Assembly (NCBI GenBank): GCA_027694045.1
Contig: JAQEWB010000001.1
Coordinates: 930,001-994,000, forward strand
Direction: 5' to 3'
DNA from: Bacillaceae bacterium OF18-1A
GTDB taxonomy: Bacteria; Bacillota; Bacilli; Bacillales; Bacillaceae_G
DNA: 64,000 nt
In this document: positions 1 to 64,000 of the stretch, piece after piece
Position numbering within the stretch: the first letter of the stretch is position 1
Layout: every line of letters starts with the position of its first letter
Position numbers and translations under genes: made by a program
Notes under the pieces: model-generated
Told to the model about the DNA's origin: nothing
Database searches by the model: none
Seen by the model: only the letters and a program-made list of their open reading frames with translations

Positions 1-88
1 ATTACTTTCGAACAAGTTCATTTAGCTTTCACACCCTCTCCCTGCAATTTTATCATATAATTCTGAATACACAATAAACAAATACAAA

Positions 89-116
89 AAAGAGCACCTT
101 CTACAGATGCTCCTCT
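89..116 (-). terminator. Rho-independent terminator of the DUF1963 gene
   Basis: A short hairpin with GAGCA and TGCTC arms lies just past the stop of the minus-strand DUF1963 gene. It is followed on the minus strand by a run of T (plus-strand A run at about 85-91). Confidence 0.6.
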
Positions 117-119
117 TCA

Positions 120-872
120 TTAACAAGTTTGTAATATACAGCATGTATTTTCAAAACGTCGATTTTTTAAGTCTTCATTTCCAATACAGAAATAAAGCAT
201 CCCTAAATCTCCCCACATCATATTACAATTTTTAGTATCTGAATCAATTTGGAATAAAAGTGTCATGTGCTGCGGATCTATCCCCATATATTCTCCTGTC
301 TCGTGTAATACCTCCTCTTGTACAGAGAACGGCTCACCAAACATTTGATGGTTATCGTAGTTGTCTGGGATTAATTCTTCAAGTAATTGTAAGAAACGAT
401 CTGAATCCGCCTCATCTTCAATGAATAGCTCAGGCAATTTATAAGTCAATTCAAAACTAATTGCACATTGTTTATATTTCTCTTGTACTTGATCTTCTCT
501 TCGTAATTGCTCTACAGGAACATCATAATAAAGAACACGTCCTGCTTCAGTTGGGTTCACATTTTCTTCAAAGTAATTTTCAATACTAAAGAAATATAAC
601 ATTCCTGTCTTAGGTAAACTATGATCCATTCCAATGTTTTGTAAATCACTTACATTAAATTGCGCGATAAACTGCAACGGTGTTCCTTTATACGTTGGAT
701 ATTCAAATGAAACCGGTAAATCAGGAACTCCTCCCATTTTCGAACTACCTATCTCAATCATTTCCTGTTGATTTGGCACAACTTTTATACAAGGAAATAC
801 AGTATTAATAAGCTCCTCTTTTAAATGTGTCAGCCCATATTTATCAATTAATATTTCAATTTGTTTATTCAT
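120..872 (-). CDS. YwqG/DUF1963 family protein
   Basis: This 250-residue protein belongs to the YwqG-like DUF1963 family, which has no established biochemical role. Family features visible are SSKMGGVPDLP at residues 43-53, PLQFIAQFNVSDL at 65-77, a GMLYFF segment near 90, and a C-terminal block with LLFQIDSD and MWGDLGMLYF. There is no signal peptide or membrane segment, so it is probably cytosolic. The start is supported by AAGGAG placed 6 bases upstream. It is transcribed alone and ends at its own terminator. The family call is firm; the function is unknown. Confidence 0.85.
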   Translation of the reverse strand: MNKQIEILIDKYGLTHLKEELINTVFPCIKVVPNQQEMIEIGSSKMGGVPDLPVSFEYPTYKGTPLQFIAQFNVSDLQNIGMDHSLPKTGMLYFFSIENYFEENVNPTEAGRVLYYDVPVEQLRREDQVQEKYKQCAISFELTYKLPELFIEDEADSDRFLQLLEELIPDNYDNHQMFGEPFSVQEEVLHETGEYMGIDPQHMTLLFQIDSDTKNCNMMWGDLGMLYFCIGNEDLKNRRFENTCCILQTC

Positions 873-1096
873 AAATTCTCCTTACATTTACATACTTATT
901 TGTATCATAGCACAAAGATTATACTCCATTCCTTGCAAAGTCAACAAGCTTTCAAAAAAACGGGCTTATCCTTCATACGCGAACAAGTTTAAAAAAGCAT
1001 AGTATACATTGTTCCTACAAACACGATAATTCTTTATTCCTTCCAGTACATTTTCCCTTCGTTCATTTTCATTTTTAATATAAGGAGGAATTCCAC

Positions 1097-1240
1097 ATGG
1101 GTTACGGATATAGTTGCTGTGGTTACGGATACGGTGGCGGCGGCGGTTGTGGTTATGGAGGTTTCGCTTTATTAATCGTTTTATTTATCCTTCTAATCAT
1201 CATCGGAGCTAGCTGTTGGGGCGGCTTTGTAGGCTGCTAG
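1097..1240 (+). CDS. YjcZ-family sporulation-type small membrane peptide
   Basis: This 47-residue peptide starts at an ATG preceded by AAGGAGG (1082-1088). The first half is Gly/Tyr/Cys rich, beginning [15 protein letters not shown]. It then has one hydrophobic segment ([15 protein letters not shown]) and a short tail with GCxxGGF-like residues. This matches the YjcZ/SscA type of small proteins made during sporulation in Bacillus, several copies of which usually exist per genome. It is too short for most gene finders. It is followed at once by a strong terminator, so it is a single-gene unit. The exact role is unknown. Confidence 0.85.
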
Positions 1241-1258
1241 TAAACTTAAAAACTATTG

Positions 1259-1288
1259 CAAAAAGCACGTACAATACGTGCTTTTTTG
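1259..1288 (+). terminator. Terminator of the YjcZ-type gene
   Basis: AAAAAGCACGTA and TACGTGCTTTTTT form a near-perfect hairpin ending in a T run, 20 bases past the stop of the small peptide. Confidence 0.85.
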
Positions 1289-1326
1289 CCATTTTCAAAT
1301 TTTCCATTTGAAAGGATGTATGTTTT

Positions 1327-2292
1327 ATGAAAATTGATGGTGTTTTTGAAGGAGGCGGTGTACGCGGAATTGCACATGTAGGGGCAATTTGCGCGTTAGC
1401 TGAACAAGGATATGAATGGGAGCGTGTAGCTGGAACATCCGCTGGTGCCATTATCGCAGCACTTGTAGCAGCAGGCTATTCTTGTTCAGAGTTAAAAACG
1501 ATTATAACTAATATTGATTATAATAAATTTACTAAGAAAACTTTCATCGATAGAATCCCTTTTATCGGTAAAGGGTTAAGTACATGGTCTACATTAGGTA
1601 TTTATTCAAATAGCTTTCTGGAAGAATGGCTTGAAGAATTACTTCGAAAAAAAGGAATTCATTTATTTACAGATTTACCTGATCTAAACAAACTCAAAAT
1701 CATTGCTTCAGATATAAGCAATGGTAAAATGGTTGTCTTTCCTGATGATTTACCAAACTATGGATTTTTAAATTACCGATTCTCGATCGCTAAGGCAGTA
1801 CAAATGAGCAGTACGATCCCTTTCTTTTTTGAACCAGTGAAATGGAGAACTCCAAAATGGAAGCAACCTTGCTACATGGTGGATGGAGGTATTTTAAGTA
1901 ATTATCCAATTTGGATTTTCGATTCCCCTACCTCTCCACGCTGGCCAACTTTCGGATTTCATTTTGTTAAAGATGAAATCCGAGCTGATCCTACCCACTA
2001 TAAAGAACCTATTTCCATGTTCAAAGGTCTATTTAAAACAATGATGCAAGCTCATGATTTACGCCATTTAGATAAAGAATCAAAGGCAAGAACAATTACA
2101 ATTCCAACAGGAACGATTTCAAGTACTAATTTTGAGCTCACGAAAGAAGAAAAAGAATGGCTTTACAATTCTGGTTATAACTCTGCAAATAAGTTTCTAC
2201 AATCTTGGAACTTCAAGCAATATATTGATGAATATAGAAAAGAAAACCCGGACCGAAAGACAAATCGATTTTTCCGTCAACTTGACTCATAA
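1327..2292 (+). CDS. Patatin-like phospholipase
   Basis: This 321-residue protein has the features of a patatin/RssA-type serine acylhydrolase. It has the glycine-rich oxyanion motif GGGVRGIAHVG at residues 9-19, the nucleophile motif GTSAGA with Ser38, and the Asp-Gly-Gly motif (MVDGGILSNYP) near residue 190 that supplies the catalytic Asp. By family knowledge it should hydrolyse acyl ester bonds of phospholipids or related lipids. No signal peptide is present, so action at the inner face of the membrane is likely. AAAGGATG precedes the start. It is a single gene between two terminators. Confidence 0.9.
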   Translation: MKIDGVFEGGGVRGIAHVGAICALAEQGYEWERVAGTSAGAIIAALVAAGYSCSELKTIITNIDYNKFTKKTFIDRIPFIGKGLSTWSTLGIYSNSFLEEWLEELLRKKGIHLFTDLPDLNKLKIIASDISNGKMVVFPDDLPNYGFLNYRFSIAKAVQMSSTIPFFFEPVKWRTPKWKQPCYMVDGGILSNYPIWIFDSPTSPRWPTFGFHFVKDEIRADPTHYKEPISMFKGLFKTMMQAHDLRHLDKESKARTITIPTGTISSTNFELTKEEKEWLYNSGYNSANKFLQSWNFKQYIDEYRKENPDRKTNRFFRQLDS

Positions 2293-2336
2293 TATTATTT
2301 TTTCATATGAATACGAGAACGTTTAACATATTAATA

Positions 2337-2379
2337 GTAACTAAGCCTAGTAATTTTTTATATTACTAGGCTTAGTTAC
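2337..2379. terminator. Bidirectional terminator between convergent genes
   Basis: A perfect 17-bp stem (2337-2353 with 2363-2379, core CTAAGCCTAGTAA) encloses a T-rich loop. It lies between the convergent phospholipase and small-protein genes and can serve both. Confidence 0.8.
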
Positions 2380-2403
2380 TTCCTATATAATCTCACGTAT
2401 TGT

Positions 2404-2571
2404 TTACGGATAAGTTAACCCTTTAGCTTCTTCCGCAGTAATAACTATGTAACGATTTCCCGTTCTTAATCCTAATAGTTCTGCTTTTACAACTGCATCC
2501 TGCTTCGTCTCTGCATAAGCAGCTAAATATTTATCTCCATCGATAATTTGGCAAATTACATATTGTTTCAT
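2404..2571 (-). CDS. Small hypothetical protein (55 aa)
   Basis: This minus-strand ORF starts MKQYVICQIIDGDKY and ends AKGLTYP, with AAAAGGAGAAC placed just upstream of the ATG. The composition is that of a small folded cytosolic protein: an alternating beta-like N-terminus, then an acidic and basic helix (AYAETKQDAVVKAELLG). There is no signal or membrane segment. I do not recognise the family. The start is 12 bases past the end of the aminotransferase remnant, so it may once have been part of that transcript. It is below usual length cut-offs but has good coding character and a good ribosome binding site. Confidence 0.7.
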   Translation of the reverse strand: MKQYVICQIIDGDKYLAAYAETKQDAVVKAELLGLRTGNRYIVITAEEAKGLTYP

Positions 2572-2583
2572 TATGTTCTCCTT

Positions 2584-2811
2584 TTACATTTTAATTAATT
2601 GTGCCAATTTTTTTATACCTATTTCAATTCCCTCTAACGTTGCATATGAATACGATAGGCGTAAAAATTGACTCGCACTTCTATCATACAAAGTACCTGG
2701 ATTTAATAAAATCTTTTCTTGCAAAGCTTTGTCAAATAAACTACGATTCGAGAAGGTGCGATTTCTATGTATCACCTTATATTCTTTTTGGTTGGTAGCC
2801 TCCCCAAGCAT
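2584..2811 (-). pseudogene. C-terminal remnant of a PLP-dependent aminotransferase (MocR/class I type)
   Basis: The reading frame encodes only about 75 residues. Its last 45, with ILLNPGTLY and QFLRLSYSYATLEGIEIGIKKL, look like the C-terminal end of a fold-type I aminotransferase or GntR/MocR-type regulator. The catalytic lysine region and the N-terminal part are missing. A stop codon lies 7 codons upstream of the first ATG, and no ribosome binding site is evident. It sits divergently next to a LysE-type exporter, a common place for a regulator of such an exporter. I infer a deleted regulator or aminotransferase gene. Confidence 0.65.
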
Positions 2812-2885
2812 ATGGATGGATACAAAATTTCATTTCTTCTATACAATATACACTATCATAATGAATTAAAATAGGAGGTAATATG

Positions 2886-3500
2886 ATGAGTGAAGCAATT
2901 ATTCATGGTATCATTCTTGCATTTGGACTTATCATTCCATTAGGTGTACAAAATGTTTTTGTCTTTAACCAAGGTGCGAGCCAACCAAACATTTGGAGGG
3001 CAGCCCCTGTAGTATTAACCGCTTCTATATGTGATACGTTACTAATATTAATTGCGGTACAAGGTGTCTCTCTAGTCCTCCTTACTTTCTCTTGGTTAAC
3101 AACAACGTTATATATGGTCGGATTTTTATTCCTTCTATATATGGGCCTAGTTATTTGGAGAAGTGACCCTTCTAGTGATGTAAAACAAGAAACAAACATG
3201 CCTTTAAAAAAACAAATACTTTTCGCTGCTTCTGTCTCGTTATTAAACCCGCACGCAATATTAGATACCATTGGTGTAATCGGAACTAACTCTATACAAT
3301 ACGTCGGAAGTGAAAAATGGGCTTTTACATTTACAACTATTATCGTTTCTTGGATTTGGTTTGTGAGCTTAGCTTTAGCTGGTAAATTCTTAAAAAGGTT
3401 AGATTCAACCGGAAAGACACTCATATTATTAAATAAATTTTCTGGTCTCATCATATGGGGTGTCGCGCTTTATATGTTAAAACAAGTTATTTATTCTTAA
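2886..3500 (+). CDS. LysE/ArgO-type amino acid exporter
   Basis: This protein of about 204 residues has the LysE (RhtB) translocator pattern. It has six hydrophobic segments, an N-terminal LIIPLGVQNVFVFNQG block and the conserved asparagine-proline region SLLNPHAILDTIG near residue 120. The family exports basic or other small amino acids across the membrane, and the substrate cannot be read here. Two ATGs are adjacent: AGGAGG at 2873-2878 is 7 bases before the second (2886) and only 4 before the first (2883), so I prefer the second. It is divergent from the aminotransferase remnant. Confidence 0.88.
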   Translation: MSEAIIHGIILAFGLIIPLGVQNVFVFNQGASQPNIWRAAPVVLTASICDTLLILIAVQGVSLVLLTFSWLTTTLYMVGFLFLLYMGLVIWRSDPSSDVKQETNMPLKKQILFAASVSLLNPHAILDTIGVIGTNSIQYVGSEKWAFTFTTIIVSWIWFVSLALAGKFLKRLDSTGKTLILLNKFSGLIIWGVALYMLKQVIYS

Positions 3501-3506
3501 TGAACG

Positions 3507-3549
3507 AAAGAGAATTACATGTTACTCAAAACATCATGCAATTCTCTTA
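3507..3549. terminator. Bidirectional terminator
   Basis: An imperfect hairpin (AAGAGAATT with AATTCTCTT arms, inner CATG pairing) lies between the convergent exporter and MFS genes. Confidence 0.6.
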
Positions 3550-3553
3550 CAAA

Positions 3554-4783
3554 TTATGAAGTAGGTTCCGGTTTCTGCTTTACCGTCTTTGCATCCTTTG
3601 CTGGTTTAATCCAAATGATTGCTATGACAGCACCAATGGCAGCGAAAATACTTGTCAAATAAAATACTTCATGGTCCGCCCCTTTCATAAAAAAAGAATA
3701 TAAGGGTGGACCCGCTGCTACACCGATAAATCGCATTGAACTATAAAATGAGGTAACCGTTCCCCTTTGCTCCTTTTCAATCCCTTGTGTAATGAGAGCA
3801 TCTAAACATGGGAGCGCCATACCAATTCCTATCCCCATAATAACGAGACAAAGAAGTAGTAAATAGATTCCTTTTATAAATAAAGGGATTACGACTGATG
3901 CAGCAGCCAATAAAAAACCAATATAAATACATTTCTTCATAACAGTTTGATTATCACCAATTTTTTTACCAGCCATATAGGAACTAAGTGATAGTACAAG
4001 CAAAGGAATAGCAAGTACACATCCTTTCCATATACCATGAATGTCATACTTTGACTCAAGTATTGTAGACAAATAAAAAAGAATTCCGAATAAAATAAGC
4101 ATAATAATTGCACCTAGTACGAAAATAGCAATTAACCATCTTCCTTTTTCTCGAAAAGTAGAAATAATAGATTGAATAAATTCTTTAAGTGGTGGTACTT
4201 CCCCTTCTTGTTTTTTTGCTTTTACTAGTACCAGCAATAATATGATTGATACTACACATAAGACAGGAATTGCCCAAAATGGTAAGAACCATACAATGGC
4301 AGCAAGAGCAGATCCTAAAATAGGACTAAGCACTTTTCCGAATGTATTTGATGTCTCAATGATTCCTAAACCTGTGCTAACCTGTTTTTCATCTTTGTAT
4401 AAATCACCAACACATGGTATAACAACTGGCATTGCCCCAGCGGCCCCAATACCTTGAATCGCTCTACCAATCAGTATCCAATTGTATGGGTTATCCACTT
4501 TCCACGATACCCAGCCCGTTATCGCTCCTCCTATAGCTGCTATTAATAAGCTTGGAACCATTACCATCTTTCGTCCCCATCTATCTGATAAGTAGCCAGC
4601 AATCGGTATAAGTAAAATTGCAATGATGGAGTAAATTGTAATAATCATGGACACTTGAAACGATGAAATATGCAATTTCTTTTCAATTGTCGGCAAGATT
4701 GGAATGAGCATTGAATTTCCTAACGTCATAACTAATGGAACTGATGCAAGTGCAATTAAACAACAGTTTTCTTTTTTTAACAT
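3554..4783 (-). CDS. MFS drug/metabolite exporter (DHA1 type)
   Basis: This is a 12-helix major facilitator protein of about 409 residues. The signature GYLSDRWGRKMVMV lies between helices 2 and 3 (motif A), and GRAIQGIGAAGAMPV and a GPPLYSFF loop follow. It resembles Bacillus YmfD/YfmO-like efflux proteins. The frame is open to an ATG at 4822, but that ATG abuts a hairpin and has no ribosome binding site. The ATG at 4783 (MLKKENCC) has GAGGAAAGG upstream at a slightly long distance and begins where the family alignment should begin. It lies between the SASP gene and the LysE gene, close to but not in the petrobactin operon. The substrate is unknown. Confidence 0.88.
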   Translation of the reverse strand: MLKKENCCLIALASVPLVMTLGNSMLIPILPTIEKKLHISSFQVSMIITIYSIIAILLIPIAGYLSDRWGRKMVMVPSLLIAAIGGAITGWVSWKVDNPYNWILIGRAIQGIGAAGAMPVVIPCVGDLYKDEKQVSTGLGIIETSNTFGKVLSPILGSALAAIVWFLPFWAIPVLCVVSIILLLVLVKAKKQEGEVPPLKEFIQSIISTFREKGRWLIAIFVLGAIIMLILFGILFYLSTILESKYDIHGIWKGCVLAIPLLVLSLSSYMAGKKIGDNQTVMKKCIYIGFLLAAASVVIPLFIKGIYLLLLCLVIMGIGIGMALPCLDALITQGIEKEQRGTVTSFYSSMRFIGVAAGPPLYSFFMKGADHEVFYLTSIFAAIGAVIAIIWIKPAKDAKTVKQKPEPTS

Positions 4784-4824
4784 GTTGATTTCGGAACCTT
4801 TCCTCATAATATTTCTTACCATAT

Positions 4825-4868
4825 AATAGCCCTGGTGGAACGTAATTTTTCATTCCACCAGGGCTATT
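4825..4868 (-). promoter_or_regulatory. Strong hairpin in the leader of the MFS gene
   Basis: A perfect 16-bp stem (4825-4840 with 4853-4868, core AGCCCTGGTGGAA) has a 12-base loop and lies 42 bases upstream of the preferred MFS start. There is no T run on the minus-strand side, so it is not an ordinary terminator for that strand. It may be an RNA leader structure controlling the exporter or a very long protein-binding dyad. Confidence 0.55.
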
Positions 4869-4971
4869 ACATCTTTACTACTCCCCATTCATAACAAAAG
4901 AAATTGGGTAAAATATAGTATTATTTCTATTCTTTGAATTCAGTTCACTATATATCCATACCAATTAATTG

Positions 4972-5000
4972 AAAAAAGAAAGGAAGAATCCTTCCTTTCT
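4972..5000 (-). terminator. Terminator of the SASP gene
   Basis: AGAAAGGAAG and CTTCCTTTCT arms form a hairpin followed on the minus strand by TTTTTTC. Confidence 0.8.
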
Positions 5001-5017
5001 CCTATAACCTTCTACAT

Positions 5018-5224
5018 TTAGCGAGTATATCCGCCACCAAGCTGTTGTTCTGCCATCGCTACAAGGCGTTTTGTAATTTCACCGCCTACAGAACCGTTTG
5101 CACGTGAAGAAGTGTCAGCTCCAAGTTGTACACCGAACTCTTGTGCAATTTCATATTTCATTTGATCTAGAGCCGCTTGTGCTCCATGAGATGCTAACTG
5201 ATTAGAATTACGATTTCTAGCCAT
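5018..5224 (-). CDS. Small acid-soluble spore protein, alpha/beta type
   Basis: This 68-residue protein is typical of alpha/beta-type SASPs, which coat and protect spore DNA. It carries the germination protease region ([12 protein letters not shown], residues 24-35) and the conserved second block [20 protein letters not shown]. The gene has a consensus AAGGAGGTGATC ribosome binding site and its own terminator. By family knowledge it is transcribed in the forespore under sigma G, but I did not confirm a sigma G promoter by eye. Confidence 0.95.
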
Positions 5225-5299
5225 TACCGATCACCTCCTTATTTATATATAAATTGTGTTAAATTTTAATTTGAATACATGGTAATTAATGGTAAATAA

Positions 5300-5335
5300 T
5301 TATTGTAAAAAAAGAGCCTCAAAAATGAGACTCTT
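5300..5335 (-). terminator. Terminator of the asb operon
   Basis: AAGAG-CTCA and TGAG-CTCTT arms form a hairpin. It lies 13 bases past the asbF stop and is followed on the minus strand by a T run. Confidence 0.8.
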
Positions 5336-5348
5336 ACACCATGATATT

Positions 5349-6191
5349 TTACGAAGTTACTACTTCTAAGTTTCTATTTGTTAATACTTTCATTTCCTCT
5401 TTTAATATTACTTTCGCATTATGCCCAAACCATTCTAGCGAAGCAAAATAGTCAGTATCTTTCACTTCCTTGATAATTTCATCATAATTTACGATACCTT
5501 CAAATAATGGAACCATACCAATACGACTTCCCGCTGCAGCATATACATTATTAGGTGCAAACACATGTAAATAGTCAGCTGACGATATATTCTTAAAATG
5601 ATAATGCTGTATCCATGGCTTTAATCGTTGAAAACTATCTATTGGATCTGCACCAGACTCCCATATGTGAAGAAAATCCAGGTTTATTTTCAAATTAGGA
5701 TGATCTACCTCTTCTAATAATTTTAAAGTAGAAAGCAACGTGTCCGTTAACGTATTGGGATGTGTTTCTAAAAGTACATACATATTGTGCTGAGCAAATA
5801 AATTACAAATTATACGAATTCGATTCACATACTCTTCTCTCTCTTGTCCTGAGAAGTCCTTGCTCCCTTTTTGTCCAGCAAATGTACGAATTTTATTCGT
5901 GTTAAACCAATTAGCTAGTATTACGAGTTGTTCACATTTCTCTAGCGTTTTTTCAAAGTCTGCTGATAATGATATGTCTAAGTAATCACTTATCATCGTA
6001 ATTTCCAAGTTTTTATCCTTTAAAAAATCTAATTCTCGTTCTGTCGTTTCATACTCTTGCATATATAAATTCCGTGCATGAGTTCCCCACAATTCAATTC
6101 CTTCAAAACCATTTTCGTGTGCAAATTGAACAATATCAGTAAATGAAATTAATTGATGGCGAAATGAAATGGTACATAGCGAATATTTCAT
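5349..6191 (-). CDS. asbF: 3-dehydroshikimate dehydratase AsbF
   Basis: This 280-residue TIM-barrel enzyme of the AP-endonuclease-2/sugar-isomerase superfamily converts 3-dehydroshikimate to 3,4-dihydroxybenzoate, the catechol of petrobactin. Likely metal-binding and active-site segments are LLETHPNT near residue 143, NLDFLHIWESG near 172, the HYHFKN block near 200 and LEWFGHN near 255. AAGGAG lies 9 bases before the ATG. It is the last gene of asbABCDEF, 37 bases after asbE, followed by the operon terminator. Identity rests on length, domain and the complete operon context. Confidence 0.95.
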   Translation of the reverse strand: MKYSLCTISFRHQLISFTDIVQFAHENGFEGIELWGTHARNLYMQEYETTERELDFLKDKNLEITMISDYLDISLSADFEKTLEKCEQLVILANWFNTNKIRTFAGQKGSKDFSGQEREEYVNRIRIICNLFAQHNMYVLLETHPNTLTDTLLSTLKLLEEVDHPNLKINLDFLHIWESGADPIDSFQRLKPWIQHYHFKNISSADYLHVFAPNNVYAAAGSRIGMVPLFEGIVNYDEIIKEVKDTDYFASLEWFGHNAKVILKEEMKVLTNRNLEVVTS

Positions 6192-6228
6192 AGCTTTAAA
6201 CTCCTTTATATTAAATTCCGTTAACTTC

Positions 6229-7212
6229 TTAAAGAGTTACGACAGACTGATTGGTTTTCATACCTTTCCATGAAAGAAACTGTCTCTCTAATTCTTCCTT
6301 TATTTTCAGTTCAATTGCATTCATCTCATCCAACTTTTCGACTATTGATACTAGCATATCTTTCTTATTCGTCATTGCCATTTTAATCGCGCGATACTGC
6401 ACATTTGTAAACCCTTGTACAATATCCTCCACTCGATCACACCAATATTCAAACTCTTCTTCCGAATATTGTATCGTTTCACGGAAGTATGCAAAAGCAT
6501 GTTCATAACTATATTTACGAATTGCAAGTACCGGTATTTGTTTTACTGCGGTTACAAGCTTAGAAAGCGAATGTCCCTCTTCTTCATTTGCCATTTTTAT
6601 AATTAAATTTTTCAATTCCATAGTCAATTCGTTATCATGCTTTTTGAATGTTTCTATGAAGTAACTGGACACCATCTCTTCTGTTGGTTCTTGAATTCCC
6701 TCTATATCAATGAAATATCCTCCACCAAACGGGTTTTCTTGAACAGAGTGAAGGACTTTTTCTCTTTCCACATTCCCTTCCCAGCGAAAATCTGGATCTA
6801 ACATGAACCACTCTTCTTCTTTCTTTGTCTTCGATATCATTAAATAATGTGGAAACGGTTTTTGATGGAATTTATTTTCCCTCTCTGGTAATAGAGACAT
6901 ATCGACCATTACAATTACGTAACGATTTTCTGACTTGTTTTCTACTAATTCTAAAAACATCTCTACATTGCTATCTTTATCTTTGGCGTGATCATACCAC
7001 TCATTCACTTTAATACCGTATAACTTTTCATACCAAAATAAGTAATTATCATGGTTAATATTATCGGAATGATACGAAATAATTCCATCCTCTGTTATAT
7101 CAAAGTCTCCATCCCATAGTCCAAAATAAAATGGACGAAAATCTATATCACTATGTCTTTTTATAATTTCACAAAAACAACTTACTAGACAGTGTACTTT
7201 AATTGAAGTCAT
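6229..7212 (-). CDS. asbE: Petrobactin synthesis protein AsbE
   Basis: This protein of about 327 residues has no widely shared enzymatic motif that I can point to. In the petrobactin pathway AsbE transfers the 3,4-dihydroxybenzoyl group from the AsbD carrier to a primary amine of spermidine, giving the amide arm. Recognition is by operon position between asbD and asbF and by its size. An in-frame ATG four codons upstream (7224) is also possible; GGATGAG lies in front of the one chosen. The asbD stop is only 11 bases from the upstream ATG. No signal peptide or membrane helix is present. Confidence 0.9.
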   Translation of the reverse strand: MTSIKVHCLVSCFCEIIKRHSDIDFRPFYFGLWDGDFDITEDGIISYHSDNINHDNYLFWYEKLYGIKVNEWYDHAKDKDSNVEMFLELVENKSENRYVIVMVDMSLLPERENKFHQKPFPHYLMISKTKKEEEWFMLDPDFRWEGNVEREKVLHSVQENPFGGGYFIDIEGIQEPTEEMVSSYFIETFKKHDNELTMELKNLIIKMANEEEGHSLSKLVTAVKQIPVLAIRKYSYEHAFAYFRETIQYSEEEFEYWCDRVEDIVQGFTNVQYRAIKMAMTNKKDMLVSIVEKLDEMNAIELKIKEELERQFLSWKGMKTNQSVVTL

Positions 7213-7235
7213 ACTCTCATCCACTTTCTCTAAGG

Positions 7236-7502
7236 TTAGTTATTCACATTTACTCCTGGTAACTCCTCCATAAAATCAAGCAAAGATCCTACAGTAAGAA
7301 ATACCTTTGGGTCCACTTCATCCTCTGGAACACATAAGTTTAAATCCATTTCGATGTATACGATGAGCTGTAACATCATGATCGAGTCTATATATAAATC
7401 TTGATTTAAGCGCATTGTTTCTTCCAAATGTGTTACATTTTTCAATTCCATTTTTTCTACCATAATTCTTAACACTGCACCTTTTAACATTTCACGTCTC
7501 AT
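7236..7502 (-). CDS. asbD: Aryl carrier protein AsbD
   Basis: This 88-residue carrier protein has the phosphopantetheine attachment motif DSIMML within LYIDSIMMLQL near residue 39 and a typical four-helix acidic pattern. After priming it holds 3,4-dihydroxybenzoate, loaded by AsbC and offloaded by AsbE. Its start overlaps the asbC stop in an ATGA (7499-7502), a sign of translational coupling. GGAGAGG precedes the ATG. It is a stand-alone aryl carrier of the petrobactin assembly line. Confidence 0.95.
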   Translation of the reverse strand: MRREMLKGAVLRIMVEKMELKNVTHLEETMRLNQDLYIDSIMMLQLIVYIEMDLNLCVPEDEVDPKVFLTVGSLLDFMEELPGVNVNN

Positions 7503-8737
7503 GTTATAACCTCTCCCATCTCTAATAACTTTCTACTTACTTTTCCAGTTTTATTTTTCGGAATCTCAGCTACACTTTCAATTTCATGTGGAACTTTATA
7601 AGAAGGTAAGTGCTGAATACACCATTCTCTTATTTGCACCGGTTCAATGCGAGAGATTACTTTCGCTTTTACGATTTCTCCCATTACAACATGTTTCCCT
7701 CGATATACAACTGCCTCTTGAACACCTTCTAGTCGCAGCATTGTTTCTTCCACTTCTATAGGAAAAACTTTTAATCCTGAAACATTGATTACATCATCCA
7801 TTCGGCCCATAAAATGAAGGCCACGCTCAGATTTATACCCTAAATCTTTCGTATAAATTTCTTTTCCGGCAATTTTCACTATAATTTCTTCAGGATCGTC
7901 TTCATTTGATCCTATGTTTATACTGACATGCGGAAGTGTTTTTCCTAAATCTAAATGGCTCTCCATATCATGACATATACTAATACAACCAGCTTCTGAA
8001 CATCCATATTGCTGCATCATATACGTTGTCATTTCTTTTAGTTTATAAAATAACGTTTCTGGCAAAGGTGATCCAGACGTCATAATTTTATGAAACTGGA
8101 ACGTTCCTAGTGGGAAACTCCCCATAATATGTAGCATCAGTGGTACTGCATATATGATATGTTTTTCTCTGTTACGAATAATATTTAATGCGAATTTAGG
8201 GTTTTTATTTGTAATGATTATAGGTTTACTCCCTCTTGCAATAGCAGATAACGTACCACATATTAATCCATATGAATGTGAAACAGGGGCCATCACAATT
8301 GGCACTTCACCTTCTTCACAATTTAAAGCCTTATTATAGGCAGCAATTTCTATATCAATTTCCGTCCATGCTCTACGAATCAGTTTCGGTTCTCCTGTAG
8401 TTCCTGAACTATATTGTAATAAAGAAGGATTTTCTGCTAAATAATTCACTACTTCTAATTTCGTAAAATCGGAATTTTCTCCATATAAAATTCCGATACA
8501 ATTTGCACGCTTCGCCATTTCAATAGCCGTTTCTTTAGGCGTATCTTCATGTATAAGTAACACTGATGATTTGTTTTCTTTTAAGAAAAACACGAGCGTA
8601 ATAATATCAAATGGATCTTTCAGACAAAGTGCAAATCTATTTCCTGCTACCTCTTGAAATTGTTCCATTTTCTCATAAACTTGTAATCTCAAATCAAAAT
8701 CACTTTTGTTATATTCTTCTTTATTAACGATTAGCAT
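7499..8737 (-). CDS. asbC: 3,4-dihydroxybenzoate-adenylating enzyme AsbC
   Basis: This 412-residue acyl-adenylating enzyme activates 3,4-dihydroxybenzoate with ATP and loads it on AsbD. Visible motifs are the ATP-binding loop YSSGTTGEPKLIRR near residue 110, the hinge block GRMDDVINVSGLKVFPIEVEE and the C-terminal catalytic lysine region NKTGKVSRKLLE. The frame reaches upstream to 8755, but GGGGGG sits correctly before the ATG at 8737 (MLIVNKEEYN). The start overlaps the asbB end by 14 bases. It is shorter than most adenylation enzymes, as known for AsbC. Confidence 0.95.
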   Translation of the reverse strand: MLIVNKEEYNKSDFDLRLQVYEKMEQFQEVAGNRFALCLKDPFDIITLVFFLKENKSSVLLIHEDTPKETAIEMAKRANCIGILYGENSDFTKLEVVNYLAENPSLLQYSSGTTGEPKLIRRAWTEIDIEIAAYNKALNCEEGEVPIVMAPVSHSYGLICGTLSAIARGSKPIIITNKNPKFALNIIRNREKHIIYAVPLMLHIMGSFPLGTFQFHKIMTSGSPLPETLFYKLKEMTTYMMQQYGCSEAGCISICHDMESHLDLGKTLPHVSINIGSNEDDPEEIIVKIAGKEIYTKDLGYKSERGLHFMGRMDDVINVSGLKVFPIEVEETMLRLEGVQEAVVYRGKHVVMGEIVKAKVISRIEPVQIREWCIQHLPSYKVPHEIESVAEIPKNKTGKVSRKLLEMGEVIT

Positions 8738-10562
8738 AATTCCCCCCTGGAACAACTGATTTTTTTGTTAGTAGTTGCTTCGCTCTATACAATGGATTTG
8801 GAACCTCATGAACAAGTGACTCCACATCCATATATAAACGACGCTTCGTTAATTGTTCCGCATAAAATGTAGGTGTATATAATTGAATGTTTTCAAATCT
8901 ATCTTGTAAATGTGGGTATTTTCTTAAATGATTTTCAAATTCTTCTACAACCATCATCCAAAAATTCTCTTCTTTCAATTCATATTCATCTGCCAATATG
9001 AAAACTAATTCTCCCAAATTAAATAAGAAGAGTGCATCTAAAACCATTTCTTGTAAACTTTCGATACAATCCATTTCAAAGAAGTCGTTCATTTTTCCAT
9101 TCACATACGTTTTATGCATGTTTGTAAAATCAGGACATTTATCGATTTCTTTCAAAAATGGACGATAAAACTCAATTCCTTCATGAAAGTCTTTTAATGC
9201 AATACGAACAGGGACCCCTTCTTTATGAACTAAAACCATATTTTGCCCGTGTGATTCTAAAGCAATCCCATGCTCTATAACAAGATGGATAACTGGTATT
9301 ATCGCTTTTTGAATAAGTAATTGTACCCAATTTATTATTCCATATTTGCTCAACCACTCATCAATAATGGGTGTACCATCTTTCTCTTTTGCGTATAAGC
9401 CATTAAAAGGAACCGCATCTTCTTGTGCATCCAAAAATTCGTGAACGCTTTCACGCCAAATACATCCTAGTGAACCGTACGTAGCTTTTTTATTCGTGTC
9501 GTACGTTACACTCGAAAACTCATTTAGCAAAATTAAACGTGCTTCGTCCCTTAAATAAGGATCATCACTTACGACATTTTTTAACCAATTCGATATAGCT
9601 GGTGCACTTACAACAGAATATGGTTTCAACGTACGGAGCGTTGAAGTATTGAGTATATTCAGCGATAACTTCACATACGGTCTCTTTGGATTCGTAATAT
9701 TTCTTAACGTCCTCATAGATTGTTGCGCGCAATAATCATCTTCTGATTTCCCTAAATAAATAATGCATTTATCTTGTATATGATCAACATAATTCGGAAT
9801 GATGAAATTCTCCCACTGCCAAGGGTGGATGGGGATCCATACATATTGGTTTGGATTGCATCCTAAATTCCGAATATACTTCATATATTCTGCAATTTTC
9901 ACTTCACCAATCTCTTCTTTTAAAGTATTGTTATAAATTATTTCATTTTCATAGCCTACTGTCGCATACTTCTTATGCGCTGCAATCCATATAAGTTTCA
10001 TTGGCTGCATAAATTCATATCCATATTGAAAATTGTCTTGATATTGAAATCCAATGCGCGCTTTATAGCTAGGATGATATGGATGACCGTCTATTAACGA
10101 GCTTTCAAATTCATCATAAGATTTTTGAGTGTATCCTTCCTTATTGTTTCTTTCATATTGTGCAATCGTGTCTTTAAATATTGTTTGTTCTAATTCGTGA
10201 ATAAACGAGTCTAATTTAGTTCGTTCTACGTTAACAACCCGAAAAACTTCCTCTAAAAATTGCGCAACAGATTGTATTTCTTGTTTTTCATCTTGAACTC
10301 TTGCTATGAATGAATCTAAAGAAATACGCCCAAACGTCATTCGTTCTCTTCCGTAGCATTCGTACGTAACATTTTTATTTTCTTCATCCATCCCTTGTAT
10401 AAGAAAAAGAATTTTTTCTTCCTTTTCTATACGAACTGGTTTAATAATTTCCTCATAAATTAACGATTCTACTAATTGACGTAACACTCTTCGTCTTACT
10501 GAAAGATAGTCTTTTGATTCAAGTGCCTTCAATACTTTCGTTTGATACGTATCCGCTTCCAT
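8724..10562 (-). CDS. asbB: Petrobactin synthetase AsbB (NIS siderophore synthetase)
   Basis: This 612-residue enzyme is of the NRPS-independent siderophore synthetase (IucA/IucC) family. It should form an amide between an amine of the spermidine or dihydroxybenzoyl-spermidine arm and a citrate carboxylate. Family blocks seen are IPIHPWQWENF near residue 245, RTLRNITNPKRPYVKLSLNI and the ESHGQNMVLV segment near 440, with a C-terminal FhuF-like part. GGTGGAGGGG lies before the ATG at 10562; the longer frame to 10616 has no such site. It follows asbA by about 60 bases. Confidence 0.95.
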   Translation of the reverse strand: MEADTYQTKVLKALESKDYLSVRRRVLRQLVESLIYEEIIKPVRIEKEEKILFLIQGMDEENKNVTYECYGRERMTFGRISLDSFIARVQDEKQEIQSVAQFLEEVFRVVNVERTKLDSFIHELEQTIFKDTIAQYERNNKEGYTQKSYDEFESSLIDGHPYHPSYKARIGFQYQDNFQYGYEFMQPMKLIWIAAHKKYATVGYENEIIYNNTLKEEIGEVKIAEYMKYIRNLGCNPNQYVWIPIHPWQWENFIIPNYVDHIQDKCIIYLGKSEDDYCAQQSMRTLRNITNPKRPYVKLSLNILNTSTLRTLKPYSVVSAPAISNWLKNVVSDDPYLRDEARLILLNEFSSVTYDTNKKATYGSLGCIWRESVHEFLDAQEDAVPFNGLYAKEKDGTPIIDEWLSKYGIINWVQLLIQKAIIPVIHLVIEHGIALESHGQNMVLVHKEGVPVRIALKDFHEGIEFYRPFLKEIDKCPDFTNMHKTYVNGKMNDFFEMDCIESLQEMVLDALFLFNLGELVFILADEYELKEENFWMMVVEEFENHLRKYPHLQDRFENIQLYTPTFYAEQLTKRRLYMDVESLVHEVPNPLYRAKQLLTKKSVVPGGNYANR

Positions 10563-10622
10563 AAACCCCTCCACCTTATGAAAAAATACCATTATTTGTA
10601 TTACGTGAAATTTCAATGCAAT

Positions 10623-12431
10623 TTATGAACGAACAGCGACTTCTCTAACAAGTGGATTTTCTACTTGTACATAAATTGCTTGTTCTAAAGGATTTGTCAG
10701 TTCATCCACATCAAAAAATCTCGTGAGTAAATTTGCTTTACATGCCAATTTATTTTCTTCCAACAATCCTCTCAAAAATGTAGATGGCTCACGGTTATAC
10801 GGGAGGAATGTTTCTAATACAGACCTTAATTCAAAGAGTAGGATTTCCTCTTCAATTAACCCTGCTACTCCAAATCCATTAATAAGTCCAAACATATGAT
10901 TAAAAATTAAATAGTAACGAAACCTTTCATCTACAATATAATCATCGTATAAATTCCCCGTACGCTCTCCGATGCTAGGCAATTCCTTATCTAGCATCTT
11001 TTTCATTGAATTGCAAAAATAGAATCCTTGATTATCACGGAAGTAGAACTTTACTGGATAACCATCTTTCAATTGAACGACACTATTTTGTTGATGAGCC
11101 TCTAATCCAATTCCATATTGTAAATACATCCACACCATCGGTTTTAAAGAAATATTTATATACCGTCTAAACCACTCTAAACTTACTTCCTCACAACTTC
11201 TATTTTCTACATTTGCTAAGTGATGAATAATATTTGCTAAACGAGTACGCTCTCCAGGTATGGCATCTTGAACTAGTCCAGCAACTAAAGTAGCGTCATT
11301 TGCATGTTCACCATAAAATGGGTTTTCTCGAATAATTACTTCAAATCCAGATTCTGCTGTTCCATAATTTAGCGTGATAAACGCTGGATCACAAATAAAA
11401 TCAAAACCAGGAAACTTTTCTCGCACTTCACCAATTGCCGTATTTAACATCTCTTTCCCTTCAAGGCCACTTTCAAGTTCCTTCAATTTATTAATGCGCA
11501 TTGAATTTGTTACTTTCACTGGAAATGAAAACTTAAGCATATACTTCGAATGAGGATTATATAATGTCCTAAGTGATGACGTTGCCATATAATACTTACC
11601 TACAGGACCGATATACTCGAGTACCTCTTGATTGATCCAATCTTGTACATAAGTTTGGTGTAATAGCCATTCTGCTTGAAGCGGATGAATTGGAATTAAT
11701 GAATATTCATCTTCCTTACAATACTTCGATACAAATTCCTTACTAACCATCTCATCATTACTTAATTCTTCTTTTATAATCATTGTTGTAGAGTCTAATA
11801 ATAAGGATTTTTCACTTACTATACTTTTATGTGCCCGGAAATAATGAAGCTGACACTCACCTTTTAACTCTGGAGAATACAAAGAGCTCTTCCAATCTAA
11901 TATACCTTGTCTACTCTTTGGTGTAGGATGGGTTAAATGCCCGAATAATAACGATTGCTCCGCCTCTATAAAAGTTGTATGGAAACCATATAATGCAGAA
12001 GTATCTCCTATTCTCTCCTTTGTAAATTCTTCAATATTTTGACAACTCCGAATAACTCGAAGCATGAGCTCAGCAGAATTAGTTCCTTCTCCATAGTTGA
12101 TAGACATCTCTTTTATTAAAAACATAATAACTGTAACGTAATCTGCTTTTATAACCGCTGTACTTTCTCCAATTTGATAATAAAACTGTTCTCCAAACAA
12201 ATGACGATCCGTGGATGATTTATATATAACTTCTCCATACAAAGTAACGTTCTGTGCCGATAGCTGACAACATAAATATGTGGAGGCTGTATCTCTATTT
12301 AACGTACTACTGAAGATACTTTCCATTCTTTCATCCTCTGTAATCCATTCTCCACTCCCTGTTTCTCTTAAATAACAGTTTAAAAAACTTTGTATTGTTG
12401 CATGTTCTGCGATTTGTTTCGCACGCTGCAT
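10623..12431 (-). CDS. asbA: Petrobactin synthetase AsbA (NIS siderophore synthetase)
   Basis: This 602-residue IucA/IucC-family synthetase is the first gene of the operon. In petrobactin synthesis it adenylates a prochiral carboxyl of citrate and condenses it with spermidine. Visible family features are the LIPIHPLQAEWLLHQ segment near residue 245, the SSLRTLYNPHSKYMLKFSF block and LEAHQQNSVVQL near 450. GAGGAGG stands 6 bases before the start. The promoter region upstream has two Fur-box-like palindromes, matching iron repression. Confidence 0.95.
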   Translation of the reverse strand: MQRAKQIAEHATIQSFLNCYLRETGSGEWITEDERMESIFSSTLNRDTASTYLCCQLSAQNVTLYGEVIYKSSTDRHLFGEQFYYQIGESTAVIKADYVTVIMFLIKEMSINYGEGTNSAELMLRVIRSCQNIEEFTKERIGDTSALYGFHTTFIEAEQSLLFGHLTHPTPKSRQGILDWKSSLYSPELKGECQLHYFRAHKSIVSEKSLLLDSTTMIIKEELSNDEMVSKEFVSKYCKEDEYSLIPIHPLQAEWLLHQTYVQDWINQEVLEYIGPVGKYYMATSSLRTLYNPHSKYMLKFSFPVKVTNSMRINKLKELESGLEGKEMLNTAIGEVREKFPGFDFICDPAFITLNYGTAESGFEVIIRENPFYGEHANDATLVAGLVQDAIPGERTRLANIIHHLANVENRSCEEVSLEWFRRYINISLKPMVWMYLQYGIGLEAHQQNSVVQLKDGYPVKFYFRDNQGFYFCNSMKKMLDKELPSIGERTGNLYDDYIVDERFRYYLIFNHMFGLINGFGVAGLIEEEILLFELRSVLETFLPYNREPSTFLRGLLEENKLACKANLLTRFFDVDELTNPLEQAIYVQVENPLVREVAVRS

Positions 12432-12484
12432 ATTTGTCCTCCTCTTTATATGAACGCTATCAGAATTTCATATTACAATCGATA

Positions 12485-12503
12485 ATTGAATATCGTTATC
12501 AAT
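12485..12503 (-). promoter_or_regulatory. Second Fur-box-like palindrome in the asb leader
   Basis: A 19-bp dyad (ATTGATAACGATATTCAAT on the minus strand) lies between the predicted transcription start and asbA. It is a weaker match to the Fur consensus than the site at 12514-12533. Confidence 0.55.
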
Positions 12504-12507
12504 TAAA

Positions 12508-12536
12508 ATTCTAATTGATTATCATTATCAATTCAA
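12508..12536 (-). promoter_or_regulatory. Sigma-A type promoter of the asb operon
   Basis: On the minus strand TTGAAT (12531-12536) and TAGAAT (12508-12513) are separated by exactly 17 bases. Transcription would begin about 70 bases before asbA. The spacer is filled by a Fur-box-like dyad. Confidence 0.65.
12514..12533 (-). promoter_or_regulatory. Fur box overlapping the asb promoter
   Basis: The palindrome AATTGATAATGATAATCAAT closely fits the Fur consensus (GATAATGATAATCATTATC type). It covers the -35 to -10 spacer, so bound Fur would block RNA polymerase. This agrees with known iron repression of petrobactin genes. Confidence 0.8.
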
Positions 12537-12641
12537 TAGTTTATTTCAGAATTTTTAAATCCAAATAAATATTTCTTTTTTTCAGCCTTTATTTAATTAA
12601 AAATACACAAGAGAAATTCTCACTTTCAAAACAGTTAAACA

Positions 12642-12673
12642 AAAGAGGTATACCTTATTTGGTATACCTCTTT
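12642..12673 (-). terminator. Terminator of the GNAT gene
   Basis: A perfect 13-bp stem (core AGAGGTATACC) with a 6-base loop is followed by T on the minus strand, 13 bases past the GNAT stop. Confidence 0.8.
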
Positions 12674-12685
12674 CAAACAACAAGT

Positions 12686-13210
12686 TTACATAATAATATT
12701 ATTTATACCTCTCCAACAATATGCTATTTCTTCAACATTTAGTCTTTCTAAAAATTTCGTATCAATTTTTTCCGGATTAAATTTTTCATAAAACTTTTTA
12801 GAAGGATTAGTAGCAACAACCCAAACTAAAAGTGATTGCATATTATTTTTTCTACATTCCGATAGTAACGCTTGAAATAATTTCCGTCCTATTTTCATGC
12901 CTTGATACTCTTGTAAAAGGTAAATTGCATATAATTCCCCATCACAATTATATGTACCGGTCCTCTCAATTCCTCCATCAATGAAGCCAATTATTGTTCC
13001 ATTTAACGTCTCTGCTACAAATCTAAATTGATGATTACCGTCTTTTTGAAAAATATTTTCCCACTGTTTTTCTCGTTGTTCATATGTTACATTATGTAAA
13101 ACTTCGTCAGTGAATATCTCTTTATACGTTGTTTTCCAGCTATCAACGTGTACCTTTACTATACCTGGTATATCATCTTTCATCGCTCTTCTAATACGTA
13201 TATCCATCAT
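12686..13210 (-). CDS. GNAT family N-acetyltransferase
   Basis: This acetyltransferase of about 174 residues should move an acetyl group from acetyl-CoA to an amine of an unknown small molecule or protein. The acetyl-CoA loop is QGMKIGRKL (Q-x-x-G-x-G/K type), preceded by the beta-strand GELYAIYLL and followed by NPSKKFYEKF. The open frame extends to 13288, but AAGGGGGAG stands before the tandem ATGs at 13210 and 13207, and the family fold begins at MDIRIRRAM. It lies upstream of the asb promoter region but ends at its own terminator. Confidence 0.88.
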   Translation of the reverse strand: MMDIRIRRAMKDDIPGIVKVHVDSWKTTYKEIFTDEVLHNVTYEQREKQWENIFQKDGNHQFRFVAETLNGTIIGFIDGGIERTGTYNCDGELYAIYLLQEYQGMKIGRKLFQALLSECRKNNMQSLLVWVVATNPSKKFYEKFNPEKIDTKFLERLNVEEIAYCWRGINNIIM

Positions 13211-13265
13211 TTTCTCCCCCTTGTTACTCATCATTATATCAATGTTCCCCCTTAAAATCCCAAAT

Positions 13266-13297
13266 AAAAAAGAGTGAATTCCCTTCACTCTTTTTCT
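13266..13297 (-). terminator. Terminator of the MgtC-like gene
   Basis: AAAAAGAGTGAA and TTCACTCTTTTT arms form a hairpin with T tails on both strands, directly past the MgtC-like stop. Confidence 0.8.
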
Positions 13298-13302
13298 TCC
13301 AA

Positions 13303-13983
13303 TTATCTACTTTCAACTTCAACAGAAACAACTCGATCAATCTCTTTTAAAGAACTATATAATTCAGTTGTATATAAATCTTCAGGAGCTAAAATAACCA
13401 TCTCCAATTGCTGAAACGCGCCACTATCAATATCTTTAATCTTCACTCGTTTCACATGCATACCTAAATTTTTAATTTGCTTAAATATACCATCTAGCTC
13501 TTGATGTTCTTTTACAGTAATTTTTATAGATAAGTCCTTTTGTCTTAATGAGTATGGTCCTGCAATTTTTACAAGTTGAGGAAGTACGTTAATTGCTAAA
13601 ATAATTAAAATCATAGCAACGGTTGCCTGTAAATAAAATCCTGCCCCAATTGCAATACCTAAAGCTGAAGCTGCCCATACCATTGAAGCTGTCGTTAAAC
13701 CAGAAATAACATCATTACTTCTTCGTAAAATTACACCTGCTCCAAGAAAACCGATTCCGCTCACAATTTGTGCAGCAAGACGCATCGGATCCATGTTTGT
13801 ATGTCCTGGTACAGAATATACATGCACTGATTCAATAGAAACCATCGTTATTAAACAACTTGCTACAGAAATAACCATACTTGTTTTCACACCAAGCGGT
13901 TTATTCTTTAGCTGCCTATCTATACCGATGAATAATCCTAAAAAGAGTGCTAAACCTAATTTGAGTAAAAATTCATATGACAT
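13303..13983 (-). CDS. MgtC/SapB family membrane protein
   Basis: This 226-residue protein has four to five hydrophobic segments in its first 140 residues and a soluble C-terminal ACT-like domain. The MgtC signature is clear: LGLFIGIDRQLK near residue 18, and DPMRLAAQIVSGIGFLGAG near 66-84. Members of the family modulate magnesium adaptation or membrane ATPase activity. Here it is a YhiD/SapB-type housekeeping copy rather than a dedicated virulence factor. No magnesium riboswitch was seen upstream. It is a single gene. Confidence 0.9.
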   Translation of the reverse strand: MSYEFLLKLGLALFLGLFIGIDRQLKNKPLGVKTSMVISVASCLITMVSIESVHVYSVPGHTNMDPMRLAAQIVSGIGFLGAGVILRRSNDVISGLTTASMVWAASALGIAIGAGFYLQATVAMILIILAINVLPQLVKIAGPYSLRQKDLSIKITVKEHQELDGIFKQIKNLGMHVKRVKIKDIDSGAFQQLEMVILAPEDLYTTELYSSLKEIDRVVSVEVESR

Positions 13984-14079
13984 ATTTCGATCTCCTTACT
14001 TTCCAATGATTCCCTTCGAGTAATTCACTATAACTCTTTTATGGTATCAATTCCAGTCTTTTCTATTCATTTAACGTAA

Positions 14080-14118
14080 AAAACCGAAAAAACATTTTTG
14101 ACGATGTTTCTCCGGTTC
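14080..14118 (-). terminator. Terminator of the YkyA-like gene
   Basis: On the minus strand AACCGGAGAAACAT pairs imperfectly with ATGTTTTTTCGGTT, which is followed by T residues. It lies 10 bases past the lipoprotein stop. Confidence 0.65.
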
Positions 14119-14127
14119 TTCTTACAA

Positions 14128-14796
14128 TTAAGATCTTTCTTTATTTTGTTCTTTAATCTTAATCTCTGCATCTTTGTAAAATGCTAATTTGTTGTCATTA
14201 TACTCTTTTGTATAATTGTTAAACTGCTCTTTCGACTTTTGTGCTTCCGCATTTAATTCATTAACAGTTTTAACTTTTTCGCCAATCTCTTTTAATTTTG
14301 TTTCTTTTACTTTTAATTGTTCATACAGTTCTTTTTCAGTCGCTAACGCCTTCGTATACGTTTCATTCATCTTTTGGAATGCATCATAACGATTTTTATA
14401 AGACTCTTCTACAGTTTTCGCTTGTTTTTGTAACTTCTTATCTTCAAGTTTTTCTATATTACTTTGAACAGATTTCGTTTCCTTCTGTGCTTTTTCTAGC
14501 ATTTCTTTCTCATTTTTCAATACTTTTTCACGATCATTTACATTTGCAGTAGCTTGTTCAATCTTCTTCATAACTGCCTCATTATGATCTTTACCTTCTT
14601 GCAAAATTTGAGAATATAGCTGTTGACCTTGATTCTCTAAATTCTCTAATTTCTTCGCTTCATCCACTAAAGATTTCTCCTGTGTCGCTGCTGTTTCAAA
14701 AGCCGTATATAAGTTTTCTTCTGGTTTTTCACCGAAACAACCTGTTAATAGTCCTACTGATAATGCTCCAACTACTGCTACTTTTCCATACTTCAA
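14128..14796 (-). CDS. ykyA: YkyA-type coiled-coil lipoprotein
   Basis: This 222-residue protein begins with a lipoprotein signal peptide with lipobox LLTGC (Cys20) and continues as an almost uninterrupted charged coiled coil (KKLENLENQGQQLYSQI onwards). This is the layout of the YkyA family of putative cell-wall-binding lipoproteins of unknown function, anchored on the outer face of the membrane. The deacetylase stop lies 14 bases upstream of its start on the same strand, so the two are likely cotranscribed and both act at the wall. Confidence 0.85.
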   Translation of the reverse strand: MKYGKVAVVGALSVGLLTGCFGEKPEENLYTAFETAATQEKSLVDEAKKLENLENQGQQLYSQILQEGKDHNEAVMKKIEQATANVNDREKVLKNEKEMLEKAQKETKSVQSNIEKLEDKKLQKQAKTVEESYKNRYDAFQKMNETYTKALATEKELYEQLKVKETKLKEIGEKVKTVNELNAEAQKSKEQFNNYTKEYNDNKLAFYKDAEIKIKEQNKERS

Positions 14797-14810
14797 CGTT
14801 CATTCCTCCA

Positions 14811-15632
14811 TTACATACGGTTATCATGCCAGAAATTCACAGGGAAGTGACTTTCTTCATGATAAGCTTCAAACTCATAACCCTTTTCTTTTAACCCCTT
14901 TAAAATTGCTGGCACAGCAGCGACTGATTGTGGGTGAATATCATGCATTAAAATTACTTCTTGTGGTTTTGTTGCATTTGTTAATACATTTTGAGCAATT
15001 TGTGCTGCAGCTGCATCAACTTGCATTTTATTGTATTTCCAATCTAATGAATCAATTGTCCAATCCCATACTTTAAAACCGCCCTCTACCACTTTATTTC
15101 GAAGGGATTCATTTAATCCAGGCATCGAACCGTACGGTGGACGTGTTAATTTCGGTGATTTTCCAATAATATTAGCGATTAAGCCTTGATCTTCTTTCAT
15201 CTCATTTACATACTCGCCGTTTTTATATAACTTTGCAAAATTGTGTGTCATACTATGCATACCTACATAATGACCCTCTGCATTTTCACGTTTCACTAAA
15301 TCTGGAAACTCTTTTACATTCGCTCCAATTAAAAAGAATGTAGCCTTCGCATCATGTTGTTTTAACATATTCAATAATTCAGCCGTATATTTCCCTGGCC
15401 CATCATCAAATGTAAGATAAGCAACTTTTCTTTCTTTTCCATTAAAACGACTTGGTGCCGTTTTATTCATTTCAACTTTCGATTGTTCACTTGCGAGCTG
15501 TACTACATTTTCTTGTTTCGCAACAGCTTTTGCTGGTGAAGTAATAGATTGAAACATGAAATACCCAATAGCTACTGCTGCAATCGCTACTAAAACGACT
15601 ACTACTCGTTTAATTTTAAAAGCTTTTTCCAT
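14811..15632 (-). CDS. Polysaccharide deacetylase (peptidoglycan GlcNAc deacetylase type)
   Basis: This 273-residue NodB-domain enzyme has one N-terminal membrane anchor (residues 9-28). Motif 1 is TFDDGP with catalytic base Asp76 and metal ligand Asp77. Motif 2 is HSMTH (126-130), giving two zinc ligands. Motif 3 is RPPYG (164-168), followed by a DWTIDSLDW block and an LMHD motif. It should remove acetyl groups from cell-wall N-acetylglucosamine outside the membrane. It matches the position and type of B. cereus deacetylase Bc1974. GGAGAGG precedes the start. It is cotranscribed with the YkyA-like gene. Confidence 0.9.
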   Translation of the reverse strand: MEKAFKIKRVVVVLVAIAAVAIGYFMFQSITSPAKAVAKQENVVQLASEQSKVEMNKTAPSRFNGKERKVAYLTFDDGPGKYTAELLNMLKQHDAKATFFLIGANVKEFPDLVKRENAEGHYVGMHSMTHNFAKLYKNGEYVNEMKEDQGLIANIIGKSPKLTRPPYGSMPGLNESLRNKVVEGGFKVWDWTIDSLDWKYNKMQVDAAAAQIAQNVLTNATKPQEVILMHDIHPQSVAAVPAILKGLKEKGYEFEAYHEESHFPVNFWHDNRM

Positions 15633-15896
15633 TCTATCGATTTCCTCTCCCTATTAATCTTATATATAAATCACCCAATGTAATTATACATCTATTTATT
15701 TTATTAAACTATATAAATAGACTTTATTATGTATTATACTGGGAGTTTTATCAATAACATTTTTATGATAATTAATCCAATACATGCATATACGACATGG
15801 TTATTAATCTAGTAAAATGACTGTTCTAGACATGATAAATGCTCTTTATCAATTCCATTCGTTCTATCGTAATGACGCGATAGTTTTGGGAGTTAA

Positions 15897-16016
15897 TTAC
15901 CAAATCTCTTCCTCTAGTATATCGTATAATTGCGCCTTTTGTTTATATAAATTAAAATGATTTGATTGAAATCTTAAAAAATCTAGAAATTCTTCTACTA
16001 ATAGAAAAGCTATAAA
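15897..16016 (-). pseudogene. Possible short remnant of a coding region
   Basis: The 426 bases between the deacetylase and the LCP gene hold no intact gene. One minus-strand frame is open for 40 codons with protein-like composition (VEEFLDFLRFQSNHFNLYKQ, then acidic to a TAA). It has no ATG, GTG or TTG start, and the TGA just upstream abuts the LCP terminator. It could be a decayed gene or chance. The rest of this stretch shows only the upstream region of the deacetylase. Confidence 0.2.
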
Positions 16017-16025
16017 TCAATTATC

Positions 16026-16057
16026 AAAAAAAAGATTGGCAAAAGCCAATCTTTTTT
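16026..16057 (-). terminator. Terminator of the LCP gene
   Basis: A 13-bp stem AAAAAAGATTGGC with GCCAATCTTTTTT and an AAAA loop lies directly at the LCP stop. Confidence 0.9.
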
Positions 16058-16058
16058 A

Positions 16059-17066
16059 CTATTCGTTTCGAACTGGTTTTTGTGTTACACCTAAATGATC
16101 ATTTAATTTTTGAGAAATATCTTTTACATTTTTTTCGTTTGGAATGTAATAATAAATACCACCAATACGTTTATCTGTACCTTCAATTTGCATTTTTTCC
16201 ATTTGCAGATCAGATCCAGCCATATTTTTCGTAATAGCAAGCATATCATCAAACGTTAAGTTTGTTTTCATGTTGTTATCTACCGCATCAAGTAAAGAAC
16301 CCATTTTGCTTATTGATTGCACGGACATAGCTTTTTTCGCAATTGCTTCAATTACAAGTTGTTGTCTTTGACCACGCATCGCATCACTGTCAATTTTACG
16401 CGTTCTTGCAAGTGCAAGTGCTTGTTCTCCATTTAAATGTTGATAACCTTTTTCTAAATGGATCATACCTGCTTGGTCTTTACTGTCTTGTTCAGTGAAA
16501 GTAACTGGTACATCAATATCAATACCACCAATTGAATCGACAATTTGTACGAATGATTCAAAGTTAAACTTCACATAATAATCAACAGGTACATTTAAAA
16601 ATCGTTCCACTGTATCTCTTGTACTTTCAACACCACCAAATACATGTGCGTGTGTAATCTTGTCTAATTTCTTTCTAGATGGAATATAAACACGTGAATC
16701 ACGCGGAATACTTACTAACTTAACAGACTTATCATCTTTATTAATTGTTGCTAATAAAAGTGCATCTGTTCGAACCGCATCGCCATATTGGCTCTTTCTC
16801 ATATCACTTCCATCTACACCCATGATTAATATTGAAATGTTATCCTTTAAAGGTTCAACTTCTTTATCACGTTTTGATGATTTATCAATTTGTGCATACG
16901 CATCACTTACAACCGCTTTTGCTTTGTTATATATAAATGATCCATATCCTACTCCTCCAAAAATAAGTAGGAAAAATGGAATTATAATGAACCATTTTAT
17001 TGACTTTCTTTTAGAACGTTTTTTTCTGCTTCTCGTATTTTGTTCTAACTCAGAACTCATGTTCAT
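16059..17066 (-). CDS. LytR-CpsA-Psr (LCP) family cell-wall ligase
   Basis: This 335-residue protein has a basic cytoplasmic N-terminus (RSRKKRSKRKS), one membrane helix (about 25-45) and an extracellular LCP domain. Signature residues are GVDGSD, RTDALLLATIN, LVSIPRDSRVYIP, the HVFGG block and ARTRKIDSDAMRGQRQQ. The family attaches teichoic acid or secondary wall polysaccharide from a lipid carrier to peptidoglycan. The group has several paralogues; this looks like the one in the petrobactin neighbourhood of B. anthracis. It is a single gene ending at a strong terminator. Confidence 0.92.
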   Translation of the reverse strand: MNMSSELEQNTRSRKKRSKRKSIKWFIIIPFFLLIFGGVGYGSFIYNKAKAVVSDAYAQIDKSSKRDKEVEPLKDNISILIMGVDGSDMRKSQYGDAVRTDALLLATINKDDKSVKLVSIPRDSRVYIPSRKKLDKITHAHVFGGVESTRDTVERFLNVPVDYYVKFNFESFVQIVDSIGGIDIDVPVTFTEQDSKDQAGMIHLEKGYQHLNGEQALALARTRKIDSDAMRGQRQQLVIEAIAKKAMSVQSISKMGSLLDAVDNNMKTNLTFDDMLAITKNMAGSDLQMEKMQIEGTDKRIGGIYYYIPNEKNVKDISQKLNDHLGVTQKPVRNE

Positions 17067-17284
17067 TCGCCTCTCTTTCTCTCTCCCTAGTATAATGTAT
17101 GTCTAGTAATCTTCATATTGAATTTCCTTTCAATCACCTTACATTTTTGTAAGGTTACATTATGAATCCAATATGTATTCCATTTCACATTATACTCTCG
17201 TGTTTATTTTTAGCAAGTCACTATTTATCAGCTCCAAAAATTTATTTTTTCTAAATATTAGGATTTAAAGTTTTGTTAATCATT

Positions 17285-17514
17285 TCAAACAGTGTAGCTT
17301 TCACCCAATACCTTCATTTTCGGCAAGGGTTGTGATGCCTGTTCCTTTACACCATCATGTTCTACTGTTAACATGAATATTTCTGAATTCACCTTATAAG
17401 TAAAATCTTTATGTATTTCTTTATTGTAAATTCTTGTACAGCATCATTATCCTTTACACCACACCCGACTAAAGTCAAAAATGATATCGTTGTAAGAAGA
17501 CATATCGGTATCAT
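17285..17514 (-). pseudogene. Frameshifted small lipoprotein gene
   Basis: An ATG at 17514, preceded by GGAGGAG, opens a lipoprotein signal (MIPICLLTTISFLTLVGC) with Cys18 as the lipid site. The frame meets a TGA 24 codons later. A shift of one base near 17425 restores an open frame that runs with protein-like sequence (NKEIHKDFTYKVNSEIF, later LPKMKVLGESYTV) to a TGA at 17285. Total length is 230 bases, not a multiple of three. It would encode a lipoprotein of about 76 residues of no family I recognise. A sequencing error cannot be excluded. Confidence 0.65.
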
Positions 17515-17571
17515 TTTTTTATCTTCTCCTCCACCAATGAATATACAGATGCTTTCTTACAGGACTATGGA

Positions 17572-17606
17572 AAAAATAGAGCTTGTATAACGCTAGCTCT
17601 ATTTTT
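17572..17606 (-). terminator. Terminator of the DUF6366 gene
   Basis: AAAAATAGAGCT and AGCTCTATTTTT arms form a hairpin with T tails on both strands, downstream of the DUF6366 gene. The intervening 17607-17729 shows nothing else. Confidence 0.7.
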
Positions 17607-17729
17607 AATGTTAAAAATAAGTATATACGAACAGCTATAATCTCCTTAAAATATATGCAGTACAATAACCGTAATTTTTCATCATCACTAATTATGAATG
17701 TACATCATTTAAAGTTTTAACATGCATTC

Positions 17730-17939
17730 TTAACTAAAAAAATAAGTATATATAATATACCCTAAAGCTAGCACTAAAATTACTAGCGCTGTGCCTTTCC
17801 AATTCATACCGCCCGTCATATCAACTGGACTTCCCGTTTCAGCTCTGTTGAGTCCATCATGTAAAGAACCGGTAGGATTGTTTTTCAATTCACTTTGCCT
17901 TATACGTTCTCTTTTTTCTTCCGGTGACTCTTTCTTCAT
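17730..17939 (-). CDS. DUF6366 family small membrane protein
   Basis: This 69-residue protein has a charged N-terminal half (EEKRERIRQSELKNNPTGSL), a short conserved motif GSLHDGLNRAETGSPVDMTG and a single C-terminal membrane helix (GTALVILVLALGYIIYTYFF). This is the DUF6366 layout, and the role is unknown. GGAGGTGATC is placed ideally before the ATG. It is a single gene between two terminators. Confidence 0.8.
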   Translation of the reverse strand: MKKESPEEKRERIRQSELKNNPTGSLHDGLNRAETGSPVDMTGGMNWKGTALVILVLALGYIIYTYFFS

Positions 17940-18020
17940 ATGATCACCTCCAAATTAATACACTCTTTACTAAATTATACATTAATATTTTTCTTTTATA
18001 CGCAAACATACTTACAACAT

Positions 18021-18049
18021 AAAAAAAGCTAGCGGCGCTAGCTTTTTTT
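18021..18049 (-). terminator. Terminator of the hom-thrC-thrB operon
   Basis: A GC-rich hairpin (AAAGCTAGC, GGC loop, GCTAGCTTT) with a long T tail touches the thrB stop codon. Confidence 0.95.
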
Positions 18050-18941
18050 ACAATCCAATATGTTCTTCTTTGTTTACAGTAATCCCTTTATGGTCAATTT
18101 CAAGCTCACATACTTTCATAGCTGTAAATACCTTCGCCAATTGCTCAGCAATTTCTTGTCGCTTCTCATATGGAGTTAATATAAAAATGGATGGTCCTGC
18201 GCCACTAAGTGCGGTACCATATGCCCCAAACTCTTTTGCACATTTACGAATAGATGGTAATAACGGTACAAGTTCTAAACGATACGGCTCGTGAAAATGA
18301 TCTCTCTCCATCATTTCACCTACAACTTCCCACTCCTTTTGACAAAACGCAGCTACTAATACATTGCTAATTGCACTAGCCTTAACGGCTTCATGAAAAG
18401 GAAACATTTCTGGTAATACAGACCGACTTTCATCTGTATTTAATTCTTCAGTTGGAATAAGAGAAATTACGCCCAATTCCTTACTTTCAATCCTTACAAC
18501 CGAAACATTCTTTCCATCCAGTGCCCCGATTACAGTTCCCCCTAGAATAGAGGCAGCAACATTATCTGGATGCCCTTCAAAATTTGTAGCAATTTGAACT
18601 TTTTGGTCAGTTGTTAAGTTCAAATTACCAAGTTGATTCGCTAGCTCTATTCCTGCTACAATTGCTGACGCACTACTTCCTAGCCCTCTTGTTAACGGAA
18701 TATTACTAGTAACTTCTATTATATGGGGTGATAAAGAAGGGCATACTTTACATGCCGTACTAACGATTAAATTTTTATCATCTGTTGGAATTGACTCTTC
18801 AAAAGAATGAATCACTTGCCATTTATTTGCCTTTGCTTTTACTACCACATCTAAATACAATGACAAGGCTATCCCAACTGAATCAAACCCTGGCCCAACA
18901 TTTGCTGTGCTAGCAGGAACACGAACACTTAATGGTATCAC
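18048..18941 (-). CDS. thrB: Homoserine kinase
   Basis: This 297-residue GHMP-family kinase phosphorylates L-homoserine with ATP to O-phosphohomoserine. Signature segments are [16 protein letters not shown] (residues 8-23), the ATP loop [16 protein letters not shown] near 85 and the C-terminal [12 protein letters not shown]. The ATG overlaps the thrC stop (18938-18941), showing translational coupling. It is the last gene of hom-thrC-thrB. Confidence 0.97.
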
Positions 18942-19996
18942 GACATAATCACCCCTTTTATATGATCTTTAATTTGTTCTATATCATTTGAAACACTTGC
19001 AATATCTAATGTATTAGAAGAGATTGCGATATCAGGATCTTTCAACCCATTTCCAGTTAAAACCGCAACAACTGTCTCTCCTTTTTTGATTTTTCCAGAT
19101 TGAACATGTTTAATAACGCCGGCTAATGAAGCATTTGATCCTGGCTCAGCGAAAACCCCTTCTGTTTTTGCTAATAATCTATACGCATGTAATATTTCTT
19201 CATCTGATACCATATCTATTTCACCGTGAGATTGTTCGGCAGCCTCTACTGCATATGACCAACTCGCTGGGTTACCGATGCGAATCGCTGTTGCAATTGT
19301 TTCAGGTTCTTCAATGACATGTCCTTTTACAATAGCAGCTGCTCCTTCCGCTTCAAACCCGTGAATTCTTGGCTTCTTATAGCCTTTTTCTTTCTCATAT
19401 TCACAGAAACCTTTCCAGTACGCTGTAATATTTCCAGCATTTCCAACAGGAATCGCTAAAACATCTGGTGCACTTTGCAACTGGTCACAAATTTCAAATG
19501 CTGCTGTTTTCTGCCCTTCAATTCGATAAGGATTCACTGAGTTTACTAGTGTAATCGGCTCTTCAGCAGCAATATTTCTTACAGCCTTAAGTGCATCATC
19601 AAAATTTCCTTCTATTGAAATGATTTCAGCTCCATAGGCGACTGCTTGCGCTAATTTTCCATGTGCAATCTTTCCTTCAGGGATTACGATTATACATTTC
19701 ATTCCAAGGCGTGCCGCGTATGCTGCGGCCGATGCCGAAGTATTACCTGTGGATGCACAAATAATTGCCTCCGAACCTTCTTCTTTCGCCTTCGCAACAG
19801 CCATTACCATACCACGATCTTTAAAAGAACCTGTCGGATTCGCTCCTTCATACTTACCGTATAACTGAATTCCTAATTGTTTTGATATATTTAATAACGG
19901 AATAAGAGGTGTGTTTCCTTCCATTAAGCTAACATCTGGTGTATTTTCATTCACCGGTAAATAAGAAGCATACTGTTTTAATAAGCCTTTATACAT
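18938..19996 (-). CDS. thrC: Threonine synthase
   Basis: This 352-residue PLP enzyme converts O-phosphohomoserine to threonine. The PLP lysine is in [11 protein letters not shown] (near residue 57). The phosphate-binding loop [12 protein letters not shown] and [15 protein letters not shown] are typical of the beta-family fold. The frame extends to 20014, but AGGAGGAAA fits the ATG at 19996 (MYKGLLKQY), giving the usual length. The start overlaps the hom end by 8 bases. It is cytosolic, in operon hom-thrC-thrB. Confidence 0.97.
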
Positions 19997-21284
19997 ATTG
20001 TTTTTCCTCCTCAATAATGTAATAACTGTTTATTTCACTTGCGACATCTTCTATCGCTCCTAGTACTCGTTCGAATTGATACTTTGAAGTTTGATGTGTC
20101 ACAACAACGACTTCTGCAAGTTCTCGATTTAAGGGTAATTGAATAATTTCCTTTAAGCTTACAGAGTATTTAACGAAACATTCTGTTATTTCTCTGAGCA
20201 TCCCAGGTTCATCTCGTAATGAAATACGTAAGAAATATTTCGAAACGACTTCTTCATCTCCTTGTAATTCATAAGGCTCTGGTTCTTTTAACATACTTTT
20301 ATTTTTCGGAACTTGATTCATATTTTTAACGATTGAAATAATATCACTTACAACAGCAGAACCAGTCGGTAATTTCCCAGCTCCAGGTCCGTAAAACATT
20401 ACTTCCCCTACTGCTTGACCGTGAACATACACTGCATTAAATTCATTATTTACATTCGATAATGGATGATGACTTGGTAAAAGAGTCGGTTCTACACTTA
20501 AATGAATGGCTGACCCTTGTTTCTCTGCTTTACCAATTAATTTCATAGTAAATCCTAACTTTTCAGCCATTTGTAAATCTTCTTTTTCGACCTTTCGAAT
20601 CCCTCTTACTTGCACATCATCTAAAGAAACATTCATCGAAAAACCTAAGTTTGCAAGAATGGCTACCTTTCTCGCCGCATCTAACCCATCTACATCCGCT
20701 GTTGGATCCGATTCTGCGAAACCTAATTTTTGTGCTTCTTGTAATGCCTCTTCATACGACCATCCCTTTTGACTCATCTTTGTTAACATATAATTTGTTG
20801 TGCCATTTACGATTCCCATTATTTTTTCAATTTGATCTGAAGCTAATCCGTCTGTTAATCCCCTTAACACCGGAATACCGCCCGCTACACTTGCTTCATA
20901 ACATAGATCACAATCATTTTCGTTCGCCAGGTGGAGAAGTTCCGCACCGTATACAGCCATTAAATCTTTATTTGCTGTTACGACATGTTTCTTATTTCGT
21001 AAAGCCTTAACAATGTGCTGCTTCGCTTCTTCAATTCCGCCCATTACCTCTACTACAATATCAATATTTGAATCATTTAGAACTTCATCGACATGACTTG
21101 TTACTACAATTCCATCAATACAAACATCACGTTCTTTTTCTAAGTCACGTACAACGACTGTCTTTACCTTCACTTCATACCCTGTATCAAGTGCAATTTT
21201 TTTATAATGTTCTTTCAAAATATGGACAACACCACTTCCGACCGTACCTAAGCCTAACACCCCAACATTAATAACGTTATTCAT
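19989..21284 (-). CDS. hom: Homoserine dehydrogenase
   Basis: This 431-residue enzyme reduces aspartate semialdehyde to homoserine with NAD(P)H, the branch point to threonine, isoleucine and methionine. Segments seen are the Rossmann loop GLGTVGSGV (residues 10-18), TANKDLMA near 105, the catalytic block with GGIPVLRGL and [11 protein letters not shown] near 150-170, and [18 protein letters not shown]-terminal ACT domain ([14 protein letters not shown] onwards, about 355-425) suggests amino-acid feedback. AGGAGGAG precedes the ATG by 8 bases. Upstream are a 27-codon ORF and two T-box leaders. Confidence 0.97.
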
Positions 21285-21306
21285 CTTCTAATCTCCTCCT
21301 ACAATT

Positions 21307-21390
21307 TTATTTTTTATCTTTATCAATCACCTTGCTCTGCTTTTTAATCATGCAGGTGGTGGTTATTTCCGTACGTACAAATCGTTTCAT
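21307..21390 (-). CDS. Candidate 27-residue leader peptide rich in Thr codons upstream of hom
   Basis: The ATG at 21390 is preceded by AAAGGAGGTG, a near-perfect ribosome binding site. The ORF ends 22 bases before hom. The peptide begins MKRFVRTEITTTCMIKK and ends KDKK. Codons 7 and 9-15 read Thr, Ile-Thr-Thr-Thr-Cys-Met-Ile, mostly products of the pathway that starts at homoserine dehydrogenase. The three consecutive Thr codons are all ACC, the same triplet as the likely T-box specifier. It lies after the T-box terminator, so it is translated only in full-length transcripts. A role as regulatory leader peptide is my inference; the ORF and its binding site are seen directly. Confidence 0.6.
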   Translation of the reverse strand: MKRFVRTEITTTCMIKKQSKVIDKDKK

Positions 21391-21416
21391 GTTACAGCAC
21401 CTCCTTTCAAAGTAAT

Positions 21417-21686
21417 AAAAAAACACACTCATCCCTAGGAAAGGGACGAATGTGTTTTCGTGGTTCCACCCTTGTTCCAACCTAGACATATTTCTCCCTA
21501 GATTGCTCAAGCTCAGATAACGGCTGATTCCGTCAATAATTACTAGATTTCTCGTTCACTATTGAAGTTCAAAGGTGGTAAAACCATTTCTCGTGTTAGG
21601 AAGCTCACACCCTTGGCTCCCCTCTCTGTAAACCGTAAAAATGATTTCATGTCCTTATCGTTACTTTTTCGTTCATGTTTATTTGT
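21417..21686 (-). promoter_or_regulatory. T-box riboswitch, unit 2 (proximal to hom), threonine type
   Basis: On the minus strand the leader holds the conserved T-box GGGTGGAACCACG (21459-21471). This is followed by a terminator hairpin (ACACATTCGTCCC with GGGATGAGTGTGT arms) and a T run ending at about 21417. Upstream is a long stem I region containing TTTTACCACCTTTGAAC, where ACC (Thr) is the likely specifier codon. Uncharged threonyl-tRNA would stabilise the antiterminator and let hom-thrC-thrB be transcribed. It is the second of two tandem copies. Confidence 0.92.
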
Positions 21687-21692
21687 TAACTC

Positions 21693-21720
21693 ATTATACT
21701 CGCATAAAAAACAAAATCAA
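21693..21720 (-). promoter_or_regulatory. Promoter of the proximal T-box unit
   Basis: Minus-strand TTGATT (21715-21720) and TATAAT (21693-21698) are 16 bases apart, directly before the proximal T-box leader. Confidence 0.65.
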
Positions 21721-21763
21721 TACTATTTTTTAATTATTTTTAATTTTCAATCTCCACATCCAT

Positions 21764-22033
21764 AAAAAAACACACTCATCCCTAGGAAAGGGACGAATGT
21801 GTTTTCGTGGTTCCACCCTTGTTCCAATCCAGACGCATTTCCTCCTAGATTGCTCAAGTTCAGATAACGGCTGATTCCGTCAATAATTACTAGATTGCTC
21901 GTTCACTATTGAAGTTCAAAGGTGGTAAAATCATTTCTCGTGTTAGGAAGCTCACACCCTTGACTTCCTTCTCTGTAAACCGTAAAAATGATTTCATGTC
22001 CTTATCGTTACTTTTTCGTTCATGTCTATTTGT
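21764..22033 (-). promoter_or_regulatory. T-box riboswitch, unit 1 (distal), threonine type
   Basis: This is a near copy of the proximal unit about 347 bases away. The T-box GGGTGGAACCACG is at 21806-21818, the terminator at 21764-21804 with the same arms, and the same TTTTACCACCTTTGAAC specifier region is present. Differences are scattered point changes. It gives the hom operon a second tRNA-sensing switch in series. Confidence 0.92.
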
Positions 22034-22039
22034 TAACTT

Positions 22040-22068
22040 ATTATAGTTATCAACTTTTTAAAAAGCAA
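22040..22068 (-). promoter_or_regulatory. Promoter of the distal T-box unit
   Basis: Minus-strand TTGCTT (22063-22068) and TATAAT (22040-22045) are 17 bases apart, directly before the distal T-box leader. The stretch 22069-22250 between it and the next gene shows only AT-rich sequence with a small dyad at 22132-22155. Confidence 0.65.
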
Positions 22069-22250
22069 GCCTATTTTTACTAACTATTTTCCAAAACTTC
22101 TTTTATTATATTTTACAATAGCATTATTCATCTACAAATGGATCTACCTATTTGTAATTTTCTCTACTTATAAATTAACATTTTATATATGAATATCCCA
22201 TTAAAAAAACATAGATACTCGTCTACCAAAAATATATTAATATATTTTTA

Positions 22251-22889
22251 TTAATACAATCTTTTCGTATAACTTTCTTCTAAAGAACGTGCAACATCTT
22301 CTTCTGAAGCATTCACTTTCGCATGCTCCAGCAACATTTTTGCTGCTGAAGGTAACTCTTTTTTATGTAACCAAGATTCCGGATCCCACATTTTAGAACG
22401 AATAAAAGCTTTTGCACAATGAATATAACACTCTTCTATTTCAACAACAATTCCAAGTAGCGGATTGCGTCCATTTACCTGCATTTCTTGCAAAATTTCT
22501 TCGTCGTTTGTTATATGCGCTCGGCCATTTATTCTGAGTGTCTCCCCAAGACCTGGAATAAAAAAGATTAGTCCTACACGTGGATTTGAAATAATATTCA
22601 AAATGGAGTCTATACGACGATTGCCCGGTCTTTCTGGAATGATAATTTTATTATGATTTAATACGTATACAAATCCAGGTGCATCTCCTCTCGGTGAAGC
22701 GTCACACTCTCCTAATTTATTTGCCGTAGATAATACTAGAAAAGGAGATTTAGACAAAAAGTCTATGCAATGGTGGTCTAATGATGAAATAACTTTTTTT
22801 AAAGCTCGTTCACTTGGTTGCCCCAATATTCCCCGTAATTCTTCCTCTGTTGAAATAATCGATTTTATTTTCTTACTCTCTATTCCCAC
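22251..22889 (-). CDS. Pyridoxamine 5'-phosphate oxidase-fold flavoprotein (MSMEG_1061-like)
   Basis: This 212-residue protein has the split-barrel FMN-binding fold. Segments seen are CIDFLSKSPFLVLSTAN, the SPRGDAPGFV block that should hold FMN phosphate, and the PGNRRIDSILNIISNPRVGLIFF strand pair. Members are FMN-dependent oxidoreductases of unknown substrate. The frame extends to a TTG at 22928, but AAGGGGG lies 8 bases before the GTG at 22889, which I take as the start. It is divergent from the NUDIX gene, with the promoters in a short shared region. Confidence 0.82.
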   Translation of the reverse strand: MGIESKKIKSIISTEEELRGILGQPSERALKKVISSLDHHCIDFLSKSPFLVLSTANKLGECDASPRGDAPGFVYVLNHNKIIIPERPGNRRIDSILNIISNPRVGLIFFIPGLGETLRINGRAHITNDEEILQEMQVNGRNPLLGIVVEIEECYIHCAKAFIRSKMWDPESWLHKKELPSAAKMLLEHAKVNASEEDVARSLEESYTKRLY

Positions 22890-22970
22890 TAATAACGCCC
22901 CCTTTTTCTTTATTTTCTCAAAATTCAATACGATTATTGTATAATAAAATTTGCAGAAAGGGGAATTAAA

Positions 22971-23579
22971 ATGACAGAGTGGTTAACGATATTTGATTCT
23001 GAAAGAAATACACTTGGGAAGAAATTACGTGATGAAGTGCACCGTAACGGTGATTGGCACGAAACATTTCATTGTTGGTTTGTAGAAAAAGATGATGAAG
23101 ATATGTTCTTATATTTCCAATTACGCTCTAAAAATAAAAAAGAAGCCCCATGTATATGGGATATTACTTCAGCTGGACATATTATGCATGATGAAGATGT
23201 ACAAATTGGTGGCCTTCGTGAAATTGAGGAAGAATTAGGGCTTTCCTTTCAAACGACTGATCTAGCATACAAAGGAATCTTTACAATAGATTATGAAATT
23301 TCAAATCTTACGGATCGTGAGTTTTGCCATATGTATTTTCACAATGTCATCCATACACTTCCATTCGCACCAGGTGAAGAAGTAGACGATGTGATGAAAA
23401 TACATGCCACTTCTTTACTACAACTATTAAAAAGAGAAATTTCATCTTTAACGATTATTTCTGTTTTAAACAATAAACCGATTACGATAACATTTGAAGA
23501 TATTTATCCATATGATCTTGCGTACTATGAGTTTGTTGTAGAACAAGGAAAAGACTTACTAGAAAATAATAGTTTATAA
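22971..23579 (+). CDS. NUDIX hydrolase (IPP-isomerase-like, YfcD type)
   Basis: This 202-residue protein carries a full NUDIX box, GHIMHDEDVQIGGLREIEEE plus LGL, near residues 69-91, with the RE-x-x-EE metal-binding core. The flanking WDITSAGH and FCHMYFHNV segments resemble the isopentenyl-diphosphate isomerase-like NUDIX subgroup that hydrolyses nucleoside diphosphate derivatives. The exact substrate is unknown. GAAAGGGG stands before the start. It is a single gene followed by a terminator. Confidence 0.88.
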   Translation: MTEWLTIFDSERNTLGKKLRDEVHRNGDWHETFHCWFVEKDDEDMFLYFQLRSKNKKEAPCIWDITSAGHIMHDEDVQIGGLREIEEELGLSFQTTDLAYKGIFTIDYEISNLTDREFCHMYFHNVIHTLPFAPGEEVDDVMKIHATSLLQLLKREISSLTIISVLNNKPITITFEDIYPYDLAYYEFVVEQGKDLLENNSL

Positions 23580-23582
23580 ATA

Positions 23583-23627
23583 AAATAGGACTCCTAGCAT
23601 TATATTGCGTGGAGTCCTATTTTTTCA
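23583..23627. terminator. Bidirectional terminator
   Basis: AAAATAGGACTCC and GGAGTCCTATTTT arms with T tails lie between the convergent NUDIX and SdpI-like genes. Confidence 0.85.
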
Positions 23628-23969
23628 TTATTGTTCAAGTATTTTTAATCTACTCTCTACTTGTATAAATAAACGAATGATTAATAACAGCATAACTATC
23701 ATAATCGCTATCATTGTATGTGGATATCTAAACAGTATACTAATAACACTTCCAATGAACATCATCATGAACCCGTTTTGCTTCATCACTTCTGCACTAT
23801 ACTTATTACCTGCATCCCATAATTCTTTATTTTTCATAGATCGTTTCGTACGATAACCATATGCCGCATTAATATCGGTCGGTGGATTTTTTTGAAGGAT
23901 AATTGCCGCAAATATAAATATAATACCTATTAAAATACTCATTCCTATGTTTATTAGTGCATACATCAA
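23628..23969 (-). CDS. SdpI/YhfL-type membrane protein
   Basis: This 113-residue protein has three hydrophobic segments (about 6-26, 63-80, 83-103). Between the first and second is the SdpI-family motif YGYRTKRSMKNKELWDAGNK. SdpI proteins give immunity to the SdpC cannibalism toxin in B. subtilis, but most family members, as here, lack sdpABC neighbours and have no known role. No toxin gene is seen nearby. Confidence 0.82.
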   Translation of the reverse strand: MMYALINIGMSILIGIIFIFAAIILQKNPPTDINAAYGYRTKRSMKNKELWDAGNKYSAEVMKQNGFMMMFIGSVISILFRYPHTMIAIMIVMLLLIIRLFIQVESRLKILEQ

Positions 23970-24037
23970 TTATATCCCCTCCTAACCTATACCTTCATTA
24001 TACGACACAATCCTGTTTTTCCCAATTTATAACACAA

Positions 24038-24865
24038 TCATTTTCTTTCTTTTGATGTCTGGAACATACTTGGAAGCGTTACAAAACGCGCCCCTTTCGT
24101 TTTTAACTGCGGAATGATTTTGTCTAATGCATCTACAGATCCTTGCAAATGCCCACCTGGTGTTGAATGCTGAAGGATGACACTTCCAGGAAACGAATTC
24201 CCTAACACATTATTTGTAATTGTTTCAGCGCTTATACCTTTCCAATCAACTGTATCAACACTCCACTGTACAATCATAAAATTTTGCTCTGTTGCCCACT
24301 TCAATTGATTTTCAAGTATTTCACCATACGGAGGACGAATAAACTTCGGTGCATAACCAGCTAAACGATTTAATATTTCTTCTGTTTTTATAATTTGATT
24401 ACGGTACTCAGCATCATTTACTTTCGCTAAATTAGGATGGCTATACGTATGATTTCCAATTACATGCCCTTCATTCGAAATACGTTTTACTACATTCGGA
24501 AACTTTTCTGCATTTTCACCAAGCAAGAAAAAAGTCGCTTTTACATTATGTTGTTTTAACTTATCTAATATTTTTGGCGTGAATTCTAAATCTGGTCCAT
24601 CATCAAATGTAAGAGCAACTTCCGCTTTATTGTACGGTCCTGAAAATGCATACGCATATTTTTCGACCCAAGAAAATGGTGTCCATGATCCACGCTCATC
24701 TGCTTTCATCTGTACTTCATAATTTTGAGGGATATATGCGTATGGCAATGAGCTTATATAGTCTCCATAATAAAATGAGTTATATGGCATATAGGCGTAC
24801 GAAACATCTCGTTCTAGTCCCCATTGATATGGAGCAAACATTTGTGGCGAATAAAAATAATACAT
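24038..24865 (-). CDS. Polysaccharide deacetylase without export signal
   Basis: This 275-residue NodB-domain protein has the motifs TFDDGP (Asp88, Asp89), HTYSH (139-143) and RPPYG (177-181), then DTVDW and a VILQHST segment with the last catalytic His. It matches the type and relative position of B. cereus peptidoglycan deacetylase Bc1960. The first 55 residues have no signal peptide or membrane helix and instead are rich in tyrosine and proline (MYYFYSPQMFAPYQWG). How it reaches the wall or spore is not evident. It is a single gene with AGGGAGG before the start. Confidence 0.9.
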   Translation of the reverse strand: MYYFYSPQMFAPYQWGLERDVSYAYMPYNSFYYGDYISSLPYAYIPQNYEVQMKADERGSWTPFSWVEKYAYAFSGPYNKAEVALTFDDGPDLEFTPKILDKLKQHNVKATFFLLGENAEKFPNVVKRISNEGHVIGNHTYSHPNLAKVNDAEYRNQIIKTEEILNRLAGYAPKFIRPPYGEILENQLKWATEQNFMIVQWSVDTVDWKGISAETITNNVLGNSFPGSVILQHSTPGGHLQGSVDALDKIIPQLKTKGARFVTLPSMFQTSKERK

Positions 24866-24941
24866 GATAAAAACCTCCCTAAAGTTTCATATGTGATTCC
24901 TCTGCACTTTGTTAGAGAAATTCCTATTCATGAACAAAAAT

Positions 24942-24968
24942 AAGACTGTCCGTAATTTGGACAGTCTT
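24942..24968 (-). terminator. Terminator of the adenylyltransferase gene
   Basis: A perfect 10-bp stem (AAGACTGTCC with GGACAGTCTT) is followed by A/T-rich sequence, 15 bases past the gene. Confidence 0.8.
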
Positions 24969-24982
24969 ACTGCTTACTATTA

Positions 24983-25855
24983 TTAATAAATCGATGTACT
25001 ATCTTTCGGTAAAGCTTTCACATGTTTTAAATAGCTTGTCACTCTGTCATCATCACCTTGCGGGTATTGATATTCATAAGCATTAGCAATTTCATTCGCT
25101 ACTTCCCTAAATAAATTACCCATGACAAAGAATGACTCCCATATGTTTTCATATTCTGCATTAGGAAAAGTTCTTTTAAATTGCTCCCACATATCCTTTT
25201 CCATATACTGTTCAAATTGCTTCCCAAACTTTCCTGCATTACCTGTAAAGTCTGTTTTCATACCAATATGCCATTCTAGCATAACGATGAACATATCTCT
25301 TACTGGACCATCAAGCATCCCTTTCACATAAGAAAGCTCTTCTCTCCATAGCCCTTTTGCCACATTCGTACTACACCACCAAAATTCATTACAACAATCC
25401 AAAAACTCTTTTTCTGTAGGCTTTTTTATTAAGTAGTCTTTATCGCTTGCTGGTGGAAATTCAACCATACAATTATCTTTATCCAGAAGCAGTTCACTTA
25501 AACTATCTTGTCCAATGAACTTATTTATTAAATCAAATGGAACGAGCGTTAAATCAATTCGATTTCCATCCATAAACTGCATTAAATACGGAAATTTCCC
25601 GTCTGCGTCCGCAGGAACTAATGACATTTCTTCTGGCATTTGTACAATCATTATTTCTCCAAATCTATGAATCCAATTATGATTAGACGTAAAAGATTGT
25701 ATATCATTTACAACATAGACAATATCATAGTCTTGAAAACAATCTTTTTTCACATTTTGATTTACACGTGATCCATTCATGATGACAGCTCGAATTCTTT
25801 CATCCTCTATTGCTGTATTTATAATTAAATCTAACATTTCTTTTTCAGTTCTCAT
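24983..25855 (-). CDS. aadK: Aminoglycoside 6-adenylyltransferase (ANT(6) family, AadK-like)
   Basis: This 290-residue nucleotidyltransferase would adenylylate streptomycin at the 6-hydroxyl. Visible motifs are the nucleotidyltransferase signature MNGSRVNQ near residue 25 with the DYDIVYVV aspartate pair and RIDLTLVPF, followed by the helical substrate domain (EFWWCSTNVAKGLWREEL). It is a chromosomal copy of the type found throughout Bacillus. Its flanks show no mobile element, so it is an intrinsic gene rather than an acquired cassette. Resistance is not proven. Confidence 0.92.
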   Translation of the reverse strand: MRTEKEMLDLIINTAIEDERIRAVIMNGSRVNQNVKKDCFQDYDIVYVVNDIQSFTSNHNWIHRFGEIMIVQMPEEMSLVPADADGKFPYLMQFMDGNRIDLTLVPFDLINKFIGQDSLSELLLDKDNCMVEFPPASDKDYLIKKPTEKEFLDCCNEFWWCSTNVAKGLWREELSYVKGMLDGPVRDMFIVMLEWHIGMKTDFTGNAGKFGKQFEQYMEKDMWEQFKRTFPNAEYENIWESFFVMGNLFREVANEIANAYEYQYPQGDDDRVTSYLKHVKALPKDSTSIY

Positions 25856-26083
25856 CTATTCCTAACCTCCAATTTATATATAAACTTATATTTTTATGTA
25901 TGTTGGAGGTCCACGAGCTAGCTGTTTCGTACACGAAACATGTTATCATTTTTGAAATTTCTTTTTCATCTCTTTTACCTCCTCACATCACTCTTTTACG
26001 ACTGCCATCCCCTTCAATTTCTCAATGCTTTTCTACCATTCGTTTTTAATTATACAGAAAATTCCGTCTCAAATACCAAAAAT

Positions 26084-26127
26084 AAAGAAGGGACATCTAC
26101 CCCTTACAGAATAGATATCCCTTCTTT
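26084..26127 (-). terminator. Terminator of the SDR gene
   Basis: AAAGAAGGGA-ATCTA and TAGAT-TCCCTTCTTT arms form a hairpin just past the SDR stop. The 228 bases from 25856 to 26083 hold only the upstream region of the adenylyltransferase; no gene is evident. Confidence 0.75.
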
Positions 26128-26145
26128 TAAATATAAATTTAATTC

Positions 26146-26865
26146 CTATGGATTAGTAGACCAAAGCCCAGCAGATTTAATAAATGTACGTTTATTTAAT
26201 TTCAGCTGCGCTACGATAAACTCTGCAATATCTTCCGCTTGCATAACTTTATCAGGATTTCCATCAGTTAACCCTAAATCTACAGCCATATCAGTTGCTA
26301 CTGTACTTGGAGTTAAAGCTGTTACACGAATGTTATGCTTACGAACTTCCATCGCTAACGATTCTGTTAAACCAAGAACACCAAATTTAGAAGCGCTATA
26401 TGCACTTGTTACAGGTGCGCCTTTTTGTCCTGCTGTTGATGAAATGTTAATAATATCACCAGATTGTTGTTCAATCATGCTCGGTAAAGCTGCACGAGTC
26501 GCATAGTATACACCCATTAAGTTTACTTGAATGATTTTTTCCCAATCAGCAACGTCTAGTTCTAAAAACTTACCGAATTTAGAAATACCAGCGTTATTAA
26601 TTAAAATATCGATAGATCCTAAACCATTTTTTAACGTTTCGATCGCAGTTGTTACTTCTTCGTATGAAGAAACATCTGCAGTTGCAATAACAGCTTTTAC
26701 ACCTTCTGCTTCTACTTCTTTGGCTACAGCTTTTAAGTTTTCTTCTGAACGAGCTAAAAGACCTACGTTTACGCCTTCTTTGGCTAATGCAATTGCTACA
26801 GCACGACCAATGCCTCTACCTGCTCCTGTAATTAAAGCATTTTTACCTTGTAATAATTCTGCCAA
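26146..26865 (-). CDS. Short-chain dehydrogenase, 3-oxoacyl-ACP reductase type (YoxD-like)
   Basis: This 239-residue SDR enzyme has the cofactor loop [10 protein letters not shown], the NNAG motif, the catalytic triad Ser (IINISSTAG), Tyr and Lys (YSASK), and the end [10 protein letters not shown] typical of the B. subtilis YoxD group. It is annotated widely as a FabG-like 3-ketoacyl-ACP reductase, but the true substrate is not known. It likely starts at a TTG (26865), 8 bases after AAGGAG; the GTG at 26874 lies inside the binding site. It is a single gene, not in a fatty-acid cluster. Confidence 0.88.
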
Positions 26866-27064
26866 GTATAACACTCCTTAATCCTCTCAGTTGTTTATTA
26901 TTATATTAAAAGTGTAACTATATTTATGTAAAAAGGCAATGATGCACTTTCATGTGCGTAGGTTACTTATAGGTAACTATGGAAAGTTTTTATTTATAAA
27001 TCTCATGTTTTTTCCATTATTCATGTAAAATAAAAATAAATCCAGCATAGGGGAGTGTATGTGT

Positions 27065-27664
<600 letters not shown>

Positions 27665-27670
<6 letters not shown>

Positions 27671-27699
27671 TGTTAGAAGATAGCCTCCTAACACTATTT
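27665..27699. terminator. Bidirectional terminator
   Basis: A perfect 12-bp stem (AAATAGTGTTAG with CTAACACTATTT) lies between the convergent DUF3139-like and histidine kinase genes, overlapping both stop codons. Confidence 0.85.
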
Positions 27700-28767
27700 C
27701 TCTTCATACTTAGGAATACATACAGTAAATTCAGTACCATTCCCTTCCTCACTCTCGACTTTTATTTCTCCTCTATGAAGATCGAGTACTTTTTTTACGA
27801 TAGCCAAACCTAAGCCACTTCCTCCATAAGCACGATTTCGTGAAGAATCTGCTTTATAAAAACGTTCAAAAATATGTTGTTTCTGTTCTTCTGATATACC
27901 AATTCCCGAATCGCGAATACTTACTTCTACTACTTTCTCATATTCTTGTAACTGGATTGTAATTGTACCGCTACTTGGAGTAAATTTAATACTATTATGA
28001 ATTAAATTAATCCACACTTGACTCATACTTTCTTGATCGGCAGTTATATGCACTTTTTCTAAATCAAGGTCTAATTCAATTTCTTTCTCAGCCCAGAGCG
28101 GTTCACTATTTAATACAATTTGTTTTAACTGTTGGTCTAATCGATAAGTCACTCTTTCTGGTGTATACTCTTCTGACTCTAAAAGAGTTAGTTTCAGTAA
28201 ATTTTGACTTAGTTTAGATAATCTCGTCGTTTCTGTCTCAATAATGGTAAGATAATGCTTTCTTTTTTCCTCAGAAAGATTATCGTCTTGTAGCGCTCTA
28301 GCAAAACCTTTTATAGATGTTAATGGTGACTGTATTTCATGTGAAACATTCGACACAAATTCCTGACGCATTTTCTCCATCGCATTTAGTTCATCTGTCA
28401 TATCATTTATACTTTTTACGAGTACACCAATTTCTCCATCATACTTTTCTTCATTTCGTATTTTTACTGAGAAGTCTCCTTTTGCAATTTTTTGTATCGG
28501 TTCAATAATAGTCCAAATCATTGCCTGTCGTTTTGGCCTCATTAATACTCCGATCAACACCCAAATACAAACAATAAATACAAAGCCGACCATATCACTG
28601 ATTAAAAAAGTAACAAACGGTGATACTTGTATTTCAAGAGCATTCATTACACTCGATGATACATAAAAAGCTATAGACCAAATGATAGTGAGAAAAGAAA
28701 AGAGCGCTATTATCGCTCCCGTTACTTTCAACATCTTCAACTTACTCATTCGTTTTCTTTTTCTCAT
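27694..28767 (-). CDS. Sensor histidine kinase
   Basis: This 357-residue kinase has two membrane helices (about 17-40 and 52-76) with only a very short extracellular loop, then a HAMP-like linker. The phospho-acceptor is His143 in FVSNVSHEIQSPLTS. ATPase motifs are the N box (WINLIHNSIKFT), GIGI and GGSGLGLAIVK. The tiny sensor loop is like intramembrane-sensing kinases that work with ABC exporters. Its start overlaps the response regulator stop in an ATGA. It is the last gene after the ABC transporter and regulator. Confidence 0.92.
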   Translation of the reverse strand: MRKRKRMSKLKMLKVTGAIIALFSFLTIIWSIAFYVSSSVMNALEIQVSPFVTFLISDMVGFVFIVCIWVLIGVLMRPKRQAMIWTIIEPIQKIAKGDFSVKIRNEEKYDGEIGVLVKSINDMTDELNAMEKMRQEFVSNVSHEIQSPLTSIKGFARALQDDNLSEEKRKHYLTIIETETTRLSKLSQNLLKLTLLESEEYTPERVTYRLDQQLKQIVLNSEPLWAEKEIELDLDLEKVHITADQESMSQVWINLIHNSIKFTPSSGTITIQLQEYEKVVEVSIRDSGIGISEEQKQHIFERFYKADSSRNRAYGGSGLGLAIVKKVLDLHRGEIKVESEEGNGTEFTVCIPKYEEK

Positions 28768-29441
28768 TTACTTACCTCTAAGCGATACCCTAAACCTCTT
28801 ATCGTTTTAATACTAAACTTCGACTTCTCTTCTTGAAACTTCTCACGTAACCGATTTATATGGACATCTAGTGTACGTTCATTCCCTTCAAAATCATATC
28901 CCCATACATCTTCAATTAATTGCTCTCTCGAACAAGTTCTTCCCGCTTTAGAACCTAAAGTAAAGAGCAATTCGAATTCTTTTAGCGGCAGTGTAACCGT
29001 TTGTTCTCCTAATGTCACTTCAAATGTTTTACGGTCTAACAGTACATTTCCAACTTGAATTGATTGCGACATTGTAATTTGATAACGTTTCAATAACGCC
29101 TTAACCCTCACTACTAGTTCTAGCGAATCAAATGGTTTTACAAGATAATCATCCGTACCAAGATGAAACCCTTTTACTTTTTGTGATGTTTCCCCTTTAG
29201 CAGTTAGCATCAAAATAGGGATATCATAGTATTTTCTTAATTCAAAACATACATCAAATCCATCCATATTTGGCATCATGATATCAAGAATAACCATATC
29301 AACTTTCACTTCATCTATTTTTTGAAGAGCATCTACTCCATCAACTGCCTCATATGTTTGAAAACCTTCGCGCTCTAAAAAAACAGAAACAAGTTCCCTA
29401 ATATGCGGATCGTCATCTACTATTAAAATTTTAGGTATCAA
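28764..29441 (-). CDS. OmpR-family response regulator
   Basis: This 225-residue regulator has a receiver domain (acidic pocket DDD at 9-11, phospho-acceptor Asp53 in VILDIMMP, TAKGE, Lys in LVKPF) and a C-terminal winged helix (RTLDVHINRLREKF). It pairs with the adjacent kinase. The frame is open to 29519, but AAAGGG is best spaced to the TTG at 29441, giving MIPKILIVDDD. The ATG three codons earlier is too close to that site. A bcr-type hairpin separates it from the ABC gene upstream. Confidence 0.9.
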   Translation of the reverse strand: MIPKILIVDDDPHIRELVSVFLEREGFQTYEAVDGVDALQKIDEVKVDMVILDIMMPNMDGFDVCFELRKYYDIPILMLTAKGETSQKVKGFHLGTDDYLVKPFDSLELVVRVKALLKRYQITMSQSIQVGNVLLDRKTFEVTLGEQTVTLPLKEFELLFTLGSKAGRTCSREQLIEDVWGYDFEGNERTLDVHINRLREKFQEEKSKFSIKTIRGLGYRLEVSK

Positions 29442-29492
29442 AGAAACCATTCCCTTTCTATTTAGAATCCCGTATATGAGTCTATGAAACAG

Positions 29493-29533
29493 AATAATCA
29501 GCGGAGTAAAATCCCCCACTGATTATTCATTTT
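29493..29533. repeat. Partial bcr1-like repeat (terminal hairpin only)
   Basis: ATAATCAGCGG and CCCCCACTGATTAT arms, followed by CATTTTAT, match the end hairpin of the larger repeat at 35.7 kb. It stands between the ABC gene and the response regulator and may act as a terminator or processing site. Confidence 0.5.
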
Positions 29534-31292
29534 ATAAAGCGCCCTCTTTAATTTTTAATTGTTGTGTTGCGAATTCACGGTACATGTCATGTGTACGTAA
29601 CAATTCATCATGTGTACCACTTCCTGTAAGGTTGCCTTTTTCAATAAAGATAATTTTATCTGCATCTACAACAGTAGAAAGTCTATGTGCAATCACTAAT
29701 GTTGTTCGGCCTTTCATTAAGTTATTTAACGCTTTTTGAACGACAGACTCAGATTTACTATCTAAGCTCGAAGTCGCCTCATCGAGCATAAGAATTTGCG
29801 GATTTCGCAGTAACGCTCGGGCAATAGCAATTCGCTGTCTTTGTCCTCCCGAAAGCTTCACGCCACGCTCTCCAACTTCTGTTGCATAACCATTTGGTAA
29901 ATCATGAATAAATGCATCAACATATGCCATCGCTGCTACTTTTTCAATTTCTTCATCTGTCACTTCGCCCTCAACACCGTAACAAATATTATCACGAATC
30001 GTTCCATCAATTAACGGACTGTCTTGTGATACATAACCGATTTGACGTCGCCACGACTGTAATGAATAGCTCGTAATTGATTCTTTTCCTAATTTAATAG
30101 TACCACTCGTTGGCTCATAAAAACGTTCTAATAATGAGAATAACGTTGTTTTCCCGCTACCGCTTGGTCCTACAATTGCTGTTACTTTTCCAGATTCAAT
30201 TGTGAAATCAATGTTTTTTAAGACTTGCTCTTCCTCGTTATACTCGAAATATACATTTTCAAGAACGATCGGCTGTTTAGCATGTGTAACTTCCACACCA
30301 GTTTCATGGTCTTCTACTTCATATTCTAAAATCGTATTAATTCTTTCCGTTGCACCAATTGCCTTTTGGAATTGAGTAAAGAACATAGATAACTGGCTCA
30401 TTGGCATTATGATTTGAACTAAATATAAAATGAACGCTACAAGTTCCCCTGTTGTTAATGCACCGCTAGAAACTCGCATTCCACCATATCCTACAATAAT
30501 AACAAGTAAGGCCATTAAAACAAACGACATAACTGGTGAAATTAACGCTTGCACTTTTCCCTCTTTCAAACCAAATTGTAATAACTTTTGTATACCTGTA
30601 TTACCTGTTTCATATTCTCTTTTTTCTGTATTTGAAGATTTCACTAGACGAATTTCTGATAATACTTGTGTTAACACACTTGTAAAAGATGCTGTTTCAT
30701 CTTGGAGCGCCTTTGAAATTTTATACATTTTTCTTCCAAGTGGAACTAAAATTAATACAGACAGCGGAATAACCGTTAAAAGTAAAGCTGTCATTTTCCA
30801 ATCTAAAACAAACAATACAATTAACGACCCAACAATTGAAATACCACCTGTTAATAAGTTTGACAAATGCTCAGAAATTAACGTTTTCACAACACCTGTA
30901 TCATTCGTCATACGGCTAATGGTATCACCTGTTCTATTTTGATCGTAATAAGATACCGGTAAGATAAGCACTTTTTTCCATAAACGCTCTCTCAATCCCG
31001 CAACAATCTTCTGTCCAATATAGTTCAGTAAATAAATAGATAATCCCGCAGCAATAGTTTGCATAATAAAGAAGGCAACTAATCCAACAATTTGTCCTGT
31101 ACTAATTGAAGAAAGCGAAAAATTATCTACTAATCCTTTTGTTAACATCGGAATAAATAAACTCGCCCCTGTAGAAAGCAAGCTCATTAATAACGCAAAA
31201 ATAAGAATGCCTTTCGGAGGATTTGTATCTTGAATAAGGCGTAAAAACTGCCTCCAATTCCCTTTCTTCTTTTCTGTATTTTTAACTTCCAT
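29532..31292 (-). CDS. ABC multidrug exporter half-transporter (BmrA-like)
   Basis: This protein of about 586 residues joins six membrane helices (about 30-310) to an ATP-binding domain. Motifs are Walker [10 protein letters not shown], the Q-loop YVSQDSPL, signature LSGGQRQR, Walker [13 protein letters not shown] and the H-loop IAHRLST. It would work as a homodimer exporting hydrophobic drugs or lipids. GAGGAG fits the ATG at 31292 best; 31298 is also open. Directly upstream are direct repeats suited to the linked OmpR-type regulator, so the gene is likely under its control. Confidence 0.92.
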
Positions 31293-31353
31293 TATCATTC
31301 ATCTCCTCGTTTTCAACCAAACTTTAATTTCTGAAAATAGAATACGATATAAA

Positions 31354-31370
31354 TGTAAACTGAATGTAAA
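31354..31370. promoter_or_regulatory. OmpR/WalR-type direct repeat upstream of the ABC exporter
   Basis: TGTAAACTGAATGTAAA consists of two TGTAAA half sites 11 bp apart, one helical turn. It lies 62 bp before the ABC gene. This is the usual geometry for a dimer of an OmpR-family regulator. A TAATTTCTGAAAATA sequence at 31325-31339 also resembles a CodY site with three mismatches. Confidence 0.5.
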
Positions 31371-31559
31371 CACACTTTTTTTATTTTTACAAAATATACA
31401 TATAAACTCACCTTTACAACAGGTGTAAACATCTGATATTATTACCTGGTACTTATCAATCTATGTAAATGGTTGACTACACATAGATTATATATAACAA
31501 CTTTCAACAATTTTAAAACTCTAGATAAGCCTCCAATTATTTTGAAAGGAGTATCCTTT

Positions 31560-32324
31560 TTGCAAACAAATAAACACTCCGAAAAGGAAACAATCATTTT
31601 TATTCATGGATTAGTTGGAAACCGTCGTGCTTTCAAAAAAGAGCATAAACGATTTTCTTCATCTTATAACATTATAACGTATGACTTATTAGGTCACGGC
31701 GATGATAAAGGCGAAGCTATCGAATTTTCATTACAGCGTCTCGTGGATCAATTATTAAGCTTATATGAAAAAGAAGGTATTAAAGAGGCACATATTTGCG
31801 CTTTAAGCTACGGCTGCTATATCTCTACGACATTTGCACAAATGCATCCGGAAAAAGTATTAAGTATTTGTCATATCGGTGGGCATTACAATAACCCTTC
31901 TCGCTTATATAATGTTTTCCAGAAATTCTGGGAAAAACGCGGTGATGAATATTCATCTTGGCTTTCTCAATATGCAAATACTATTTTCCCAAGTGGAATA
32001 TTAAAGGCGAATCCATTCGCTATAATTTCGAGAAATATTTATTATCGTTTCGGATTACAATTACACTCTTCCATTATTGCGGAATCATTACGACATCGCT
32101 TAGAATTCGACTTGAAATCAAAATTAAAAGCTCTTCCCCATCCTATATTATGGGTGATGGGCGAACATGACCATCTTTATAAGTCTTGTCTCTTTGATTT
32201 AAAGTCTATTCTCCCAAACGTTTTATATAAAGAAATTCCATTAGCAGGTCACGCAGCAAACTTATTCCGCCCAAACTATTTTCATGATTTATATGCTAAT
32301 TTTTTGCATGGAAAATTAAAATAG
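31560..32324 (+). CDS. Alpha/beta hydrolase
   Basis: This 254-residue enzyme has the fold signature FIHGLVGNRRAF near the N-terminus (oxyanion strand HG), a nucleophile elbow ALSYGCYIS (S-x-G type), Asp in VMGEHDHLY and a catalytic His in PLAGHAANLFRP. The substrate is unknown. The frame is open from 31473, but AAAGGAG is 8 to 9 bases before a TTG at 31560 and the fold starts there, so I take the TTG. It is a single gene with a terminator. Confidence 0.88.
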   Translation: MQTNKHSEKETIIFIHGLVGNRRAFKKEHKRFSSSYNIITYDLLGHGDDKGEAIEFSLQRLVDQLLSLYEKEGIKEAHICALSYGCYISTTFAQMHPEKVLSICHIGGHYNNPSRLYNVFQKFWEKRGDEYSSWLSQYANTIFPSGILKANPFAIISRNIYYRFGLQLHSSIIAESLRHRLEFDLKSKLKALPHPILWVMGEHDHLYKSCLFDLKSILPNVLYKEIPLAGHAANLFRPNYFHDLYANFLHGKLK

Positions 32325-32349
32325 CTACTATAAGTTTATATAACTATGA

Positions 32350-32384
32350 AAAAGGCTTTCCAAGTTTCCCTGGAAAGCCTTTTA
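32350..32384. terminator. Bidirectional terminator
   Basis: AAAAGGCTTTCCA and TGGAAAGCCTTTT form a 13-bp stem between the convergent hydrolase and entFM genes. Confidence 0.9.
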
Positions 32385-32415
32385 TCTATCCGAAAAGTAT
32401 ATAAACTACTTTTTC

Positions 32416-33687
32416 TTAGTATGCTTTTGTGTAACCTAATAGGTGCTTGCTCCAGTAAGAGTTGCTTACAGAACTAATACGTACACCAGTTGCATCAGTT
32501 TCTGCACTGATGAACTGTCCGTTACCTAAGTAAACGCCCATGTGAGAAGGACCTGATTTATAAGTATTTTGGAAGTATACTAAATCACCTGGTTGTGGAT
32601 TGCTAGTTTTTGTTTTAGAGCTCCAGTATCCAGCAACTGTTTGACGAGCGCCTTTATGACCAGTTTGATTTAATACGTAGTGAATGAATCCACTGCAGTC
32701 AAAACCAGCAGGTGTTGTACCAGCAGTTCTGTATGGCGAACCATTTAAAGATCTAGCGAATCCAGCAATTGAAGATGTATCTCCACCTGTTGGCGCTGTT
32801 GGTTTTTGTACTTGGTTAGAACCTTGGTTACCACCAGTAACTACATTGTTCACTCCACCTTTTACAAACTTAACAAAGTCTGCACTTACGTAACCTGTGC
32901 GGCCGTTATGATTAATTTTGTACCAACCATTTTCAGCGCCAGTAACGTTTAATACTGTACCATTTGTTACTCCACCGATTACAGCGTTATATGTAGCTGG
33001 GCCTGTACGTACTTTTAAAGCACCAGTGTTAACAACATAAGAACCACCAGTTTGAACTGTAGTAGTATTGTTGTTGTTTGTAGTTGGTTGTTGTGTCTCG
33101 TTAGATACAGCAGAACCACCTTTTGTTACGAAGTCTTTGCTTACGTATCCAGTTCCACCATTGAAGTTGATTTTAAACCAATCTTGTACTTCACCTACAA
33201 CTTGTACTGTTTTACCTTTATTCACAGAACCTAATACTGTATGAGATGTACTTGGGCCTGTACGTACGTTAAGTGAAGAAACGTTTACTGTGTAAGTACC
33301 TGTTCCTTGTTGAACAGTCGTTCCTTTTTTGCCACCAGTCGTTACGAAGTCACCACTTACATAACCAGTTTGACCATTTACATTTACTTTGAACCAACCG
33401 TTTTCTTGTCCAATAACTTGTAGTACTTGACCTTCTTTTACTTTAGAAATAACGTCATGTCCTGTACCAGCACCTGAACGAACATTTAATACATCAGCAG
33501 TTACTGTGTATTTTAGTTCAGAAGTTGTTTCTACAGTTTTTGTTTCAGTTACAGTTGTTTGAGTTTGAGTTTGTCCATTAATTTCTTTTAGCGCTTCGTT
33601 TGAAACTTGTGCATGAGCAGAATCCATACCTGGAACTGCAACGCCTGCTACAGAAGCTGCTGCTAAACCTGCAATTACTTTTTTCAT
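32416..33687 (-). CDS. entFM: Cell-wall peptidase EntFM (CwpFM), SH3 and NlpC/P60 domains
   Basis: This 423-residue secreted protein has a signal peptide ending AHA (cleavage after 26) and three bacterial SH3 domains (about 58-117, 131-190, 215-275), each with LNVRSGxGT or similar and GYVSxDFV. The C-terminal NlpC/P60 domain (about 303-423) has catalytic Cys331 (GFDCSGF) and His382 (SHMGVYL). It is the B. cereus group protein once called enterotoxin FM, now regarded as a D,L-endopeptidase affecting adhesion and cell shape. It is a single gene with a long upstream region. Confidence 0.95.
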   Translation of the reverse strand: MKKVIAGLAAASVAGVAVPGMDSAHAQVSNEALKEINGQTQTQTTVTETKTVETTSELKYTVTADVLNVRSGAGTGHDVISKVKEGQVLQVIGQENGWFKVNVNGQTGYVSGDFVTTGGKKGTTVQQGTGTYTVNVSSLNVRTGPSTSHTVLGSVNKGKTVQVVGEVQDWFKINFNGGTGYVSKDFVTKGGSAVSNETQQPTTNNNNTTTVQTGGSYVVNTGALKVRTGPATYNAVIGGVTNGTVLNVTGAENGWYKINHNGRTGYVSADFVKFVKGGVNNVVTGGNQGSNQVQKPTAPTGGDTSSIAGFARSLNGSPYRTAGTTPAGFDCSGFIHYVLNQTGHKGARQTVAGYWSSKTKTSNPQPGDLVYFQNTYKSGPSHMGVYLGNGQFISAETDATGVRISSVSNSYWSKHLLGYTKAY

Positions 33688-33846
33688 AAGTTGTCTTTAC
33701 TTCCTTTCCCTACTATCCTCTTAAAAAAACTTATAAACTTAATACTTTACAATATTATCAAAGTAAAATATTCATCAAGTTCCATTTTTTTACAAGAGTT
33801 TTATTTTTCACACGTAGTTTAGTTTAATAGAGTGAGGTGAAATCCG

Positions 33847-33863
33847 TGTGAACTTCATGTGAA
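33847..33863. promoter_or_regulatory. WalR-like direct repeat upstream of entFM
   Basis: TGTGAACTTCATGTGAA has two TGTGAA half sites 11 bp apart, about 160 bp before entFM. WalR sites are TGTWAH-N5-TGTWAH, so each half has one mismatch. The remainder of 33688-34370 shows AT-rich sequence with no gene that I can support. Confidence 0.3.
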
Positions 33864-34375
33864 CTTTACCATTAAACATAGTGTTTTGGCAACGTTTTTT
33901 TCGAATTCCTTATAGATCACAATAAAATTCGACACATTATTCATTATTTCAATATAAAATAAACAATCTCTATCCACTATAAGAAACTCTATTAAGCAAA
34001 CACAAAAGAAACTATATGTTTCCTTATAAAATTGATCCGCTGAAGTATACTCTCATCATGACAAAAATCACTTAAGTTATCGATAATATAATATTTTTAG
34101 AAAGTTAATTTCCAATACCACCTATGACCTTGAAATAATTTGACGATTTGTAAGATTTAATCTATACACACGCACTCTACTGCAACGAAAAAACATACTT
34201 CATTAACTATTTTTTACTAACTATGGAAATTATAAAATATTTTCGTTATCATTTATATAATCACATAATACGAAACTTTTATCAGCAATGAAATGCATAA
34301 TGTAGCTTTTGCGGGCAATCACTCTCTCCCTATTCAGATAAGAGTTTTACTAGCAGAAAACAAGGAGGTTTATTT

Positions 34376-34546
34376 ATGAAAAACATAATAGACGATCACG
34401 TAAACAAAAATATAGAATTATACTACGCTTCTATTCAACTATTCTCATTTATAACTTTGCAAAAAGTACCAGCTATTGAAACATATAAAAATGAACTGAA
34501 AAGTCAGATTAAAAACATTCAGCAAAGTAATCCTTACAACTTATAA
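34376..34546 (+). CDS. Small hypothetical protein (56 aa)
   Basis: The ATG is 7 bases after a perfect AAGGAGG. The protein starts MKNIIDDHVNKNIELYY, continues helical with ASIQLFSFITLQKV, and ends KNIQQSNPYNL. No signal peptide or known family is seen. The stop codon lies in the edge of a truncated bcr1-like repeat, so the C-terminus may have been altered by insertion of that element. The strong ribosome binding site and following terminator argue for a real gene. Confidence 0.6.
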   Translation: MKNIIDDHVNKNIELYYASIQLFSFITLQKVPAIETYKNELKSQIKNIQQSNPYNL

Positions 34547-34585
34547 AGTGAAACTTTAGTTCTTACTGTCCGGCAAATAGCAAAA
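34541..34585 (-). repeat. Truncated bcr1-like repeat
   Basis: Read on the minus strand it gives CTATTTGCCGGACAG, then AACTAAAGTTTCACTTTAT. These are the two ends of the full-length repeat at 35.7 kb joined with the middle missing. Confidence 0.6.
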
Positions 34586-34589
34586 TAAA

Positions 34590-34634
34590 AAGGTAGTTTG
34601 TCGTTACCTAGCATAAGTAACAGCAAACTACCTT
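34590..34634. terminator. Bidirectional terminator
   Basis: AAAGGTAGTTTG and CAAACTACCTTT arms, with further GTTAC/GTAAC pairing, lie between the convergent small ORF and carboxypeptidase gene. Confidence 0.85.
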
Positions 34635-34648
34635 TCTTATCATTTCAC

Positions 34649-35602
34649 TTAATTAACTAATCCAAATGCGTACGACATTAACTTATTCGTCTCTGTAAAA
34701 CGCTTCGTTTTACCTTTCGTTCCCATTACTACTGTAATAATACGAGTATCTCCCTGTTTTGCTGTACCCGTAAAACAATACCCTGCGCTATCTGTAAATC
34801 CTGTTTTCAGCCCGTCTATTCCTTCTATATATAAACTTTTATTATTTTTATTTAACATTTCATTTGTATTTATCACATTCATATTATTAAATGCTAACTG
34901 ACTTTGACGTAAGTGAGTCACTTCTAATATTTCTGGATAATCTTTTATAAGATGATAGGCCAATTGTGCTACATCAGCTGCTGTCATCTTCGTCTCACTT
35001 CCATCGGGTTCCTGTAGCCCTGAAGCATTCGCAAATTTAGCATAATCCGACATTTTCATCTGCTTCGCTTTCGCATTCATAAGTTGAACAAAATCTTTTT
35101 CTGTCTTTGCCATATGCTCCGCTAAAGCCACCGCTGAATTATTAGCCGACTCAATCATTAATGCATGATATAAGTCTTTAACAGTTAATGTGTCATTCAC
35201 TTGTACTGGTATTCTCGCACCCTCTGTTTGTGCCGCCTTCACACTCATTTTCACCGGGTCTTCCCAACGAACTTTTCCATTATGTATATTTTCTAACAAA
35301 AGATACGCTGTCATCATTTTAGACATACTAGCTGGTGCAAAAGCTTCATTTTCATTATATTGATAAATAACATTTCCATCACTCGCATCGATAACCATAG
35401 CTGCTTTTACGTCAATTTCTGGCGGTATATACTTTGGCGGGACTACTTTTTCACTCAATCCTGTTTTAGGTAGCTCTGCCACTTGTAAAGGTTGTCCCTC
35501 TACACTTGTTGCACTCTTTTGAGTTCCTTGGAATACGAACCAACATACTCCAAAAATCATAACTAATAGGATCGCTATCCTTCCCCATTTTAACCGATTC
35601 AT
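34649..35602 (-). CDS. D-alanyl-D-alanine carboxypeptidase (DacF/PBP5 type)
   Basis: This 317-residue penicillin-binding protein trims the terminal D-Ala of peptidoglycan pentapeptides. Active-site motifs are S92-x-x-K95 (SMSK), S152-A-N154 and K266-T-G268 (LKTGFT). An N-terminal hydrophobic segment (about 9-25) serves as signal or anchor. It lacks the long C-terminal amphipathic domain of classical PBP5, so it is a short S11 peptidase. It is a single gene, and the product acts outside the membrane. Confidence 0.92.
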   Translation of the reverse strand: MNRLKWGRIAILLVMIFGVCWFVFQGTQKSATSVEGQPLQVAELPKTGLSEKVVPPKYIPPEIDVKAAMVIDASDGNVIYQYNENEAFAPASMSKMMTAYLLLENIHNGKVRWEDPVKMSVKAAQTEGARIPVQVNDTLTVKDLYHALMIESANNSAVALAEHMAKTEKDFVQLMNAKAKQMKMSDYAKFANASGLQEPDGSETKMTAADVAQLAYHLIKDYPEILEVTHLRQSQLAFNNMNVINTNEMLNKNNKSLYIEGIDGLKTGFTDSAGYCFTGTAKQGDTRIITVVMGTKGKTKRFTETNKLMSYAFGLVN

Positions 35603-35711
35603 TTCAAAACTCCTTTAGCAAACCTTTTATACACTCACATTTAACCATAACAACAATTACTTTACATCGTCAAGGTAAAAAAGGTAAAAAGCAGCCTTAT
35701 TCATTTATCCC

Positions 35712-35860
35712 ACTATTCGCCGGGCAGTAATACTCCCACCTCAAAATTCGGCGTATACGAGGAATTTTGAGGGGAGACAACTGTCCGTAAATGCCCGATT
35801 GGTGAGAACTAATAATCAGTGGGGGATGGACAACCCCCACTGATTAAAGTTTCACTTTAT
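35712..35860 (+). repeat. Full-length bcr1-like repeat element
   Basis: This stretch of about 150 bases has nested hairpins. CCTCAAAATTC (35739-35749) pairs with GAATTTTGAGG, flanked by CGGGCAGT and ACTGTCCG. A second perfect 12-bp hairpin, AATCAGTGGGGG with CCCCCACTGATT, is at 35814-35845. It ends AAAGTTTCACTTTAT. Five shorter relatives lie elsewhere in the window. The size, the folding and the TTTAT end fit the bcr1 family of the B. cereus group, a non-coding element thought to be mobile. Confidence 0.75.
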
Positions 35861-36032
35861 GACAATTATCATTTCAATGCATTCATGTTACACTTATAAC
35901 ATCTAAATATAAGAATATCAAATGATACCATCTCGCAAGTAAACTATATAATAGAAAGGATTCGTGCAAATGATACTTCCAAAATCATAACTCCTCTTTC
36001 TAGCCGACTTCAATTACTGCCATACCCATTCA

Positions 36033-36185
36033 ATGATCACCACCTATAAGTGTTCAAGTAGAGATGGATACAACAAGTCAAACGGTACATATGATAGAAC
36101 CTTAGAAAAACTGAATACACGTCCTATCAGAGAGCTTCTATTGTTTTACAATAAAAGTCGTGATACTATATATTTTGGAATGTGA
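36033..36185 (+). other. Doubtful 50-codon ORF or gene remnant
   Basis: An ATG-started frame reads MITTYKCSSRDGYNKSNG, then EKLNTRPIRELLLFYNKSRD to a TGA. The composition looks protein-like, but there is no ribosome binding site. It lies in the 430-base stretch between the bcr1-like repeat and the transporter pair, where nothing else is seen. It may be the tail of a lost gene. Confidence 0.25.
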
Positions 36186-36291
36186 AAGAATAAACAAAAC
36201 ACATTTCAATATGTACTCTGTATAATAAGAAGCTATTATTATATGCATCGAGTTTAAATATATAGATTTATATGTAAAAGAGAGTGAATAT

Positions 36292-36633
36292 ATGAAACCA
36301 ACTATTAAAAATTATGTATTTTTACATGTAGCTTTTTTGATATATTCTATCATTATGGTTTACATGAAGTGGGCAGCTAAATTCCCTATCGCTTCCATCT
36401 CATTTTTCATTGCTTATTTCGGACTAGTTGTACTTTTATTCGGATATGCAATTCTTTGGCAACAAGTAATTAAGCATTTCGAAATATCAAAAGCGTATTC
36501 ACATCGCGGAATTATTATACTATGGTCAATGCTTTGGTCAGTATTCCTATTCGGAGATACGATACAGTGGAATCATTTACTTGGCGCAGCTATTATTATC
36601 GTTGGAATTGTGGTGGTGACAAAAGATGAATAG
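36292..36633 (+). CDS. Small EamA/SMR-like transporter subunit A
   Basis: This 113-residue protein has four hydrophobic helices (about 7-26, 33-56, 70-86, 92-109), the size and layout of a small multidrug resistance or half-EamA protein. It has YMKWAAKFPIAS after the first helix and a FGDTIQWNHLLGA loop before the last. The next gene overlaps it by 8 bases and encodes a second four-helix protein. The pair probably forms a heterodimer, as in EbrAB or ArnEF systems. The substrate is unknown. Confidence 0.8.
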   Translation: MKPTIKNYVFLHVAFLIYSIIMVYMKWAAKFPIASISFFIAYFGLVVLLFGYAILWQQVIKHFEISKAYSHRGIIILWSMLWSVFLFGDTIQWNHLLGAAIIIVGIVVVTKDE

Positions 36634-36964
36634 TTATATGTTATTATTTATTTTCGGAATAATTTTAGCGAATTACTCACAAATATTATTAAAAAAAGCC
36701 ACTTTACAACAATACGATTCTAGAATAAAAGAATATGTAAATCCTTACGTTATCATTGGCTACTCTTTATTTGTAATTAATGCCGGATTAAATGTAATCG
36801 CCTTAAAGGGCATGGCATTAAAACAAGCATCTGCATTAGAATCGTTAAGTTATATCATCATTTTAATTTTCGGTTGGTATTTCTTAGGGGAAAAAATAAC
36901 GAAACGAAAAGTCATCGGCAACATCATTATTATCATTGGCGTTATCGTTTATTGTATTCAATAG
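36626..36964 (+). CDS. Small EamA/SMR-like transporter subunit B
   Basis: This 112-residue four-helix protein begins LLFIFGIILANYSQILLKKA. A central LNVIALKGMALKQASALES segment and FLGEKITKRKVIGNIII are typical of small DMT superfamily members (YFLGE loop before the last helix). It overlaps the previous gene, so both are made together and likely act as one dimeric pump in the membrane. A terminator follows at once. Confidence 0.82.
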   Translation: MNSYMLLFIFGIILANYSQILLKKATLQQYDSRIKEYVNPYVIIGYSLFVINAGLNVIALKGMALKQASALESLSYIIILIFGWYFLGEKITKRKVIGNIIIIIGVIVYCIQ

Positions 36965-37001
36965 TAAAAAGCTCCGTTTATGGTAAACGGAGCTTTTTAC
37001 T
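36963..37001. terminator. Bidirectional terminator
   Basis: An 18-bp perfect stem (AAAAAGCTCCGTTTA and its complement, loop TGG) lies between the transporter pair and the DUF6376 gene. Confidence 0.95.
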
Positions 37002-37449
37002 ATTGGCCTAAATTTTGCACCTTATCTTTCAAATCACGAACTTGATCTATCGTCTGCATAAGTTCTGAGTTTTTAAATTGTTCTACATCTATTTTCCCTT
37101 CCTCTATCTTTTTCATAGATGTATCAATTAATGTATTCAATTTCTCATTATATCCGACGATTTGCTGGTGAAGGTCCTTCGCTACATCCGGTGGCGTTAA
37201 TTCATTGAAAGCTGGTATATCTTGTTTAATTTCATTCAGCTTCGTTTCTAATTCTTTTCGAGCTTCCCCATCGTTAATAGCTTTCTCAGCTAACGCTGGC
37301 GCTTCATTTGCAAATGCACTAATTTCATTTACATAGTCTGTCGCCTTTTGAGCATAATCTAAAGAATTCTTTCCTTCCTCTACAATCGAACATCCCATTA
37401 ATCCAATTGCGATCACAAGTGAAAGTAACATTGTTTTTGTAAATTTCAT
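37000..37449 (-). CDS. DUF6376 family lipoprotein
   Basis: This 149-residue protein has a lipoprotein signal with lipobox GLMGC (Cys20). It then has SIVEEGKNSLDYAQKATDYV and a helical, acidic mature part ending QVRDLKDKVQNLGQ. This matches the DUF6376 family of small Bacillus lipoproteins of unknown role on the outer membrane face. A good AGGAGGT site precedes the ATG. It is a single gene. Confidence 0.82.
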   Translation of the reverse strand: MKFTKTMLLSLVIAIGLMGCSIVEEGKNSLDYAQKATDYVNEISAFANEAPALAEKAINDGEARKELETKLNEIKQDIPAFNELTPPDVAKDLHQQIVGYNEKLNTLIDTSMKKIEEGKIDVEQFKNSELMQTIDQVRDLKDKVQNLGQ

Positions 37450-37645
37450 TTTTACCTCCTAAATAATTTTTATTCTCTTACACATTTATAAACACTTATT
37501 TTTCTTCTTATACACCCTATCACGTTTCGACTTACCTTTTAATCTGCATCTTATATATTCTAGAAAAATTATTTTTCTCCTGTTCAACTTATATACCTTC
37601 CGCTGTTCCATCTACATCCCTTACCTCTCAAAATAGAGTAAATCT

Positions 37646-37757
37646 TTAATCATCCCCCTCATCAATCGGGATTTTACAAGCAGTTATCTCTCACCTAACC
37701 TCCCTACATTCACTGTATTTTGAGGAGGGACTCTTACTACCCATTAATAGTGGATAA
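37646..37757 (-). repeat. Degenerate bcr1-like repeat
   Basis: Read on the minus strand it keeps the order of the full element: CACTATTAATGGG, CCTCAAAATAC, AACTGCTTGTAAAATCCCGA, GATGAGGGGGATGATTAAAG. The hairpins are broken and one end is deleted. No gene is seen in the rest of 37450-37835. Confidence 0.5.
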
Positions 37758-37781
37758 CGTGCTATATTTCATCAAAACATG

Positions 37782-37815
37782 AAAAACAGACATACTTATT
37801 CTAAGTACATCTGTT
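37782..37815 (-). terminator. Terminator of the small gene at 37836
   Basis: On the minus strand ACAGATGTACTTA pairs with TAAGTATGTCTGT and is followed by TTTTC. Confidence 0.75.
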
Positions 37816-37835
37816 TACTTGAATTCATTACGCAC

Positions 37836-38057
37836 TTACACTCTTACATGCCCTATTACTGTTACTACTTCAATTTCTATATGTACACTAATAATATCTT
37901 CAATCATATCCATATAACCTTGTCCTATAGGTGTTCCGTAGTGTAATGAAATCCCTTTCTTCTCATAAACTGACTTTGGAACCGTAAAGATAAATCTTCT
38001 CAAATTCCGTTCGTCAGCTGGTTCCATAATTAAAACAATCCCATCCTCTTCAAACAT
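37836..38057 (-). CDS. Small hypothetical protein (73 aa)
   Basis: The frame is open to 38180, but GGAAGG lies 9 bases before the ATG at 38057, giving MFEEDGIVLIMEPADERNLR as the start. The protein has alternating beta-type strands (RFIFTVPKSVY, ISVHIEIEVVTVIGHVRV) and no membrane part. I do not recognise a family. It lies between cydC and the DUF6376 gene with its own terminator. Confidence 0.6.
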   Translation of the reverse strand: MFEEDGIVLIMEPADERNLRRFIFTVPKSVYEKKGISLHYGTPIGQGYMDMIEDIISVHIEIEVVTVIGHVRV

Positions 38058-38153
38058 ATAATCACGCCTTCCAACTATACATTCACTATGGCTCAAGTAT
38101 TGCCTTAAACATATAGATTTTAAACACAATCTTCTTTCAAACAATTCATACGT

Positions 38154-38196
38154 AAAAAAACACAAACCTTGAGCAATCAAGAGTTTGTGTTTTTTA
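38154..38196 (-). terminator. Terminator of the cydABDC operon
   Basis: AAAAAACACAAAC and GTTTGTGTTTTTT arms form a long-stem hairpin 9 bases past cydC. Confidence 0.9.
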
Positions 38197-38204
38197 TTCC
38201 ACTT

Positions 38205-39929
38205 TTATATGCCTTTATCTAGCTCATACAACTTACGATACTTTTCGTTTTCTTTCAGAAGTTGTTCATGGCTACCTTGCATTACAATTTGACCATTATC
38301 AAGGAATATAACTTCATCTACATGTTCAATACCTACAAGATGATGTGTAATCCAAATAACTGTCTTTTCTTCAGTTGCAGAAAACATAGTTTCTATTAAG
38401 GCTAATTCTGTTTTAGGATCTAAGCCAATAGTCGGCTCATCAAGCACAATGACTGGCGCTTCTTGCATGATAGTCCTTGCAAAAGCAACCCTTTGTCTTT
38501 CTCCACCAGAAAACCTCTTTCCCATTTCATGCATTTTTGTTTGTAATCCGTCAGGAAGAGAAGCAATATGTGTAGCTAGCTGAGCTTTCTCTAAAGCTTT
38601 CCATACCTCTTCGTCAGTAGCCTCTGGTTTACCGATTCGCACATTATTCCCAATTGTCGTATCGAACAAATGTGGTTTTTGGTTTAAGACAGAAATATAT
38701 TTTGATAAAAGATTCGTATGAGCTTGTTCCCCATTTAATAAAACCTCACCATTTAATGGACTTATCGCCCCAGTTAACAATTTCAGTAAAGTAGATTTCC
38801 CTGTTCCACTTCTCCCTAAAATTGCAATTTTCTTTCCTGCTTTTATTTGCAATGACATATCCTTTAACACAAATTCATTACTACCTGGATAACTATACGA
38901 TACATGATTTAATTCAATATCTATATGCTTTAATGCAGCGTAATTTCCAGTCCCATTTAATTCCTTTTCATCATATAAAACGCTATCACTTTCTACGTGA
39001 TTAAGACGACGGGTAGATTCTACGTACGCTGGAATTCGATCGATAGCATCCGCAATAGGAATAAGCGCGTTTGTTACAGATAACGTCATGAGTACGAAAG
39101 CTGCAATAACTGTCGGTGCAATTTGTCCACTTGCCGCTTCATTTCCAGTCCATATAATCATTGAAATAACTACAATACCTACTACTAATTGAATGATACT
39201 GTCTCTAATATGGTACCAGCGTTTCACTCTCTTTTCCGTTTTTAACAATTGATTATTTTGCTCTACATACCCATTAATAAACTCATCTTTTCTACCGCTT
39301 GCTTGCCAATCAGATAATCCAAAAACAGCATCTGTTAGTTGTTGATATAAACGGTTTCTTCCTTGCTTCAAAGCAACATGATGTCGCTTCATTAAAAGCA
39401 ATGATACGAACGGAAGAAGAAAAACGATAATGGCTAACATGCAGCCTGCAATAAGGGCAAATATTACGTCAAACGCACCGATTACAAGTACAAAGATGCT
39501 GTATACAACTAGTGCTAATATGCTAGGAAATATTGTACGTAAATACAGATTTTGTAAATGTTCTATATCTTCGGATAATACACCTAACACATCACCTGTT
39601 TGAAATCTCGAGCGGAAAAATAACGCTTGCGGTTCTACTATTCTATATAGTTTTGTTCTCATTTTTTCTAATATGCGCAGTACGACATCATGTCCAACTA
39701 AACGCTCTATATAATGAAAAACCGCTTGTCCTATACTAAACGCACGTGTTGCAACAATAGGAACATATACAGCCATTACATTTTCCGGTCTAAGAGCAGA
39801 TTTAGAGATTAAATAACCCGAAATAAAAAGTAACATCGCGCCTGAACTCACACCAAGAAGTCCGAGGAAAATAGTCAAAGTCATTCTACCCTTATTTTGC
39901 TTTACATAGGGCTTAACCCAATTACTCAT
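38205..39929 (-). CDS. cydC: Thiol reductant ABC exporter subunit CydC
   Basis: This 574-residue half-transporter has six membrane helices and an ATPase domain with Walker A GRSGTGKSTLLKL, signature FSGGERQR and Walker B VIVLDEPTIGLD. With CydD it exports cysteine or glutathione-type thiols needed to assemble cytochrome bd. Its start is 2 bases from the cydD stop. The order cydA-B-D-C on one strand is the classic Bacillus operon. Confidence 0.95.
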   Translation of the reverse strand: MSNWVKPYVKQNKGRMTLTIFLGLLGVSSGAMLLFISGYLISKSALRPENVMAVYVPIVATRAFSIGQAVFHYIERLVGHDVVLRILEKMRTKLYRIVEPQALFFRSRFQTGDVLGVLSEDIEHLQNLYLRTIFPSILALVVYSIFVLVIGAFDVIFALIAGCMLAIIVFLLPFVSLLLMKRHHVALKQGRNRLYQQLTDAVFGLSDWQASGRKDEFINGYVEQNNQLLKTEKRVKRWYHIRDSIIQLVVGIVVISMIIWTGNEAASGQIAPTVIAAFVLMTLSVTNALIPIADAIDRIPAYVESTRRLNHVESDSVLYDEKELNGTGNYAALKHIDIELNHVSYSYPGSNEFVLKDMSLQIKAGKKIAILGRSGTGKSTLLKLLTGAISPLNGEVLLNGEQAHTNLLSKYISVLNQKPHLFDTTIGNNVRIGKPEATDEEVWKALEKAQLATHIASLPDGLQTKMHEMGKRFSGGERQRVAFARTIMQEAPVIVLDEPTIGLDPKTELALIETMFSATEEKTVIWITHHLVGIEHVDEVIFLDNGQIVMQGSHEQLLKENEKYRKLYELDKGI

Positions 39930-39931
39930 TT

Positions 39932-41647
39932 CTATTCCCTCTCTTTCCTTTGAAAATGTAATGTCTCATTCTCTAAAAGTTCTTCATACGTCCCACTTTC
40001 TTGAATTTCCCCTTTATTTAAAATAAGGATATGGTCCATCTGTTTCATCCAGTGTAAGCGATGTGTTGCTAAAAATACTAACTTCCCACTAAATAGACGT
40101 AACATTGCTTGCTTTATTTCAAATTCAGTTTCAATATCAAGATGTGCTGTAGGCTCATCTAATAAAATGATTGGCTTTTCACTTAAAAGTGCACGTGCCA
40201 TAGCAACACGCTGTTCTTGTCCGCCACTCAGCATGCGCCCACCTTCTCCAATTCTTTCATGCATCCCATTCGGAAGTGATGCGACGAGTGAACGAAGCCC
40301 TACTTCATTAATAACTCTCTCCACTTCTTCATCCGTTGTATTTGTTTCATAGAAAGAAATGTTATCTTTTAATGAAAGTGGGAAAATATAAGGTTGCTGC
40401 GGAATATAAGCAATATTTTTTTGCCAGCTTTCACGAGTAGATCCGTCAATCTCCACACCATTTATTAACACTTTTCCACCCGAGGGAGATAGAAATCCTG
40501 CTAACACATCAATTAACGTTGATTTTCCCGCTCCACTTTCACCAATAATGCCTATAGCACCATTACCTTCCCAAGTAAAATGAAGCCCTTCTAATATCGC
40601 CTTTTCAGATTCAGTATTATTTACTTTTACATCTTGTAATTGCAAACTACTAGAAGAATTCCATACTATATCTACATTCGAATTTTTCTTTTCAATTTCT
40701 TTTTGTTGCTGTAAAATCTCTTCTATTTGTTCCATTGCTATTTGACCATCTAATGTAGCATGATAATTCGCTCCAACTTGCTTAATTGGTAGAAAATATT
40801 CCGGAGCTAAAATTAAAATCGTAAGAGCTGGCAATAATACAATAGTTCCATCTATTAATCGTATCCCTAACCCAACCGCTACGAATGCAATTGATAAACT
40901 CGTAAAGAAATCTAATGCAAAAGAAGAAAGAAAAGCAACTCGCAAAGTTCGCATCGTTGCTTTTCTATATCTTTTGCTTACTTTTTCAATCTTTCCTTCG
41001 TGCTGTTTACTTTTCCCTAAATACTTTAATGTTTCTAATCCTTTTAACGTATCTACGAAATGATTAGAAAGTACACGATATATCTCATATTGGCTATCCG
41101 CCATTTTCTGGGCTGCTAATCCAAGAAGAATCATAAATATAATCACAATAGGAATCGTTACAACTAAAATGATTCCAGACTCAATATCTAGTGTAAAAAC
41201 ATATAGCACAATAAGTACCGGAACGATACTACTTCTAATCATTTTAGGAATTGTTAATTCAATGTACGTCTTAAATTTCTCAATACCTTCTATGGATAAG
41301 GTAACTAAATGACCTGTTCCAGCAGTTTGAACATAACGCGGTCCTAATGCGAAATACGCCTCTATTAATTGTTTTCTTAGTAACGATCCTGTTTTTTCAG
41401 CGAAACGTTCAACTAATACTTGTGATGTTCGCCCCAATATATGACGCGCAACAAACGAAATACCAAAATACATAACTTCACTCAATACAGTTTGTACTGT
41501 TTCTCCATGAAATAAAAACGTAATAGCTCGTGCCAAAAACATTGTTTGTGCAATAATACTAAAAGCTTCTAAAATACTAATAATCGTTAACACTACATAT
41601 AAAATACGGCTACCCGGATAAGACGGAAGTCCTCTTTTTCTTTTCAT
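39932..41647 (-). CDS. cydD: Thiol reductant ABC exporter subunit CydD
   Basis: This 571-residue partner of CydC has six membrane helices, Walker A GESGAGKSTLIDVL, signature LSGGQEQRVAMA and Walker B IILLDEPTAHLD. CydD and CydC form the heterodimeric thiol exporter of cytochrome bd biogenesis. Its start overlaps the cydB stop by one base, which suggests translational coupling. Confidence 0.95.
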   Translation of the reverse strand: MKRKRGLPSYPGSRILYVVLTIISILEAFSIIAQTMFLARAITFLFHGETVQTVLSEVMYFGISFVARHILGRTSQVLVERFAEKTGSLLRKQLIEAYFALGPRYVQTAGTGHLVTLSIEGIEKFKTYIELTIPKMIRSSIVPVLIVLYVFTLDIESGIILVVTIPIVIIFMILLGLAAQKMADSQYEIYRVLSNHFVDTLKGLETLKYLGKSKQHEGKIEKVSKRYRKATMRTLRVAFLSSFALDFFTSLSIAFVAVGLGIRLIDGTIVLLPALTILILAPEYFLPIKQVGANYHATLDGQIAMEQIEEILQQQKEIEKKNSNVDIVWNSSSSLQLQDVKVNNTESEKAILEGLHFTWEGNGAIGIIGESGAGKSTLIDVLAGFLSPSGGKVLINGVEIDGSTRESWQKNIAYIPQQPYIFPLSLKDNISFYETNTTDEEVERVINEVGLRSLVASLPNGMHERIGEGGRMLSGGQEQRVAMARALLSEKPIILLDEPTAHLDIETEFEIKQAMLRLFSGKLVFLATHRLHWMKQMDHILILNKGEIQESGTYEELLENETLHFQRKERE

Positions 41648-42663
41648 TAGTACTCCAAATCATTGTCTGACTTAACAGGTTGTCTAAATACATAATAACT
41701 CCATATTTGACTTCCGATAACAAAAGGTAAAATAGCAATTGCAAAGTAAGTCATAAGTTTTAATGCATAGGCGCCTGATGCTGCATTGTAAATTGTCAAA
41801 TCATTCATTGCTCCTAAAGAGCTAATCATAACACGCGGGAACATACCGATAAATACACTCGCACTTAACAAAATGATTGTTAAACTTGTCATAAAGAAAG
41901 CCCAACCATCTCTTCTTCTTTTATTTAATAAAGTAGAGACTAATAATGCTACAAAAGCTCCAATCGGTACCATAATCCACTCATTGCCATGAGCAGTAAA
42001 AATATCTGTTTTCCATAACCCTACACCAGCAAAAATAAGAAGTGTTAGTAAAGAAAATGGTGCAATTTTTATTGCAGCAATTCTTGCACGTTCTCTCAAT
42101 TTACCAGTTGTACGTATTGTAAGGAATTGTAGTCCATGAACAATACATAGTAGAAGGAACATTACTCCTCCAAGTAACGCAAATGGATGAAGTAATTGTA
42201 GGAATCCACCTACAACATTTTTACTCTCATCAATAGGTACACCTACCATAAAGTTTGCAATCGCAACTCCCCAAAGAATAGGAGGTAGGAAACTTCCAAT
42301 AAACATCCCCCAATCCCATGCGCCCTTCCATTTATGATTATCTATTTTCGCACGGAATTTAAAGGAAACACCTCTTAAAATTAAAGCGAGAAGCATAAAT
42401 ACAAACGGTATATAGAAACCACTAAATAAAGTTGCATACCAGTGAGGAAATGCTGCAAACATAGCTCCACCAGCACAAACAAGCCATACTTCATTTGCAT
42501 GCCAAAACGGCCCGATTGTATTTAAGTAAACTCGTTTTTCAAAATCATTCTTTCCTAAAAACCTTGAAACCATTCCTACACCAAAATCGAAACCTTCCAG
42601 AACGAAGAATCCTACAAATAAAATCGAAATAAGTAAAAACCACAACTCATTAAGAGATAACAT
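41647..42663 (-). CDS. cydB: Cytochrome bd ubiquinol oxidase subunit II
   Basis: This 338-residue integral membrane protein of about eight helices has the N-terminal signature FFVLEGFDFGVGM and the conserved ANEVWLVCAGGAMFAAFP. With CydA it forms the low-oxygen terminal oxidase. The frame runs up to 42768, but AAGGAGG is 6 bases before the ATG at 42663 (MLSLNELWFLL). This start lies inside the last codons of cydA. Confidence 0.95.
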   Translation of the reverse strand: MLSLNELWFLLISILFVGFFVLEGFDFGVGMVSRFLGKNDFEKRVYLNTIGPFWHANEVWLVCAGGAMFAAFPHWYATLFSGFYIPFVFMLLALILRGVSFKFRAKIDNHKWKGAWDWGMFIGSFLPPILWGVAIANFMVGVPIDESKNVVGGFLQLLHPFALLGGVMFLLLCIVHGLQFLTIRTTGKLRERARIAAIKIAPFSLLTLLIFAGVGLWKTDIFTAHGNEWIMVPIGAFVALLVSTLLNKRRRDGWAFFMTSLTIILLSASVFIGMFPRVMISSLGAMNDLTIYNAASGAYALKLMTYFAIAILPFVIGSQIWSYYVFRQPVKSDNDLEY

Positions 42664-44053
42664 GTTCTGCCTCCTTATCAAATGGATCATGGCTTTGATA
42701 ATCCTGTTTCGCTTTCTTATTCGTATGTCCTTTAATGATACGAACGAATAAGTACACACAAATTCCACCCATAATTAAGTACATTGATGTAAATGAAATA
42801 AGTGAGAATAATACTTCACCGAAAGTTACATTCGGTGATACTGCATCTTTTGTTTTCATAACACCAAATACAACCCAAGGCTGGCGTCCCATTTCAGTCA
42901 TAACCCATCCTACTGTATTACCGATAAACGGTAGTGAAATTGCATACACCATTAATTTTAAATACCAAGTTTTTTCAGCTAAACGATCTTTTCTTGATAA
43001 GAACCATCCGTAAGCTCCTAACAGTAGCATGAATGTTCCACTCATTACCATCGCTCTAAAACTCCAAAACATAGTGTGTACCGGCGGAATATAATCCCCA
43101 GGCCCATACTTTTCTTCATATTGCTTTTGAATTTGATTCATCCCTTCTACTTGACCACTAAATTTATCAAATGATAATAGACTTAGCATATAAGGAATTT
43201 GAATTTCAAACGAATTTTCTTTCTTCTCTGTATCAATTTTTGCAAATACTGTAAATGGCGCTGGATCCTCACTCGTATTCCATAAGGCTTCAGCTGCTGC
43301 CATTTTCATTGGGTGTGTCTTAATTAGCTGTTGTGCTTGCGCATGACCGAAGAATAATACAAGCGCTGTTGTAAGTGTTCCAACAATGATAGAAATGCGG
43401 AACGATTTTTTAAACACTTCAGTTTCTTGAGCTTTCGTTATTTTCCATGCACTCACACCTGCAATAAAGAATGCACCAGTTGCAATTGCCGCTGTAATTG
43501 TATGCGGAAATTGTACCCATAATTGTGGGTTTTGGATAATTGCTAAGAAATCATTCATTTGCGCACGTCCATCTGCTGCCATTTCATATCCTACTGGCGA
43601 TTGCATAAATGCACTTGCAGTTAAAATCCAGAATGCTGATAACATTGTTCCAATTGAAAGGAGCCAAATACATAAAAGGTGAATTCGCTTCGGTAATTTA
43701 TCCTCACCGAATACCCATAAACCTAAAAATGTAGACTCAATGAAAAATGCTAATAAACCTTCAATTGCAAGTGATGGACCGAATACATCACCTACGAAAC
43801 GAGAATAAGTTGACCAGTTCATACCAAACTGAAATTCTTGTAAAATACCTGTTACTACACCTACCGCAAAGTTAACAAGGAATAATTGTGTCCAAAACTT
43901 CGCCATCTTCTTATAAATTTCTTGTCCCTTTACCACATACAACGTTTGCATGATCGCAATAATAAAAGCTAAACCAATAGATAGTGGAACAAACAAGTAA
44001 TGGAAAATCGTTGTTGATGCGAATTGTATTCGTGCCAATTCGAGCGTTTCCAT
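42650..44053 (-). CDS. cydA: Cytochrome bd ubiquinol oxidase subunit I
   Basis: This 467-residue heme-carrying subunit is the first gene of the operon. It starts LELARIQFASTTIFHYLFVP, with His18 the expected heme b595 ligand. It has the conserved TMLSAFWILTASAFMQSPVG and the GWVMTEMGRQPW motif near residue 385. The quinol loop is of the short Gram-positive type. It reduces oxygen to water with quinol electrons in the membrane. GGAAGTGAG precedes the ATG. About 590 bases of untranslated sequence lie upstream. Confidence 0.95.
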   Translation of the reverse strand: METLELARIQFASTTIFHYLFVPLSIGLAFIIAIMQTLYVVKGQEIYKKMAKFWTQLFLVNFAVGVVTGILQEFQFGMNWSTYSRFVGDVFGPSLAIEGLLAFFIESTFLGLWVFGEDKLPKRIHLLCIWLLSIGTMLSAFWILTASAFMQSPVGYEMAADGRAQMNDFLAIIQNPQLWVQFPHTITAAIATGAFFIAGVSAWKITKAQETEVFKKSFRISIIVGTLTTALVLFFGHAQAQQLIKTHPMKMAAAEALWNTSEDPAPFTVFAKIDTEKKENSFEIQIPYMLSLLSFDKFSGQVEGMNQIQKQYEEKYGPGDYIPPVHTMFWSFRAMVMSGTFMLLLGAYGWFLSRKDRLAEKTWYLKLMVYAISLPFIGNTVGWVMTEMGRQPWVVFGVMKTKDAVSPNVTFGEVLFSLISFTSMYLIMGGICVYLFVRIIKGHTNKKAKQDYQSHDPFDKEAEHVIS

Positions 44054-44095
44054 ACTAAACTCACTTCCTTCATAATTTTTATAATAAAAATGAAT

Positions 44096-44151
44096 TGAGC
44101 AATCTTAATAAACTCAATCATTAAGAAATACGAAAAGATAAAATTGCTCTA
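44096..44151 (-). promoter_or_regulatory. Long hairpin in the cydA leader
   Basis: GAGCAAT and ATTGCTC close a hairpin with further internal pairing, about 45 bases before cydA. The 590-base region 44054-44640 has no ORF of note. A dyad AGTTC-GAACT lies at about 44173-44193. No clear Rex or Fnr box was found. Confidence 0.35.
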
Positions 44152-44606
44152 TATGTATTTTCAAAAATATGAAAGTTCAATTTTTCGAACTATTTTTACC
44201 TTTCCACTATTTCTGTAGTGTTTTTATTCGTTAATCGAATTGTATAATATACTTACATAATAAATTCAGATGATTTTTGACGTATTATTGACATCATTTT
44301 GTCTGAAATATGTCTTTTGGTATTTTTTTGAATAATATTTTTCGCATTATTAAAATGTATTTTTCGAATATGAGACTTACTTTCACATCAATAAAAGTAT
44401 CGTTTTTCTCTTCAAACCCTTGACTTTTCTTCAAAAAAATGTCCTTAGAAACAAACCGAAAAAACACCGCATTTTTGTCAAGAGGAAAATGTATTTCGAA
44501 AATTCAATCCCATCATTTTATTATTCAAAAATAAAAACTAACTCCCCCTCCCTTCTAACTAAAAATTCATTTTTTTGTCATTTTTACAAACTGAATAAAT
44601 ACATAA

Positions 44607-44642
44607 AAAAATACCAAGAATCCTTTCGATTCTTGGTATTTT
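44607..44642 (-). terminator. Terminator of the LLM oxidoreductase gene
   Basis: AAATACCAAGAATC and GATTCTTGGTATTT form a perfect 14-bp stem with a short loop, just past the gene. Confidence 0.9.
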
Positions 44643-44646
44643 CACA

Positions 44647-45702
44647 TTATTTCGCCGTATGTTTTCTCACAGCTGGTAAAATTTCAGTAGCAATTAATTC
44701 GATGTTTTTCTCAATTTTATCGAATGGTACACCCCCAAAATCAATTTGTGCCATGAAACGTTGTTGTCCAAATAGTTCATATTGATAAAGCATTTTCTCG
44801 ATGATTTGCTGTGGGCTACCAATCATTAACGCATCACGATAATCTAATGCATTTGTAAATTGTTGCTTCGGATATCCACTACCACGTAATGCAATCATTC
44901 CAGCATTAATGTGAGGATAATATTCACTTAACGCGTCTTGTGAGTTTTCTGCTGTATAAAACAAACTAGTTGTTGCAATCGGTAAACTCGCTGGGTCAAA
45001 CCCACTTTGTGCAGCAGCATCACGATAAGCATCTACTGACACTTTAAAATTAATAGCTGGTCCGCCAAGTGTAGTAATCATCATCGGAACTCCTGCCCGC
45101 CCTGCTTTAATCGCACTAGCAGGCGGACCACCAACTGCGCGCCAAATTGGTAAGTTATTGTTTTTTGCTCTTGGAATAATCGAAGCATGTTCAAGTGATG
45201 CTCTAAATTGGCCATTCCATGTTACATTTTCTTCTTTATTAATCTTTAGTAAAAGATCCATTTTCTCTTCAAATAGCTCTTCATAATCATTCACATCGTA
45301 ACCAAGTAAACTATACCCTCCAATGCGAGAGCCTCGGCCAGCTACGATTTCAGCACGCCCATTAGAAATTAAATCGATTGTAGCAAAATCCTCATATACT
45401 CGAACTGGATCTGATGTACTTAATATTGTTGCAGAACTTGCAATTTTAATATTTTTTGTTGCTTGTGCAACCGCACCTAAAATAACTGTATGAGCTTGCG
45501 TCGTAAAATGTGTTTGATGGCTTTCACCAACTGCAAATACATCAAGTCCAGCTTCATCAGCTAACTTAGCTGTTTCAATAAGCTCACGAATTCGCTCTCC
45601 TGCACTTAATTTTTTCCCATTATGCGGATTTAAAATATGATCCCCAATTGAATATAATCCAAACTCAATTCCTTTACTTGTATCCATGCGATATTTTTCC
45701 AT
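44647..45702 (-). CDS. LLM class flavin-dependent oxidoreductase
   Basis: This 351-residue luciferase-like monooxygenase is a TIM barrel expected to use reduced FMN. Segments seen are DVFAVGESHQTHF near residue 55, IKIASSATILSTSDPVRVYE, NGRAEIVAGRGSRIGGYSLLG and the C-terminal MIGSPQQIIEKML. The substrate is unknown. AAGGAGAG precedes the start. It lies downstream of a MarR regulator on the same strand, with an operator-like dyad between. Confidence 0.9.
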   Translation of the reverse strand: MEKYRMDTSKGIEFGLYSIGDHILNPHNGKKLSAGERIRELIETAKLADEAGLDVFAVGESHQTHFTTQAHTVILGAVAQATKNIKIASSATILSTSDPVRVYEDFATIDLISNGRAEIVAGRGSRIGGYSLLGYDVNDYEELFEEKMDLLLKINKEENVTWNGQFRASLEHASIIPRAKNNNLPIWRAVGGPPASAIKAGRAGVPMMITTLGGPAINFKVSVDAYRDAAAQSGFDPASLPIATTSLFYTAENSQDALSEYYPHINAGMIALRGSGYPKQQFTNALDYRDALMIGSPQQIIEKMLYQYELFGQQRFMAQIDFGGVPFDKIEKNIELIATEILPAVRKHTAK

Positions 45703-45741
45703 AATCGTTCTCTCCTTTATTTAAGTAGTAGTTTCTCTCTA

Positions 45742-45763
45742 ATCACTTGATTAGTCAATTGAT
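45742..45763. promoter_or_regulatory. Probable MarR operator before the LLM gene
   Basis: The dyad ATCA-TTGA-TTAG-TCAA-TGAT lies between the regulator and the oxidoreductase gene. It shares the ATCACTT half site with the dyad upstream of the regulator. Confidence 0.5.
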
Positions 45764-45782
45764 GAGGTAAAAAAAATTACTC

Positions 45783-46220
45783 CTATGGTAATTCTTTTTT
45801 TTCACTATGCTTATGAACTTTTGTCATTAACTCATATAGTATTTTCTGCTCTTCTTCGTTCAATACATCATCAAAAAATGACGATTGAAATGCAAGTTGC
45901 TCCGGCAATGCTCTTTCTAAAGCTGCTTCCCCTTGCTCCGTAAGACTAATTGTTTTCGTCTTCCAATCTTGTTTTCGTACAATATACCCTTCTTTTTCAA
46001 GACGAGTTAGCATCCGAGAAATACCACCTTGTGTAACAGTAACCTTCTCTGCTAACTCCATTTGTGTTAGTGGCTGATACGTACGTATTTGCAAAAGTAC
46101 ATCAAATTGAGATGTCGTTAAATCAAAACGTTTTAAAAACTCATTTGACATCTGATTACTTTGATTCGTAAATCGTATTAAGCGCAACCATATTAATGAC
46201 CCTATCGTATTATCACGCAT
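45783..46220 (-). CDS. MarR family transcriptional regulator
   Basis: This 145-residue winged-helix protein has the pattern [41 protein letters not shown] and [14 protein letters not shown], typical of MarR. It likely represses itself and the LLM oxidoreductase in response to an unknown, possibly phenolic or electrophilic, ligand. No redox-sensing N-terminal Cys is present. The region before it has an ATCACTT/AAGTGAT palindrome. Confidence 0.9.
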
Positions 46221-46250
46221 GATTTATCACTTCCTAGCGTTGATCTTACT

Positions 46251-46272
46251 ATCACTTTACTACGCAAGTGAT
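46251..46272. promoter_or_regulatory. Probable MarR autoregulatory operator
   Basis: A perfect 7-bp inverted repeat, ATCACTT and AAGTGAT with an 8-bp spacer, lies 31 bp before the MarR gene. Confidence 0.55.
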
Positions 46273-46408
46273 AAAAAAGCAAGAGAAAAAGTACAAATAT
46301 AACAATAGAGTATTGCATAAATAATGATAAGAAAGAATTCACGCTTAAATGAATTCTTTCTTATCGTTATTCTTAACTTTCCATTTCATTCATTGCTATA
46401 TTTAAAGC

Positions 46409-46435
46409 TCCCACTGATTAAAGTTTCACTTTATT
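46409..46435 (+). repeat. bcr1-like repeat fragment overlapping the tautomerase stop
   Basis: CCCACTGATTAAAGTTTCACTTTAT is the terminal part of the bcr1-like element. The tautomerase stop codon TGA (46426-46428) lies inside it. Confidence 0.6.
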
Positions 46436-46827
46436 TTCACCATTTGTGCTATTCCTTGACCAAATGACCAGTTTTCAGCAGCTGTCTCATTTAGTGTAAT
46501 AAAAATATCCGAAGTTTTAACATCGGAATATTCCGTAATTTCAAAGTATACCGATTGATACAAATCTTTTTTCTGTTGCACCGTTCTTCCCGGTCCACAT
46601 GTAATAGAAACATAAATCATATTCTCTGTTCTCTTTTCTCCTCTTTCCAACAAATAATATAGATTATATAAAAATTTGTTTTGTTGGTAAGGTAAGAACA
46701 TTTGAAAATAATCATTTTCAGGGATGTTAAAATGTTCAATTAATGAAAGATGGATACATTCACCCATTTTTTCCAACTCTTCTTCATTTAATATGTTTTC
46801 AGGATAATAAACCTTCACAAAAGGCAT
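46426..46827 (-). CDS. Tautomerase family protein
   Basis: This 133-residue protein starts MPFVKVYYPEN, so Pro2 becomes the catalytic N-terminal proline after Met removal. It has the tautomerase beta-alpha-beta layout with MIYVSITCGPGRTVQQKK, a typical substrate-binding strand and helix, and DIFITLNETAAENWSFG. The substrate is unknown. The last codons and the stop are formed by a bcr1-like repeat fragment. It is followed upstream by the DUF4865 gene on the same strand, and both are divergent from a LysR regulator. Confidence 0.85.
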   Translation of the reverse strand: MPFVKVYYPENILNEEELEKMGECIHLSLIEHFNIPENDYFQMFLPYQQNKFLYNLYYLLERGEKRTENMIYVSITCGPGRTVQQKKDLYQSVYFEITEYSDVKTSDIFITLNETAAENWSFGQGIAQMVKIK

Positions 46828-46870
46828 AGATTTTCATTCCTTTTCTTATTTTTTTATATGCAACAAAATT

Positions 46871-47428
46871 TCATCGTGAAATGTGTAAAATCTCATATAC
46901 TGTAACACCTTTATTCACTGCAATTTCAGGCTTCTCCTCATAAAAATCAAACCTACTATACCCCCATTTATCCGGATTATAAACGATTACATTCCCTAAA
47001 CACGTTTCGTTGTTTTGTACATCTTCATTCATAGTGCTTAATTGAGTCCCAATCAGTGTTTTACTTTGAGAAATACTTCCTACATATTCAACAACATATC
47101 TACTTTTCTTAAATCCATCACTTAGATTAACAACTAATGGAACACCTATATTTATGTGTTGCCACCCAAACGATTGTAAAATATTATCGTAATACCCTTC
47201 AAAGATAAATTTGTTCATCCCTTCACGACCATTCCAAATATATAAAGGTGCATAGCAGTTATAAAAATTCCCGTCTTTCTCCGTTTCCGTAATTAAATAA
47301 GCTTTAAAATTTAGTTCTTGGAAACCATCCGTTTTATAGCCATTATCCTTTACCCTTTTCTTAATAATCTCCATGTCATAATCCTTTGGAAGAATGACCT
47401 TATATTGCATTCCAATCATGTTTATCAC
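46871..47428 (-). CDS. DUF4865 family protein
   Basis: This protein of about 185 residues is of the DUF4865 family, with MQYKVILPKDYDM near the start, FKAYLITETEKDGNFYNCYAP around residue 45 and a central WNGREGMNKFIFEGYYDNI. There is no signal or membrane segment. The first ATG is used here; Met4 or Met7 are also possible because the binding site is weak. It sits 43 bases before the tautomerase gene. The pair, with the divergent LysR gene, looks like a small regulated catabolic unit. Confidence 0.8.
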   Translation of the reverse strand: MINMIGMQYKVILPKDYDMEIIKKRVKDNGYKTDGFQELNFKAYLITETEKDGNFYNCYAPLYIWNGREGMNKFIFEGYYDNILQSFGWQHINIGVPLVVNLSDGFKKSRYVVEYVGSISQSKTLIGTQLSTMNEDVQNNETCLGNVIVYNPDKWGYSRFDFYEEKPEIAVNKGVTVYEILHISR

Positions 47429-47539
47429 TCGCTTTCAGTCTTATATACATTATGATAAATCGATAAATAGCTAACGTAAAATAGGTATAAATTATGTTTG
47501 ATATCATTTATAATGATAGTGCATAAGGGGCTGAGATAT

Positions 47540-48328
47540 ATGGAAATAAATGATCTTATTATATTCAAAACTGTAGCCAGTGAGGGTTCTATTAGTAAAG
47601 CTGCTAAAGAGTTAGGTTATGTTCAACCGAACGTAACTGAAAGAATCAAAAAATTAGAACAAGAATTAGAAACACCCTTACTACATAGAGATAACAAAGG
47701 CGTTTCCTTATTACCTTCTGGTGACATTTTATTAGATTACACGAATCAAATATTAACTCTATTAGAAGAAGCGAAAGATAAAATTAAAACAAGTGGGTCT
47801 TCTTATATAATCGCGACGTCACAATCGATTTTGACTAATTATTTAAGTAAGCGTATTACAGAAAATTTCATGAATTATCAAATATATGTAGAAAATAGTA
47901 GTCATTTGCCAAAATTACTGCAGCAACAAAAAGTTGATATGGTCATCACTTATGAGGATGATTCTGGTGCAGGTTTTAAAAAAGTATTTACTACTTCAAT
48001 TTCTATAGGCTTACTAAAAGATCAAGAAAAATGTATCATTGACTATTCAAAGGAACTCTTCTTCGTTAGCAATGACAAAAAGTGCCCTTTTAGAAATAAG
48101 ACGATACAATTTCTAAAAGAAAATAATTTATCTCAGCGTCAACTTCAACAATTAGATTCTTATTCGCTTATGGAAGAGTTTATTCAGGACGGAAAAGGGA
48201 TAGCCTTTTTGCCGATTAAAAATGATAAATTGGTACCAATTGAAGATGTTCCAGTTGAAAAATTAGCTGTTCATTTTTTTACAAATCAAAACTCTTTCAA
48301 ACAAATCCCTGATGAACTATTCGGTTAA
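47540..48328 (+). CDS. LysR family transcriptional regulator
   Basis: This 262-residue regulator has an N-terminal winged helix (FKTVASEGSISKAAKELGYV and NVTERIKKLEQELETPLLHR) and an effector domain. AAGGGG is well placed before the ATG at 47540, although the frame is open from 47498. It is divergent from the DUF4865-tautomerase pair, the usual arrangement for a LysR activator of its neighbours. A terminator follows. Confidence 0.9.
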   Translation: MEINDLIIFKTVASEGSISKAAKELGYVQPNVTERIKKLEQELETPLLHRDNKGVSLLPSGDILLDYTNQILTLLEEAKDKIKTSGSSYIIATSQSILTNYLSKRITENFMNYQIYVENSSHLPKLLQQQKVDMVITYEDDSGAGFKKVFTTSISIGLLKDQEKCIIDYSKELFFVSNDKKCPFRNKTIQFLKENNLSQRQLQQLDSYSLMEEFIQDGKGIAFLPIKNDKLVPIEDVPVEKLAVHFFTNQNSFKQIPDELFG

Positions 48329-48330
48329 TA

Positions 48331-48370
48331 AAAAATCCCTCCTTTATGAATCTAAAAGAGGGATTTTCAT
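48331..48370. terminator. Bidirectional terminator
   Basis: AAAATCCCTC and GAGGGATTTT arms with inner pairing lie between the convergent LysR and ABC permease genes. Confidence 0.85.
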
Positions 48371-48389
48371 ATTCTATACAATTGATTTT

Positions 48390-49391
48390 TCACACATTTT
48401 GCTCCACTTCTGCACTTTTTTCCTTCTTATTCCGCTTCATATTCTTCAGTCCCTTAACCGTGCCAACTAATCCTTTTGGAAAAACTAGCAATACGATAAT
48501 GTACAATAAACCGAGAATAATCGTCCATCGTTCAAAAATCGGATACGCTGTGGCTAGTTCGGATAAATAATATTTCAGAGATTCAATAATCCCAGCTCCG
48601 GCGATGGCTCCGATCAATGTTCCAACGCCTCCAATCATTGTCATCAATAATGCATTTAATGTCATTTCAATTGAAAATACAGTCGTATTTACAAAACGCA
48701 ATGTGATAACGAATAAACCACCACTAATAGCAGCTACTACTCCTGCCACTACACTTGCGATAATTTTATAGTGCAGAACTTTATATCCAAGCGCTTCAAC
48801 ACGTTGTTCGTTTTGCGAAATTGCCTTTAATACTTTTCCAATAGAAGACTTTGTGAAAAGACGTAGTAACATATAAATAATAAGTAAACATATGAATGTT
48901 ACATAATAAAATGTAAAACGATCACGGAATACATCTGGTACACCAAATGTAAAACCATCCCCTCCATGAGTAAGCCCGCGCCATTTTTCAGCAAGCACGA
49001 AAAACAATTGTGAAATAGCAAGTGTTAACATTGCATAAAAATGGCTTTTCAACCGTAAAGACAGCAAACCAATTATATAGCTAACGATTGCTGAAATCAT
49101 AATTGCAGCTACCATTCCTATAAAAAAGTTCATGATAGATACACCTTGCCGATCAAATAAGAGCGCCACTCCATACGCCCCTATACCAAAGAACATACAA
49201 TGACCAAATGAAACAATACCTGTATATCCAAGGAGAACGTCAAAACTCATAGCGAAAATAGCAAAGATGAAGATTTGAGTGAACAAAATTAATAGGCTTC
49301 GGGAATCATTTACAAATGGAAAGACACTGAAACAAATAAGCATACATACGCCGAAGTATATTTTAATTCGATCCATTGTGTTGTTCACCAT
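48390..49391 (-). CDS. Branched-chain amino acid type ABC permease (LivM-like)
   Basis: This protein of about 333 residues has 8-10 membrane helices and the LivM-type segments MSFDVLLGYTGIVSFGHCMFFG and ALGYKVLHYKIIASVVAG (EAA-like loop). A charged tail follows GLVGTVKGLKN. It would form the inner-membrane channel with the LivH-like protein. The start at 49391 comes just after the livH-like stop with GGGGTGAA in front. It is the last gene of a five-gene importer operon. Confidence 0.9.
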   Translation of the reverse strand: MVNNTMDRIKIYFGVCMLICFSVFPFVNDSRSLLILFTQIFIFAIFAMSFDVLLGYTGIVSFGHCMFFGIGAYGVALLFDRQGVSIMNFFIGMVAAIMISAIVSYIIGLLSLRLKSHFYAMLTLAISQLFFVLAEKWRGLTHGGDGFTFGVPDVFRDRFTFYYVTFICLLIIYMLLRLFTKSSIGKVLKAISQNEQRVEALGYKVLHYKIIASVVAGVVAAISGGLFVITLRFVNTTVFSIEMTLNALLMTMIGGVGTLIGAIAGAGIIESLKYYLSELATAYPIFERWTIILGLLYIIVLLVFPKGLVGTVKGLKNMKRNKKEKSAEVEQNV

Positions 49392-49392
49392 T

Positions 49393-50253
49393 TCACCCCT
49401 TTTCACCAACAAGTCCAGTTGGCTTCACTATTAAGAAAAATAGTAGCATTATCATGTTAATTGCAAGTGATAAATCCGGCATAAAATACGCTGTAAAAGC
49501 ACCAGCTAATCCAACAATTAAAGATGCAATAGCTGAACCTTGCACGCTTCCGAGTCCCCCAATTATTACTACTATAAAAGCTAAAATTGCGTATTGCATA
49601 CCCATCTCCGCAAAAATAACGCCTGAATATGGTGCAAGTAGGAATCCACCTAGCGCTGCCATCCCTGCCCCTAATAGAAAGACGAACGAAAATATTGCTT
49701 TTACATTAATACCGAGAGCTTGAACCATCTCTTTATCCATTACACCGGCCCTGATCATAAGTCCAATCTTTGTTTTTTTCAGTAGCAATAGTAAAGCAAT
49801 GTAAATAAGTATCCCAACTAAAATAACAAATAGACGATACTTTATTAATATAATTCCTCCAAATGTATAACTACCTTGTAGCCATAACGGTAACTTTGCA
49901 CTAATTGGATTCGGTCCCCAAAATATTTTGATGCATTCGCTAAGAACAAGCATTCCTCCAAGTGTAACTAAAAGTTGACGAACATGGTTTCCATATACGG
50001 GCCTAATAAGGAACCTTTCTAAAATAAATCCAAGAAACATCCCCATCGCAATCGCTCCGGTTAACGCTAATATATAACTACCTGTCATATTAAATAACCA
50101 AACACCTGTAAATGCTCCCCATGCAAATAAGCCACCATGTGCAAAATTCAATACACTCATTAAACCGAAAATAAGTGACAGACCGGAAGCTAATAAAAAT
50201 ATAAGCATCCCTGTCGAAACACCATTTACAAATAAGTTAATTAACACATCCAC
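49393..50253 (-). CDS. Branched-chain amino acid type ABC permease (LivH-like)
   Basis: This 286-residue protein of about eight helices has the LivH signature GLSLIFGLMSVLNFAHGGLF (residues 25-44), the GLMIRAGVMDKEMVQALGIN loop that contacts the ATPases and GGLGSVQGSAIASLIVG. It is one of two permeases of the importer. GGGGGGAAAG precedes the start, 22 bases after the ATPase gene. Confidence 0.92.
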   Translation of the reverse strand: MDVLINLFVNGVSTGMLIFLLASGLSLIFGLMSVLNFAHGGLFAWGAFTGVWLFNMTGSYILALTGAIAMGMFLGFILERFLIRPVYGNHVRQLLVTLGGMLVLSECIKIFWGPNPISAKLPLWLQGSYTFGGIILIKYRLFVILVGILIYIALLLLLKKTKIGLMIRAGVMDKEMVQALGINVKAIFSFVFLLGAGMAALGGFLLAPYSGVIFAEMGMQYAILAFIVVIIGGLGSVQGSAIASLIVGLAGAFTAYFMPDLSLAINMIMLLFFLIVKPTGLVGEKG

Positions 50254-50275
50254 GTTCTTTCCCCCCGTATCAATG

Positions 50276-50977
50276 TTAAGAAATACCTAAATATTTATGA
50301 CACGTTTCCTTATCCTCGCGCAGTTCACTCATAAAACCGTTATGCACAATTCGCCCATTATCCATAATGTAAAAATAATCACCAATTTGACTAGCCATCA
50401 TAAAGTTTTGTTCAACAAGTAATACAGTCGTTTTCTCCTTCATTTTCAAAAGTGCTACCATTAATTTTTCTATCATAATCGGAGATAGTCCTTTACTCGG
50501 TTCATCAATAAGTAATAAGCCATCGCTATTAATAAATGCTCTTGAAATGGCTAACATTTGCTTTTGTCCTCCGCTTAAAAGTCCACTTTTCTTATTCCAA
50601 AACTGATTTAAATCTGGAAATAGTTCAAGCATCCAATCTATTTTCTCTTCAGCTTCTTTTCCTTTTCCCCTCGCGAGTGCGAATGTCTCTTCTACTGTTA
50701 AATCATGAAAAATCCCTTGATTTTCTGGTACGTATCCTATTCCTTTTCTTGAAATTAAATGCGTCGATAATCCATTTACTTGTGTATTATCATAATAAAT
50801 CTCACCATTTGCGATCCGGTGAAATCCCATAACCGAACGCAATGTCGTAGTCTTACCCGCACCATTTCTTCCAAACAGTACAGTAATTGTCCCTTTCTCA
50901 ACAGTGAGGGATACCCCTTGTAAAATGTGAAACTGATCTAAATACGTCTCTATATTATTCACCTGTAATAGTGCCAC
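50276..50977 (-). CDS. Branched-chain amino acid type ABC ATPase (LivF-like)
   Basis: This 233-residue ATPase has Walker A GRNGAGKTTTLRSV, signature LSGGQKQMLA, Walker B GLLLIDEPSKGLSP and switch His or Gln region LLVEQNF, which is typical of LivF. It overlaps the LivG-like gene by 23 bases, so the two are coupled. It energises uptake together with the LivG-like subunit. Confidence 0.93.
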   Translation of the reverse strand: MALLQVNNIETYLDQFHILQGVSLTVEKGTITVLFGRNGAGKTTTLRSVMGFHRIANGEIYYDNTQVNGLSTHLISRKGIGYVPENQGIFHDLTVEETFALARGKGKEAEEKIDWMLELFPDLNQFWNKKSGLLSGGQKQMLAISRAFINSDGLLLIDEPSKGLSPIMIEKLMVALLKMKEKTTVLLVEQNFMMASQIGDYFYIMDNGRIVHNGFMSELREDKETCHKYLGIS

Positions 50978-51728
50978 TATATAATCCCCCTAAATAAGCA
51001 CTTTGTACACGCTCATCTTTCATAATTTCTTCGGGCAAACCTTCAGCCAATAACTCACCATGAAATAAAACGATAAGGTGATCTGACAAACCTAGTACCA
51101 TATCCATTTTGTGCTCAATAAGTACAATTGTACTCTCCGGATGTTTCTTAATATTTTCAATCACTTGTAAAATAGCAGGTACTTCCTCTACTGAAATACC
51201 TGCCGTCGGTTCATCAAGTAATAACACATCCGTTTTTAAAGCTAATAACATCGCAAACTCTAACTTTCTTTTTTCCCCGTGTGCTAAATCTTTCGCTAAT
51301 ACATTCTCTTTTTCATGAAGTAATACGGTCTTTATATACCGGCGTGCTTCTCCAATTTGTTGTTTCAAGCGTGAGGTATTTGGAAAGAAGCTATAGTAAT
51401 CTTGTACAAATGATTGAACACTTAAACGGACATTTTCAAGTACCGTTAATTCTGGGAATATGTTTGTAAGTTGAAAAGAGCGACCGATTCCTAAGCGTGT
51501 TCGATCTGAAATCGATAGTTTTGTAATATCTTGCCCTTTAAAATACACTTCACCTGTTGTGGGTGAAATCTGTCCACTTAGTAAATTAAATAACGTTGTC
51601 TTCCCCGCACCATTTGGCCCAATAATAGAAATGAGCTTTCCTTTTTGGACAGTTAAATTTACATCTTTAATAACTTGATGTTCACCAAAAGATACACTAA
51701 GATTTTTCGTCTCTAGCAGATGTGTCAC
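50955..51728 (-). CDS. Branched-chain amino acid type ABC ATPase (LivG-like)
   Basis: This 257-residue ATPase has Walker A GPNGAGKTTLFNLL, the LivG-type block GIGRSFQLTNIFPELTV, a diverged signature LAHGEKRKLEFAM in place of LSGGQ, as usual in LivG, and Walker B VLLLDEPTAGIS. It is separated from the binding-protein gene by an intercistronic hairpin. Confidence 0.93.
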   Translation of the reverse strand: MTHLLETKNLSVSFGEHQVIKDVNLTVQKGKLISIIGPNGAGKTTLFNLLSGQISPTTGEVYFKGQDITKLSISDRTRLGIGRSFQLTNIFPELTVLENVRLSVQSFVQDYYSFFPNTSRLKQQIGEARRYIKTVLLHEKENVLAKDLAHGEKRKLEFAMLLALKTDVLLLDEPTAGISVEEVPAILQVIENIKKHPESTIVLIEHKMDMVLGLSDHLIVLFHGELLAEGLPEEIMKDERVQSAYLGGLYSGTITGE

Positions 51729-51768
51729 GAAATCCCTCCCTTTAAAGCCGTGAGTATGAAAGAAATAT

Positions 51769-51796
51769 GTATAAAGAGGGTCCCCCCTCTTTATAC
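51769..51796. terminator. Intercistronic hairpin after the binding-protein gene
   Basis: A perfect 12-bp stem (GTATAAAGAGGG with CCCTCTTTATAC, 4-base loop) lies between the binding-protein stop and the LivG-like start. It has a poor T tail, so it probably gives partial termination or stabilises the upstream message. Confidence 0.65.
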
Positions 51797-51817
51797 AAAA
51801 ACAACAGAAAATTCAGT

Positions 51818-53035
51818 CTATTTATTTTGAACTGGTGGTTCTGTTTCTTTCATCGTTAATTCTCGCTCTAACACTGGTACTGGGTATTCAACACCTTCTT
51901 GCTTTTGAAGCGTAATAGAGTAAAGCGTTTGTAATGCTTGATGATCTTTCTCTCTAAACTTCATCTTTCCTTTCGGAGTATCAAACTCCATTCCTTCCAT
52001 TTTCTTAATTAGAGCATCTACATCCGTATCGCCATTCGTTTTCTTTACTGCTTCAACGATAGAAATCGCTGCTGACATTCCCCCTGCTGTAAACAAATCT
52101 GGTACCGCACCATTAAATCGTTTTTTATGTTCTTCAACTAACCAATCATTCACCTTATTTTTAGGAAGCGTATGATAATATACAGAGAATCCTTGCATCC
52201 CTATTAATGCATCCATTGTTTTCAATGCTGGTATATCTGGCGCACCAGTAGAAATTTTAATACCTTGTGCTTCTACATTCATATCTTTCAACTGTTTCCA
52301 AGGTGAATTTGCCCCTGCCCAAACGATAAATAAATAATCTGGTTTTGAACTAATGATATTTTGAATATTCGCTGTAAAATCTGTTGAATTTGTATCTGCG
52401 TATTGCTCATTCACAATGTTCGCACCTAATTTTTTCGCACCCACTTTAAATGCAGCAATCCCTTCACGACCAAAAGCGTTATCTGGGGCAAATGTTGCAA
52501 TCTTTACATCTTTTTTCGCAATTGCTGCAGCTCCTGCAATTGCATCTTGCGAAGAGTTTCTTCCAGTTCTAAAAACATATTTATTCCAGTTCTTCCCGGT
52601 TATACTATCCGCAACTGCCGGTTCGACAACCATAATTTTTTCATATTCTTCAGCTAGTGGTAATACTGCTAATGTATCACTGGAACTAGATGAACCTACT
52701 AAAAAATCAACCTTCTCCTCTTCTAATAACTTCGTAGCTTTCTTAACCGCTACATCAGCTTTCGTCTCCGTATCTTCTACAACAAACTTAATCTTCTTCC
52801 CTTCCACTTTTCCTGTTCCACCAGTTGCATAGTCTAACCCTAATTCAAATCCGTTCACTGTTTGTTTTCCATATGATTCTAATGGACCTGTTAACGAAGC
52901 AAGAACCCCTATCTTAATTGTTTTTTCATCCTCAGTACTTGTCTTCTTTCCTGAACAAGCTGCCGTTACTAATAATGAGCCTAAAACACAACCAGTAACT
53001 AACGTCTTTAGCCACTTACGTTTCTTCATCGACAT
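51818..53035 (-). CDS. ABC transporter substrate-binding lipoprotein (LivK-like)
   Basis: This 405-residue lipoprotein has a signal peptide ending in lipobox LVTAAC, then a type I periplasmic-binding fold: IKIGVLASLTGPLESYGKQ, VEDTETKADVAVKKATKLL, VGSSSSSDTLAVLPLAEEY and ANSPWKQLKDMN. It captures the ligand for the four downstream transport genes. The ligand could be a branched-chain amino acid, an amide or urea-like compound; sequence alone does not decide. GGGGAGG fits the ATG at 53035. It is the first gene of the operon. Confidence 0.92.
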   Translation of the reverse strand: MSMKKRKWLKTLVTGCVLGSLLVTAACSGKKTSTEDEKTIKIGVLASLTGPLESYGKQTVNGFELGLDYATGGTGKVEGKKIKFVVEDTETKADVAVKKATKLLEEEKVDFLVGSSSSSDTLAVLPLAEEYEKIMVVEPAVADSITGKNWNKYVFRTGRNSSQDAIAGAAAIAKKDVKIATFAPDNAFGREGIAAFKVGAKKLGANIVNEQYADTNSTDFTANIQNIISSKPDYLFIVWAGANSPWKQLKDMNVEAQGIKISTGAPDIPALKTMDALIGMQGFSVYYHTLPKNKVNDWLVEEHKKRFNGAVPDLFTAGGMSAAISIVEAVKKTNGDTDVDALIKKMEGMEFDTPKGKMKFREKDHQALQTLYSITLQKQEGVEYPVPVLERELTMKETEPPVQNK

Positions 53036-53266
53036 TGTGATCCTCCCCATACTTTACTTTCTGATAGAATCAAACACGCCAAATTCCCCTGCCCGTAATC
53101 ATGACTTTTACACGATAAGATAGGTAATGGAAAGCTCTTGTAGTATCCTCTACATTCGGCACAAATCTATAATCACCTTCCTATTAACTGGAAACGGACA
53201 TACAATCCATATATATTCCACGCTCCACTTGAAATTACTATTCTTTTCAGAAGTCGTCATGCAAAA

Positions 53267-53313
53267 GGCTGCAAATAAGAGACTTCATAACTTCAGTCCC
53301 TTATTCGCAGCCT
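53267..53313 (-). terminator. Terminator of the COG0523 GTPase gene
   Basis: On the minus strand AGGCTGCGAATAAG pairs with CTTATTTGCAGCCT, with inner GACT/AGTC pairing and a following TTTT. It is separated from the gene by a bcr1-like repeat. Confidence 0.65.
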
Positions 53314-53331
53314 ATTAGAAAACTATAAAAT

Positions 53332-53425
53332 GAAACTTTAATCAGTGGGAGAGCTTCATCCTCCACTCATTATCCCCCCTCACCAATCGGACATTTACGG
53401 GCAGCCCGCAAATAGCGAGGTAAAT
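53332..53425 (-). repeat. bcr1-like repeat, 5'-shortened
   Basis: On the minus strand it reads CTGCCCGTAAATGTCCGATT, GGTGAGG, then a hairpin GAGTGGAGG/CTCCCACT and GATTAAAGTTTCATTTTAT. It closely matches the second half of the full element but lacks the first hairpin. The rest of 53051-53437 holds the promoter region of the importer operon, with no gene seen. Confidence 0.65.
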
Positions 53426-53437
53426 TTAAAAAAATGT

Positions 53438-54355
53438 TTAATTATTTTCTACCTTCTCTAGTCCTTCCGCCAATCGCTTCTTATCCAATCCTTCCCCTAT
53501 TATTACCAAATTCGTTGAAAAACCAAAATCTTGTTCTAATAAAGTCGGAATTCCAAACGAATATTGAAATAAATGAGGATATTTATCTCCATGGAATTTA
53601 ACAAAACCTTTCACACGATAAATGCTATCTGGTAAATTCGATAACCATTCATATAATTTATCTTGCTCAATCGATTTCGTAAATTGATACGTCATTGTTT
53701 GTATATGTAAATGCTGTTTGACATGTAATGTCTCATGTTCCGCATCATTTATAAATTCAGCCTCTTCTATATCGTTTAAAGATATATTACAATATTTTGT
53801 TTCATACAATTTCGCATGACTATTTATTGCTTTTACTTCTTTAAGCACTTTGTTTTTATCCGTATCCGTTAGTAAATCTAATTTATTAACAAGAATGTGA
53901 CTACTAAACTTCATTTGTTCATGCAGAAGCTGTTGTACATTTGCACTTAATATACTTCGATTTAACCATCTTACTGCATCTAAAACGACTACAATAGATT
54001 TCACTTCAAGGAAAGGCGCTAAAATAGGTGATACACATGCATCTAACACTTCAATTGGATGCGCGACCCCTGTCGTTTCTATATAAATTACATCTGGTCT
54101 TTCTTGTTGATATAACGAATGTAATTGTATTTCAAGCTCTTCTTTTAACGTACAACAAATACATCCTTTTAATAACTCCCTTAAAACATTCTCTTTCCCA
54201 ATAATATCTGTATCTACCGAGTATTCACCAATCTCATTCATTAACACTGCAACTTTTCTATTTTTCTTTTTCTCAGCTAGCAATAAATTTTGCAGTAATG
54301 TTGATTTTCCGCTACCTAAAAAGCCACCTAATATATGAATTTCTACTTTATTCAT
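53438..54355 (-). CDS. COG0523 GTPase, probable zinc metallochaperone (ZagA/YciC-like)
   Basis: This 305-residue CobW/P47K-type G3E GTPase has Walker A GGFLGSGKSTLLQNLL (residues 11-26), the metal-binding CxCC motif as CICC within LLKGCICCTLKEEL near residue 65, the ETTGVAHP switch and NKLD for guanine recognition. The C-terminal CobW domain follows. A near-perfect Zur box upstream shows zinc control, so delivery of zinc during zinc starvation is the likely role. It is a single gene. Confidence 0.9.
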   Translation of the reverse strand: MNKVEIHILGGFLGSGKSTLLQNLLLAEKKKNRKVAVLMNEIGEYSVDTDIIGKENVLRELLKGCICCTLKEELEIQLHSLYQQERPDVIYIETTGVAHPIEVLDACVSPILAPFLEVKSIVVVLDAVRWLNRSILSANVQQLLHEQMKFSSHILVNKLDLLTDTDKNKVLKEVKAINSHAKLYETKYCNISLNDIEEAEFINDAEHETLHVKQHLHIQTMTYQFTKSIEQDKLYEWLSNLPDSIYRVKGFVKFHGDKYPHLFQYSFGIPTLLEQDFGFSTNLVIIGEGLDKKRLAEGLEKVENN

Positions 54356-54392
54356 TTAACCGACCATCCATTTCTTTACTTCAAACGTATTC

Positions 54393-54413
54393 AAAGCGTA
54401 ATAATTACGATTT
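54393..54413. promoter_or_regulatory. Zur box upstream of the COG0523 gene
   Basis: A 21-bp palindrome centred on CGTAATAATTACG lies 38 bp before the gene. It matches the Bacillus Zur consensus (AAATCGTAAT, N, ATTACGATTT) with one mismatch. Confidence 0.85.
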
Positions 54414-54465
54414 ATTCTTATTATTTTATTAAAAGAATACCGATTTGTAAATATGACTAGGGGCA

Positions 54466-55872
54466 TTATTCATTTACTTCATGAGCAACTCTAACTCCAG
54501 ACTCAATCGCTCCTTGTATCCATCCGTGCGTTAATGTCGTATGTTCACCTGCAAAATGTACCTTGCCAGCTGGCGGTGTAATGTACGGAAATAATTCCAG
54601 CTCTTGCCCTGGTTCAAAAGCTGTAAACGCTCCGCAAGAATACGGATTTTGACTCCAACTAAACGATGCTCCTGTAACAAACTCACTATAAACTATATTC
54701 CCATATATTTGCGCTAAGTTATTTAATGCATATCGAATACGTTCGCTATTAGGTAAACTATCCCACGTTAAAGCTTCATCCGCCCACGTATAACTCGCTA
54801 AAATAATAGCTGGTCCTGGTGTATGAATACCATAGCTCGGATAATACGTGAAACGAATAGGTAAATCTGTAATAGACTTACCGCCACACTGCCCTACTCT
54901 TTCCCAAAATCTACTTTTAAACTCTATCGCAATTTTAGTCGCAGCAATATAATTTAACTCACGGATTGCTCGCCTTTTATAATATGAAAATAAATGATAC
55001 GGATACACTTCTACGAATCGCAGAGCCGAAAATGGAATTGTGACAATAGCAATATCACCAGTTATTATGAATCGACTTACTGTTTGTTCATTGTTCACTT
55101 GCATCATTACTTTGTTATTTTCTTGTATTATTTTCTCTACTTTATATGACATGAAAATATTATCCTTTAACTGTGGTAAAAAGGAATTCGGTAATGCATC
55201 CATCCCACCTGTTATCTCATAATATTTTGTCGTTGAAGTAAAAAAGATCATTTCTTGTAATACTTCCATTAAAGATATTCCCATATATGCTTCCATATCA
55301 AGAAGTACACCAATCATATCTATTGCTCCATTTGAATAATACTCCTCTAAAAATGAACCGAGTGAATAAGTTTTATACTTTTTCTCCACAATACTCCAAT
55401 TTTTATTAGGATCTTTCTTAATATAATTAAGTATGGGCTCTAATACCGCTAGCATTAATTCTTCTGCCGTTTTCCCTTTTTCTTTATTTAAAACAGGATA
55501 TCCTAGTACACTTGGATCACTTTCAAACACATTCAATCTCGTTTGAATATCGTTCGCATAAATTATATCTGCTAACGTTTTATTTATAAAAAGGTTTAAT
55601 GGCAGTTTAAATTTACGAATATACGCCAATGTTAAATCGTGACTTTCTGGAATACGCATTGGCCCTGCATTAAAATATAAACCTTTACTAAATGGTTCGT
55701 GAATTGTATATACGCGGCCACCTATTCTGTTATTTGCCTCTACAATTGTTACTTCATGGCCAGCTTCTTTTAATAAGGACCCTGCAACTAACCCAGATAT
55801 ACCTGCCCCAGCAATCGTAATTCGTTTTGGATTATTCGTTTTAGTGAGGCCTGTATGAATAATATGAAGCAT
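54466..55872 (-). CDS. Flavin monoamine / L-amino-acid oxidase family protein
   Basis: This protein of about 468 residues has the FAD loop ITIAGAGISGLVAGSLLKEA (residues 19-38), EANNRIGGRVYT, the GPMRIP active-site segment near 90 and the C-terminal FAD block KVHFAGEHTTLTHGWIQGAI. It should oxidise an amine or amino acid to imine with H2O2. The ATG at 55872 has no ribosome binding site. The homologous reading continues upstream (NPLSIEKM), and the upstream ATG at 55904 is in another frame because of a run of four G at 55894-55897. The 5' end may thus be frameshifted. Confidence 0.82.
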   Translation of the reverse strand: MLHIIHTGLTKTNNPKRITIAGAGISGLVAGSLLKEAGHEVTIVEANNRIGGRVYTIHEPFSKGLYFNAGPMRIPESHDLTLAYIRKFKLPLNLFINKTLADIIYANDIQTRLNVFESDPSVLGYPVLNKEKGKTAEELMLAVLEPILNYIKKDPNKNWSIVEKKYKTYSLGSFLEEYYSNGAIDMIGVLLDMEAYMGISLMEVLQEMIFFTSTTKYYEITGGMDALPNSFLPQLKDNIFMSYKVEKIIQENNKVMMQVNNEQTVSRFIITGDIAIVTIPFSALRFVEVYPYHLFSYYKRRAIRELNYIAATKIAIEFKSRFWERVGQCGGKSITDLPIRFTYYPSYGIHTPGPAIILASYTWADEALTWDSLPNSERIRYALNNLAQIYGNIVYSEFVTGASFSWSQNPYSCGAFTAFEPGQELELFPYITPPAGKVHFAGEHTTLTHGWIQGAIESGVRVAHEVNE

Positions 55873-56024
55873 TTTTTCTATTGATAATGGATTCCCCGCG
55901 CCATTTCCCCTTTTGCAAAGGACTTTACTGAATTATATTCGATTGGTGGGATTCCTATGTTTCGTTCAAGTTTTTGAGCGGATACATTTTCAATTACTTG
56001 AATATCTTTTATAAAATGTAATAA

Positions 56025-57044
<1,020 letters not shown>

Positions 57045-57052
57045 TCAAAACG

Positions 57053-57088
57053 AAAAAGCAATCCAAACTATCGTTTGGGTTGCTTTTT
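57053..57088. terminator. Bidirectional terminator
   Basis: AAAAAGCAATCCAAAC pairs with GTTTGGGTTGCTTTTT between the convergent ldh and AI-2E genes. Confidence 0.9.
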
Positions 57089-57108
57089 AATATTTTTCTC
57101 CCTACAAA

Positions 57109-58122
57109 TTACTTTTTAATCGTCTCCTCATTATTGACATCAATTACATCTAATAAAAAGATAAAGATTGGTATCCCGATAATAAGCCCCCATATTCCGA
57201 GAAAATGCTCTGAAAAAATGAGAATCATAAATGTATAAAAGACTGGCAAATTCGTTTTTGCGGACATAAATTTCGGATTTAAAAAATAACTTTCAAGAGC
57301 ATGGATTACTGTAATGAACACAAGTATGTATACAACATACATAACCCCACCTACGTTATAAGCGATAATACAGAGGGGGAACAAAGAAATAATCACACCA
57401 GCAACTGGAATCAATCCTAGTAAGAAAATCATAACAGCTAATACGAGAAGCTGTGGAAATCCTAACACGATTAATGCAATGACAGTGAGAATACAATTTA
57501 CAACTGCAATTAAAAACTGTGCTTCAATTACTTTACCGAACGATCTTGCAAACCTTTCACCGAAATATGCAATCTCCTCATAAAAAACCTTTAACTTACT
57601 ATCTTTAAACTTAGAAGTAAACGAAATAATTCTCTCTTTTTCTAATAAGAAAAATAAGCTTAATATGAGAGATAACAATATTTGCAAACTTACCTTCCCT
57701 ATATTCGCTATCGATTGATATATGACATCTACACCTTGTTCAATATATTTTGATACTTCCATTCCATTAATTGTCGAAAGTGCGTATTTAATTATTTCAT
57801 TATCAGGTGGATTTTGAAAAAACAATTTAAACTGATAAATTAATTGTGAAATTTGAATCGTTAGTACAGGCAAATATTTATACAAAGTTGTACCGATAAA
57901 AGAAACCAATATTATATACAAACATGCGATGACGATTTTCCGATTCACTTTGAATTTTTTTGAAATAAACTTTTGGAATCGATCCATTAAAAATGTGAGA
58001 ATAAACGTAATTAATATTAAATTAATCATACTTTTTAATCCATATAATACAAGCGCTACTATTATTAAAACGAGAAACCGTTGAAATCCTCTACTGCGAA
58101 AGAAATTTTTCACTTCATTCAT
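57109..58122 (-). CDS. AI-2E family transporter
   Basis: This 337-residue protein has the layout of PF01594: two or three helices at the N-terminus, a long amphipathic middle (about 85-150), and a C-terminal cluster with GLIPVAGVIISLFPLCIIAY and LGIWGLIIGIPIFIFLLDV. Members export AI-2 or act as Na+/H+ antiporters; the role here is open. It is a single gene. Confidence 0.88.
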   Translation of the reverse strand: MNEVKNFFRSRGFQRFLVLIIVALVLYGLKSMINLILITFILTFLMDRFQKFISKKFKVNRKIVIACLYIILVSFIGTTLYKYLPVLTIQISQLIYQFKLFFQNPPDNEIIKYALSTINGMEVSKYIEQGVDVIYQSIANIGKVSLQILLSLILSLFFLLEKERIISFTSKFKDSKLKVFYEEIAYFGERFARSFGKVIEAQFLIAVVNCILTVIALIVLGFPQLLVLAVMIFLLGLIPVAGVIISLFPLCIIAYNVGGVMYVVYILVFITVIHALESYFLNPKFMSAKTNLPVFYTFMILIFSEHFLGIWGLIIGIPIFIFLLDVIDVNNEETIKK

Positions 58123-58181
58123 TAAGAATTAACCTCCCCCTTCAATGGATGGAAATTGGGTACATTACATTTTATGAACTT

Positions 58182-58292
58182 CTATAGACAATCTTTCTTA
58201 CTAATTGGGAAGAATCCTTTTTTTCCTTTTATTTTGTTAGATTCTTTTCAAAGCAGTCTACTAATAGATTTTGGTGGAGCTCCTTTTTTCAT
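58182..58292 (-). pseudogene. Possible small gene with internal stop
   Basis: After a strong GGAGGAAG site an ATG opens MKKGAPPKSISRLL, then TGA. Beyond the stop the same frame goes on with KESNKIKGKKGFFPISKKD to TAG. It could be a 14-residue ORF or a 36-codon gene broken by a nonsense change. The family is unknown. Confidence 0.3.
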
Positions 58293-58332
58293 GTCGCTTC
58301 CTCCACTCTTACAGTTGCTCAGTTATACAAAA

Positions 58333-58361
58333 AAGAGAGTTACCTTTTACTTAACTCTCTC
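58333..58361 (-). terminator. Terminator of the 43-residue ORF
   Basis: AGAGAGTTA and TAACTCTCT arms form a hairpin followed by TTTTTTG on the minus strand. Confidence 0.85.
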
Positions 58362-58403
58362 CAATCAAAATGTTAAATGAAAAAATGAAAGATTTCAATC
58401 TAA

Positions 58404-58535
58404 TCACTTCTTTTTTTGCATTTGCTTCCCTAACATTTCTTTCACTTGATTATACGTTAATCCTGAATTTTCATTTAAACGTTTTACTTCCTCGACATCA
58501 GTACCTACCACTGTATATTTTTTCTCGTCATTCAT
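58404..58535 (-). CDS. Small protein (43 aa) with gamma-SASP-like motif
   Basis: This ORF starts MNDEKKYTVVGTDVEEVKRL and ends GKQMQKKK. The segment TDVEEVKRLNENS recalls the repeated TNVQEVKQANAQSE block of gamma-type spore proteins. The protein is too short for one and has a different tail, so this is only a resemblance. GAAAGGAAG stands before the ATG, and a good terminator follows. It is too short for common gene finders but looks real. Confidence 0.65.
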   Translation of the reverse strand: MNDEKKYTVVGTDVEEVKRLNENSGLTYNQVKEMLGKQMQKKK

Positions 58536-58611
58536 TTTCCTACTTCCTTTCTCACCGGACTATTTGTTATATTCCTTCCCTAAATGCTCATAAATTAAAA
58601 CTAATACAAAA

Positions 58612-58641
58612 AAGGAAGCTGTTTCTAAGCACAGCTTCCTT
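58612..58641 (-). terminator. Terminator of the nitroreductase gene
   Basis: AAGGAAGCTG and CAGCTTCCTT form a 10-bp stem followed by TTTT on the minus strand. Confidence 0.85.
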
Positions 58642-58661
58642 CTCGTTACATATTGTATTTC

Positions 58662-59264
58662 TTAGTAAAATTTCACTACATCTTCAGTAGGTAAGAATGT
58701 TCTTTCTGCTGGCTCTTCATTTGGTTCACCAAATGGCATTTGACCTACTAAGCTCCACTCTGCTGGAATGTTCCAAGTTTCTTTTACTTCAGCATCTACG
58801 ATTGGGTTGTAATGTTGCAGTGATGCACCAATTCCTTCAGCAGATAATAGCATCCACACAGTATGTTGTAACATTGCATTACCTTGATGAGACCAGAATG
58901 GGAACTGATCTTTATATAACGGTGCATTTTCTTGCATTTTTTCTACAGTTGCTTGGTCTTCAAAGAATAAAACTGTACCTACACCTGTATAGAAACCTTT
59001 TAGTCTTTCTACAGTCGCTTCAAAGTTTTCTGCTGGTACGCGTGATCTAAGCGTTTCTTTTACGATAGCCCAAAACTTTTCATGCTCCCCATCCATTAAT
59101 ACAACCATACGACCACTTTGCATATTGAAAGATGTCGGTGCGTGCAAAGCCGTTTTTAAAACTTCTTCAATTCTTTCTTTCGTAATCGCATCATTTTTTG
59201 TTACTTTACGAATGGAACGGCGGTTTACGATTGCTTCTTTTAAGTTTGTTGTAGTTGCTGACAT
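58662..59264 (-). CDS. Nitroreductase family protein
   Basis: This 200-residue FMN enzyme has the N-terminal signature VNRRSIRKVTKN (phosphate-binding Arg pair), HAPTSFNMQSGRMVVL near 43 and EGIGASLQHYN, ending GQMPFGEPNEEP. The family reduces nitroaromatics or quinones with NAD(P)H; it resembles YdgI/MhqN-type proteins. It starts after TTGGAGGAATT. It lies downstream of the DsbA-like gene on the same strand, with a palindrome between. Confidence 0.88.
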   Translation of the reverse strand: MSATTTNLKEAIVNRRSIRKVTKNDAITKERIEEVLKTALHAPTSFNMQSGRMVVLMDGEHEKFWAIVKETLRSRVPAENFEATVERLKGFYTGVGTVLFFEDQATVEKMQENAPLYKDQFPFWSHQGNAMLQHTVWMLLSAEGIGASLQHYNPIVDAEVKETWNIPAEWSLVGQMPFGEPNEEPAERTFLPTEDVVKFY

Positions 59265-59299
59265 TTTAATTCCTCCAAATATTTGTTTTATAATTTATT

Positions 59300-59316
59300 T
59301 TGTTATTTCATAACAA
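59300..59316. promoter_or_regulatory. Palindrome before the nitroreductase gene
   Basis: TTGTTATTTCATAACAA is a perfect 7-bp inverted repeat with a 3-bp centre. It lies 36 bp before the nitroreductase start and could be an operator for a MarR or Rrf2-like regulator. Confidence 0.35.
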
Positions 59317-59321
59317 GCGAA

Positions 59322-59972
59322 TTAGCAATATCCATCTGTATTACATTGCATGCCTTCAAATGAATTTGTTTTATCCTTTTTAATTTCTTTATCAATTACT
59401 CTTTCTAGCGTTTCTTTACTAGCAAGCCCTTGAATGATTTCATCACCAATCATGACAGTTGGTACCGCCATAATATTCGCTTCATCATATGCATGCTGAA
59501 TTGCTTCTTGATGTTTTTCTTTATATTTTCGATTTACTAAAGCATCATTAAATTCAGCTTCAGGAAGCCCTACTTCTACCGCTAGTTTTGTTAACACATC
59601 AATATCTTCAATGTTTTGTTCTTCTTGAAAAAATGCGGTGAATACGCGGTGATGATACTCATTTCCTAGTCCACGTTCTTTTGCAAATTCACATCCTTCA
59701 AATGCTAAATGTGTATATGGATGCGGGGAAACACGTGGCAAGCGCATATCAATTCCTAATTTCTTCGCTGTAGGAAGAATGAAAGCGTCCCATGAACCTA
59801 ACTTTTCTGGTTCATTCCATGGATCTATTTTTGAATATGGACTTGGACGTAATTCAAATGGCATCCATTCAATTTCTACGTCTTTCTCTTTCGCTACTTC
59901 ATCTAATGGACCTTTTGCTAAAAAACAAAATGGACATATAAAGTCTGAGTATACTTTCATTTTTACAGTCAT
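59322..59972 (-). CDS. DsbA-like oxidoreductase (FrnE type)
   Basis: This 216-residue thioredoxin-fold protein has the active site Cys13-Pro-Phe-Cys16 near the N-terminus and the cis-proline loop MAVPTVMIGDEI. The helical insert between them is typical of FrnE-like cytosolic disulfide oxidoreductases; there is no signal peptide. A CNTDGYC pair of cysteines ends the protein. It lies between the nitroreductase gene and an Rrf2 regulator gene. An operator nearly identical to that of the regulator is just upstream, so redox-linked control is likely. Confidence 0.88.
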   Translation of the reverse strand: MTVKMKVYSDFICPFCFLAKGPLDEVAKEKDVEIEWMPFELRPSPYSKIDPWNEPEKLGSWDAFILPTAKKLGIDMRLPRVSPHPYTHLAFEGCEFAKERGLGNEYHHRVFTAFFQEEQNIEDIDVLTKLAVEVGLPEAEFNDALVNRKYKEKHQEAIQHAYDEANIMAVPTVMIGDEIIQGLASKETLERVIDKEIKKDKTNSFEGMQCNTDGYC

Positions 59973-59997
59973 AATTTTTACACCTTACCTTTATAGT

Positions 59998-60016
59998 TGT
60001 AATCAATATAGTTACA
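59998..60016. promoter_or_regulatory. Rrf2-type operator before the DsbA-like gene
   Basis: TGTAATCAATATAGTTACA differs at one base from the site upstream of the Rrf2 gene (60495-60513). It lies 25 bp before the DsbA-like start. Confidence 0.65.
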
Positions 60017-60046
60017 CCAATAGCAAAAAAATATAGATAATATATT

Positions 60047-60490
60047 TTAAGCATTCATTTTCTCTTGTAAAGATTCAAACAACTGCCCCATCGAAATATT
60101 TTTCAAAACTTCTTCCATCGCGGATTGTGCTTGAATTAATATAACTTCTAACACCACTTGAATATTCGCGCCAATTGGACAATCTGGATTTGATTGCTCA
60201 TGAATATGAAATAGTTTATCCTCTTCCACTACATTTACTGCATGATACACATCTAACAATGTGATTTCATGTAAATCCTTTAATAATCCCGCACCACCTG
60301 GCCCGCGATTTACGTAAACAAATCCCGCTTGTTTCAAGTACGACATAATTTTACGGATTACTACCGGATTTGTATTTATACTTTCAGCCATATAGTCTGA
60401 AGTACAAAGTGAAGATGGATTGTTTTTCAAAATAGATAAAATATGAACAGCTATAGAAAAGCGGCTACTAATTTTCAGCGTCATCACCAT
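60047..60490 (-). CDS. Rrf2 family transcriptional regulator (YwnA-like)
   Basis: This regulator of about 147 residues has a winged-helix N-terminus (SSRFSIAVHILSILKNN, INTNPVVIRKIMSYLKQAGFV, NRGPGGAGLLKDLHEITLLD). It lacks the three-Cys iron-sulfur motif of IscR and NsrR; only single Cys residues are seen (SSLCTSD and PDCPIG). It is like the YwnA/YtbA group. Codons 1 and 3 are both ATG. It probably represses itself and the next gene. Confidence 0.87.
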   Translation of the reverse strand: MVMTLKISSRFSIAVHILSILKNNPSSLCTSDYMAESINTNPVVIRKIMSYLKQAGFVYVNRGPGGAGLLKDLHEITLLDVYHAVNVVEEDKLFHIHEQSNPDCPIGANIQVVLEVILIQAQSAMEEVLKNISMGQLFESLQEKMNA

Positions 60491-60494
60491 CCGA

Positions 60495-60513
60495 TGTAAT
60501 CATTATAGTTACA
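60495..60513. promoter_or_regulatory. Rrf2 autoregulatory operator
   Basis: TGTAATCATTATAGTTACA (TGTAA-N9-TTACA) lies only 4 bp before the Rrf2 start, matching the site at 59998-60016 in 18 of 19 bases. Confidence 0.65.
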
Positions 60514-60562
60514 ACTAAAAAATAAGTCAATCCTTTTCATAGATTTTTTTAAGTACATATAA

Positions 60563-60600
60563 AAGATGTCTCATTATGATATATGAGACACCTCTTTTTA
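60563..60600 (-). terminator. Terminator of the LysR gene
   Basis: AAAAGAGGTGTCTCAT pairs with ATGAGACATCTTTT, directly at the stop of the LysR gene. Confidence 0.85.
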
Positions 60601-61467
60601 TTCTGCAAATAAATCTTGAAATTCTTCAATAAATAGCTGTACAGCAAGTGAAGAATCCTTTAATGAAGGAACAGCTAAAGCGATTTCTCTCCATACTTGT
60701 GGTTCCAATTCTCTCGTTTGTATATTCTTTGGTAAACTCGTCAAAGATAACTCAGCCAAAATTGCGAGTCCTAACCCTTCTTGAATCATATTTAAAGCTG
60801 TAGTAACTGTCGAAATGATATACTCAGCCCGAAGTGGTACGTTGGCTTGTTTAAACATATCGATAATGGGTGGTTCGTATCCGCCTTTACATAATATGAT
60901 TGGTTCATTCTCTAAATCATTAATTGTAATAGAGTCCTTCTTACAAAGAGGATGATCCTCTCTTAAGATAACAACCATCTTCCCCTTCGTTAATGGGACA
61001 ATCTCCATATCTTTATTAGGCAAAATAATAATTCCGATATCAACAACCCTCGATACTAACCAATCTTCAACTTCTTTAATCGTTCCTTCACAAAGAACGA
61101 CTTCTAAGTTCGGATACTTCTCCTTAAAAAGATTTATCATTTTGGGCAAGAAATGTGCAGAAGCACTCGGAAAACTCCCAATTCGAATCGTCCCAATTTC
61201 GTGCCCTTTCTCCATCGCTACTTCTTGCTCAATTTTCTCAATTCCATTCAATATTTCTCTAATATGAACAAGAATTCTCTCTCCTACGTCAGTAACAATT
61301 AAGCCTTCTCTCTTATCACGTATAAGAATCTTAATATCTAATTCTGACTCAATACTTGAAATGGCATGGCTGACAGCAGGCTGTGTCATATTAAGTGCTT
61401 TTGCTGCTTTCGTAAAACTACCTAATTCAACCGTTTTAATCAAAACTTGTAGTTGTGTAATGGTCAT
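60598..61467 (-). CDS. LysR family transcriptional regulator
   Basis: This 289-residue LysR protein has the helix-turn-helix KTVELGSFTKAAKALNMTQP AVSHAI pattern at the N-terminus and a full substrate domain (RIGSFPSASAHFLPKMI, later LGLAILAELSLTSLP). It is divergent from an EamA-type exporter, which it most likely activates. The effector is unknown. The start is the ATG of MTITQLQ. Confidence 0.9.
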   Translation of the reverse strand: MTITQLQVLIKTVELGSFTKAAKALNMTQPAVSHAISSIESELDIKILIRDKREGLIVTDVGERILVHIREILNGIEKIEQEVAMEKGHEIGTIRIGSFPSASAHFLPKMINLFKEKYPNLEVVLCEGTIKEVEDWLVSRVVDIGIIILPNKDMEIVPLTKGKMVVILREDHPLCKKDSITINDLENEPIILCKGGYEPPIIDMFKQANVPLRAEYIISTVTTALNMIQEGLGLAILAELSLTSLPKNIQTRELEPQVWREIALAVPSLKDSSLAVQLFIEEFQDLFAE

Positions 61468-61564
61468 AACTAATCACTTATACCCCTTATAAAAAAGATT
61501 CATTTTATTTATCACAGTCGATATCATATCATAGTGAAATGAAATACAACAAGGAGGTCTTACC

Positions 61565-62470
61565 GTGACACAGCTTTCTCGAACAAAAACGGCCATAATC
61601 CTTACCTTTCTCGTTATTATGTGGGGAATTAATTGGCCTTTATCTAAATTTGCCTTGCATTATACACCACCTGTTCTATTTGCAGGCGTTAGAACTTTAA
61701 TTGGGGGATTCATTTTACTTATTTTCGCATTACCGAAATACAAAGAGCTCCATTTAAAAGACACTTGGCATTTATACGCAATTTCTTCTTTACTTAACAT
61801 CATTATATTTTATGGATTACAAACTATCGGTCTTCAATATATGCCTGCTGGCCTATTTTCCGCTATTGTATTTCTACAACCTGTTTTACTCGGTATTTTC
61901 TCGTGGATATGGCTTGAAGAATCAATGTACGGTTTAAAAATATTCGGGCTTATTCTCGGATTTATTGGTGTAGGAGTTATTAGCTCTAGCGGTTTAACTG
62001 GACATATTTCTGTCATTGGAATCCTTCTTGCATTAGGGTGCGCTATTGGTTGGGCACTTGGCACAGTCTTTATTAAGAAAACTGGACACCGCGTTAATGC
62101 TATTTGGATGGTAACACTTCAGCTTATTATTGGCGGTCTTTGCCTAGTTGGATTTGGATCTGAGTTTGAAAGTTGGTCTGATATCGCTTGGAGTATACCA
62201 TTTGTCAGTGTGCTACTCTTTATTTCGTTCTTTGTTATTGCAATGGGATGGCTCGCTTACTTCACACTTGTTGGAGCTGGTGAAGCAAGTAAAGTTGGAG
62301 CTTATACGTTCCTTATCCCTCTTATCGCTATTATTGTAAGTTCAATTTTCTTACATGAGGCCATTACAATGAGCTTGTTTATCGGTCTATTATTTATTGT
62401 CGTGAGTATTTGCTTTGTAAATATAAAGCCAAAAACACTTGCTGTAGGGCAGCAAGTTGAAGTGAAATAA
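61565..62470 (+). CDS. EamA family transporter (drug/metabolite exporter)
   Basis: This 301-residue, ten-helix protein has two EamA repeats, with MWGINWPLSKFALHY at the start, WLEESMYGLKIFGLILGFIG after repeat one and FLHEAITMSLFIGLLFI at the end of repeat two. It starts at a GTG with AAGGAGG 7 bases upstream. It lies divergent to the LysR gene. It probably exports an amino acid or other small metabolite. Confidence 0.9.
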   Translation: MTQLSRTKTAIILTFLVIMWGINWPLSKFALHYTPPVLFAGVRTLIGGFILLIFALPKYKELHLKDTWHLYAISSLLNIIIFYGLQTIGLQYMPAGLFSAIVFLQPVLLGIFSWIWLEESMYGLKIFGLILGFIGVGVISSSGLTGHISVIGILLALGCAIGWALGTVFIKKTGHRVNAIWMVTLQLIIGGLCLVGFGSEFESWSDIAWSIPFVSVLLFISFFVIAMGWLAYFTLVGAGEASKVGAYTFLIPLIAIIVSSIFLHEAITMSLFIGLLFIVVSICFVNIKPKTLAVGQQVEVK

Positions 62471-62475
62471 GCGTG

Positions 62476-62506
62476 AGAAAGAGCCTACTATTTGTAGGCT
62501 CTTTCT
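62476..62506. terminator. Bidirectional terminator
   Basis: AGAAAGAGCCTAC and GTAGGCTCTTTCT form a perfect 13-bp stem between the convergent EamA and ycnI genes. Confidence 0.92.
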
Positions 62507-62512
62507 TATACC

Positions 62513-63133
62513 TTACTTTTTACTACGTACTACAAATACACACGTTCCCACCGATGATGCAATCGCTAAAATAGACAAGACAATTGCTATTGTTTGCATA
62601 TTACTTGTACTTTCATTCTTTCCTACACTAGATACTTCTCCATGTTCTCCAGTTAAGGGCGTACCTTTTGCAATTGTAGTAAGTGAATGCGGTTTTTCAG
62701 CTTTTTCATCGCCTGTCCATTCAACAATTTCTCCGTCTTTATATTGTTGATATGCGTCCCAGGCTATTTTTTGTTCTTTATCCGGATTTTTAGCGACGAA
62801 AGTAAATCGCTGAAACTGACCAGGTAAAATCCCTTCTCCTGTTGCTTCCCATACTACAGTTTTAACTTTTCCAGCTGCATCTTTTTGCTCTTCAACTTTC
62901 CACCCTGGCACTGGTTCATACTGTTGAAACTCCACTCCAGACGGTATTTTTAGTGTGACTTTGGTTGTTGCCACATTTTTTTCAACAGGTACTTTTATCG
63001 TATAAGTCTCCCAAGAACCAATGTCAGAAGTTGCTGGCTTTACAGTGACGTGCGCACTAACAGGTAACGAAAAAATTCCCATTGCAATTATTGTTGCGAT
63101 CATTGTTGTTCCTAATTTTTTTATACGCTTCAT
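62513..63133 (-). CDS. ycnI: YcnI-family copper-linked membrane-anchored protein (DUF1775)
   Basis: This 206-residue protein has a signal peptide ending PVSA, leaving His28 as the mature N-terminus, the expected copper-binding residue of YcnI (HVTVKP). The DUF1775 beta domain follows (VPVEKNVATTKVTLKIPSG, WEATGEGILPGQF). A C-terminal helix (IAIVLSILAIASSVGTCVFV) anchors it. It lies 17 bases after the CopD-like gene, forming a ycnJ-ycnI copper uptake or handling operon. Confidence 0.92.
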   Translation of the reverse strand: MKRIKKLGTTMIATIIAMGIFSLPVSAHVTVKPATSDIGSWETYTIKVPVEKNVATTKVTLKIPSGVEFQQYEPVPGWKVEEQKDAAGKVKTVVWEATGEGILPGQFQRFTFVAKNPDKEQKIAWDAYQQYKDGEIVEWTGDEKAEKPHSLTTIAKGTPLTGEHGEVSSVGKNESTSNMQTIAIVLSILAIASSVGTCVFVVRSKK

Positions 63134-63150
63134 TTTCTATTAACTCCTTT

Positions 63151-64000
63151 TTATCTGCCACCTACAATAAATTTATAATCCGTATCAAAGCTATCAAGAG
63201 ATTTTGTTAATCCATGAACATGTATATTCCAGTTTCCTGTCATATTAATATACATACCTTCTGCTTCATATTCTCCCGGTGAAATTGCTGAAACTTTAAA
63301 TGAACCTTTTCCCATGTTCATATCTAATGATTGAGTCGTCAATATCATTTGTTCCATATCAGTAACAGGCTGTCCCTTTTCATCCTTTAGTGTAATATGG
63401 AATTTATTTTGTCCTACCTTATTAGGGCTTACATGTAAAGTAAGTTCATATCCATTATCTAATTGTTTACTCTCTGTAAAAGGTCCAGTAGGAGGCATCG
63501 GCGGCGTTTGTACGTTTGTCATAAAAGCTACAATTACGAAAACGATAATTCCAATAATAAATTCTACTTTCAGTGTAGCTCCTAACCTTTGCTGCCCTCT
63601 CATTTTCCCTTTCACATAATGAATAATTCCCAATATCCCCATGAAAACGAATAAAAGTATCTTTGCTAATAATGCTAATCCATACTTCGTATCAAATAGG
63701 GAATGAATCGTCGGAATAAAAAATGTACTGTTAAAAAGACCCGTTAATACAATGACTATGACAGCACCTGTTGCCCATGGTGAAAAACGCTTAATTGCAT
63801 CCCAATACGTAGTCCACTTGTCATCCTCTTTACGTAAAAGAAGAATAATCGATGATAGACCGCCAACCCATAACGAAGCTGCGAATAAATGTAGAAAGTC
63901 CATAACGACAGCAATGTCTTTAAACTTCAAACCAAATGCGTGACTATTAAAGGCTTTCATAATAAGTAACCCAATAAACAGTATTATTGGAATGCTCCAT
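63151..64000 (-). CDS. ycnJ: YcnJ-type copper import protein, CopD domain (5' part outside window)
   Basis: The frame is open to the window edge, so the gene is cut at its 5' end. The visible 283 residues hold CopD-type helices (MDFLHLFAASLWVGGLSSII with a conserved His and Trp) and KRFSPWATGAVIVIVLTGL, followed by a C-terminal FixH/YtkA-like beta domain (ELTLHVSPNKVGQNKFHI). An ATG at 63960 is inside a membrane helix and is not the true start. YcnJ proteins take up copper; the CopC domain should lie further upstream. Confidence 0.88.
   Translation of the reverse strand, partial: WSIPIILFIGLLIMKAFNSHAFGLKFKDIAVVMDFLHLFAASLWVGGLSSIILLLRKEDDKWTTYWDAIKRFSPWATGAVIVIVLTGLFNSTFFIPTIHSLFDTKYGLALLAKILLFVFMGILGIIHYVKGKMRGQQRLGATLKVEFIIGIIVFVIVAFMTNVQTPPMPPTGPFTESKQLDNGYELTLHVSPNKVGQNKFHITLKDEKGQPVTDMEQMILTTQSLDMNMGKGSFKVSAISPGEYEAEGMYINMTGNWNIHVHGLTKSLDSFDTDYKFIVGGR

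What the first reader, a model, noticed from the sequence alone, without database searches (positions are those of the whole stretch)
21285..21410. Threonine/isoleucine/methionine-coded leader peptide between the T-boxes and hom
Seen directly: a 27-codon ORF (21390 to 21307) with AAAGGAGGTG in front and Thr, Ile, Thr, Thr, Thr, Cys, Met, Ile as codons 7 and 9-15, ending 22 bases before hom. These are mostly products made through homoserine dehydrogenase. The ACC ACC TGC stretch (about 21352-21361) is complementary, with two A-A mismatches, to the hom ribosome binding site GTAGGAGGAG (21293-21302). It also pairs in 6 of 7 bases with the leader's own GGAGGTG. Inference: ribosomes stalled on the Thr codons would free the hom site, a translational attenuator acting after the T-box switches. 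Known thr leader peptides are in enteric bacteria and work by transcription attenuation. A second layer after a T-box would be unusual.
Basis: partly seen in the sequence, partly recalled or inferred. Interest (0 to 1): 0.8.

Follow-up and report, generated by a model that had tools for sequence, protein, structure and literature searches.

The report
Threonine leader peptide behind T-box riboswitches
In front of a threonine-making gene cluster of a Bacillus cereus-group bacterium, two RNA switches that sense uncharged threonine tRNA are followed by a tiny gene rich in threonine codons; its layout closely matches one published case (tryptophan, in Bacillus subtilis) in which such a tiny gene adds a second, translational check.

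Summary
The 27-codon ORF is real (21390-21307, minus strand). It has an 11-nt Shine-Dalgarno, carries Thr-Thr-Thr as ACC ACC ACC, and follows two T-boxes whose specifier also aligns as ACC. ACC is the rarest Thr codon here (26 of 871). Twenty-eight protein clusters (one the window's own; B. cereus group wherever named) give 25 distinct peptides: TTT intact in 21, two or more Thr in all 25.

The proposed pairing that would close the hom ribosome site is not supported: that site is more open than most in the window, and a local hairpin outcompetes the pairing.

Closest system: the B. subtilis rtpA (anti-TRAP) leader: Trp T-box, AAAGGAGGTG, MYDGWWWHSR, stop 20 nt before rtpA; here 22 nt before hom. 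Of 70 T-box downstream regions (69 from three genomes, plus hom), only rtpA and hom have a short ORF with a three-codon run of the T-box's amino acid.

Best reading: a Thr counterpart of rtpA. A ribosome finishing the leader crowds the hom start; one stalled on Thr codons leaves it free. Mechanism inferred. A hairpin embedded in the Thr codons is unexplained.

The parts
21786..22017 (-). T-box 1, specifier aligns as ACC (Thr)
   Evidence: Rfam RF00230, 106.9 bits
21439..21670 (-). T-box 2, specifier aligns as ACC (Thr)
   Evidence: Rfam RF00230, 104.2 bits
21419..21459 (-). Terminator stem-loop of T-box 2; the only terminator-like site listed in 21250-22260
21398..21408 (-). Leader ribosome site GAAAGGAGGTG
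21307..21390 (-). Leader ORF, 27 codons plus TAA
   Evidence: related peptides
21355..21363 (-). Codons 10-12, ACC ACC ACC (Thr run)
21328..21361 (-). Hairpin inside the ORF (CACC-A-CCUGC with GCAG-A-G-CAA-GGUG), rare codons in both arms
21293..21302 (-). hom ribosome site GTAGGAGGAG
19989..21284 (-). hom, homoserine dehydrogenase, 431 aa; reading frames resembling thrC and thrB follow
   Evidence: hom by homology; thrC and thrB by eye

Best explanation
The ORF is a translated, threonine-coded leader peptide that gives the hom operon a second check on charged tRNA-Thr after the two T-boxes. It most likely works like the B. subtilis rtpA leader, by ribosome position and not by RNA pairing. The T-boxes let RNA polymerase through when tRNA-Thr is uncharged. 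On that RNA ribosomes load at the strong leader site. If Thr-tRNA is plentiful they run to the UAA at 21309-21307, where a ribosome would reach to about 21297, inside the hom ribosome site, and hinder initiation. If Thr-tRNA is short they stall on ACC ACC ACC with the front edge near 21351-21345, and the hom site, more than 40 nt on, stays free. Shown: ORF, ribosome site, codons, T-boxes, geometry, occurrence in relatives, match to rtpA. Inferred: translation, stalling, occlusion and the direction of the effect; ribosome footprint sizes are recalled.
For: Same order and spacing as rtpA read from DNA: T-box with UGG aligned as specifier, AAAGGAGGTG, MYDGWWWHSR, stop 20 nt before rtpA, against 22 nt here. 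Both T-boxes here align with specifier ACC, the codon that is tripled in the leader although it is 26 of 871 Thr codons. Of 70 T-box downstream regions, only these two have an SD-led short ORF with a three-codon run of the T-box's amino acid. 25 distinct related peptides: TTT in 21, two or more Thr in 25, T7 in 25. No terminator between leader and hom; hom site open in the fold, as a steric model requires.
Against: No expression data. Conservation is seen in peptides only; they were found by similarity, so broken copies would be missed. In the 20 rtpA loci read, WWW itself is in 1; WW in 10, two separated Trp in 3, one Trp in 6, so the run is not a strict mark even of the precedent. Some hom leaders stop on or past the hom ribosome site (P0140, P0141, P0147), and a gap of about 22 nt is ordinary between co-translated genes, so the leader could help hom instead of hindering it. 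Hairpin codons 18-21 are also unusually rare (25 of 20000 draws), which Thr sensing does not explain, and the hairpin could by itself account for the C-ending Thr codons. The leader's own site is partly closed in the folds (about 3.3 kcal/mol to open). Outside the B. cereus group no such leader was found.
Confidence: 0.55

Rival explanations
1. The strong ribosome site is the working part: it loads ribosomes or 30S subunits that shield the read-through mRNA from 5'-3' decay (STAB-SD type) or feed hom by translational coupling; the Thr codons are incidental.
For: GAAAGGAGGTG is 11 nt complementary to the 16S 3' end. A ribosome-binding stabiliser of this kind is described for cry3A of B. thuringiensis (passages in PMC4113751; that its core reads GAAAGGAGG is recalled, the string does not occur in that paper's text). 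The 22-nt gap suits coupling.
Against: [quoted passage not shown] here an ATG follows 7 nt after GAAAGGAGGTG and the reading frame and Thr run recur in 25 distinct peptides. It does not predict the rare ACC run.
Confidence: 0.2
2. The conserved element is an RNA hairpin (21361-21328), for mRNA processing or protein binding, and the Thr run is a by-product of its C-rich arm.
For: Rare codons lie in the two arms (0 of 20000 synonymous draws as unusual) and not in the rest (16755 of 20000). Arm pairing beats synonymous shuffles (10 of 400 as high). Residues 11, 13, 18 and 22 are invariant while 15, 17 and 19 vary. 42-nt fold z -2.26, 3 of 200 shuffles as stable.
Against: The hairpin was noticed before it was tested. 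Longer folds are ordinary: z +0.52 for 151 nt, -0.96 for 81 nt and -0.31 for 101 nt. It does not predict a start codon with a strong site, nor conserved T7 and E8. No DNA of relatives to test covariation.
Confidence: 0.14
3. One reading: the Thr codons pair with the hom ribosome site, and a stalled ribosome frees it.
For: 8 of 10 positions can pair; -5.2 kcal/mol as a lone structure.
Against: Own hairpin -7.7 to -8.8; hom site open in all states modelled; pairing not above shuffles (118 of 400 as high).
Confidence: 0.05
4. Chance ORF.
For: Short; AT-rich region; no such ORF found before hom outside the B. cereus group.
Against: Ribosome site, codon run and recurrence of the peptide.
Confidence: 0.06

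Closest known systems
B. subtilis rtpA (anti-TRAP) operon: Trp T-box plus leader peptide (Chen and Yanofsky 2003, 2004; not held: titles and a one-sentence statement seen in PMC11255114)
   Same: T-box, then AAAGGAGGTG, short ORF with three codons of the T-box's amino acid, stop 20-22 nt before the next start, no terminator between
   Different: Thr, not Trp; tandem T-boxes; 27 codons, not 10; precedes a biosynthetic gene, not a regulator; hairpin in the run; effect untested
E. coli thrL attenuator
   Same: Leader with ATT ACC ACC ACC before a homoserine dehydrogenase gene; both peptides begin MKR
   Different: thrL is followed by a G+C-rich inverted repeat and a T run before thrA (read); here no terminator follows the leader, so no transcription attenuation
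S. aureus ilv leucine-rich attenuator peptide and Bacillus His leader peptides
   Same: Codon-specific leader peptides proposed in Firmicutes (passages in PMC5794164; PMC2965389)
   Different: They stand in place of a T-box and act on a terminator
STAB-SD of cry3A (passages in PMC4113751)
   Same: Strong ribosome-binding sequence in a long 5' leader, same species group
   Different: STAB-SD does not start translation; here an ATG and a recurring reading frame follow

Membership tests
rtpA-type T-box plus leader-peptide control | Upstream T-box whose specifier names amino acid X | tested here: met
   ACC aligned in both T-boxes
rtpA-type T-box plus leader-peptide control | SD-led short ORF directly after the T-box terminator | tested here: met
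rtpA-type T-box plus leader-peptide control | Run of codons for the same amino acid X | tested here: met
   ACC ACC ACC. In the 20 rtpA loci themselves: WWW 1, WW 10, separated 3, single 6
rtpA-type T-box plus leader-peptide control | Leader stop just before the gene's ribosome site | tested here: met
   22 nt before hom against 20 nt before rtpA
rtpA-type T-box plus leader-peptide control | Leader and its codon run kept in relatives | tested here: inconclusive
   25 distinct peptides, TTT in 21, but peptides only and found by similarity; no DNA of relatives
rtpA-type T-box plus leader-peptide control | Stalling on the codons raises, and finishing the leader lowers, translation of the gene | not testable with these tools
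   Needs reporters and toeprints
Transcription attenuator (thrL type) | Terminator between leader ORF and gene | tested here: not met
   only the T-box 2 terminator is listed
Translational attenuator with a sequestered ribosome site | Gene's ribosome site closed by pairing unless the ribosome stalls | tested here: not met
   (folding predictions only)
STAB-SD mRNA stabiliser | Ribosome-binding sequence that does not direct translation | tested here: inconclusive
   Sequence fits, but an ATG and a recurring frame follow; translation not measured

The most novel reading that the evidence does not exclude
A three-sensor device: two T-boxes and a leader peptide all read the same ACC-decoding tRNA-Thr, and the ACC run is at once codon sensor and C-rich RNA arm that trades partners between the leader's own ribosome site, an in-frame decoy (AAGGUG) and the hom site, so that ribosome position and RNA folding together set hom translation.
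Probability: 0.12. Interest if true: 0.8.

Novelty: new member of a known kind. Interest (0 to 1): 0.6.

Why it matters
I know of one natural case of a T-box followed by a leader peptide for the same amino acid (rtpA). A Thr case before a biosynthetic operon would suggest that double sensing of one tRNA, at transcription and at translation, arose more than once, and would give a system in which the two layers can be separated and measured. It also gives a simple scan rule: look for a codon run of the T-box's own amino acid between its terminator and the gene.

Tried and rejected
DNA of the leader in relatives could not be had. Hom scans of genome contigs returned no locus or 80 loci at 46-59% identity, none of them B. 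cereus group by title (capped at the best 80). DNA searches of 19, 16 and 397 genomes gave matches, but in the 74 loci kept from them neither tblastn nor a peptide pattern found the leader. Plasmid and viral collections gave none; one viral hit to a degenerate leader pattern has ACT ACT ACA TGT in a stretch that does not resemble the leader locus. So codon-level and covariation tests were not run.

Rejected: base-pair closure of the hom site; transcription attenuation; coding of the 67-aa upstream extension. Thr-rich leaders before hom elsewhere: 111 distinct upstream stretches held 74 SD-like short ORFs; TTT appeared at one locus only, L055, in two nested non-ATG ORFs 91 nt short of hom with a weak ribosome site; I do not take it for a leader. 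T-boxes before hom elsewhere: my motif was found within 1 kb in none of 122 located starts (redundant loci, two at 33% identity included, L071 dropped for want of a start), but the motif missed the degenerate T-box copies of G007 (L103, L110; 36.9 bits, under the cut-off); L110 also has a full T-box further up. These T-boxes run straight into a hom start or hom-like start without a leader.

Literature: ten searches listed no paper on a leader peptide before hom in Bacillus; only open-licence PMC text was searched and most papers were judged from the listing. The T-box review PMC7583486 has no occurrence of 'leader peptide', 'anti-TRAP' or 'rtpA'.

Full report
What is there. On the minus strand two T-boxes (22017-21786 and 21670-21439) precede hom (21284-19989). 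The Rfam alignment puts ACC in the specifier position of both (reading of the specifier is mine). After the second T-box's terminator (21459-21419) come GAAAGGAGGTG and an ATG at 21390 that opens 27 codons, MKRFVRTEITTTCMIKKQSKVIDKDKK, with a stop at 21309-21307, 22 nt before the hom ATG.

More than chance. In 49 long ORFs of the window (15672 codons) ACC makes 26 of 871 Thr codons, and ACCACCACC occurs once on the two strands. Of 6 strong-SD short ORFs in the window only this one has TTT. The leader site matches 11 nt of the 16S complement (16S end recalled).

Relatives. A 40-residue query holding the leader found 22 protein clusters and a profile of 15 sequences brought 6 more; one of the 28, P0135, is the window's own. 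Where a source names the organism it is a B. cereus-group member (cereus, thuringiensis, toyonensis, wiedmannii, paramycoides, tropicus, mycoides, mobilis). The 28 give 25 distinct leader peptides. TTT at 10-12 is intact in 21 of 25, at least two Thr in 25 of 25. M1, T7, E8, T11, C13, Q18 and I22 are invariant; residues 15, 17 and 19 vary most in the middle of the peptide. The peptides were found by similarity, so conservation is partly built in, and synonymous change cannot be seen. In 15 clusters the annotated protein starts upstream; 13 of these read like the T-box end, two (P0123, P0124) do not. P0141 runs on through residues matching the hom site and start, P0140 and P0147 through residues matching the hom site, which ties these leaders to hom.

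Other Bacillaceae. hom starts were located in 122 loci, with 111 distinct upstream stretches. The T-box motif was found within 1 kb of none, but it missed degenerate copies in G007. The nearest hom with DNA, L116 of G030 (72% identity), has no T-box match and no leader that I could see. In G007 the T-boxes run straight into a hom or hom-like start without a leader; that assembly has a run of N and looks chimaeric.

Test of the pairing model. The hom site opens at 1.2-1.8 kcal/mol depending on the stretch folded; 4 of 21 SD-bearing genes of the window open more easily (median 2.98). With ribosomes modelled on codons 7, 10, 11 or 12 the cost is 0.95-1.31, against 1.19 free, so stalling frees nothing that was closed. 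The C-rich arm with the hom site scores -5.2 kcal/mol alone; with its own downstream arm -7.7 to -8.8. Against 400 synonymous shuffles arm-to-hom pairing is ordinary (118 as high), arm-to-downstream-arm pairing is high (10 as high) and arm-to-leader-site pairing is high (21 as high). The best fold of 155 nt closes part of the leader's own site with the Thr codons, and that site costs about 3.3 kcal/mol to open. All of this is prediction; the 151-nt fold as a whole is no more stable than shuffles (z +0.52).

The hairpin. Rare codons lie in codons 10-13 and 18-21, the two arms of a hairpin (21361-21328): 0 of 20000 synonymous draws are as unusual, against 16755 of 20000 for the rest of the ORF; codons 18-21 alone, 25 of 20000. 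Thr sensing does not explain these. One possible reason is that a CCACCACC run resembles the 16S anti-SD and would pair with both ribosome sites, so an in-frame AAGGUG keeps it busy; this is speculation. The hairpin was noticed before it was tested, and only the 42-nt stretch cut around it folds better than shuffles (z -2.26; longer stretches -0.96 and -0.31).

The precedent. rtpA of B. [quoted passage not shown] PMC4027176 says that both transcription and translation are induced (passages). The original papers were not held; the steric model is recalled from them. I read the locus from DNA: L161 holds rtpA 100% identical to the query, a T-box at 1156-1403 with UGG aligned as specifier, then AAAGGAGGTG, MYDGWWWHSR and a stop 20 nt before rtpA. 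Of 20 rtpA loci read, WWW is in 1, WW in 10, two separated Trp in 3 and a single Trp in 6; some leaders run on into rtpA, much as some hom leaders run on.

Control. From three genomes with 21, 33 and 22 T-box matches I fetched 69 downstream stretches, leaving out 7 upstream members of tandem pairs; with hom this makes 70. Nine have an SD-led short ORF before the gene; three have a run of three identical residues: rtpA (WWW), hom (TTT), and a TTG-started ORF with EEE before what looks like alaS. The script placed an SD-led long ORF in 56 of 70, so some genes were not placed, and specifiers of the other T-boxes were not read.

Conclusion. The leader is best read as a Thr counterpart of the rtpA leader: ribosomes ending at the UAA would crowd the hom site, ribosomes stalled on ACC would not. 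The direction of the effect is taken from rtpA and is the weakest step.

Novelty. Ten literature searches (listed in Tried and rejected) showed no report of this leader. Tandem T-boxes before hom1-thrC-thrB are described for Bacillota (PMC12452182, passages). I file it as a new member of a known kind, of which one published example is known to me.

Noticed in passing
window 21720-21693 (-): Promoter-like TTGATT-16-TATAAT between the two T-boxes, so the second T-box may have its own start; the scan found 5 sites against 4.2 expected by chance.
   Followed up: no
P0123, P0124 (B. toyonensis): Leader and ribosome site present, but the in-frame upstream residues are not those of the T-box end: the T-box may be lost or replaced in these strains.
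   Followed up: no
L103, L110 (G007): T-boxes with ACC before hom or a hom-like start, without a leader ORF; assembly with N run, looks chimaeric.
   Followed up: partly
L163, L165, L166: rtpA leaders that read 17 nt into rtpA, like hom leaders P0140, P0141 and P0147 that run onto or past the hom site; in L164 and L168 the leader is open in frame with rtpA.
   Followed up: partly
window 21284-19989 (-): The Hom cluster 98% identical to the window's (P0001) lists no ACT domain among its precomputed Pfam domains, while many other Bacillaceae Hom clusters list PF01842 or PF22629.
   Followed up: no
window 21415-21407 with 21334-21326 (-): AUUACUUUG before the leader site can pair over 9 nt with CAAGGUGAU of the hairpin's 3' arm, an alternative fold to the hairpin.
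   Followed up: partly
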